A stretch of DNA of 35,169 nucleotides from Nitrospira sp. (GTDB lineage Bacteria; Nitrospirota; Nitrospiria; Nitrospirales; Nitrospiraceae), in the NCBI GenBank assembly GCA_019636815.1, contig JAHBWT010000042.1, positions 1 through 35,169 on the forward strand, written 5' to 3'. Numbering within the stretch: position 1 is the stretch's first letter; each line of letters opens with the position of its first letter. The position numbers and the translations under genes are program-made. The notes under the pieces were generated by a model, which worked only from the letters and a program-made list of their open reading frames with translations, was not told the DNA's origin and made no database searches. Below are positions 1-35,169 of this stretch, one piece after another.

Positions 1-1716
1 GACATCGAGCAGTGAGAGGGTGGCGGCTATTCTGTCCAACCGGTACGCTCCCTCGGCCAGGCGGGAACGAAGCTGCATAAACGCTTCCTGCTCCCTGGCG
101 ACAAGCTTCGCGTCAGCCCCGACGACACGTTCTTCGAGCTCCTTCAACTCGGCCGTCATGAACCGTTCGGCGTTGACGAGGGTTTGCTTGCGGATATATT
201 CGGCCGGTGCACGGCTCAAATTAGCCTTGGTAATCTCAATATAGTAACCGTAGACCTGATTGTAGCGGACCTTCAGCGAATCGATGCCGGTTCGTTCCCG
301 CTCACGAACCTCAAGGGAGGCAATCCACCCTTTGCCTTCTTTGCTCACCTTGCGCAACTCGTCAATCTCAGGATCATATCCTTCTTTGAAGATGTTTCCA
401 TCTCGAACCGAGGGCGGGGCATCCGGGAGGATGGACTGTTCGATCAGCTCATGGATATCCTGAGCGCTATCCCACGAAGCCCGCGCATCACGAAACAGCC
501 GGCTCCGAAGGAGATCTAATTGAACGAGAATTACCGGCAACGCACCGAGAGATCGTTTCAGGGCAAGAAGTTCACGCGGGCCGGACAATCCCAGGGCAAG
601 GCGACCGGCCAGTCGTGCAATATCCTGAATCTCTCGCAAAGCGGAGCGGAGAGCCGTTCGCACCATCATCTGGTCTTTCAGTTCCTCAACGGCCTCCAAT
701 CTCGGCCGGATCTGCTCGCAACGAATCAACGGCCTCATCAGCCACTGGCGGAGAAGGCGGCTTCCCATGGCGGTGCTAGTCCGATCGAGAATACTTAAGA
801 GTGTCGTCGATTTGGAACTGGAGGAAACCTCGCCTCCTGCAATTGGTTTCAGTAATTCAAGATTGCGGATGGTGGTACTATCGAGCTGCATACACTCGTC
901 CGCACCACGTCGCGTGATCCGACGGATATGAGTCAGGGGGACCGCCGGCTGGGTCTCACGAAGGTATTCCAACACGGCTCCAGCTGCGCCGATGCCTGCG
1001 GACAGGTATTGGCATCCAAAACTTTCAAGAGATTGCACACCGAAGTGCTCGCGTAGCACGCGCTCGGCATGTTTGCGTTCAAACGAGCCCGATGGACGCA
1101 CGCACAGGCGGGTTCCCGGGATCTCATCAATCCACCGGAAGTCTTGGCGATCTAAATTGTCCGGAAGCAGCAATTCTCGAGGCTCCAAGCGCGCGAGTTC
1201 ATTCATGACCTGGGTACCCGCTTGAGGACCGTCCATCTCCATCATCCAAAATTCACCAGTGGACACCTCGATGGTCGCCAAGCCGATGACGAATCCTCGA
1301 AAGGAATCTGAACGAATGGCCAGCGCGGTCAGATAGTTGAACTCGCCAGGAGACAGAAACTCGGTATCGACCAGTGTGCCAGGGGTATACAGTCTGACCA
1401 CTTCTCGGCGAACCAGTCCTTTGGCAGCCTTGGGGTCTTCGACCTGTTCGCACAAGGCCACGATACGTCCAGCCTTCAACAATTTGGCGATATAGCCGGT
1501 TGCGGCATGAAACGGAATGCCACAAAGGGGCACCGGATCAGCGCTGTTCTTATCGCGTGACGTCAGGGCAATAGACAGAATTCCAGAAGCCGCCCGAGCG
1601 TCTTCATAAAACATCTCATAAAAATCTCCGACTCGGAAAAACAGGATCGCGTCAGGATAACCCTGTTTGATGTCACGATACTGTCGCATCAATGGACTCA
1701 GATTGAGATCACTCAT
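1..1716 (-). CDS. mutS: DNA mismatch repair protein MutS (partial, C-terminus outside window)
   Basis: MutS binds mismatches and recruits MutL in post-replicative repair. Reading the minus strand from the ATG at 1716 gives an open frame of 572 codons that runs off the left edge. The N-terminal mismatch-recognition domain is clear: the motif GDFYEMF at residues 30-36 contains the Phe-x-Glu pair (F32, E34) that stacks on the mismatch, and it is followed by LCGIPFHA and the connector domain. The visible end (about residue 570) is the end of the clamp/lever region, just before the Walker ATPase domain, so roughly a third of a usual 850-residue MutS is missing because of the window, not decay. The start overlaps the last 8 bases of the upstream lapA-like gene, which indicates translational coupling as the last visible gene of the pdxJ-nnr-tsaE-lapA-mutS operon. 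Confidence 0.95.
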   Translation of the reverse strand, partial: MSDLNLSPLMRQYRDIKQGYPDAILFFRVGDFYEMFYEDARAASGILSIALTSRDKNSADPVPLCGIPFHAATGYIAKLLKAGRIVALCEQVEDPKAAKGLVRREVVRLYTPGTLVDTEFLSPGEFNYLTALAIRSDSFRGFVIGLATIEVSTGEFWMMEMDGPQAGTQVMNELARLEPRELLLPDNLDRQDFRWIDEIPGTRLCVRPSGSFERKHAERVLREHFGVQSLESFGCQYLSAGIGAAGAVLEYLRETQPAVPLTHIRRITRRGADECMQLDSTTIRNLELLKPIAGGEVSSSSKSTTLLSILDRTSTAMGSRLLRQWLMRPLIRCEQIRPRLEAVEELKDQMMVRTALRSALREIQDIARLAGRLALGLSGPRELLALKRSLGALPVILVQLDLLRSRLFRDARASWDSAQDIHELIEQSILPDAPPSVRDGNIFKEGYDPEIDELRKVSKEGKGWIASLEVRERERTGIDSLKVRYNQVYGYYIEITKANLSRAPAEYIRKQTLVNAERFMTAELKELEERVVGADAKLVAREQEAFMQLRSRLAEGAYRLDRIAATLSLLDV

Positions 1717-2053
1717 CGTGCAAATTCCCAGAGATTTCCATTTGGGAGGAAGGCGACGGCCGCCCGGAGACCTTCTCCAGTGATTGCCGGAGACGTTCCA
1801 GGTCGACCTCGGCCTGCTGCAATGCTTTCGTTTTTCGCTTGAGGTCGATTCGCGCTCGCACCCATGGAGGGAAGAGCAGGATCGCCGCGACCAGGAGGCC
1901 TACGAGGAAACCAGCCATGATGGGTTGATAAATAGGAGTCGAGGCGTCAATCAAGCCGAAGAAATACCTCAGAGTCACTTCCTGTTCCTGGTTTTGAAGG
2001 AAGAACGCCAGTGAAAGGAGTAAGAGAATCCCGATCAGGGTGACACGGGTCAT
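1709..2053 (-). CDS. LapA-domain (DUF1049-like) small membrane protein
   Basis: This 114-residue protein has two hydrophobic segments (about residues 4-20 and 41-62), then the basic stretch RARIDLKRKTKAL and a heptad-like helix rich in Leu, Glu and Gln. This two-helix plus cytoplasmic coiled-coil plan is that of the LapA/DUF1049 family, inner-membrane proteins linked in enterobacteria to lipopolysaccharide assembly. The motif FFLQNQEQEVTLRYFFG in the first half is typical of the family. I chose the ATG at 2053 because GAGGAGAAAGG lies upstream, and because it gives a 4-base ATGA overlap with the tsaE stop; a longer version starting at 2125 would only read through the tsaE 3' end. The stop overlaps the mutS start by 8 bases. 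Function in this organism is inferred only from the family. Confidence 0.8.
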   Translation of the reverse strand: MTRVTLIGILLLLSLAFFLQNQEQEVTLRYFFGLIDASTPIYQPIMAGFLVGLLVAAILLFPPWVRARIDLKRKTKALQQAEVDLERLRQSLEKVSGRPSPSSQMEISGNLHDE

Positions 2054-2601
2054 CGCTCCGAAACCTTTCTCCTCGCCCTGGTCCCCAATTGAGTCGGTCG
2101 GGCGCGTCGACTTCCAGCATGGCACGCTCTACTGATCCGCAACAAAAGAGATCGAGCTCCGGCGCCGCGGGCTTCTAGCCGCGCCATTCTGGTCGTTCGG
2201 GTTCGATGAATCAATTGCACGTCCAGTCGATCTGCCGGGAGTAAGTCAGGAAATCGATCGGCCCATTCAATCGCGGTTACAGTCTCATCTGAAAAACAAG
2301 CCGTGAGTCCGATCGCCTCGGCTTCTGAAGCTCGCTGCAATCGGTACAGATCAAGATGAATGAGCGGAAGCCTCCCCTGGTACTCGTGCATGAGCATAAA
2401 CGTCGGGCTGGTGACAGCAGACGCTGATCCGCCGAGTCCCGCCACGATCCCGCGGACCAAGGCAGTTTTGCCTGCCCCTAGTTCTCCAACCAATGCGAGC
2501 ACATCACCGCCTCGAAGGACCGTGCCTATAGTCTGCCCGAACGAATCGGTCTCACGAGGAGATGAAAGGATCATGTCAAGGAGGTCACGAGATTTAGCCA
2601 T
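2050..2601 (-). CDS. tsaE: tRNA threonylcarbamoyladenosine biosynthesis ATPase TsaE
   Basis: TsaE is the small P-loop ATPase that works with TsaB and TsaD to put the t6A modification on A37 of ANN-decoding tRNAs. The 183-residue product has the Walker A motif GELGAGKT (residues 39-46), the SPTF switch motif, HLDLYRL and [12 protein letters not shown], all in family order. It is somewhat longer than the usual 150-160 residues because of an Arg-rich C-terminal tail of about 30 residues. The ATG at 2601 gives a family-like N-terminus but has no strong ribosome-binding site; an upstream frame reaches 2667 and would overlap nnr. The stop overlaps the lapA-like start as ATGA, so the two are probably coupled. 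Confidence 0.93.
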
Positions 2602-2641
2602 AAGAACGATAGCGGACGAGCTCGTCGTGCGCCGAATCGAA

Positions 2642-4207
2642 TTAGTTTTCCGCAGTCTCGTCGACAAGTTTGAGCGCAGAGGGAATCTGCTCGACCAGAT
2701 CTCCTGCGATCATTCCAGCCTGTCCCTTACCGGCTGCCGCCAAATCGCCGGCCATTCCGTGGAGGTAGGTCGCGGCACAAGCCGCTTCCCATGAAGGCAG
2801 ACCTTGTGCGAGAAGCCCTACCATCATACCGGTCAACACATCACCTGTTCCCGCCGTCGCCATTCCCGGGTTTCCGGTCGGACAGATGGCGACCGTGCCA
2901 TCCGGTCGTGCCACCACCGTTCGGGCACCTTTTAAGACGACGAAGAGACCACGCTCTCGAGCGAAGCGAGTTGCAAGACCGAGCCGGTCGCTGTTTACGG
3001 TCTGGGGTGTGGCCTCCGGCTCGAGTCGTGCCATCTCACCAGGATGGGGCGTGATGATGGGGGGAATTTTGCAGGATGCGAGTAGCGCAATACGACCGCT
3101 CAAGGCGTTCAGGGCGTCCGCGTCAAACACAGCAGGTCGATCGAGCTGTTTTGTCAGGGCTTGGATGAGCTCCACTGTTTCGGGAGCCGTTGAAAGCCCT
3201 GGACCGATCGCAATGGCGGTTCTGGCCGCCATGAATGAGACAAGCCGGTCCAAGGCGTTCCGCGCCAATGTCCGGGCCTTCGTCTCCGGCATGGGGACTG
3301 TCATGGCCTCCACAAGCTTGGCTTCCAATATGTCATTGACGCTTGAAGGGGTTGCGACAGTCACGAGCCCAGCTCCCACTCGGAGCGCGGCTCGCGCGGA
3401 GAGGGCAGCGGCGCCGGTCTTCCCGACGGAACCGGCGATAATACCGGCATGCCCGAACGTTCCCTTGTGACTCGACGGACGTCGCGTTGGCAGGTATGCC
3501 TGCACCGCGCTTCGGGTAATCAAGGTGACATGCCCGGCCACGGCGTCGACGTAGGCTGGCGGAATACCGATATCAACAATGGTGACCTCTCCCGCATGAT
3601 CAATCCCCTCGCCCTGATACAGACCCAATTTCGGGAGGCCAAAGGTAACGGTGAGGGAAGCGCAAACGGCTCGACCAAGGACGGCCCCGGTATCAGCATG
3701 GAGACCAGATGGAAGATCCACGGCGACCACGGGACGATGGGTGTCGTTGATGCTGTCAATGATCTCGGCATAACGGCCGGTGACCGGTGAAGAAAGCCCT
3801 GTCCCAAGGAGGGCATCAATCAGGATATCACTGTCGCGCAAGAGCGCTTGGGCCTGGGCCTTTGACGTATAGGAATACACAGAAGACTTGCCTCCACCAC
3901 GAATGAATTGTTTATACATCGTGGCGGCATCGCGGCTGAGTTCCCGGAGGGAGGCAAGTGCGAGGACACGCACCTTCGCATGATGCCGGCGAAAGAGGCG
4001 AGCCGCCACGAACCCATCACCACCGTTATTGCCTTTGCCGCAGACGATGGTCACCGTCTTGCCGTGAACAGACCCCCACCGTTTCTCAAGGGAGGAGACG
4101 ATCCCCATTCCAGCTCGTTCCATCAAGGTTGTTGCCGGAACACGGGCCTCGGTGATCGTTCTCCGATCCAGCTCCTGCATCTGTGCCGCGGTGACGATTT
4201 TGGTCAT
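2642..4207 (-). CDS. nnr: Bifunctional NAD(P)H-hydrate epimerase / ADP-dependent NAD(P)H-hydrate dehydratase
   Basis: This two-domain enzyme repairs NADH and NADPH damaged by hydration: the N-terminal YjeF_N domain epimerises the hydrate and the C-terminal ribokinase-like domain dehydrates it with ADP. In the 521-residue product the epimerase domain carries GNNGGDGF (residues 59-66) and DALLGTGL, and the kinase-fold domain carries [32 protein letters not shown] and the anion-hole motif GTGDVLTGM (from residue 453). Length and domain order are those of the bacterial fusion form. It is read after pdxJ with a 45-base gap; the acpS gene often found between pdxJ and nnr in other bacteria is absent here. 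Confidence 0.95.
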
Positions 4208-4252
4208 GATGAACCGAGGATGGCGAATGGACGGACCTGGAGGTCCATGGCG

Positions 4253-4966
4253 TTAACTCAGCAGGGCCTTCATTTCCTTGACGGCCTGGACGATTCCCAC
4301 AAGGACGGCCCGCGCGATGATGCTGTGACCGATGTTGTACTCGACGATTTCCGTAATATGCGTCAGGCGCTTGACATTACGATAATTCAATCCGTGACCA
4401 GCATTGACCCCGATCCCTAACTTATAGGCAAGCCTTGCGGCTTGCGTGATGGCTTCGAACTCCGTATCGGCTTCTTTGGATCGTGTGGCATTCGCATAGC
4501 GACCGGTGTGCAGTTCCACAAAATCTGCTGAGATCTTGTGTGCGGCCTTCACTTGACTGAGATCCGGCTCGATAAAGACGCTGACCGGAATTCCGCCGCT
4601 ATGTAACTGCGAGACGATGCTTTGAATCCGATCCCGCTGCCCGGCTACGTCGAGGCCCCCCTCGGTGGTCAGTTCCTGTCGCTTTTCCGGTACCAATGTG
4701 ACGAGGTCCGGTCTGACATTGAGTGCGATGTTCACCATTTCTGCGTCCGCGGCCATTTCAAGGTCGAGCTTTGTGCGGGTCACTTCGCGGAGGAGACGAA
4801 GATCACGATCTTGAATATGCCGGCGGTCTTCTCGTAAGTGAACCACCAACCCGTCGGCTCCTGCGAGTTCAACGAGCATCGCTGCCGCCAACGGATCCGG
4901 ATCTGTCCCTCCACGAGCCTGTCTCAAAGTCGCAACATGGTCGACGTTCACACCAAGCCGAGGCAT
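4253..4966 (-). CDS. pdxJ: Pyridoxine 5'-phosphate synthase PdxJ
   Basis: PdxJ condenses 1-deoxyxylulose 5-phosphate with 3-amino-1-hydroxyacetone phosphate to make pyridoxine 5'-phosphate, the last ring-closing step of DXP-dependent vitamin B6 synthesis. The 237-residue TIM-barrel protein opens with [16 protein letters not shown], continues with [37 protein letters not shown] and [10 protein letters not shown], and ends with the [13 protein letters not shown] phosphate-binding segment, all in the right order. Two consecutive ATG codons (4969 and 4966) follow AAAAGGAGGG; the second gives the better spacing and was chosen. It is the first gene of the minus-strand operon and diverges from alaC. 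Confidence 0.96.
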
Positions 4967-5170
4967 CATCCCTCCTTTTATATAATCGAAACTCCTATTC
5001 GGATAATGTGAAAGGCAGAACTTTTGGGGGATCAAGAGAAAATCACCCATCGGTATTACTAGCAGAAAGGAATCAGAGGGGGCAAGGACAGGATTGCCGA
5101 ACCGATCGGCACGCGCTCTGGCGGAAATCTGATCAGGCACTTTTCAGAAGCAGAGAGAAAATGACGCAAA

Positions 5171-5199
5171 TTGACTCGACCAGAGCCCTGAATTAGAAT
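5171..5199 (+). promoter_or_regulatory. Sigma-70-type promoter for the alaC-hom-thrC-apgM-lysC operon
   Basis: A -35 hexamer TTGACT (5171-5176) and a -10 hexamer TAGAAT (5194-5199) are separated by exactly 17 bases; each differs from consensus at one position. Transcription would start near 5206, leaving a leader of about 70 bases before alaC. I see no attenuator hairpin in that leader. The rest of the 311-base divergent gap between pdxJ (4966) and alaC (5278) shows no convincing gene; only the pdxJ ribosome-binding site and an A+T-rich stretch (about 4978-5010) that may hold the pdxJ promoter stand out. Confidence 0.65.
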
Positions 5200-5277
5200 A
5201 TGCCCCTCTCGTCCCCCTCGCTCACTCAGGGCGATGAGTCCTGTTGTCAATTTTCTAGAAACGGTCAAGGGAAGTTC

Positions 5278-6474
5278 ATGGGGTTGGGCGAAGGTTTCTA
5301 TCGGATCAAGCGACTGCCTCCGTATGTCTTCGCCCAGGTTCAATCCCTGAAGCTTGAAGCGCGGCAACGCGGTGAGGACATTATCGATTTCGGGATGGGT
5401 AATCCCGATCAGCCGACTCCTCCCCATATCGTGGAGAAGATGGTCGAGGCGGCCCGCAAGGGGAAGAACCATCGGTATTCGGCGTCGCGTGGAATTACGA
5501 AACTGCGCCATGCGATATGCAGCTGGTACAAGCGAAACTATGATGTCGACTTGGATCCAGAAACGGAAGCTATCGTCACCATTGGGTCAAAAGAAGGTCT
5601 CGCCCATCTGGCATTGGCCATGATTGGTCCAGGTGATGTCGTCCTGACTCCGACGCCCACGTATCCGATTCATATGTACAGTTTCATCATCGCCGGTGGC
5701 GAAGTTCGGGGAATCGAACTTCGTCAGGACAGCGACTTTTTCGAAGACTTGACCAGTGTGTATCGGCAGACCTTTCCCAGGCCGAAAATTCTCGTCATCA
5801 ATTTTCCGCACAATCCGACCACGGCCGTGGTCGATCTGGAATTTTTCAAGAAGATCGTGACTTTTGCCAAAGAGCATAATGTCATCGTCATCCACGACCT
5901 CGCCTATGCCGATCTGGTGTTCGACGGCTATAAGGCTCCCAGTTTTCTTCAGGTCCCTGGAGCGAAAGACTGCGGGGTGGAGTTTTACACCCTCTCCAAG
6001 GCCTACAATATGCCGGGCTGGCGCGTAGGCTTCTGTGTGGGCAATCGGGAGGTGGTCGGTGCCCTGGCGAAGATCAAAAGCTATCTGGATTATGGGATTT
6101 TTCAGCCGCTTCAAATCGCGAGTGTGATCGCGCTGAACGGCCCTCAGGATTGCGTCAAGGAGACGGTTCAGCGGTATCAAAAACGCCGCGATGTGCTGGT
6201 GGGCGGGTTGAATCGGATCGGCTGGCAGGTTGCGAAGCCGCTGGCCACAATGTTTGTCTGGGCGCGCATTCCCTTGCCGTACCGCCATATGGGGTCATTG
6301 GAGTTTTCAAAGCTTCTGCTCAAGAAGGCAAAGGTTGCAGTGTCGCCGGGGATCGGATTCGGCGAGGGCGGCGATGACTATGTGCGATTTGGTCTTGTGG
6401 AAAACGAGCATCGGACCAGGCAAGCCGTCAGGGGAATCCGTAAAGCCCTCAAGCTCGATGGGGGTGAAGAGTGA
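5278..6474 (+). CDS. alaC: AlaC-type PLP-dependent aminotransferase (glutamate-pyruvate aminotransferase family)
   Basis: This 398-residue fold-type I aminotransferase closely matches the AlaC family: [10 protein letters not shown] at the N-terminus, [18 protein letters not shown], the start of the large domain [32 protein letters not shown] and the PLP-lysine motif [15 protein letters not shown] (lysine about residue 241). AlaC transfers the amino group of glutamate to pyruvate; related enzymes accept other oxo-acids, so the true substrate here is not certain. The ATG at 5278 follows AAGGGAAG and matches the family N-terminus; the frame extends upstream to 5200 without family-like sequence. 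It is the first gene of the threonine operon and its stop overlaps the hom GTG start by four bases, which ties it to aspartate-family metabolism. Confidence 0.9.
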
Positions 6475-7784
6475 AGTCGTGCATCGGCGTCGGAATCATC
6501 GGGTTCGGCACAGTCGGGACGGGTGTCGCGAAGATTCTCCTGAACAGTGCGGCCCTCATCACCCGTCGCGTCGGGATGTCGATCGAACTGGTTTGCGTGG
6601 CGGACATGGACATTGTCAGGGATCGCGGCGTCGCACTGGCACCCGGGGTGCTCACCACCGATGTCAAGCAGGTGCTGACCGATCCGAACATCGATATCGT
6701 GATTGAGCTCATCGGGGGATACGATACGGCCAAGCGGGTCATCCTGGAGGCGATTGCCGCGGGGAAACATGTGGTCACCGCCAACAAGGCGCTGCTCGCC
6801 CTTCATGGAGAGGAAATTTTTCAAGCCGCCACGCGCAAGGGTGTGGAACTGGGGTTTGAGGCCAGCGTGGGCGGGGGCATTCCCGTTATTCGGGCATTGA
6901 CGGAAGGGCTGGCCGGCAATAGGATCGAGTCCATCTACGGGATCATCAACGGCACGTCCAACTATATTTTGTCCCGAATGACCCATGAAGGACACGGCTT
7001 CCAAGAGGTGCTCCAGGACGCCCAGCGAGCCGGCTATGCCGAGGCCGACCCGACTTTTGATGTCGCCGGGATCGATTCGGCCCACAAACTGGCGATTCTG
7101 GTCTGTCTTGCCTACGGCATGCCGGTCAACTTCAAGGATGTCTACACCGAAGGCATCGCAAACATCACACCGATCGACATCGCCTATGCGAAACAGTTCG
7201 GGTATACCATCAAGCTGCTCGGCATCGCGAAACTCATGGATGGAGAAATCGAGGCTCGGGTTCATCCCACCATGCTTCCGTCCACCTCGCCGATCGCCCG
7301 AGTGGAGGACGTGTACAACGCCATTCAGCTTGTGGGTGATGCCGTCGGTGATGTCGTCCTCTATGGGCGAGGAGCCGGATCCATGCCGACCGGGAGTGCG
7401 GTGGTGAGTGACGTGATTGCGATCGCGCGGAACGTGATCGCGGGCGCCGTCGGTCGAGTGCCGGTCGCATCATTCCAACAGGACCAGCGAAGACCGCTGC
7501 GGTTGCGGCCGATGGAGGAAATCAGCTCGCTCTATTATCTCCGTTTCACGGTCGTGGACCGACCTGGCGTGTTGGCGCAGATCGCCGGTGAATTGGGGCG
7601 CTGCGGCATCAGCATTTCTTCGATGGTGCAACAGGGACGGTGTGAAGGACAAACAGTGCCGGTCGTCATCAAGACACACAGCGCGAAAGAACGCGATGTG
7701 CAAACGGCCCTTCGTGAAATCAACCGAAAGCCGTTCGTCTCTGAGCCGACGATGCTCATTCGAGTCGAAGGCAAGGATGAGTGA
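6471..7784 (+). CDS. hom: Homoserine dehydrogenase with C-terminal ACT domain
   Basis: This enzyme reduces aspartate semialdehyde to homoserine with NAD(P)H, the branch step towards threonine and methionine. The 437-residue product has the Rossmann motif GFGTVGTG (residues 11-18), [10 protein letters not shown] with the catalytic-region lysine near residue 106, the substrate-binding signature [10 protein letters not shown] and [11 protein letters not shown], and [16 protein letters not shown]-terminal ACT domain begins near residue 352 ([19 protein letters not shown]), suggesting feedback control by an amino acid, probably threonine. It starts with GTG, and GTGA overlaps the alaC stop. Confidence 0.96.
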
Positions 7785-7787
7785 TCG

Positions 7788-8846
7788 ATGAATCGCTGGC
7801 GTGGAGTCATTGAGGAATACCGCAAATTCCTCCCTGTGACCGAGAAGACCCCGGTCATCAGTCTGGGAGAGGGCAACACGCCGCTGATTCGCGCCACCAG
7901 ATTGGCGAAGGCGATCGCCCCAGGAATCGAACTCTATCTGAAGTTTGAAGGCGTCAACCCCACCGGGTCATTCAAAGACCGTGGCATGACGTTGGCCATC
8001 TCGAAGGCGGTGGAAGGCGGCGCGCGGGCCGTCATGTGCGCCTCGACGGGGAACACCTCGGCCTCGGCCGCCGCCTATGGAGCTCGTGCCGGGTTGTCCG
8101 TCTACGTCCTGATTCCAGCCGGAAAGATCGCGATGGGCAAACTATCCCAGGCGATGATGCATCAGGCGACCGTCATTCAGATCGAAGGTAACTTCGATCA
8201 AGCTCTGGCGCTCGTGAAAGACTTTTCAACGTCGCTCCACATTGAACTCGTCAACTCAGTGAACCCGTTCAGGATTGAAGGGCAGAAGACCGCGGCCTTT
8301 GAAATCTGTGACCAACTGGGCGAAGCTCCGGCGCTTCATGTCTTACCGGTCGGGAACGCCGGCAACATTACCGCCTATTGGAAGGGGTACAAGGAATACC
8401 GTGCGGCGAACCAGATTCGGCGAGTCCCCCGCATGATGGGGTTTCAAGCGTCAGGAGCAGCTCCAATCGTGCTGGGGAGGGTCGTTGAACACCCGCAAAC
8501 CGTCGCCACCGCCATCCGAATCGGCAATCCTGCCAGCTGGTCATCGGCCCTCGCAGCGGTAGACGAGTCCACCGGCCTGATCGATATGGTGACGGACGAC
8601 GAGATTCTTCAGGCCTACACCACGGTGGCGGCCACCGAAGGGGTCTTTTGTGAGCCGGCATCGGCCGCGTCCGTGGCCGGGGTGGCGAAATTGCACAGAA
8701 ACAAGACCCTGCACGAAGGAGAGACGGTCGTCTGCACCCTGACGGGACATGGATTGAAGGATGCCGATACGGCGATCGGCGTGTCGAAACCACCACAGAC
8801 CGTCAAAGCAACGCGCGAGGACGTTGCCCGTTTTTTGAAAGTCTGA
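7788..8846 (+). CDS. thrC: Threonine synthase
   Basis: ThrC converts O-phosphohomoserine to threonine with PLP. The 352-residue product is the short fold-type II form: GEGNTPLI near the start, the PLP-lysine motif TGSFKDRGM (lysine about residue 63), [18 protein letters not shown], the phosphate-binding glycine loop LPVGNAGNI and PASAASVAG towards the C-terminus. It begins three bases after the hom stop. Because ThrC needs phosphorylated homoserine, a homoserine kinase must exist; no ThrB of the GHMP type lies in the cluster, which puts attention on the following gene. Confidence 0.96.
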
Positions 8847-8862
8847 GAGGCGTGTAAACTCC

Positions 8863-10071
8863 ATGAAATATGTGATCGTGCATGCTGGCGGAATCGCCCA
8901 TCACCCACAGGAAGAACTGGGAGGTCGGACCCCGCTCCAAGCGGCCGCAACTCCCCATCTCGATCGTCTGGCACAGCGCGGAGAACTCGGTCAACTGATG
9001 ATTCCCGCTGATGGAGTCCGTCCAGGAGGCGGGCTGATCGGCACGGCGATTCTCGGCTATGACCTGAAGAAGTTTTATCCCGGCCCTGGGCCGCTTGAAG
9101 CAGCCAGCTTAGGGGTGTCCGCGACGGAACAGGATGTGGTCTATCGCTGCACGATGGTGACCTTGGCGCCGGAAGGGGGGAAGGGCGGCGAAATCAAAAA
9201 ATTGGGTCCCCACGTCATCCTGGAAGATGCGACGGCCGGGTTGATCGAGACTGAGGACGCTCGCGAGTTGCTCGAGTCGATCAATGAACAGCTCGGTTCC
9301 GAAACCATCCAATTCTATCCCGGCGCCGGTCACCGCCATTTAATGGTCTGGGTGAATGGAAAGCCGAGGGCCATCTGCACCGATCCGCAGACGATACTCG
9401 GCCGATCGATCGCCGACGCCTTACCCGCCGGAGATGGGTCGGACATTCTCCGGAAGCTGATGGATGCCGCCTACTTGATCTTGCGTGATCACCCGATCAA
9501 CGATGAACGGGTTGCGGCCGGAAAGAAGCCGGCCAATTGTCTCTGGCTCTGGGGCGAGGGGCGAGCCGTCATGTGGCCGAGTCTGGTGGAACAGCACGAC
9601 ATCGCGGGAGCGGTCGTCGCCACCAACGATGTCCATCGTGGTGTCGGAATCAGCGCGGGACTCGACGCGGTGGATCCTGAACGATTGGAAGGCGGGGATC
9701 TCCGGACCAGGGCGACCGTGGCCCTGGAGGAATTCGCCAAGAAGGATTTTGTCTATGTCCATGCCAAGTTGACGGACGAGGTCATCCATGGCAACGACAT
9801 CAAGGCGAAGGTCCGGGGAATCGAAGAGTTCGATCGTAGCCTGGTCGGTCCCTTGGTCGAGGGACTGGACAAGCAGGGCCCCTATCGCTTTCTTGTGATC
9901 TGCGACCACAGCGCAGGCATTCAGGGTCCGGCTTTCTATGCGTTCGGTGAAGGAGGCGGAAAAGATGTCGGGACCGCCGGTCGCCGCTTCACCGAGGCCG
10001 ATGCGAGTGCCTCCAGCACCCCCGCCCGTGACGCCACCAAATTCGCGAACAAGTTCTTCTCGAAAAGCTGA
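8863..10071 (+). CDS. ApgM-like alkaline-phosphatase-superfamily protein, divergent; candidate homoserine-kinase-type or pseudoenzyme
   Basis: The 402-residue product aligns by eye with cofactor-independent phosphoglycerate mutases of the archaeal type (ApgM), a family that includes members proposed as homoserine kinases when next to threonine genes. Conserved scaffold includes [61 protein letters not shown] and [14 protein letters not shown]. However, several catalytic positions are changed. The usual GDGMAD near the N-terminus reads AGGIAH (residues 8-13), the usual PGSD containing the nucleophilic serine reads PGGG, and the C-terminal DH motif is kept (VICDHS) but the following TH motif is gone. 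The DE..H motif (TDEVIH) remains. Position between thrC and lysC argues for a role in threonine synthesis; plain mutase chemistry looks unlikely. Family placement is confident, function is not. Confidence 0.75.
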
Positions 10072-10076
10072 CGATT

Positions 10077-11300
10077 GTGGCGCTGATCGTCCAAAAATAC
10101 GGCGGCACTTCCGTGGGCACGATCGAGCGCATCCATCGCGTCGCCGACCGTGTGGCCCGAACACAAGGAGAAGGGCATCACGTCGTCGTCGTCCTCTCGG
10201 CGATGAGCGGCGAGACGGATCGCCTGCTCAAGCTCGCCCATGAGGTAACGGGGACTCCGGATGAACGTGAATTGGATATGTTGCTTTCGACGGGAGAGCG
10301 CGTCACCATCGCCCTGCTGGCGATGGAGTTGCGTGGGCGGGGGCTCAACGCGCGGTCTTTTACAGGACGTCAGGTCGGCATCGTGACCGACAGCGCCCAT
10401 ACCAACGCGCGGATCGCGCGCGTGACGGCCGATCGCATCAAAGAGGCTTTGAAGGAGGGCGTCATCCCCGTCGTGGCTGGATTCCAAGGGATTAATGAAC
10501 GCTCCGATGTCACCACCCTCGGTCGTGGAGGATCCGATCTCTCCGCCGTTGCGCTGGCGGCGGCTTTGAAGGCGAATCGGTGCGTCATCTTCACCGATGT
10601 CGATGGAGTCTATACCGCGGACCCCAACATCGTGCCCGCGGCCAAACGGATCGACAAGATCGCCTATGAAGAAATGCTTGAGATGGCCAGTCTTGGCGCG
10701 AAAGTGCTCCAGACCAGATCGGTGGAATTCGCCGCCAAGTTCAACGTGCCGGTCGAAGTGAATTCCAGCTTCACAGAAGGGAAGGGAACGCTCGTGACGA
10801 AGGAAGACAAGGATATGGAGGCCGTGGCGGTGGCCGGCGTGACCGGAGACCGCAATCAAGCCAAGATCACGATCGTCGGCGTGCCGGACAAGCCGGGCAT
10901 TGCGGGCAGGATTTTTGGCTCCGTGGCGGAGGCCAACATCAATGTCGACATGATCATTCAGAACATCGGTCAAGCGGCTCTGACCGACCTCTCCTTCACC
11001 GTCCCTCGCGCCGATCTAAAGAGAGCCGAACCTCTCATTCAGGCCGTGGCGAAGGACATCGAGGCCAAGTCCGTGTCGATCACGGAAGCGATAGCCAAAG
11101 TGTCCCTCATCGGCGTCGGCATGCGCTCGCATTCCGGCGTGGCGGCCAAGATGTTCGAGGTGCTCTCCCGTGAGGGGATCAATATCATGATGATCAGCAC
11201 GTCCGAGATCAAAATCTCCTGCGTGATCGAGGAGAAGTATCTCGAATTGGCGATGCGATCGCTCCATACAGCGTTCGATCTCGACCAAACGCAGGCCTGA
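10077..11300 (+). CDS. lysC: Aspartate kinase with two ACT domains
   Basis: LysC phosphorylates aspartate, the entry step to lysine, threonine and methionine. The 407-residue product is the class II monofunctional form: KYGGTS (residues 7-12), [53 protein letters not shown] and then paired ACT domains from about residue 265 ([29 protein letters not shown] and [22 protein letters not shown], abbreviated). These suggest feedback inhibition by lysine and/or threonine. The start is a GTG six bases after the apgM-like stop with a weak ribosome-binding site. It is the last gene of the operon and converges with the RelE relic. Confidence 0.96.
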
Positions 11301-11319
11301 CCGGACCTGGGCCAACCAC

Positions 11320-11640
11320 TCACCAATTGGTACAAGCGGGCTGAAGGCGTTCGTTCTTGTCAACACCCAGCCTCTGGTTGAGCTGCCTAGGACAGGACGT
11401 TCCTTTCATTAACTGCAGCATCAGAACCTCCGAGCTAGCGATAGACTTCACGGCGATGCGATAGTCGCCCTGTCGAATACGATAGCGTTCGGATTCACCA
11501 GAGAGTTTTTCGCATCCCGAGGGCCGCGGTTGTTGGGCTAAATCTCGGATGCGAATGATGATCCGCTTGAAGTCACCCGAAGTAAGCGCCTTAAGTTCCT
11601 TCTCGGCTGATCGTTTGATGATGCTATAAGGTTCCGTCAC
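11320..11640 (-). pseudogene. relE: RelE/ParE-family toxin, internally deleted and frameshifted
   Basis: The first 62 residues (from a GTG at 11640) read as a normal RelE-type mRNA interferase: IIKRSAEKELKAL, RIIIRIRDLAQQPRP, KLSGESERYRIRQGDYRI. The family then continues with about 17 residues of core strand and ends in HRREVYR. Here that ending is present but in another frame: directly after GACTATCG, bases 11458-11435 on the minus strand read His-Arg-Arg-Glu-Val-Tyr-Arg-stop. So the strand between GDYR and HRREVYR has been deleted with a shift of frame, and the open frame runs past the old stop for 40 unrelated residues to 11320. The toxin core and its C-terminal catalytic residues are lost, so it is probably inactive. 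The 5' end overlaps the antitoxin gene by 17 bases. Confidence 0.85.
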
Positions 11641-11854
11641 GCTTCAATTCCTCGAGAAGCTTCTCGAGTGAGCGCGACGGCTCTTTCGCGCGGCGGTCAA
11701 ATGCTTCCAGGTCCACCGCGTCCTCTCGAAGAGATTCCAGCACAGCGGCATTGACAAGGTCTGAGACAGACCGATCCGTGGTGGCCGCTTTGACCTTGAG
11801 GGCTCGATAGACTTTGGGTTTGAAATAAATGGTTGTGCGAGTGTCTGATGGCAT
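11624..11854 (-). CDS. Ribbon-helix-helix antitoxin of the RelBE-like pair
   Basis: The 76-residue protein starts TRTTIYFKPKVYRALKVKAA, a short beta strand followed by a helix, then SVSDLVNAAVLESL, which is the ribbon-helix-helix DNA-binding fold used by RelB/CopG-type antitoxins, and an acidic helical tail (LEKLLEELKRDG) of the kind that wraps the toxin. GGAGGAG sits seven bases before the ATG. It precedes and overlaps the toxin gene as expected for a type II module. It looks intact although its toxin is damaged, and would be expected to repress its own promoter through the repeats just upstream. Confidence 0.85.
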   Translation of the reverse strand: MPSDTRTTIYFKPKVYRALKVKAATTDRSVSDLVNAAVLESLREDAVDLEAFDRRAKEPSRSLEKLLEELKRDGTL

Positions 11855-11873
11855 AGCGCTCCTCCGTTACAAC

Positions 11874-11914
11874 ATCATAACGATTTAGCATCATAACGTT
11901 ATAACGTCTATAAC
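11874..11914 (-). promoter_or_regulatory. Probable operator of the RelBE-like pair (ATCATAACG repeats and palindrome)
   Basis: Directly upstream of the antitoxin are two copies of ATCATAACG (11874-11882 and 11890-11898, 16 bases apart), a perfect 10-base palindrome ATAACGTTAT (11893-11902), and two further TAAC-containing half sites up to 11914. Repeated short half sites in the promoter fit binding by a ribbon-helix-helix antitoxin. The assignment is inference from position and pattern. Confidence 0.55.
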
Positions 11915-12113
11915 TTCGTTCGCGCATAGTTTCCTTTCGGTATCCCCGTGTTCAGGTCGATAGTACTCCCTCTGCGCCTCTTCAATCTCCAGACTCAGCA
12001 CTTTTCAGCGAAGTGCGTGATTTCCTGAGGGGAAAGAGGTATCCTTCCGGGCGATTGAGCTACGGAATCCTAACCCGTTGGGTTCGGTCCTGATCGGCAA
12101 AAGGCGCTTGGGC

Positions 12114-14948
12114 ATGCCAACCTCAGAAGACAAAGCCCGCGAGCAGATCGATAAGGCCTTGGCGAAAGCTGGGTGGCAGGTTCAGGACTATCAGCAGGCC
12201 AACCTGCATGCAGGACGTGGCATCGTGCTCAGAAACTTCCCGCTCGTCAGCGGGCACGGCTTCGCGGACTATCTCCTTTACGTAGATGGGAAGGCTGCCG
12301 GAGTCGTCGAAGCCAAGAGAGAAGGGTTTCCGTTAGTCGGTGTTGAAGTTCAAGCCGTCAAATACAGTCAAGGGTTGCCGCAGGACCTCCCAGCACACAC
12401 ACGCCCGCTCCCATTTCTCTATCAAAGCACCGGCATCGAGACGCGCTTCACCGACGGCCTCGATCCGGAGCCCCGTAGCAGGCAAACCTTCGGGTTTCAT
12501 AGACCCGACACGCTGGCCGAATGGATCGACCGAGCCGACTTGAAATCTACACGAAGCGTCCGCGACGATGTCGCGGCGCTGACGCGTGAACCCTACCGCA
12601 CCCATTCATCTCTTCGCGGCCGTCTGAGGCAGTTGTCCGACGCTCATCCTCTCATCACCGCCGGTCTCTGGCCCGCGCAAGTCACCGCCATTACGAATCT
12701 CGAACAGTCGCTGGCTCAAGATCGTCCGCGCGCCTTGATCCAAATGGCCACCGGCAGCGGCAAGACCTTCACGGCCATCAACTTCATCTACCGGCTGATC
12801 AAGTTCGCCGGAGCCAAACGGGTCCTGTTTCTGGTGGATCGCGGCAACCTGGGCGACCAGACGTTGAAGGAATTTCAGCAGTACGTCTCGCCCTACAACA
12901 ACTTCAAGTTCACCGAAGAGTTCATCGTCCAGCGTCTCACGAGCAATCAGCTCGATACGACCGCGCGGGTCTGCATCGGGACGATCCAGCGGCTCTATTC
13001 CATGCTGAAAGGTCGCGATCTGGCCGAAGAGGACGAGGAAACCTCCGTCTCCGGGCTCGAAAAACTCTTCAAGAAACCGGACCCCATCGAGTACAACCCG
13101 GGGATCCCGATCGAAACCTTCGATGTCATCGTCACCGACGAATGCCACCGGTCCATCTACAACCTGTGGGCGCAGGTGCTCGAATACTTTGACGCCCATC
13201 TCATCGGCCTCACCGCCACGCCCAACAAGCAGACCTTCGGCTTCTTCAACCAGAATCTTGTCATGGAATACAACCACGAGCAGGCCGTAGCCGACGGGGT
13301 CAACGTCAACTACGACGTCTACCGCATCCGTACCGCCATCACCCAGGCCGGCTCCAAGGTCGATTCCGGCTTCTATCTCGAAAAACGAGACCGCGAGACC
13401 CGCGCTACGCGCTGGGAGGAGCTCGACGACGACTTTGCCTACGATCCTGACCAACTCGACCGCGATGTGGTTGCTGTAGACCAGATCCGCACCATCATCA
13501 AGACGTTCAAAGAGAAGCTCTTCACCGAAATCTTTCACGGCCGAACCTGGGTACCAAAGACCCTCATCTTTGCCAAGGACGACTCCCATGCGGAGGACAT
13601 TGTGAAGATCGTGCGCGAGGAATTCGGGAAGGGGAATGACTTTGCACAAAAGATCACCTATCGCACCACCGGGGCCGACCCAAAGGAACTCATCAAGGCC
13701 TTTCGCGTCTCGCCATTGCCCCGCATTGCCGTCACCGTGGACATGATCGCCACCGGTACGGATATCAAGCCGGTCGAAATAGTCCTTTTCATGCGCGCCG
13801 TCAAATCCCGCACTTTCTTCGAGCAGATGAAGGGCCGGGGCGTCCGCGTCATCAAGGCCGATGACCTCAAGAGCGTCACGCCCGACGCCCAGAGTAAAGA
13901 TCATTTCGTCATCGTCGATGCCGTTGGGGTCTGCGAGCAGGACAAGACCGATGCGCGGCCGATGGAAAAGAAACCCAGCGTTGCCTTCGACAAACTGCTA
14001 CAAGCCGTTGCTCTGGGCAGCACAGACGAGGATGTGCTCACCAGCATCGCCGGCCGGCTCGCCCGCATGGAACACCGGATCACGAAGGAAGATGATCAGG
14101 TGATCGTGAAAGCCAGCGGAGGCCTCTCGCTCAAAGATCTGAGCCGCCGGCTCGTCGAAGCGGTCAATCCCGATCAGCAGGAAGAGCGAGCCAGACAACA
14201 GTTCGGGACGGACAAGCCAACTGAGCAGCAGCTCGCGAAAGCGGCAGCCGTACTTCTTCAAGAAGCGGCCAAGCCGTTCCAGGACCCAAAGCTCCGCGAA
14301 CTCCTCATCGACATCAAGAAGAAGAACGAACTCACCATCGACCATGTGAGTCAAGACCAAGTCATCGAAGCAGGCTTCAGCGCCGATGCCTTGGCCCGCG
14401 CCCGCACCATCGTGCAGTCCTTCGAGCAGTTCATCGCACAGCACAAGGACGAGATCACTGCGCTGCAGATTCTCTACAGCAAGCCCTACAAGCAACGGCT
14501 CACGTTCGAAAGCGTCAAGGAATTGGCCGATGCCATCGAAAAGCCACCCTACCTCTGGAACGAATCGCAACTCTGGCAGGCCTACGCGGCGCTGGAGAAG
14601 TCGAAGGTCAAAGGCGCCAGTGGCAAGCGCATCCTGACAGACCTGGTTTCTCTGGTTCGCTTTGCCATCCACCAGGACAACGAATTGGTCCCTTTTCCTG
14701 AGCGAGTGAATGCCAACTTCAAGTCTTGGCTGGGGGAACAAGAAAGAACAGGGAGAAGATTCACCGATGAACAGCGCCACTGGCTTGAAATGATTCGCGA
14801 TCATGTCGCGGCGAATCTGAGCATTGAGAAGGACGACTTCGAGCTGGCACCGTTCAATCGGGAAGGTGGGTTAGGGAAGGTTTATCAGGTCTTTGGGAGT
14901 GAACTGAATCAAATCATCGAAGAGCTGAACGGGGCATTGGCGGCGTGA
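12114..14948 (+). CDS. hsdR: Type I restriction enzyme R subunit HsdR
   Basis: HsdR is the ATP-driven translocase and nuclease of a type I restriction-modification complex. The 944-residue product has the N-terminal PD-(D/E)xK nuclease pattern (FADYLLYVDG then VVEAKREG near residues 62-69), Walker A ATGSGKT near residue 212, LFLVDRGNLGDQT, the DECH box (about residue 341), LTATP, and motif VI with KGRGVRV (about residue 572), followed by an EcoEI-type C-terminal helical domain. Length fits the family. I chose the ATG at 12114 (AAAAGG upstream); the frame is open upstream to a TTG at 12078 with no family sequence. No lesion is seen. It leads the locus, whereas hsdM normally comes first, and its stop overlaps hsdS. 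Confidence 0.94.
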   Translation: MPTSEDKAREQIDKALAKAGWQVQDYQQANLHAGRGIVLRNFPLVSGHGFADYLLYVDGKAAGVVEAKREGFPLVGVEVQAVKYSQGLPQDLPAHTRPLPFLYQSTGIETRFTDGLDPEPRSRQTFGFHRPDTLAEWIDRADLKSTRSVRDDVAALTREPYRTHSSLRGRLRQLSDAHPLITAGLWPAQVTAITNLEQSLAQDRPRALIQMATGSGKTFTAINFIYRLIKFAGAKRVLFLVDRGNLGDQTLKEFQQYVSPYNNFKFTEEFIVQRLTSNQLDTTARVCIGTIQRLYSMLKGRDLAEEDEETSVSGLEKLFKKPDPIEYNPGIPIETFDVIVTDECHRSIYNLWAQVLEYFDAHLIGLTATPNKQTFGFFNQNLVMEYNHEQAVADGVNVNYDVYRIRTAITQAGSKVDSGFYLEKRDRETRATRWEELDDDFAYDPDQLDRDVVAVDQIRTIIKTFKEKLFTEIFHGRTWVPKTLIFAKDDSHAEDIVKIVREEFGKGNDFAQKITYRTTGADPKELIKAFRVSPLPRIAVTVDMIATGTDIKPVEIVLFMRAVKSRTFFEQMKGRGVRVIKADDLKSVTPDAQSKDHFVIVDAVGVCEQDKTDARPMEKKPSVAFDKLLQAVALGSTDEDVLTSIAGRLARMEHRITKEDDQVIVKASGGLSLKDLSRRLVEAVNPDQQEERARQQFGTDKPTEQQLAKAAAVLLQEAAKPFQDPKLRELLIDIKKKNELTIDHVSQDQVIEAGFSADALARARTIVQSFEQFIAQHKDEITALQILYSKPYKQRLTFESVKELADAIEKPPYLWNESQLWQAYAALEKSKVKGASGKRILTDLVSLVRFAIHQDNELVPFPERVNANFKSWLGEQERTGRRFTDEQRHWLEMIRDHVAANLSIEKDDFELAPFNREGGLGKVYQVFGSELNQIIEELNGALAA

Positions 14949-16312
14949 AGAATTCGGCAGAAGATATCTTTGAGCCAGAAGCGCCGGTTGTGCCGTCAGG
15001 CTGGAATGTACTGCCATTTGAGCAGGCTGCCGATGTAGTTTCCGACAAGGGCAGGCGGATTAAACAGGGCGCATATTTGCTTGCAGGGAAGATTCCGGTC
15101 ATCGATCAAGGGCAAGATACGACCGGAGGATATACCGACGATGAGGCCATGACTTTTGATGGTGAGTTGCCTGTCATCCTGTTTGGAGACCACACGCGTT
15201 CGCTCAAATACGTTGATAAGCGATTTGCTGTGGGAGCCGAAGGTGTAAAGATCTTAAGACCCCGTGAGGGCTACTTTCCCAAGTTCTTTTACTATCTACT
15301 CCGCTCATTGCATATTCCGAGTCGCGGCTATAGTCGCCATTTTCAATTCTTGAAGAAGTTTTATTTACCACTTGCACCAGAGGACCAGCAGAAGCGCATC
15401 GTCGCAGAAATCGAAAAGCAATTCTCCCGCCTCGACGAAGCCGTCGCCTCACTCAAGCGCACCAAGGTCAATCTCAAACGCTACAAAGCTACTGTCCTCA
15501 AAGCCGCCGTCGAAGGGAAATTGACTGAAGACTGGCGCAAGCAGCATCCGGATGTTGAGCCAGCAAGTAAACTTCTCGAACGTATCTTGGCCGAACGGCG
15601 TGCGAAGGGGAGGGACAAAAAGAGACTAGATGAACCTGTGGTGCCGGCAATGGCTGGCTTGCCCGAATTACAACCTGGTTGGGCATACGCATCCGTCGAA
15701 CAACTCGGCATCATTGGTGAGCAAGCTGTTCTTACTGGACCATTTGGAACGAACCTTGGGAGAGAAGATTTTAGAGAATCAGGTGTCCCTGTACTTACCA
15801 TTTCATGCCTCAAAGAAACCGGCATAGACCTCGCTAAGGCAGAGTATGTTTCCAAAGAGAAAGCTAATGAGTTGGATAGATATCGATTGAGGAAGGGTGA
15901 TCTGCTCTTTTCACGAATGGCGGCTGTTGGTCGCGCTGGGATCGTCGGAGACAGATTGCGAGGCACACTGTTTAACTACCACATCATGCGCCTACGCCTA
16001 GAACCTGCCGTGCTGATGGCCAAATACTATTTAGCATATGTCAGAGGTTCGTCCCAAGTAGAGAACTATATTCGAGAGGTAAACCACGGTGCTACCCGTG
16101 ACGGAATTAATACAGAGCAGCTACTAAATATGCCAGTCGCGCTCCCCCCGTTTGCAGAGCAACAAGGGATCGTTGCCGAAGTCGAGCGCCGCCTATCGGT
16201 CATCGACGAACTCGAAGCCACCGTCGAGGTCAACCTCACCCGCGCCGACCGCCTGCGGCAGGCTATACTCCAACAGGCTTTTAGTGGAAACCTAGTTAAT
16301 ACTGGAGCTTAG
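14945..16312 (+). CDS. hsdS: Type I restriction-modification specificity subunit HsdS
   Basis: HsdS chooses the bipartite target sequence for both methylation and cleavage. The 455-residue product has the usual two-fold design: target-recognition domain 1 (about residues 18-140), the first conserved helical region (PEDQQKRIVAEIEKQFSRLD followed by LKAAVEGKLTEDW), target-recognition domain 2 (about 240-395) and the second conserved region (FAEQQGIVAEVERRLSVIDEL then LRQAILQQAFSGNLV). Both halves appear complete. It starts with a GTG whose GTGA overlaps the hsdR stop. The sequence specificity cannot be read from the protein by eye. Confidence 0.94.
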   Translation: MKNSAEDIFEPEAPVVPSGWNVLPFEQAADVVSDKGRRIKQGAYLLAGKIPVIDQGQDTTGGYTDDEAMTFDGELPVILFGDHTRSLKYVDKRFAVGAEGVKILRPREGYFPKFFYYLLRSLHIPSRGYSRHFQFLKKFYLPLAPEDQQKRIVAEIEKQFSRLDEAVASLKRTKVNLKRYKATVLKAAVEGKLTEDWRKQHPDVEPASKLLERILAERRAKGRDKKRLDEPVVPAMAGLPELQPGWAYASVEQLGIIGEQAVLTGPFGTNLGREDFRESGVPVLTISCLKETGIDLAKAEYVSKEKANELDRYRLRKGDLLFSRMAAVGRAGIVGDRLRGTLFNYHIMRLRLEPAVLMAKYYLAYVRGSSQVENYIREVNHGATRDGINTEQLLNMPVALPPFAEQQGIVAEVERRLSVIDELEATVEVNLTRADRLRQAILQQAFSGNLVNTGA

Positions 16313-16313
16313 T

Positions 16314-18026
16314 ATGCAGCTGGTCTCCTTTTCTGTGACTAACTACCGCAGCATTACTACCGCGTACAAATTGCCATTTCGACAATCCACGGTTCTTATC
16401 GGCCCAAACAATGAAGGGAAATCCAATATCCTCAAGGCCCTAGTAACTTCGCTTGGCTTTTTGGGAGCCCTGGACCGCTTTCGATTGTTCAGAGGCCGAG
16501 TTCGGATGCACTCCCGAGATATAGGGGGATATAACTGGAGCAAAGATTTTCCAGTGTCTCTACAGGATAAATTGCCCGATGGTGAGTCCATTTTCGGGTT
16601 GGAATTCAAGCTCTCAGATCGGGAGGTGGGCGAATTCGAAGAAGAAGTCGAGAGCTACCTCAACGGGAATCTCCCCATCCAACTGTCTTTCGGGAAAACG
16701 GACCCCGGATTTCGGGTTCTAAAGCGAGGCCCCGGCGGTCCCGCGTTATCAAGGAAGGCACAGTCAATCGCTAAGTTCATAGCGAAGCGGATCAACCTGA
16801 CATACATACCCGCTATTAGGACATCAGAAGAGGCTCACAACATCGTTGGGAACATTGTTGATAGGCAACTTGCTGCTGTTGAGGAAGAAAAGGCGTACAA
16901 GGATGCTCTTGCCGAGGTAGCAAAGATTCAAGCTCCCGTTCTAAATGCAATTTCTAGCAAGATAAAAGAAACCCTCAAGGAATTTCTTCCAAATGTGCGA
17001 GACGTAAAAGTAACGATCTCAGAGGATGCTCGTTATCGCGCTCTACGCCGTGAGTACGAAATTGTTGTCGATGATGGAACACCGACCCCACTCGAAAGAA
17101 AAGGCGACGGCGTCCAAAGCTTGGCGGCACTTAGCTTAATGCGTCAATCATTTGAGAGTGGCGCATCTGGCAGGCAATTGATATTGGCCATAGAGGAACC
17201 TGAGTCTCATCTCCATCCTAAAGCCATTCACCAGCTTAAAGCGGTCATTGCTGATATCGCTAAGCAGCATCAGGTTATCATGACAACACACTGTCCGCTT
17301 TTTGTGGATCGAACAAGTATCAAGTCGAACATCCTAGTTCATGGTAATAAAGCCTTGCCCGCCAAGGACGTTAAGCAAATACGCGATATTCTCGGAATTC
17401 GATCTGCAGACAATTTGCAAAACGCTGAAATCATCCTCGTCGTCGAAGGCGAGGGTGACAGACGAGCTCTCATCGCGCTTCTGAAAACCTCTTCTGCAAA
17501 TCTAAACTCCGCATTTACCCAAGGTGCAATTGCAATTGAATCGCTCTTTGGTGGTAGTAACCTTAGCTATAAATTGGGGCAAATCCGAGAAATGATGTGC
17601 GTTGCCCACTGCTATATCGATCACGATAAGGCTGGAATTGACGCTCAGCAACGAGCAGAGAGGGATGGGCTCATAACCCTCGCTGATGTAAACTTTTCTG
17701 TCTGTAACGGGATGAAAGAGTCAGAGATCGAGGATATCTATGAGGAAGGTCTTTATATCAACATGCTTCAAAACAGATACGGTGTATCCCTCCTATCCCC
17801 AAGATTCAAAGGGAACGATAAGTGGTCGAACAGATTAAGAGAGACGTTTAAGCACCAGGGGAAGCCCTGGTCTGCTCAAATTGAGGCGAAGGTCAAAACA
17901 GAAATTGCAGATCTTGTGGAGACTAACCCTGGTAGTGCGTTGAACCAGCATAAGAGGTCTTCATTCGACACCTTAGTGCAAGCGTTGGAAGCAAAGTTGT
18001 CTGCCATTTCTACTAGCAAGGTATAG
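16314..18026 (+). CDS. OLD-family ATP-dependent endonuclease (AAA ATPase plus TOPRIM)
   Basis: This 570-residue protein begins with an SMC/RecF-like ATPase domain: Walker A GPNNEGKS at residues 30-37, a Walker B region ILAIEEPESHLHP near residue 292 and MTTHCPLFVDR. It is followed by a TOPRIM nuclease domain with VVEGEGDR (about residue 376) and the metal-binding D-x-D in YIDHDKAG (about 433). This is the layout of OLD-family nucleases, which include the P2 phage Old protein and the GajA subunit of Gabija. No UvrD-like GajB partner follows, so a stand-alone OLD type is more likely. It begins one base after the hsdS stop and so is probably co-transcribed with hsdR and hsdS. Its base composition is clearly more A+T-rich than hsdR, suggesting a separate origin. 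Confidence 0.88.
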   Translation: MQLVSFSVTNYRSITTAYKLPFRQSTVLIGPNNEGKSNILKALVTSLGFLGALDRFRLFRGRVRMHSRDIGGYNWSKDFPVSLQDKLPDGESIFGLEFKLSDREVGEFEEEVESYLNGNLPIQLSFGKTDPGFRVLKRGPGGPALSRKAQSIAKFIAKRINLTYIPAIRTSEEAHNIVGNIVDRQLAAVEEEKAYKDALAEVAKIQAPVLNAISSKIKETLKEFLPNVRDVKVTISEDARYRALRREYEIVVDDGTPTPLERKGDGVQSLAALSLMRQSFESGASGRQLILAIEEPESHLHPKAIHQLKAVIADIAKQHQVIMTTHCPLFVDRTSIKSNILVHGNKALPAKDVKQIRDILGIRSADNLQNAEIILVVEGEGDRRALIALLKTSSANLNSAFTQGAIAIESLFGGSNLSYKLGQIREMMCVAHCYIDHDKAGIDAQQRAERDGLITLADVNFSVCNGMKESEIEDIYEEGLYINMLQNRYGVSLLSPRFKGNDKWSNRLRETFKHQGKPWSAQIEAKVKTEIADLVETNPGSALNQHKRSSFDTLVQALEAKLSAISTSKV

Positions 18027-18047
18027 GCAGGACTATGCCCCAACTAG

Positions 18048-18132
18048 ATCGTCCAAAAGCTCTGGAACGATCTTTGCGATGACGGGATGAACTACGGTGG
18101 CTGTGTCGAGCAGTTGACGCATGTGCTGTTTC
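18048..18132 (+). pseudogene. hsdM 5'-end fragment, copy 1
   Basis: The frame beginning at 18048 reads IVQKLWNDLCDDGMNYGG then CVEQLTHVLF, which matches the N-terminus of the hsdM found at 18798 (IVHKLWNYCNVLRDDGMSYG then DYVEQLTYLLF), with three codons missing. There is a TAG just upstream (18045) and no start. After VLF the similarity ends, yet the frame stays open to a TGA at 18240 overlapping the hicB start; that tail matches nothing I recognise. It is a relic of an hsdM gene, perhaps of a diverged second copy. Confidence 0.8.
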
Positions 18133-18238
18133 GTAGCACCGTTTGGCGTTGTCAGGGTATGCTTCTGGCCGCGAAAATAGTTGCAATGAAGGGCCGGTTC
18201 CAGTACATGAAAGCCGGTACGCACAAGGGAGGTGAATC

Positions 18239-18445
18239 GTGAGACAGGTGATTATTTATCGTGGAGAGGATGGCTATTGGGTGGCCGAATGCCCAAGCCT
18301 GCCCGGTTGTCTGAGCCAGGGGAAGACCAAAGAAGAGGTGGTGACAAACATCCGTGAGGCCATTCGGGGCTACATTGCGGCATTGGAAGAAGACAAACTC
18401 ACCGTGCCTGAAGAGCGCTTCGATGCCGTGCTGATGGCCGTATGA
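18239..18445 (+). CDS. hicB: HicB-family antitoxin
   Basis: The 68-residue protein has the degenerate RNase-H-like HicB core: an N-terminal strand, then GYWVAECPSLPGCLSQGKTKEEVVTNIREAIRGYI (abbreviated to PSLPGC and EAIRGYI as key parts), ending in a short acidic helix. HicB neutralises HicA. No C-terminal HTH or ribbon-helix-helix DNA-binding domain is visible, so it is the short HicB form. A GTG start at 18239 follows AAGGGAGGTGA. Its stop overlaps the hicA start as ATGA. The pair sits between the OLD gene and hsdM. Confidence 0.92.
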   Translation: MRQVIIYRGEDGYWVAECPSLPGCLSQGKTKEEVVTNIREAIRGYIAALEEDKLTVPEERFDAVLMAV

Positions 18446-18663
18446 GCAAGTTGCCGGGTATCTCGGGGCGAGCCTGTATTAAAGCGTTGGAGCGGGCGAG
18501 CTTTGTGGTGCGGCGACAGGAAGGCAGCCATGTGATTCTTCGTCGCGCGCAACCCTTCAGCCAGCTGGTGGTGCCGGATCACAAAGAACTCGACCGCGGA
18601 ACGCTCCGCGCGATCATTCGTCAGGCTGATCTCACGGTGGAGGAGTTTCTTAGGCTGTTGTAG
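18442..18663 (+). CDS. hicA: HicA-family mRNA interferase toxin
   Basis: HicA is a small double-stranded-RNA-binding-fold toxin that cleaves mRNA. The 73-residue product reads PGISGRACIKALERASFVV then the catalytic-histidine segment GSHVILRR (His30) and VVPDHKELDRGTLRAIIRQA, all family hallmarks. It appears complete. It is translationally coupled to hicB through ATGA. In this locus it may stabilise the restriction island against loss, which is inference. Confidence 0.93.
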   Translation: MSKLPGISGRACIKALERASFVVRRQEGSHVILRRAQPFSQLVVPDHKELDRGTLRAIIRQADLTVEEFLRLL

Positions 18664-18695
18664 ATATCACGACCGCTTCCTGTACTGCTTGGGAC

Positions 18696-18709
18696 TCCTC
18701 AAATGAGGA
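18696..18709. promoter_or_regulatory. 14-base inverted repeat between hicA and hsdM
   Basis: TCCTCA-AA-TGAGGA is a perfect dyad with 6-base arms located 32 bases after hicA and 88 bases before hsdM. It could be a binding site controlling hsdM. No T-run follows, so it is not an intrinsic terminator. The role is unproven. Confidence 0.3.
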
Positions 18710-18797
18710 TTCGTTTCTATGAGGGGATTCTGCTTCATCATTTCTGGCCGCCTGGATCTTTACGATACACGCTGAAAGCATTCCGGGTCATCACTCA

Positions 18798-20300
18798 ATG
18801 AGCACTTCTGCCATCGTCCACAAACTCTGGAACTATTGCAACGTCCTCCGCGACGACGGGATGAGCTATGGCGACTACGTCGAGCAATTGACGTATTTGC
18901 TGTTCCTCAAGATGGCCGATGAGCGGACGAAGCCGCCGTATAGCCAGCCGAGTCCGATTCCGGACAGATACGGTTGGCAGAGCCTCCTGAAGAAAGACGG
19001 CGATGAGCTGTTCACGCACTACCTGCACAGCCTTGAAAGGCTCGGCAAGTAGAAGGGCCTGCTCGGACTGATCTTCAACAAGTCGCAGAACAAGTTCCAG
19101 GACCCCGCCAAGCTCCGCCGCCTGATCGTAGACCTGATCGACAAGGAAGATTGGTCGGCGATGAGCGCCGATGTGAAAGGCGACGCCTACGAGGGCTTGC
19201 TCCAAAAGAATGCCGAGGACGTGAAGGGCGGGGCAGGCCAGTACTTCACGCCTCGTCCGCTGATCCAAGCGATGGTGGACTGCGTCGCGCCGAAGCCTGG
19301 TGAAACGATCTGCGACCCGGCCTGCGGAACCGGCGGCTTCCTCCTCGCCGCGCACGATTACGTGGTAAAGCACAATCCTAATTTGACCAAGGCCCAGAAG
19401 AAAGCGCTGAAGGAACAGACGCTCCGTGGTTGCGAGTTGGTGCATGCGGTCGCGCGGCTCTGTGCGATGAACCTGCTGCTGCACGGCATCGGCAGCCAGG
19501 ATTACGAGCCGATCGTCGTGGCCGACTCATTGGCCGGCGATCACGGTGATCGCTATGACGTGGTGTTGACCAATCCGCCGTTTGGCAAGAAGAGCAGCTA
19601 CACGGTGGTGGGACAGAATGGTGAGGCTTCAAGGGAACGAGAGACCTACGAGCGCGACGATTTCTGGGCGATCACGTCCAATAAACAGCTGAACTTTCTT
19701 CAGCACGTGAAGACGCTCTTGAAGGTCAACGGCCGCGCTACGATCGTCGTGCCGGACAATGTGCTCTTCGAAGGTGGCGCGGGAGAAACCGTCCGCCGCA
19801 AACTACTCCATGACTGCGATGTGCATACGTTACCCCGACTTCCGACCGGCCTCTTCTATGCTCAAGGTGTGAAAGCGAACGTCCTTTTCTTCGACAAGAA
19901 ACCGGCGAGCGAAACGTCCTGGACAAAGAAACTCTGGATCTACGACCTCCGCACCAACCAACACTTTACGCTCAAGACCAACCCACTCAAGCGCGAAGAC
20001 CTCGACGAGTTCGTCAAGTGCTACCACCCGGCGAACCGCCACGAACGTCGGCCCACCTGGTCCGAGAAGAAGCCAGACGGCCGCTGGCGGGCCTATGGCT
20101 ACAACGAACTGATTGCTCGCGACAAAGCCAGCCTCGACATCTTCTGGCTCAAAGACGAATCCCTCGAAGCCTCCAACAATCTTCCTGATCCCGACGTGAT
20201 CGCGCAAGAAATCGTAGACGACCTCGAAGCAGCCCTCGAACAGTTCCGGTTGATTGCGAACGACCTCAGCGGCCCATCTTCAGAAGTGGGACCGCAGTGA
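18798..20300 (+). pseudogene. hsdM: Type I restriction-modification methyltransferase HsdM, interrupted by an in-frame amber codon
   Basis: HsdM methylates adenine in the target and is also required by HsdR for cleavage. The frame from the ATG at 18798 encodes a family-like N-terminal helical domain (LWNYCNVLRDDGMSYGDYVEQLTYLLFLKMADE, shown here only by LWNYCN and LLFLKMADE), reaches TAG at 19050-19052 (codon 85), and continues in the same frame as KGLLGLIF, LRRLIVDLIDKEDW, the SAM-binding DPACGTGGF (about residue 173) and the catalytic NPPF (about 259) to the stop at 20300. Family members have Gln at the TAG position (LGKQKGLLGLIF), so one C-to-T change of CAG explains it. No bases are lost, and a full-length product would have 500 residues. 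TAG is used as a normal stop by hsdS, the OLD gene and cimA here, so it is a true nonsense mutation or a sequencing error. Confidence 0.88.
19161..20300 (+). CDS. HsdM catalytic-domain fragment, possible internal re-initiation product
   Basis: After the amber codon in hsdM, the next good start in the same frame is the ATG at 19161, with AAGGAAGA about 11 bases upstream. Translation from it gives 379 residues holding the whole N6-adenine methyltransferase domain (QYFTPRPL, DPACGTGGF, NPPFGKK) but not the N-terminal helical domain. Whether this is made, or can assemble with HsdS, cannot be told. The upstream piece 18798-19052 would be an 84-residue N-terminal fragment. Confidence 0.5.
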   Translation: MSADVKGDAYEGLLQKNAEDVKGGAGQYFTPRPLIQAMVDCVAPKPGETICDPACGTGGFLLAAHDYVVKHNPNLTKAQKKALKEQTLRGCELVHAVARLCAMNLLLHGIGSQDYEPIVVADSLAGDHGDRYDVVLTNPPFGKKSSYTVVGQNGEASRERETYERDDFWAITSNKQLNFLQHVKTLLKVNGRATIVVPDNVLFEGGAGETVRRKLLHDCDVHTLPRLPTGLFYAQGVKANVLFFDKKPASETSWTKKLWIYDLRTNQHFTLKTNPLKREDLDEFVKCYHPANRHERRPTWSEKKPDGRWRAYGYNELIARDKASLDIFWLKDESLEASNNLPDPDVIAQEIVDDLEAALEQFRLIANDLSGPSSEVGPQ

Positions 20301-20992
20301 TGCCCAAGCCCACTATCCTTGTATGCCAATACCTGGAACGGATTTCTCGAAAAGCCTTGGAGACGTACCAGGACATCCTCCGAGTTTATGTGCGAGGGCG
20401 GCATGGCCTGTATGCGCTGTATCAAGATGATCGCCTGTACTATGTTGGCTTGGCGACCGACTTGCGTGACCGCCTGAACTCACATCTGCGCGATCATCAC
20501 GGAAACTCATGGAATCGGTTTAGTGTGTATCTCACCATTGGAGATTCTCACATCCATGAGCTTGAAGGCCTTGTGTTGCGCATCGTTCAGCCTAATGGCA
20601 ACAAATCGAAGGGACATTTTGGAAAGGCCGAGAATCTCGTAAAGAGATTTAAGGGAGATATTCACCGACGACAACTGATTGAAAGACAAGAGTTGCTGGG
20701 ATTGCCAACGTTCACTTCGAAAAGCACTCGCAAGCGAATTAAGGATAAGAACCTGCCGGTCTTGGCGGCATTTGTTACGAAGAGACTCAAGCTACGCGCG
20801 AAATTCAAGGGACGTTATGTGAAGGCTCACGTCCTAAAGAATGGCACGGTCGTATACGATGGAAAACGCTTTAATTCTCCATCCCTGGCTGCAGCGGCAG
20901 CTTGCGAGCGGCCAACCTGTAATGGATGGACCTTCTGGCGATTCGAACGCGGCCCTCACGAATGGGTCTTGCTGAATGAACTGCGGAGATAG
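20300..20992 (+). CDS. GIY-YIG nuclease-fold protein with C-terminal RAMA/DUF4357-like module
   Basis: The 230-residue protein has a GIY-YIG core: GLY at residues 36-38, YYVGLATDLRDRLNSHL with YVG at 48-50 and a conserved Arg near 56, and HELEGL with the candidate metal-binding Glu at 87 or 89. The C-terminal part (about 170-230) reads VKAHVLKNGTVVYDG, FNSPSLAAAAA and NGWTFWRFERG, the pattern of small DNA-reading modules (RAMA or DUF4357-like) often attached to restriction and methyltransferase proteins. A GTG at 20297 is an alternative start. Either start overlaps the hsdM stop, so it should be translationally coupled to hsdM. It may be an accessory nuclease of the restriction locus; no similar standard HsdRMS component is known to me. 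Confidence 0.75.
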   Translation: MPKPTILVCQYLERISRKALETYQDILRVYVRGRHGLYALYQDDRLYYVGLATDLRDRLNSHLRDHHGNSWNRFSVYLTIGDSHIHELEGLVLRIVQPNGNKSKGHFGKAENLVKRFKGDIHRRQLIERQELLGLPTFTSKSTRKRIKDKNLPVLAAFVTKRLKLRAKFKGRYVKAHVLKNGTVVYDGKRFNSPSLAAAAACERPTCNGWTFWRFERGPHEWVLLNELRR

Positions 20993-21082
20993 TAGCTGGA
21001 CAAGAGGGGTGAAAAATGTGCCGGGAAGAGAAATAAAATCTGCCGGGAGTCTTTGTTGGGATGATCGGCAAACAGAAGAAAT

Positions 21083-21160
21083 CTGCCACATCCTCCGCGA
21101 CGACAGGATGAGCTACAGCGACTATCCTTCGGCGAAGCTCAGGGCAGGCGTCGAGCAATT
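21083..21160 (+). pseudogene. hsdM 5'-end fragment, copy 2, with a 24-base insertion
   Basis: Bases 21083-21125 read CHILRDDRMSYSDY, nearly identical at the DNA level to hsdM codons for CNVLRDDGMSYGDY; 21150-21160 then match hsdM GTCGAGCAATT exactly. Between them lies a 24-base insertion absent from hsdM. There is no start codon for this frame that fits hsdM, and similarity stops after GCAATT. It is a broken remnant of an hsdM gene about 90 bases after the GIY-YIG gene. Confidence 0.8.
21126..21149 (+). repeat. 24-base insertion resembling a dispersed CCTTCG-nnn-AGCTCAGG short repeat
   Basis: The insertion CCTTCGGCGAAGCTCAGGGC plus AGGC interrupts the hsdM fragment cleanly between GACTAT and GTCGAGCAA. 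Similar short sequences (CCTTCGACAAGCTCAGG-type) are, from memory, common dispersed repeats in several environmental bacterial genomes. Only one copy is seen in this window, so repeat status is inference. Confidence 0.45.
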
Positions 21161-21196
21161 AATGAGGTGGCCTCAGCGCGCAGTTGGGAAGGCGCT

Positions 21197-21448
21197 ATGA
21201 TCGTTCGCTTCCATCCTCATGCGCTGGAGCGTCTCGCAGAGCGTGGGGCGACAGAGGAGGAAGTTCGTGCAACTGTTCTCGGCGGCGAGGCGTTTCCGGC
21301 CAAGTTCGGTCGTAGCGGGTTTCGGCGCAATTTCCCCTTTTAACTCTATGTGGCGTGGGCGGGATTACGCAAGCAAGCAGGTCGATTATTTGCGGTACGC
21401 GAAGGGGAGGATTGGCTTGTGATTACGATAGTGACTCGCTACTATTAG
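21197..21448 (+). pseudogene. DUF4258-like protein with two compensating frameshifts
   Basis: From the ATG at 21197 the frame reads MIVRFHPHALERLAERGATE, then EEEVRATVLGGEAFPAKFGR and RRNFPF, and stops at TAA 21341. One base shifted (from 21342) it continues NSMWRGRDYASKQVD; from about 21386 back in the first frame it reads LFAVREGEDWLVITIVTRYY and stops at 21446-21448. Joined, these give an 83-residue DUF4258-like protein (a small family often found in toxin-antitoxin-like pairs). One extra T in the CCCCTTTT run and one lost base near 21385 explain the break. It precedes a DUF2283-like gene, a known kind of partner. Confidence 0.78.
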
Positions 21449-21478
21449 CAGCATGCCTCACGTAGTGTAGGAGGGCGT

Positions 21479-21722
21479 GTGAACCTGACTTACGATCCCC
21501 GCTCCAACATCGCGTACCTCCGTCTGCATGCCAAGACATGCGGAAGTCGAGACCATTCACGTGAGCGACGAGATCAACGTTGATCTCGCACCAGACGGCA
21601 CGGTGTACGGGATCGAATTGCTCAATGCCAACGTTCAGCTCGGGCGGGAAGATGCGGGACAGCTCGTGCTCCAGAATGCGGCGACCGGCGAACGGACTGC
21701 GGTCAAGCTGCCGATTGTCTGA
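21479..21722 (+). pseudogene. DUF2283-like protein with one-base frameshift
   Basis: A GTG at 21479 starts NLTYDPRSNIAYLRLHAKT, and after one extra T at 21539 the next frame reads AEVETIHVSDEINVDLAPDG then VYGIELLNANVQLG and LPIV to the stop at 21720-21722. Removing that T gives a continuous 80-residue DUF2283-type protein, whose family pattern is Y-D...AYI-L then V-D.DG.V.GIE.L.A. Alternatively an ATG at 21528 in the second frame would give a 64-residue product lacking the first strands. It follows the damaged DUF4258-like gene by 30 bases, consistent with a decayed two-gene module. Confidence 0.78.
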
Positions 21723-21752
21723 GCCGATTTGTTCCGGTCGAAGGCTTGTCTC

Positions 21753-21842
21753 ATGATTGCTGAGATTCAGGTGTTAGACGTCGTGGCGCTGACCGAGGAT
21801 ATTCCTGATTGCGGTCTGGTGTTGTACTACCAACCTGTATGA
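21753..21842 (+). pseudogene. DUF4926-like fragment (N-terminus only)
   Basis: A 29-residue frame reads IQVLDVVALTEDIPDCGL, the N-terminal hallmark of DUF4926-type small proteins (LD-VAL-DLPE-GL followed normally by a GTVVE strand). After Gly-Leu the family sequence ends, and the frame stops at 21840-21842. About two thirds of the expected domain is missing, apparently through deletion that joined it to the next small frame. Confidence 0.55.
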
Positions 21843-21946
21843 CAGAATGGGATCTGATGGAAGCCGAACTGATTGCCGGGATGGAGATCCCGAGCGAACT
21901 GGTTCCTACCGTGAGAGAGCTTATCGCTAAAAGGCGGGTAGGTTGA
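21839..21946 (+). CDS. Small hypothetical protein (35 residues), possibly a C-terminal remnant
   Basis: The frame MTEWDLMEAELIAGMEIPSE continues LVPTVRELIAKRRVG and stops at 21944. It overlaps the preceding fragment's stop as ATGA and ends one base before the next start. The amphipathic ending (LVPTVRELIAKRR) looks like the tail of a short antitoxin-type protein, but I do not recognise a family. It may be the 3' remnant of a longer gene whose front was lost with the DUF4926 deletion. Confidence 0.4.
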   Translation: MTEWDLMEAELIAGMEIPSELVPTVRELIAKRRVG

Positions 21947-21947
21947 C

Positions 21948-22097
21948 ATGCGAAAGGCGTATAAACAGAATCGACGTTCTTGTGCATTGTGTAAACCGCA
22001 CAAAGCGGGCTGGGCCAAGCGATGGAAACCCAAAGAAGCTGAGCATCGTCGCAGTATGCTCGACGATTGCCGACTGGTTATAGACCGTACACCGTGA
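21948..22097 (+). CDS. Small basic CxxC protein, unknown function (49 residues)
   Basis: The product begins MRKAYKQNRRSCALCKPHKA and continues GWAKRWKPKEAEHRR. It contains one CxxC pair (Cys12, Cys15) and a third Cys (Cys41), is strongly basic, and has an aromatic GWAKRWK patch, so a small zinc-ribbon or nucleic-acid-binding role is possible. GGCGGGTAGGTTG upstream gives a possible ribosome-binding site, and the start lies one base after the previous stop. I do not recognise a named family. Confidence 0.5.
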   Translation: MRKAYKQNRRSCALCKPHKAGWAKRWKPKEAEHRRSMLDDCRLVIDRTP

Positions 22098-22104
22098 TTC
22101 TTCT

Positions 22105-22127
22105 GAAACCAGGTTCTTCTTGGTTTC
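22105..22127 (+). terminator. Weak hairpin after the small CxxC gene
   Basis: GAAACCA (22105-22111) and TGGTTTC (22121-22127) can pair over a 9-base loop, eight bases after the stop. The run that follows (ACTTTCTGTT) is only partly T-rich, so termination is uncertain. Confidence 0.3.
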
Positions 22128-22184
22128 ACTTTCTGTTCCCAAGCTTCAACCCCTATTCTGCATTCTGAATTAGGCGTCGTTCTT

Positions 22185-22211
22185 ATGGGCTCTTCTGCCA
22201 TCGTCCCCAAG
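22185..22211 (+). pseudogene. hsdM start-codon fragment, copy 3
   Basis: ATG GGC TCT TCT GCC ATC GTC CCC AAG matches the first nine codons of hsdM at 18798 (ATG AGC ACT TCT GCC ATC GTC CAC AAA) at 23 of 27 bases. After AAG the sequence diverges and meets a stop six bases of coding later (VSV-like then TAA). It marks the right end of the damaged region, shortly before cimA. Confidence 0.65.
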
Positions 22212-22270
22212 TGTTCCGTCTAATCGCCAGGACTCTGGCTACCGTTACTCGCTGGTACCCGACGGCTCGA

Positions 22271-22289
22271 CAGGGGAGTCCCTCTCCTG
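22271..22289 (+). promoter_or_regulatory. Hairpin just upstream of cimA
   Basis: CAGGGGAG and CTCTCCTG form an 8-base stem (one G-T pair) with a 3-base loop, ending 15 bases before the cimA ATG. In the mRNA leader it could affect translation, since no other ribosome-binding site is visible there. Nothing else stands out between 22212 and 22304. Confidence 0.3.
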
Positions 22290-22304
22290 ATACCCTTTCC
22301 CACC

Positions 22305-23945
22305 ATGGCTCGAAAACCTCCTCAATCTCGCGCCTCACGTGAACACCCGCCCGTGCATCCACGACGGCCGTCGGCGGAGCAAGCCGCGGGGTTGGAGATC
22401 TACGATACGACCTTGCGAGACGGCGCCCAGGCTGAAGACGTCAGTTTCTCGGCGGACGACAAGGTCCTGATTGCACAGAAGTTGGACGACTTGGGCGTCC
22501 ATTTTATCGAAGGTGGGTGGCCGGGGGCGAACCCGAAAGATATCGAGTTCTTCCGGATGATCAAAACTATTCCGCTGAAACATGCCGAGGTCATCGCTTT
22601 CGGATCAACCAGGAAAGCCAGTAATACTGCTGGGAAAGACCCCAATCTCCGGGGGTTGCTCGCTGCTGAAACTAAAACGATCACGCTCTTCGGGAAAACC
22701 TGGTCGCTGCATGTCACCGATGCTCTGGGAATCTCGTTGACCAAGAACCTGGAGTTAATCGCCGATTCCATCGCCTACTTGCACGACAAAGGGCGTCGGG
22801 TGTTCTACGATGCGGAGCATTTCTTCGACGGCTACAAGACCAATCCCGAATATGCACTCAGCACGATCAGAAAAGCTGCGGAGGCCGGAGCTGAACGAGT
22901 GATCCTGTGCGACACCAACGGCGGGACGATGCCGTGGGAAATTCGGGAGATCTGTCAGGTGGTCCAACGCGAGTGTCGGGTTCCCCTTGGAATTCATGCG
23001 CACAACGACTGTGAAATGGCAGTGGCAAACTCGCTGGTGGCGATTGACACCGGCATTCTCCAGGTACAGGGGACGATCAATGGGATCGGGGAACGATGCG
23101 GAAACGCCAACCTCTGTTCGATCATTCCCAATTTAGAATTGAAGATGAAACGTCGTGTCTTGAGCGATCGATTGAGCCATCTGAAAGATGTTTCCGGCTA
23201 CGTGACGGAAATCGCAAATCTGATGCCGAACAAGCATCAACCGTATGTCGGTGATGCCGCGTTTGCCCACAAGGGAGGAGTTCATATTCATGCGGTGCTG
23301 AAGAATTCAGCAACCTATGAACATATCGATCCCGCCCGAGTTGGTAATCGGCAGCGGATGCTGATCTCCGACTACGGAGGGCGAAGCGGTCTTCTCGACA
23401 AGATTGAAGCGTATGGAATCAAACTGACCAAGGACCATACGAAGGTCGATGAGCTGATTCACGCCTTGAAGGATCGAGAAAGCCAGGGCTATCAGTTCGA
23501 AGGGGCCGAAGGCTCGTTTGAGCTCCTGATGCGCAAAGTCATGGGGAGTCATAAGCCGTCGTTCCAGCTCTTGGGGTTTCGCGTAATTGCTGAGAAAAAA
23601 CAAGATGATGGGACACCTCTCTCAGAAGCCACCGTGATGGTCAAGGTCGGCGAGGCGGTTGAACATACGGCGGCTGTCGGCGCAGGGCCGGTGAATGCGC
23701 TGGACCACGCGTTGCGCAAGGCTCTGGAAAAGTTCTATCCACAGCTGCAAGAGGTCAAACTGCTCGACTATAAGGTGCGCGTCCTCGCGGCCAATAAGGG
23801 GACTGAGTCCAGGGTGCGGGTCTTGATCGAATCCGGGGATCACAAGGATAAATGGGGCACAGTTGGAGTGTCGGAAAACATCATTGAAGCGACATGGCAA
23901 GCGCTGGCGGATAGTATCGAATACAAACTTCTCGCTGCGGATTAG
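22305..23945 (+). CDS. cimA: (R)-citramalate synthase CimA
   Basis: CimA condenses pyruvate and acetyl-CoA to citramalate, giving a threonine-independent route to 2-oxobutyrate and isoleucine. The 546-residue product has the catalytic-barrel start EIYDTTLRDGAQAEDVSFS (from residue 31), FIEGGWPGANPKD, CDTNGGTMP, the metal-binding HAHNDCEMAVANS (about 231) and GTINGIGERCGNANL, then a C-terminal LeuA-type allosteric dimer domain (from about 390) for feedback control, probably by isoleucine. Length fits the CimA rather than LeuA subfamily. The N-terminal 29 residues are rich in Pro and Arg and lack a ribosome-binding site, so a downstream start (for example TTG at 22392) is possible. lysC and cimA are neighbours in some related genomes, which suggests that the island split them. 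Confidence 0.93.
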   Translation: MARKPPQSRASREHPPVHPRRPSAEQAAGLEIYDTTLRDGAQAEDVSFSADDKVLIAQKLDDLGVHFIEGGWPGANPKDIEFFRMIKTIPLKHAEVIAFGSTRKASNTAGKDPNLRGLLAAETKTITLFGKTWSLHVTDALGISLTKNLELIADSIAYLHDKGRRVFYDAEHFFDGYKTNPEYALSTIRKAAEAGAERVILCDTNGGTMPWEIREICQVVQRECRVPLGIHAHNDCEMAVANSLVAIDTGILQVQGTINGIGERCGNANLCSIIPNLELKMKRRVLSDRLSHLKDVSGYVTEIANLMPNKHQPYVGDAAFAHKGGVHIHAVLKNSATYEHIDPARVGNRQRMLISDYGGRSGLLDKIEAYGIKLTKDHTKVDELIHALKDRESQGYQFEGAEGSFELLMRKVMGSHKPSFQLLGFRVIAEKKQDDGTPLSEATVMVKVGEAVEHTAAVGAGPVNALDHALRKALEKFYPQLQEVKLLDYKVRVLAANKGTESRVRVLIESGDHKDKWGTVGVSENIIEATWQALADSIEYKLLAAD

Positions 23946-23976
23946 CATATTTTCGTAGGAATTCTCCAATTTATTC

Positions 23977-24005
23977 TTGACAGGCTTCGTAACCTCACGT
24001 AACTT
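23977..24005 (+). promoter_or_regulatory. Possible promoter of the ihfA-merR unit
   Basis: A perfect -35 hexamer TTGACA (23977-23982) is followed after 17 bases by TAACTT (24000-24005), a weak -10. It lies 82 bases before the ihfA start. The -35 is convincing, the -10 is not. Confidence 0.4.
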
Positions 24006-24086
24006 AAGCAAAACTCATCGCAACGGGTACAGACAGCATAAGCATGGCAGCGCGGCGAGTTGGTACGGTCACGTTGGGGGGACAGC

Positions 24087-24362
24087 ATGAGAAAGGCTGA
24101 TATCGCTGAGGAAATTTTCAAGCAGGTCGGGATTTCAAAAAACGAGGCGTCTGATATCGTTGAATTTGTCTTGAATCTCCTCAAGTCCGTGTTGCAAAAG
24201 GGAGAGTCCGTCAAAATCGCCGGGTTTGGAAATTTTGTTGTGCGCAGTAAGGGCGCCCGTAAAGGACGAAATCCTCGAACTGGAGAAGAAATTGGGATTA
24301 CCCCCCGACGCGTCGTCACGTTTCGACCAAGCCAGGTGTTCAAGAAGTACGTCAATTCGTAA
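24087..24362 (+). CDS. ihfA: Integration host factor alpha subunit (HU/IHF family)
   Basis: The 91-residue DNA-bending protein reads MRKADIAEEIFKQVGISKNE at the start, VKIAGFGNFVVRSKGARKGRNP (key part GFGNF and GRNP) in the beta arm and TPRRVVTFRPSQVFKKYV at the end. This follows the IHF-alpha pattern (RNP arm, ITxRRVVTFRPG) rather than plain HU. The ATG at 24087 was preferred over the open upstream frame because GGGGGGA precedes it and the family starts with TKAD-like residues. The arrangement ihfA-merR-tRNA-surE recurs in related groups, from memory. Confidence 0.9.
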   Translation: MRKADIAEEIFKQVGISKNEASDIVEFVLNLLKSVLQKGESVKIAGFGNFVVRSKGARKGRNPRTGEEIGITPRRVVTFRPSQVFKKYVNS

Positions 24363-24404
24363 GGCTGCTTCACCCACATCTTCGACCGCACCGTGAGGCC
24401 GGTC

Positions 24405-24755
24405 ATGGGAACTGAGCCCAGGCTGGGGAGTAAGGTTTTCTATAAAATCGGCGAAGTGAGTCATCTGACGAAGCTTCCCGCTTATGTGCTCCGCTTTTGG
24501 GAATCGCAATTCACCTTTTTAAAGCCCAAAAAGAGTCGAGGGAATCAACGCCTCTATATCCAACGGGATGTGGAAACCGTCCTAGAAATCAAGCGGATGC
24601 TCTATGAAGAAGGACATACGATCGAAGGGGTGAAACGTTACTGGGCCCGCCGCGGGCGGGTCAGCTCACGCAAACTGCGCCCGAAAGAGATCGCGAAAAA
24701 AGTGATGGGAGACCTTCGGATTATTCTGAAGATCATCGACTCGCACGCAGGGTGA
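24405..24755 (+). CDS. MerR-family transcriptional regulator
   Basis: The 116-residue protein has an N-terminal winged-helix MerR domain: FYKIGEVSHLTKLPAYVLRF then WESQFTFLKPKKSRGNQRLY and RDVETVLEIKRMLYEEGHTI. The short C-terminal helix has no sensing domain or metal-binding cysteines. Its ligand is unknown. The ATG at 24405 has GAGG at good spacing; a GTG at 24393 in the same frame is an alternative. Regulators of this short type next to ihfA are common in deltaproteobacteria-like genomes, with no clear target known. Confidence 0.85.
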   Translation: MGTEPRLGSKVFYKIGEVSHLTKLPAYVLRFWESQFTFLKPKKSRGNQRLYIQRDVETVLEIKRMLYEEGHTIEGVKRYWARRGRVSSRKLRPKEIAKKVMGDLRIILKIIDSHAG

Positions 24756-24829
24756 CAGCGAGGTCATTTCATTGAGAACGATTCACAGCCTGTTGACCAA
24801 ATAGCATATCTGTGAGAGTTCGGACATGT

Positions 24830-24906
24830 CGGGGCGTAGCGCAGCCCGGTAGCGCACTCGCTTGGGGTGCGAGTGGTCGTGGGTTCAAATCCCGCCGCCC
24901 CGACCA
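24830..24906 (+). tRNA. tRNA-Pro (anticodon GGG)
   Basis: The 77-base cloverleaf folds fully: acceptor CGGGGCG with CGCCCCG, D-stem GCGC/GCGC, anticodon stem CTCGC/GCGAG around loop TTGGGGT (anticodon GGG), T-stem GTGGG/CCCGC with loop TTCAAAT, discriminator A and an encoded CCA. It reads CCC and CCU codons. Confidence 0.96.
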
Positions 24907-24969
24907 GTTCCCTGCTCACAGATGTCGGACCTTCTCCAATTGTCTTGAAGAGACTCGCGCGGACACCCG

Positions 24970-24991
24970 AGCTGCCTCAGGCAGCTTTTTT
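24970..24991 (+). terminator. Intrinsic terminator after tRNA-Pro
   Basis: AGCTGCC (24970-24976), loop TCA and GGCAGCT (24980-24986) form a 7-base stem followed directly by a run of six T. It lies 64 bases after the tRNA and 15 bases before the surE start. Confidence 0.85.
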
Positions 24992-25005
24992 GTTGAACGC
25001 CAAGC

Positions 25006-25818
25006 ATGCACATTCTTGTCACCAACGACGATGGGATCCACTCGCCAGGGATCCTGGCCTTGGCGAAGGGCCTTGCCAAAATTGGCGACGTGTGGGTGAT
25101 CGCGCCGGATCGCGAGCGCACGGCCGTGGCACATGCCGTGACGTTGCACAAACCACTGAGGGTTCAGCAGGTCAGGCCCCGATTCTTTGCGGTCAATGGA
25201 ACTCCCGTGGATTGCGTGAATCTCGCGTTGCTGAAACTTATGCCCAAACCACCGCATCTGATCGTGTCCGGTATCAATAAGGGGGTCAATCTCGGCGATG
25301 ATGTGATGTATTCGGGCACCGTCTCCGCTGCCATGGAAGGAGCCATCCTCGGTGTCCCATCCATTGCAGTCTCTCAAGAAGGGAAGGACACATTTCACTT
25401 TGACGTGGGTGTGAGGTACGCCGTCCGTGTCGCGCAGCTGGTGCTTGCCCGAGGTCTTCCGGAAGAAACCCTGCTGAATGTCAATATCCCCGATCGACCG
25501 CGATCAGACATCAAAGGTGTGCGGGTCACCTGTCTCAGCCGAAGACGATTCCATAATCCCATTATCGAGAAAGTTGATCCGCACGGGCGCAAATATTACT
25601 GGATTGCCGGAGAACGTGTCTCATGGAGCCGCAGTAAAGACGCGGACCATGAGGCCATCGAAGACGGGTGTGTCTCGATCACGCCGATCCACTTGGACAG
25701 TACGCACTATGGTGTCCTTGATCAGTTCCGGTCTTGGGAGACGATGGTGAAGTACGGCGTTCGAAAGTCCGCCGTTAAACGTTCGCTGAGTGGTCCAATG
25801 GAGGAGGTGGAGTCATGA
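25006..25818 (+). CDS. surE: 5'-nucleotidase SurE
   Basis: SurE is a metal-dependent nucleoside monophosphatase linked to stationary-phase survival. The 270-residue product starts MHILVTNDDGIHSPGI with the metal-binding Asp8-Asp9 pair, then VIAPDRERTAVAHAVTLHKP, VNGTPVDCVNLAL and SGINKGVNLGDDVMYSGTVSAAMEG (key part SGIN-G-N). The residue usually Ser in the DRERS loop is Thr here, a conservative change at a metal ligand. Length is normal. The stop overlaps the dedA start as ATGA. Confidence 0.95.
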   Translation: MHILVTNDDGIHSPGILALAKGLAKIGDVWVIAPDRERTAVAHAVTLHKPLRVQQVRPRFFAVNGTPVDCVNLALLKLMPKPPHLIVSGINKGVNLGDDVMYSGTVSAAMEGAILGVPSIAVSQEGKDTFHFDVGVRYAVRVAQLVLARGLPEETLLNVNIPDRPRSDIKGVRVTCLSRRRFHNPIIEKVDPHGRKYYWIAGERVSWSRSKDADHEAIEDGCVSITPIHLDSTHYGVLDQFRSWETMVKYGVRKSAVKRSLSGPMEEVES

Positions 25819-26456
25819 TCGGCGAACTCATCGAAACGATCATCGGTGAACTGAGTCGATTCGTAATCGCCTGTATCTCCAGATTCGGCTATGGAGGCAT
25901 TGTGTTCACGATGGCTATCGAGAGTGCCTGTATCCCGCTGCCCAGCGAAATCATCATGCCATTTTCGGGCTATTTGGTGACGACAGGGGAATTCACCATG
26001 CTGGGGGTCACGCTGGCCGGTGCGGTTGGGAATGTGCTCGGCTCGATCGTAGCCTACTACGCGGGGGTGTGGGGAGGACGGCCATTTGCAGAGCGTTACG
26101 GGCCATATTTCTTAGTCTCAGGGCATGATCTAGACGTCGCCGATCGTTGGTTCGCAAAGTATGGAGAGGCGGCGGTCTTTTTCGGAAGAATGCTCCCGGT
26201 CGTGCGCACCTTTATTTCCCTCCCGGCCGGCATCGCAAGGATGAATTTCCCGCGGTTCGTCCTGTTCACCTTTGTCGGGGCCTTGCCATGGTGCTATCTC
26301 CTGGCCTACATCGGCCTTCGGATGGGGGAAGAATGGGAACACCTGCGTGATTACTTTCATCAATTTGACATCCTCATCGGACTCGTCCTGGCCGTAGGCA
26401 TAGGGTATTTCCTGTGGTCTCACTGGCCAAAACGACGAACAAGCTCAGAGCCTTAA
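25815..26456 (+). CDS. DedA-family membrane protein (VTT/SNARE-associated domain)
   Basis: The 213-residue protein has a hydrophobic N-terminus, the DedA signatures ESACIPLPSEIIMPFSGYL (abbreviated) and FFGRMLPVVRTFISLPAGIARM, and about five to six membrane segments. DedA proteins act in the inner membrane, with roles in membrane lipid (undecaprenyl phosphate or phospholipid) flipping and envelope integrity. Conserved Glu and the GR...R motif are present. GGAGGAGGTGGAG provides a strong ribosome-binding site. It is coupled to surE and lies six bases before cysS. Confidence 0.9.
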   Translation: MIGELIETIIGELSRFVIACISRFGYGGIVFTMAIESACIPLPSEIIMPFSGYLVTTGEFTMLGVTLAGAVGNVLGSIVAYYAGVWGGRPFAERYGPYFLVSGHDLDVADRWFAKYGEAAVFFGRMLPVVRTFISLPAGIARMNFPRFVLFTFVGALPWCYLLAYIGLRMGEEWEHLRDYFHQFDILIGLVLAVGIGYFLWSHWPKRRTSSEP

Positions 26457-26461
26457 ACGTC

Positions 26462-27940
26462 ATGCTCAAGCTGTTCAATACTCTGACCGGGCGGCAAGAC
26501 GTGTTCGAGCCGATTGAACCGAAGCACGTCCGCATGTATGTCTGCGGGGTGACGGTCTACGACTATTGTCACATCGGCCATGCTCGCAGTGCCCTCGTAT
26601 TCGACGTGCTCCGGCGCTACTTGGAATACAGCGGCTATGCGGTCACATTTGTGAAGAACTTCACGGATGTGGATGACAAGATCATCAAGCGGGCCAATGA
26701 GCAGGGTGTCAGTTGTGAGACCGTCACGCAGAAGTTCATCCAAGCTTACTATGACGACATGGGAAAGCTCGGCGTGCGCCAAGCCTCAGTCGAACCCAAG
26801 GCGACTGAGCATATGGCCGAGACCATCGAACTGACCAATACCTTGCTTCGGAAAGGGCTGGCCTACCAAATAGAGGGCGACGTGTATTTTGACGTGGCCC
26901 GATATCCAGAATATGGAACTCTCTCCAAACGCAAGCTAGAAGATCTCCAGGCAGGGGCTCGTGTGGAAGTCGATGAGCGCAAACACCACCCGATGGATTT
27001 TGCGCTCTGGAAAAAGAGCAAGCCCGGCGAGCCGTCGTGGTCGAGTCCATGGGGACCAGGACGACCCGGCTGGCATATCGAATGTTCCGCCATGTCGATC
27101 CGGTATCTCGGCGAAACATTCGATATTCACGGTGGAGGGATGGATCTGATCTTCCCTCACCATGAGAATGAGATCGCTCAGTCGTGCGGGGCGACCAGCC
27201 AACACTTTGCCAAGTATTGGGTTCATAACGGCTTTGTCCAGATCAACAAGGAAAAGATGTCGAAGTCGCTCGGCAACTTCTTTACCATCCGTGAGATCTT
27301 TGCGAAATCAGAATGGTCGGACGCGATTACCGGCGAAATCCTCCGGTACTTTCTTCTGTCCACGCACTACCATGGGCCGTTGGATTTCTCAGACCAAGCT
27401 CTGAAAGAGGCCAAGAGCGCTCTCAATGGTTTCTATGATCTCTTTGGACGGTTAGCCGAGTCCGAGGACAAGACAATAGCGGACCCGGACCTTGATCTCG
27501 CTATAGATCGTTGTCAGGCAGGGTTCAGAGCTGCGATGGACGACGACATGAATACGCCAGCGGCTATTGCAGCGTTGCAGGGCCTGCGGAACGATGTGAA
27601 CAAACTAGTAGGCGTAGGACTTTCTACTGAAAGCAGGAAGCTTGCGCGCCAAGTGTTTCGTTCCCTCGGTACCGTAATGGGGTTGTTTCAGTTGGAACGA
27701 TGGGATTTCAACGTCCGCATCGAACCAAAACCCGCTGATCTTGTTGGTACAGCCTTTCCCCCGGCCGTCACGGCGGCAAAACAAATGACGCCGGAAGAAA
27801 TCGACGGCAAAGTGGCGGAACGTATCGAGGCAAAGAAGAGAAAAGATTTTAAAAGAGCCGACGAAATTCGCGCTGAACTGAAGTCGAGTGGTATCACGGT
27901 TGAGGATAAGCCCGATGGCACCAGCCGGTGGAAACGCTGA
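26462..27940 (+). CDS. cysS: Cysteinyl-tRNA synthetase
   Basis: CysS charges tRNA-Cys. The 492-residue class I enzyme has the zinc ligand Cys28 in YVCGVTVYD, HIGH at residues 37-40, FTDVDDKI, WHIECSAMS, the second zinc-binding region DLIFPHHENEIAQS and KMSKS (about 265-269) before the anticodon-binding helical domain. Ending SGITVEDKPDGTSRWKR is typical of the family. I chose the ATG at 26462 because MLKLFNTLTGRQDVF matches the family start; the open frame extends upstream to 26414 into dedA. The 3' end overlaps rlmB by 26 bases. Confidence 0.96.
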   Translation: MLKLFNTLTGRQDVFEPIEPKHVRMYVCGVTVYDYCHIGHARSALVFDVLRRYLEYSGYAVTFVKNFTDVDDKIIKRANEQGVSCETVTQKFIQAYYDDMGKLGVRQASVEPKATEHMAETIELTNTLLRKGLAYQIEGDVYFDVARYPEYGTLSKRKLEDLQAGARVEVDERKHHPMDFALWKKSKPGEPSWSSPWGPGRPGWHIECSAMSIRYLGETFDIHGGGMDLIFPHHENEIAQSCGATSQHFAKYWVHNGFVQINKEKMSKSLGNFFTIREIFAKSEWSDAITGEILRYFLLSTHYHGPLDFSDQALKEAKSALNGFYDLFGRLAESEDKTIADPDLDLAIDRCQAGFRAAMDDDMNTPAAIAALQGLRNDVNKLVGVGLSTESRKLARQVFRSLGTVMGLFQLERWDFNVRIEPKPADLVGTAFPPAVTAAKQMTPEEIDGKVAERIEAKKRKDFKRADEIRAELKSSGITVEDKPDGTSRWKR

Positions 27941-28688
27941 TTCTCAGGAGATTCTCTACGGTCTACACAGCATCCGTGAGGCTCTGAAAGCCGGCACCAG
28001 GCCATTGCAACGACTGTTGGTCCTTCGGACTGACAAGCAGTTCACGGATGTGGTGCAACTCGCTCGATCACGCCGTATTCCAATTCATGTCCAACCCCTC
28101 GCCTCCTTCGACCGGCTGATTCCCAACGGCAAGCATCAAGGCGTTGTGGCTTTTGTCTCAGCGAAAGCCTACCAAACGGAGGACTCGATTCTCGCTGGAG
28201 CGGCCCAACGGCATGAGCCCCCGTTCCTGATCATTCTCGATGGGGTAGAAGACCCGCACAACCTCGGGGCTGTGCTCCGGACGGCGGAGGGAGCCGGTGT
28301 CCACGGAGTATTCATCCCGGAGCGGCGGGCTGTCGGGCTGACGTCTGTCGTCGCGAAGGCGTCGGCTGGGGCGATCGATCACATTCCCGTGGCGCGTGTG
28401 ACAAACATGAGCCGGTCGATCGAATCCTTGAAGACGGCTGGAGTATGGATCTATGGGGTGACGCCGTCGGCAAAAAAGATTTTTACGGATCTCGACCTAC
28501 GAGAACCGGTCGGGCTGGTTTTCGGCGGAGAGGGAACGGGCATCAGGCCGGGCGTGTTGCAACATTGCGATGAATGCGTCCGCATTCCTCTTAGAGGACG
28601 GGTCCACTCGTTGAATGTGTCTGCGGCTGCTGCGATCGTCTTATTCGAGGTCGTTCGTCAACGCGGTCATCGGAATCAAACGCCATGA
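27915..28688 (+). CDS. rlmB: 23S rRNA (guanosine-2'-O-)-methyltransferase RlmB (TrmH/SpoU family)
   Basis: The 257-residue product starts with a small substrate-binding domain (YGLHSIREALKAG) and then the SPOUT methyltransferase domain with LDGVEDPHNLGAVLRTAEG, GLVFGGEGTGIRPG, IPLRGRVHSLNVS and AAAAIVLFE, the three knot motifs of TrmH-family 2'-O-methyltransferases. RlmB-type placement next to cysS is common. The ATG at 27915 follows GAGGAT and lies inside the cysS 3' end; the frame extends upstream to 27888 without family sequence. It converges on the LuxR-type gene with one base between stops. Confidence 0.93.
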   Translation: MAPAGGNADSQEILYGLHSIREALKAGTRPLQRLLVLRTDKQFTDVVQLARSRRIPIHVQPLASFDRLIPNGKHQGVVAFVSAKAYQTEDSILAGAAQRHEPPFLIILDGVEDPHNLGAVLRTAEGAGVHGVFIPERRAVGLTSVVAKASAGAIDHIPVARVTNMSRSIESLKTAGVWIYGVTPSAKKIFTDLDLREPVGLVFGGEGTGIRPGVLQHCDECVRIPLRGRVHSLNVSAAAAIVLFEVVRQRGHRNQTP

Positions 28689-28689
28689 C

Positions 28690-28968
28690 TCACCTGATTT
28701 TCAGCGCCCCACCCTGGATGGCAGTCTTCAGCAGTTGAGCGGTATTCGACACACGCATCTTTTTCATCATATTGGCACGATGGGCCTCGACGGTTTTGAC
28801 GCTGATTTTCAACCGGCTGCCGATTTCTTTGTTCTTGAACCCCGCCCAGATCAGTTCCAGAATTTCCTGTTCGCGTGACGTGAGGGATTCCGGACGTCTT
28901 GCGCGTGGAGGAGGTTCGAGGTTCACAAGAGACTTCCGAGGTCGTGGCTTGGCACTTCTTTTAACCAT
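28690..28968 (-). CDS. Stand-alone LuxR-type HTH (GerE domain) regulator
   Basis: The 92-residue protein is a basic N-terminal tail followed by one GerE/LuxR helix-turn-helix: LTSREQEILELIWAGFKNKE then IGSRLKISVKTVEAHRANMM and KKMRVSNTAQLL. No receiver or sensor domain is present, so it is not a full response regulator. AAAGGAGA lies upstream of the ATG, with somewhat long spacing. It faces rlmB tail to tail and diverges from the prepilin peptidase gene; its targets are unknown. Confidence 0.88.
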   Translation of the reverse strand: MVKRSAKPRPRKSLVNLEPPPRARRPESLTSREQEILELIWAGFKNKEIGSRLKISVKTVEAHRANMMKKMRVSNTAQLLKTAIQGGALKIR

Positions 28969-28984
28969 GATGACGAGTTCTCCT

Positions 28985-29011
28985 TTGATCGGAATGGGTT
29001 TCAGGTATACT
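28985..29011 (+). promoter_or_regulatory. Possible promoter for the prepilin peptidase gene
   Basis: TTGATC (28985-28990) and TATACT (29006-29011) form a sigma-70-like pair, but spacing is only 15 bases. The -10 is good (5 of 6). A small CGCGG...CCGCG dyad follows at about 29024-29039. The gap 28969-29126 holds no gene. Confidence 0.3.
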
Positions 29012-29126
29012 CGATGTGATCAACGCGGCGGTCACCGCGCTATTATGGAACGATCGGCGAAGAATGTAAATTCGGGTAGTTCGGCCCTAGTAGGGTTCCT
29101 GGGTAAGGGAAGAACTCTGAGCAATT

Positions 29127-29915
29127 ATGCATGAGAGCCAGATACTATTCTCGGCGTCTCTCGTTGTTGGTCTCTTTGGCGCGCTCGTCGGTAGCTTTCT
29201 GAACGTGTGTATTTACCGGTTGCCGCGACGCGAATCGATCGCGTGGCCGGGATCCCATTGCCCGGCCTGTTCCCACCCCATTGCATGGCATGACAACATT
29301 CCGATCGTCAGCTACGTGCTGCTGGGGGGGCGCTGCCGGCACTGCGCGGCCCGTATCCCTTACCGCTATCCCTTGGTGGAGGCTCTGAATGCCTTGGGCT
29401 ATGTCGCGATAGTGTGGTTCTTTGGGATGACCTGGCCTGCAGCCGTGTACGGGATACTCTATTCGGCTCTTTTAGTAGTGGCTGGAACTGATCTTTCCCA
29501 TAAGATTATTCCCAACGCCATTACATTCCCCGGCATCGTGCTCGGACTTCTCAGTGCCGCGACGATTCTCCCGCTTGGATTCTTCGATGGTTTGCTGGGA
29601 GTCCTCGTTGGCGGGGGCATCCTATGGCTGCTGGCCTGGGCGAGTCCTTATCTTTTTGGAAAAGAGGGTATGGGTGGGGGAGACATCAAACTGCTTGCGA
29701 TGATCGGGGCCTTTCTGGGATGGAAGCCGGCCCTCATGACAATCATGGTTGGTTCCTTCCTTGGGTCGCTTGTCGGCGTCAGCCTCATCGCAGCCAACGT
29801 GATTCGTCGGGAAGACTACATTCCATTCGGTCCGTTTCTCGTCTGTGGCGCCCTGGTATCACTGTTCTTTGGACAACCCCTTCTTGACTGGTATCAGGGG
29901 CTGTTGGCTGGATAA
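29127..29915 (+). CDS. pilD: Prepilin leader peptidase / N-methyltransferase (PilD/GspO)
   Basis: This bifunctional inner-membrane enzyme cuts type III signal peptides of prepilins and methylates the new N-terminus. The 262-residue product has an N-terminal methylase domain with paired zinc motifs CPAC (45-48) and CRHC (70-73), GSFLNVCIYRLPR near the start, and the A24A aspartyl protease residues Asp122 (AGTDLSHKIIPN) and Asp186 (MGGGDIK). Eight or so membrane segments are visible. It sits just before the prepilin-like genes it should process. Confidence 0.95.
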   Translation: MHESQILFSASLVVGLFGALVGSFLNVCIYRLPRRESIAWPGSHCPACSHPIAWHDNIPIVSYVLLGGRCRHCAARIPYRYPLVEALNALGYVAIVWFFGMTWPAAVYGILYSALLVVAGTDLSHKIIPNAITFPGIVLGLLSAATILPLGFFDGLLGVLVGGGILWLLAWASPYLFGKEGMGGGDIKLLAMIGAFLGWKPALMTIMVGSFLGSLVGVSLIAANVIRREDYIPFGPFLVCGALVSLFFGQPLLDWYQGLLAG

Positions 29916-29982
29916 TGGCTCCCATGGCCGATTTCCAGCAATGCCACTGTATCTCTTCTTCATAAACCGTATCTGATTAGGT

Positions 29983-29998
29983 ACAGAGGCTTCTCTGT
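29983..29998 (+). repeat. Small perfect hairpin after pilD
   Basis: ACAGAG-GCTT-CTCTGT forms a 6-base stem with a 4-base loop 68 bases after the pilD stop. No T-run follows, so it is not a standard terminator. Apart from it and the palindrome at 30153, the 286-base gap 29916-30201 shows no gene. Confidence 0.4.
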
Positions 29999-30152
29999 AA
30001 GAATCGCCATCTTCGAACAGTCACTCCACCTCCTCTCGTAGCTCAATAAACCCCATAAGTATCATTCACATCAGCTAGTTACGGGATGATGAACCTTTCG
30101 CAGACAGGCGGGTCATAACGCGCGAATGGTCCATCCAAGAGCGGCACGAGTT

Positions 30153-30172
30153 TTGACATAGTGCTACGTCAA
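30153..30172. promoter_or_regulatory. Near-perfect 20-base palindrome upstream of the prepilin operon
   Basis: TTGACATAGTGCTACGTCAA has nine-base arms with one mismatch (TTGACATAG against CTACGTCAA) around a TG centre. It ends 29 bases before the fimT/gspH start and includes a perfect -35-like TTGACA, although no good -10 follows at 16-18 bases. It is a plausible dimeric-regulator site controlling the prepilin genes. Confidence 0.5.
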
Positions 30173-30201
30173 CCGAATGGCGATGTATCAGAGAGGAAGG
30201 C

Positions 30202-30633
30202 ATGAAGCAGGACGGTAAAACATTGGCCGAACTCATGGTGGTCGCGGGGATCCTGGCAATGGTCGCTCTCATGGGAATTCCCAACTATCTCGGACTCAAC
30301 TCCCGGAACCAGCTCCGGTGCGTGACGGAGGAAATTGCCTCCGACCTGCGCCTGGCGAGGCAACTCGCGTTGACCAATCGCGATCGGGTTCGGATTGTCA
30401 TCGACACAGAACAGCAGGAACTGATCACGCAGCTTGTCAATGGGAATACCACCCACCATGTCTATCACTACAGGGGGAAGGGTCTCACCATTGAAGAACC
30501 GAGTGCGGGGTGGAACATCCAGTTCCAGCCAAGCGGTCGCTCAGCCACTCCAACAACGATGAAGCTCCACAACAGAGAGGGCCAGACCCAAACGCTCACC
30601 GTGAGTATTACGGGACGGGTATCCATCCTATGA
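30202..30633 (+). CDS. Prepilin-like protein, FimT/GspH type
   Basis: The 143-residue minor pseudopilin has a type III signal, MKQDG then KTLAELMVVAGILAMVALMG, with Glu at +5 but Lys at +1 instead of the usual Phe or Met. The conserved segment LRLARQLALTNRDRV and the ending SITGRVSI are typical of FimT/GspH, which start pilus or pseudopilus tips. GAGAGGAAGG precedes the ATG. It is the first of four prepilin-like genes and its stop overlaps the next start as ATGA. Confidence 0.85.
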   Translation: MKQDGKTLAELMVVAGILAMVALMGIPNYLGLNSRNQLRCVTEEIASDLRLARQLALTNRDRVRIVIDTEQQELITQLVNGNTTHHVYHYRGKGLTIEEPSAGWNIQFQPSGRSATPTTMKLHNREGQTQTLTVSITGRVSIL

Positions 30634-31115
30634 CCGCTCATCTCAACAACGACGGTTTTAGCCTGATCGAGGTCATGGTGGCGATGATGATCTCCGGCAT
30701 TGCGTTGATGGGGACGCTAGGCGCGGTGGAAATCACATCGAGATACGCGCAGCAGGGCGGTCTGAGTAACAAAGCGCTGGAGCTCGCCCAGGCGAGACTG
30801 GAAGTGAAGCGATCCGTTCGATGGCACTCTCTTCTTGAAGACGATCTCGACCACGACGGCACTCCCGACACCTTCATGCTCGATGACGGTCAAGGGGCCG
30901 ATGCCACGGCGGGAGATGGGATTTATACGGCCATGTGCGAACGCGATGGAGTAACAGTTGTCTGGACCATTGAGGGCGAGCCTCAGAGGCCGCTTCACGC
31001 CACCGGAATAGTGGCGATCCGAGCTGTTGCCTCCTATTCAGGCCTGAGAGGCCAACGGCGAGAGGTCCATGTGGCGACCATCCGAGCGAACCCAAGCTAT
31101 ATAGGACAACGATGA
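30630..31115 (+). CDS. Prepilin-like protein, PilV/GspI type
   Basis: The 161-residue product has a short leader ending in Gly, then FSLIEVMVAMMISGIALMG, a classic type III signal with Glu at +5, followed by ALELAQARLEVKRS. This helix-rich start and its place after FimT/GspH fit PilV/GspI minor pilins. An acidic, Asp- and Gly-rich stretch (DLDHDGTPDTF, DDGQGADATAGDG) in the middle may bind calcium, as in other pseudopilins. The ATG at 30630 overlaps the upstream stop; the open frame further upstream is spurious. Confidence 0.83.
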   Translation: MTAHLNNDGFSLIEVMVAMMISGIALMGTLGAVEITSRYAQQGGLSNKALELAQARLEVKRSVRWHSLLEDDLDHDGTPDTFMLDDGQGADATAGDGIYTAMCERDGVTVVWTIEGEPQRPLHATGIVAIRAVASYSGLRGQRREVHVATIRANPSYIGQR

Positions 31116-31870
31116 ACTGCGGGACATCCATCATTCCAAGTCCAAGACGTCAACCATGGGTCAGGATCCTGTCCGACTCCGACGGTGTCTGCCTGAGCGA
31201 ATTGATGATCAGTCTGGCAATCGGCGCTGCTGTGCTCGCGACGGCGTTGAGCACCTTGAACATCGTCCAGGCCCATGCGGGCAAGCAACACCGCACACTC
31301 AATCATCAGCAAGATCTGCGATCGGGGCTGGAGGTCTTTGAGCAAGAAGTTCGACTTGCGACGGCTGACGAAATCGAGACGGCGGCCTCCAAAGAATTTC
31401 TCTTTCATGCCAATCTTGCGGACCATCGAACAACCACGACAACCGAGGTTTCGCCCGGCTCATCAGTCCTGCCGGTGCTGGATGGGAGAGGCTGGGGAGA
31501 GGGGAAAACGATCCGTCTGTGCGGGCAGCACGTCTGTGAATCACATCGGCTCGCTCGCCCGGGGCAACGAAATCAACTGACTCTGGCAGAACCGGTTGGG
31601 ATGTCGTTCCCCAAAGGGGCGGCTCTGCAGGTGATCAATCGAGTGAAGTATTACGTGAAGGGTAACGAAGGTGGCACCTCGAATCTCATGCGCATGGTCG
31701 ATGGAGGCGCCGGTGTTCTGATCGGAGGGCTCGGCGATCTCCAGTTTTCCTACTGGAACGACATGGGACAGGGAACGACCCAGCCTTCACAGGTGAAACG
31801 TGTTGTATTGGAGATTCATTCGAGTCAACCCCTGCATCGAATGGTGCGGGAAGTGAGCATTCGATCGTAG
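31112..31870 (+). CDS. Prepilin-like protein, PilW/GspJ type
   Basis: The 252-residue product has a long basic leader of 25 residues ending DG, then VCLSELMISLAIGAAVLATA with Glu at +5, and a following coiled helix (LRSGLEVFEQEVRLA). Length and position fit PilW/GspJ. A CGQHVC pair in the C-terminal domain could form a disulfide. It overlaps the preceding gene as ATGA, so the three genes are translated as a coupled set. Confidence 0.8.
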   Translation: MNCGTSIIPSPRRQPWVRILSDSDGVCLSELMISLAIGAAVLATALSTLNIVQAHAGKQHRTLNHQQDLRSGLEVFEQEVRLATADEIETAASKEFLFHANLADHRTTTTTEVSPGSSVLPVLDGRGWGEGKTIRLCGQHVCESHRLARPGQRNQLTLAEPVGMSFPKGAALQVINRVKYYVKGNEGGTSNLMRMVDGGAGVLIGGLGDLQFSYWNDMGQGTTQPSQVKRVVLEIHSSQPLHRMVREVSIRS

Positions 31871-31882
31871 GAGGGTCCCATC

Positions 31883-33352
31883 ATGTCCTGTAGAAACGTC
31901 GGCGGCGACCAGCGAGGGATTGCGCTTCTGGGAGCCATGGTCATCGTTCTGATTCTCTCAGTGCTTGCAACGACACTCTTAAACCTCAGCGGGCAAGAGG
32001 CCATCAGCGCCAGCGCAGCAGGCCAACTGGCCGTCGCTCAACAACTTGCCGATGCATCTGCCGACCTTGTCGTGGGATGGTTTCATGACCCACAACTCAC
32101 GAGTACAGTGCCGGCAATAGTGTCACTTCGGGCCAAGAGAAATCATGACGCGGACGGCGCGCCTTCATTTTTCGATGCCACCGGTCGATCTCAATTTGTG
32201 GGAACGATGGAGCATCCGGATCTTCGCTTGCAGGCGGAGACCGATTCAGACGATCGACTTCTCAATGATCCGGACATCGGAATGTTTCGTGCCATGCAAC
32301 ACCTTGGGCGCGTAGAGGAACTGAAGGTGTATGCGCCTACGGATCCGGGCCTTCTCTGCACCGTTGATACCACTGTAGTAACCAAGACCACCCCGTCTGT
32401 TCGGCAATCAGTCCGCATGCAGTTACGTGCTTTGGGTCTACCAGCATTGAAGGCCGCCGTCCAGGTGCGCCGGCACCTGGGCCAGTCCCATCCTGGCGGT
32501 GAATCGCCTGTCACGCTGCACTGGGGTGACTTGAAAGTTGGCGGAGACCTCGTGCTCAAACAGGCTACGGATCTTCCGAGAAAAAGCGACATTGCTCCAG
32601 TCACAGGGCAGGGCTATGGCGAGATCGGTCAGCGAGAGGATAGGTGGATGGAGGCCTGGGTGGGAGGAGACATACAGCTGACCCGACCGCCTGCCCAGCC
32701 AATCACGGATGTCCCCGCCAACCTTCACATAGGCCAAAATCCCATCCCCGGAGTTCGCTTCGATGAGTGGCCCTACGAACACCTGAAGCGAATGGCCAAA
32801 CGGTTTGGTCGGTATTTCGCGATCGATCGTGAAGGGTTCCTCTATCCTCAAGGCATCATTGAGCCTGGGCGCGGCGTGTCACCAGACGAAGTGTTCAAGT
32901 TCCAAACACCTGGCGATCAACAGGGGCTGGTTTTCATCGATACGCTCGACCAAACGGCGCCGCGCGCCGACAATCTCGGTGTCCTCAAGCTACAGGCTCC
33001 CTACTTCGAAGGAACCATGGTGGTGCAGGGCCATGTGGTGCTGGCTCCGAATGGGTCAGGATCGTCCATTCGGGTTCTCAGCCCTCCAAAGACGGATCAG
33101 GGCAACGACCCGATCCGGATGCCCATTGAACTCTCGGGCATGCATTTCAACGGTGTTCTCTATGCCAGCGGCCACATTACTGTCGCGGGAGGCGTGAGAT
33201 TGTACGGTGCGGTGATGGCAGGTGAGACCATTGCGTCGTCTGATTCAGGTAGCTCGCTGGAAGTGTGGTACGACCATGACCTCGGGCAAGGATTGTTTCG
33301 GGGATTGCCGGTTGTGTATCGCGCTCCGGGGACATGGATGGCACGCTACTGA
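31883..33352 (+). CDS. PilX-like pilus assembly protein, long form
   Basis: The 489-residue product has a short leader ending in Gly, then IALLGAMVIVLILSVLATTL, a PilX_N-type hydrophobic segment without Glu at +5. The C-terminal part (about 390-480) reads FNGVLYASGHITVAGGVRLYGAVMAGE, a Gly-rich beta pattern seen in large PilX-like proteins (DUF7305-like). It is much longer than classical PilX (about 170-200 residues). AGGAGGG precedes the ATG. It follows PilW by 12 bases and lies before the assembly ATPase; it may be a tip or surface-exposed pilin. Confidence 0.75.
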   Translation: MSCRNVGGDQRGIALLGAMVIVLILSVLATTLLNLSGQEAISASAAGQLAVAQQLADASADLVVGWFHDPQLTSTVPAIVSLRAKRNHDADGAPSFFDATGRSQFVGTMEHPDLRLQAETDSDDRLLNDPDIGMFRAMQHLGRVEELKVYAPTDPGLLCTVDTTVVTKTTPSVRQSVRMQLRALGLPALKAAVQVRRHLGQSHPGGESPVTLHWGDLKVGGDLVLKQATDLPRKSDIAPVTGQGYGEIGQREDRWMEAWVGGDIQLTRPPAQPITDVPANLHIGQNPIPGVRFDEWPYEHLKRMAKRFGRYFAIDREGFLYPQGIIEPGRGVSPDEVFKFQTPGDQQGLVFIDTLDQTAPRADNLGVLKLQAPYFEGTMVVQGHVVLAPNGSGSSIRVLSPPKTDQGNDPIRMPIELSGMHFNGVLYASGHITVAGGVRLYGAVMAGETIASSDSGSSLEVWYDHDLGQGLFRGLPVVYRAPGTWMARY

Positions 33353-33451
33353 AAAAGAGACGCTGCCGGCCGATGTCTCGACGGCCCGGTGGTACGAGCA
33401 ATAAGAGACAGAAACACGACGTCGTATTGTCGCCGACAAAGGATGAGTAAC

Positions 33452-35169
33452 ATGATCGCTCAAGACCTTGGAACCCATAAGAAAAGGGAAGTTCTCTCGG
33501 CTGCAAGCCTGAAAAAACCGCATATGGCCAAACCGCCTCGTAAGATGACGATGGAGCGCAGCCTTTTGGATTGCATCGCCTATCATGGGTTGATCAGCCA
33601 GGTCGATCTGGATACAGCGGTGGAGGAGTCCTTATCACGGGAAGTGGATCTGGAGACCATCTTGATCGAAAAATACCGGGTGCCAAAGGCTGCACTTGGG
33701 TCGGCGCTCAGCGAATTCTATCAATGCCCCTATGTCGCCTATGACGAGCGAACCGTCATCGATTCGGAACTTTTAAAAAATCTGAGTGCCGATTATCTCA
33801 GAAGAAGCTCCTGGGTTCCTCTGAAACGCCAGGGGACCGTGCTCGACATCGTCATCAACGACCCTCACGACTTAGAGAAAGGCCTCGATATCCGGCGTGC
33901 ATTCCCCGGTACGACGATCCGTTTTTCCGTCGGACTTCGGCGCGACATCGACCAATACCTCCTTGTCGCAACAGGGCAGGCTAACAGAGGGTCGATCACC
34001 GAGATTCTTGGTGAACTCGTCGATGAAGCCGCCGTCGAGCGGAGCCTCGACGGCGAGCCTGGGGAAGTCGACGAACATGATTCCGCCATCGTGCGTCTGG
34101 CGAACCAGGTGATCGCCGAGGCCTACCGGTTGGGAGCCTCCGATGTGCACATTGAACCCTATTCGGGTCGCAAAGAGACAGCCGTACGGTTCCGTGTTGA
34201 CGGGAGTTGTTTCACCTACATGAGAATTCCAGCGGCCTACCGCCGTGCGATCGTTTCGCGCCTTAAGATCATGGCCAACTTGGACATCGCCGAGCGGCGC
34301 AAACCTCAAGACGGAAAGATCCGTTACAAACTGGCGAAGGACCGCGAAATCGAATTGCGCGTCGCCACGCTACCGACCGCCGGAGACAACGAAGATGTCG
34401 TGCTGCGGCTTCTCACGGCAAAGGAAACGATGCCGTTGGAGGCCATGGACTTTTCTCCGGAGGTTCTGCAAACCGTCAAAGAACTGTCCGAACGTCCGTA
34501 TGGAATTTTTCTTTGCGTCGGGCCGACCGGTTCAGGGAAAACCACCACGTTGCATGCGGTGATGAAACACATCAACACCGATGAGCGAAAGATCTGGACG
34601 GCGGAAGACCCCATCGAAATCACGCAGGATGGTTTGAGGCAGGTCCAGGTGCATCCCAAGATCGGGTTCACCTTTGCCGCCGCGATGCGCGCATTCCTTC
34701 GGGCCGATCCGGACGTGATCATGATCGGAGAGATGCGCGATAAAGAAACGGCCGATATCGCGATAGAAGCGTCGCTCACTGGTCACTTGGTGATGAGCAC
34801 GCTGCACACCAACAGTGCGGTGGAAACAGTCATCCGATTACTCGACATGGGGTGCGATTCGTTCAACTTTGCCGATGCGATGTTGGGAATACTCGCGATG
34901 CGCCTCTGTAAGCGCATCTGCCTCCATTGCAAAGAAAGCTACCACCCTACGCAGCAGGAATACGATGAGCTGGCGCATGGGTATGGAGCCCGCTATTGGG
35001 AGAAGCTGGGCGTCACATACACGGAGGACTTTACCCTCTATCGCGGACGGGGCTGCGAGGCGTGCAATCACACCGGCTTCAAGGGACGGGTGGCCCTGCA
35101 CGAGCTACTCGTCGGGTCAGAAGAGATCAAGAATCTGATTCAAGGGAGAGCGCGAAGCGCTGAAATCCT
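33452..35169 (+). CDS. pilB: Type IV pilus/type II secretion assembly ATPase PilB/GspE (partial)
   Basis: This hexameric cytoplasmic ATPase powers pilin or pseudopilin polymerisation. From the ATG at 33452 the frame is open to the right edge (572 codons). After an N-terminal T2SSE_N-type domain it shows SDVHIEPY, Walker A GPTGSGKT (357-364), the Asp box EDPIEIT, Walker B LRADPDVIMIGEMRD (GEIRD more usual), the His box GHLVMSTLHTNSA and a four-Cys zinc site (CKRICLHC... and CEAC). Only the last few residues are cut. It follows the PilX-like gene by 99 bases. PilB and GspE cannot be told apart by eye; the minor-pilin context slightly favours the pilus. Confidence 0.9.
   Translation, partial: MIAQDLGTHKKREVLSAASLKKPHMAKPPRKMTMERSLLDCIAYHGLISQVDLDTAVEESLSREVDLETILIEKYRVPKAALGSALSEFYQCPYVAYDERTVIDSELLKNLSADYLRRSSWVPLKRQGTVLDIVINDPHDLEKGLDIRRAFPGTTIRFSVGLRRDIDQYLLVATGQANRGSITEILGELVDEAAVERSLDGEPGEVDEHDSAIVRLANQVIAEAYRLGASDVHIEPYSGRKETAVRFRVDGSCFTYMRIPAAYRRAIVSRLKIMANLDIAERRKPQDGKIRYKLAKDREIELRVATLPTAGDNEDVVLRLLTAKETMPLEAMDFSPEVLQTVKELSERPYGIFLCVGPTGSGKTTTLHAVMKHINTDERKIWTAEDPIEITQDGLRQVQVHPKIGFTFAAAMRAFLRADPDVIMIGEMRDKETADIAIEASLTGHLVMSTLHTNSAVETVIRLLDMGCDSFNFADAMLGILAMRLCKRICLHCKESYHPTQQEYDELAHGYGARYWEKLGVTYTEDFTLYRGRGCEACNHTGFKGRVALHELLVGSEEIKNLIQGRARSAEI

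Follow-up and report, generated by a model that had tools for sequence, protein, structure and literature searches.

In many bacteria the homoserine kinase step is a recognised gap, and the proposal that ThrB2 performs it is still uncertain. The threonine operon in a 35,169-nt stretch of DNA from Nitrospira sp. (contig JAHBWT010000042.1 of assembly GCA_019636815.1; below, the window) raises this question in a particular form: the place between thrC and lysC holds a gene for a protein resembling ThrB2 and the phosphoglycerate mutase ApgM, with an incomplete catalytic set. What does this protein do, and which enzyme makes O-phosphohomoserine in its host? The first-pass annotation, made from the sequence alone, had assigned the ORF an ApgM/proposed-homoserine-kinase scaffold and left three options, namely a new kind of homoserine kinase, a regulatory pseudoenzyme or a different enzyme. 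We found no paper on this protein in Nitrospira.

An ApgM-like protein in the threonine operon

ORF coordinates and profile matches confirm the position between thrC and lysC (Table 1), the gene order in the window being aminotransferase-hom-thrC-ORF-lysC. As read with a simple ORF caller and BLAST labels, the order aminotransferase-hom-thrC-ThrB2-lysC-cimA is common to most of the loci read in the class and to several beyond it. The lysine motif and the NSxNPxR motif of ThrC, the latter of which binds the phosphate of O-phosphohomoserine in threonine synthases, are kept in all lineages read. As these active-site motifs are unchanged, the substrate is presumably still O-phosphohomoserine, and a switch of ThrC to another substrate was rejected on the same grounds. 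A phosphoglycerate mutase adjoining aspartate kinase has been described in several bacteria, the biochemical reason not being given (PMC6327494).

Table 1. Features of the threonine operon and of the ThrB2/ApgM-like protein in the window
Feature	Position	Strand	Evidence or remark
Class I/II aminotransferase, upstream of hom	5200..6474	+	Position same in relatives
hom, homoserine dehydrogenase with ACT domain	6471..7784	+	Profile matches
thrC, threonine synthase	7788..8846	+	SFKDRG lysine motif and NSVNPFR motif intact
ThrB2/ApgM-like protein, incomplete catalytic set, 402 aa	8863..10071	+	ORF, profile matches, alignment, predicted fold
His7, new, two residues before lost Asp9	8881..8883	+	99% conserved in Nitrospiraceae
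Gly9, replacing metal-ligand Asp (D12 in the crystal structure that PMC9765024 uses)	8887..8889	+	Alignment
PF10143 domain, strongly constrained	8971..9501	+	dN/dS 0.064 for residues 61-245
Gly56 in place of nucleophile/ligand Ser	9028..9030	+	Alignment
Asp305...His309 (TDEVIH), ligands kept	9775..9789	+	Alignment
Asp348-His349, ligands kept here	9904..9909	+	Family variable (DH, EH, DQ, others)
Deletion taking out the last metal-ligand His (TH motif)	9910..9930	+	Approximate place
lysC, monofunctional aspartate kinase	10077..11300	+	Profile matches
CimA-like HMGL/LeuA-dimer protein	22305..23945	+	Adjoins lysC in relatives; here an 11-kb insert between

The insert between lysC and the CimA-like gene carries type I restriction-modification genes (R, S and M subunits) and an OLD/GajA-like ATPase (window positions 12078-20992); in relatives such as the one at locus L177 the CimA-type gene directly follows lysC. 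The match of the M subunit to its best model starts only around profile position 119, and its N-terminus may be missing. A small ORF on the minus strand (11320-11640) resembles, by eye, a RelE/ParE-type toxin, with no PADLOC match, and a tRNA gene (24830-24903) is the sole Rfam match above gathering score in the window.

The protein carries PF10143 (143.1 bits) and PF01676 (48.3 bits), the domain composition of ApgM, and at 323 bits lies just above the TIGR00306 cut-off of 320; for TIGR02535, the ThrB2 model, it reaches 302.7 bits, under the curated cut-off of 446.3. Its AlphaFold2 model (mean pLDDT 88.9) matches best, over its full length, the archaeal ApgM structure 2zkt (Z 36.6, rmsd 3.3 over 354 residues). 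The model, silent on activity, thus shows a predicted fold that retains the ApgM architecture, and the scaffold named in the first-pass annotation is indeed a full-length ApgM/ThrB2 (TIGR02535-type) one. The archaeal phosphoglycerate mutases (PH0037, 2zkt; 3kd8, 3idd) share this fold from end to end, whereas the Nitrospira protein has an incomplete metal site and a threonine-operon context. In the tree the Nitrospirales sequences form one clade (support 99/96) that groups with ThrB2, separate from second ApgM-like paralogues. Tree and operon comparison together support common descent with TIGR02535/ThrB2 in a threonine-operon setting. With BT2402 of Bacteroides thetaiotaomicron, a TIGR02535 member, the protein shares full-length homology and operon partners, but BT2402 has its zinc sites fully conserved (PMC9765024), whereas the Nitrospira protein keeps four of seven ligands and stays below the family cut-off.

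Ligand loss and purifying selection

Seven metal/nucleophile ligand columns were read in an alignment of 146 distinct homologues. All 42 intact relatives show D,S,D,H,D,H,H; these comprise 37 sequences from other classes of Nitrospirota, four from Clostridia and one sister-family sequence (family f5), the 37 having been picked from high-scoring TIGR02535 matches and therefore being intact by choice rather than a random sample. The window protein reads G,G,D,H,D,H,- and keeps four of the seven, falling short both of the complete ThrB2 catalytic set and of the nucleophile Ser and metal ligands that an active ApgM mutase has. The motif changes given in the first-pass annotation were read correctly: GDGMAD has become AGGIAH, PGSD has become PGGG, TDEVIH and DHS are retained, and the C-terminal TH lies within a deletion. 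The Ser loss holds for the window protein but not throughout the family, since Ser56 is still found in 62% of the Nitrospiraceae sequences.

The 85 Nitrospiraceae sequences retain at most five of the seven ligands each, and all of them lack the last His, while Asp305 and Asp348 are each found in more than 90%. His309 and His349 vary within the genus. Sequences of f2, which in the tree branches off first within the order, keep five or six ligands, the second DH being NH in all of them, and those of f3 keep one to three; among copies from sister families, f10 has four and f6 none. As read from the alignment, the catalytic set has genuinely been lost across the order and not just in one genome, being incomplete in every Nitrospirales sequence examined. 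The alignment gave no sign that neighbouring residues supply the missing ligands, aside from His7 as a candidate substitute. This residue and a patch at 134-150 are among the new, nearly invariant residues of the Nitrospira protein. At R75, a position conserved both in ThrB2 and among the second paralogues, the Nitrospira sequences have Pro. At positions of PF10143 that are conserved in intact ThrB2, the substitutions N97T, S148G, Y149H, P166D and H168Q (L139 numbering) are fixed, some of them giving residues frequent among the second ApgM-like paralogues.

The full-length genus copies listed are all ORFs without internal stops, and the median pairwise dN/dS within the genus is 0.089 for the whole gene, compared with 0.066 for hom, 0.052 for thrC and 0.046 for lysC. 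By region, dN/dS is 0.064 for residues 61-245 (PF10143), 0.160 for residues 1-60 and 0.127 for residues 246-402. The PF10143 domain is thus under strong purifying selection, at a level like that of hom. It also retains 35 of 49 residues conserved in the intact family, against 23 of 62 in the metal domain (Fisher p = 0.0005). For the seven ligands, loss was not significantly more frequent than for the other conserved positions (Fisher p = 0.26), which limits the claim to a metal domain relaxed as a whole, with the ligands not singled out.

Distribution of ThrB2 and ThrB, and the search for another homoserine kinase

GHMP ThrB (TIGR00191), a different protein family, serves the same pathway step in sister families, whether ThrB2 there is broken, missing or, as in f5, intact. 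Each of the 13 genomes tested from other orders of the class has it above cut-off, two of them (f6 and f10) beside a broken ThrB2. Of the six genomes tested from f13, f18 and f21, four have it, and the nine sampled genomes of the phylum with intact ThrB2 give no match above cut-off. An f5 genome has both ThrB and an intact ThrB2. Within the phylum outside the Nitrospirales, intact ThrB2 and GHMP ThrB thus largely replace each other. This complementary pattern supports ThrB2 as a homoserine kinase and shows how ThrB2 could be lost once ThrB had been gained. As a natural test across a whole phylum it bears on the ThrB2 proposal itself, since for BT2402 the evidence is mixed: growth depends on the gene when threonine is not supplied, but an E. 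coli thrB mutant was not rescued by it (PMC7311316), so that even its homoserine kinase activity is unproven.

The Nitrospirales depart from this pattern. None of the 188 genomes of the order has a GHMP ThrB above cut-off, with one near miss; the only GHMP kinase found in the host genome itself (95% complete) is IspE, which also accounts for its weak TIGR00191 match. The earlier statement that no GHMP ThrB is present is thereby upheld, and the search for a normal thrB elsewhere, which it had called for, brought up none above cut-off in the 188 genomes. Several assemblies are incomplete, which makes a single absence weak evidence, but the pattern holds in single-contig genomes, G039 and G052 among them; profile searches can miss diverged enzymes. 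The near miss is a ThrB-like protein in the Nitrospiraceae genome G277 (locus L244; 167.7 bits against a cut-off of 168.25), located by eye beside another type of threonine synthase, and may reflect transfer or contamination.

The ThrB2-like gene is cleanly absent between thrC and lysC in f4 and in genera g3 and g8 of f3, all within the order, and in the sister families f7, f8, f9 and f12, the last with a larger thrC-lysC spacing. The emptied slot holds no replacement kinase; thrC and lysC adjoin each other there. One f3 genome carries a ThrB2-like pseudogene with several stops between intact thrC and lysC (L059, G058:C10:270000-284000, approximately 5830-6990). In f21, the same slot holds by eye a very diverged ApgM-like protein of 406 aa starting with 'LDGLCE' (L238, G077:C1:1130000-1144000, 7559-8779), and the same genome has GHMP ThrB.

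Other kinase families were searched as well. A shikimate-kinase-like homoserine kinase, DvMF_0971 of Desulfovibrio vulgaris, sets a precedent for an alternative enzyme (PMC5764234), but most genomes of the order among the 59 searched with PF01202 have a single match and no obvious second copy; the host genome and a few others have a further match, mostly weak or partial, and no such match is widespread across the order. ThrB_alt (TIGR00938) gave no match above cut-off in the same number of genomes, and the weak match that was checked fits AmgK models best, under their cut-offs. Second-type GHMP matches in relatives, where checked, fit a heptose-7-phosphate kinase model best, likewise under its cut-off. 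The synteny of ThrB in the sister families offered no shared neighbourhood as a lead.

A probable pseudoenzyme or a possible rebuilt enzyme

We consider it probable that the Nitrospira protein is a ThrB2-derived pseudoenzyme, serving as a ligand-binding or regulatory subunit of the threonine branch, and that the homoserine kinase of the order is another protein. The two-metal, Ser-dependent phosphoryl transfer of ThrB2 would have been lost, and the protein would have been kept, in part of the order, as a ligand-binding or scaffold subunit for a metabolite of the branch (homoserine, O-phosphohomoserine or threonine); retention of PF10143 suggests such binding. It might also act on its neighbours ThrC, LysC or Hom, a regulatory role that is conjecture. 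O-phosphohomoserine would then be made by a kinase common to the order, the simplest account of hom and thrC staying in Nitrospirales while both ThrB2 and ThrB are gone or broken. Among the three options left by the first-pass annotation, the pseudoenzyme fits best, because the metal site drifts while PF10143 is constrained, because sister genera without the gene keep hom-thrC-lysC, and because broken copies coexist with GHMP ThrB in two sister families; the new kinase is weakened. Against the pseudoenzyme stands the place of the gene, which occupies the kinase's slot in the operon; an independent gain of another kinase is, moreover, conceivable in sister genera without the gene.

The prevalence of Asp305 and Asp348, with the invariant His7 beside the lost Asp9, makes a remodelled site possible, and a still active homoserine kinase using a single metal or none, built on His7 and Asp305/His309/Asp348/His349, would also explain the unchanged slot, the constraint on PF10143 and the failure to find another homoserine kinase in the families searched. 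We regard it as unlikely, given that the nucleophile Ser is Gly in many sequences, that two of the proposed ligands, H309 and H349, vary within the genus, that R75 is Pro, that f3 sequences are without most of the remaining ligands and that sister genera manage without the gene. As the search yielded no alternative homoserine kinase, it is not certain that this gene has given up the kinase role. An enzyme of the same fold acting on a new substrate would accord with the fixed PF10143 substitutions, some of them toward second-paralogue residues; such a change of function seems improbable, as it faces the same loss of catalytic metal ligands and the genomes examined have the gene alongside hom-thrC-lysC. 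The pseudogene and the losses in several sister lineages might suggest a functionless, decaying relic, which the low dN/dS over the genus and the uninterrupted full-length copies make very hard to accept. The name attached to TIGR00306, a phosphoglycerate mutase of central metabolism, is scarcely credible: the score barely exceeds the cut-off and the fold matches 2zkt, but the catalytic ligands are gone, the context is a threonine operon and the tree places the protein with ThrB2 instead of the second ApgM-like paralogues.

The preferred explanation, a pseudoenzyme beside another kinase, leads to a wider proposal that we put forward tentatively: Nitrospirales may possess a homoserine kinase outside the families searched, together with a regulatory pseudoenzyme, derived from the old kinase, that through binding its former substrate continues to control the threonine branch, or else, in a variant, the protein may itself be a homoserine kinase with a rebuilt site. 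The phylum-wide distribution favours ThrB2 as a real homoserine kinase, and one order, including the nitrite-oxidising genus Nitrospira, has neither ThrB2 nor ThrB in recognisable working form. Two testable questions follow, the source of O-phosphohomoserine in Nitrospirales and the reason why an apparently dead relative is under strong selection in the operon.

A second threonine-synthase-like gene (418 aa) occurs at locus L219 (G000:C56, 5125-10364), with genes that by eye are ThiS/MoaD-like, NIL-domain, ThiF-like, JAMM-like and CysK/CysM-like; no kinase was seen by eye beside this thrC paralogue. The cluster resembles a sulfur-carrier pathway, and its threonine-synthase-like protein may also use O-phosphohomoserine.
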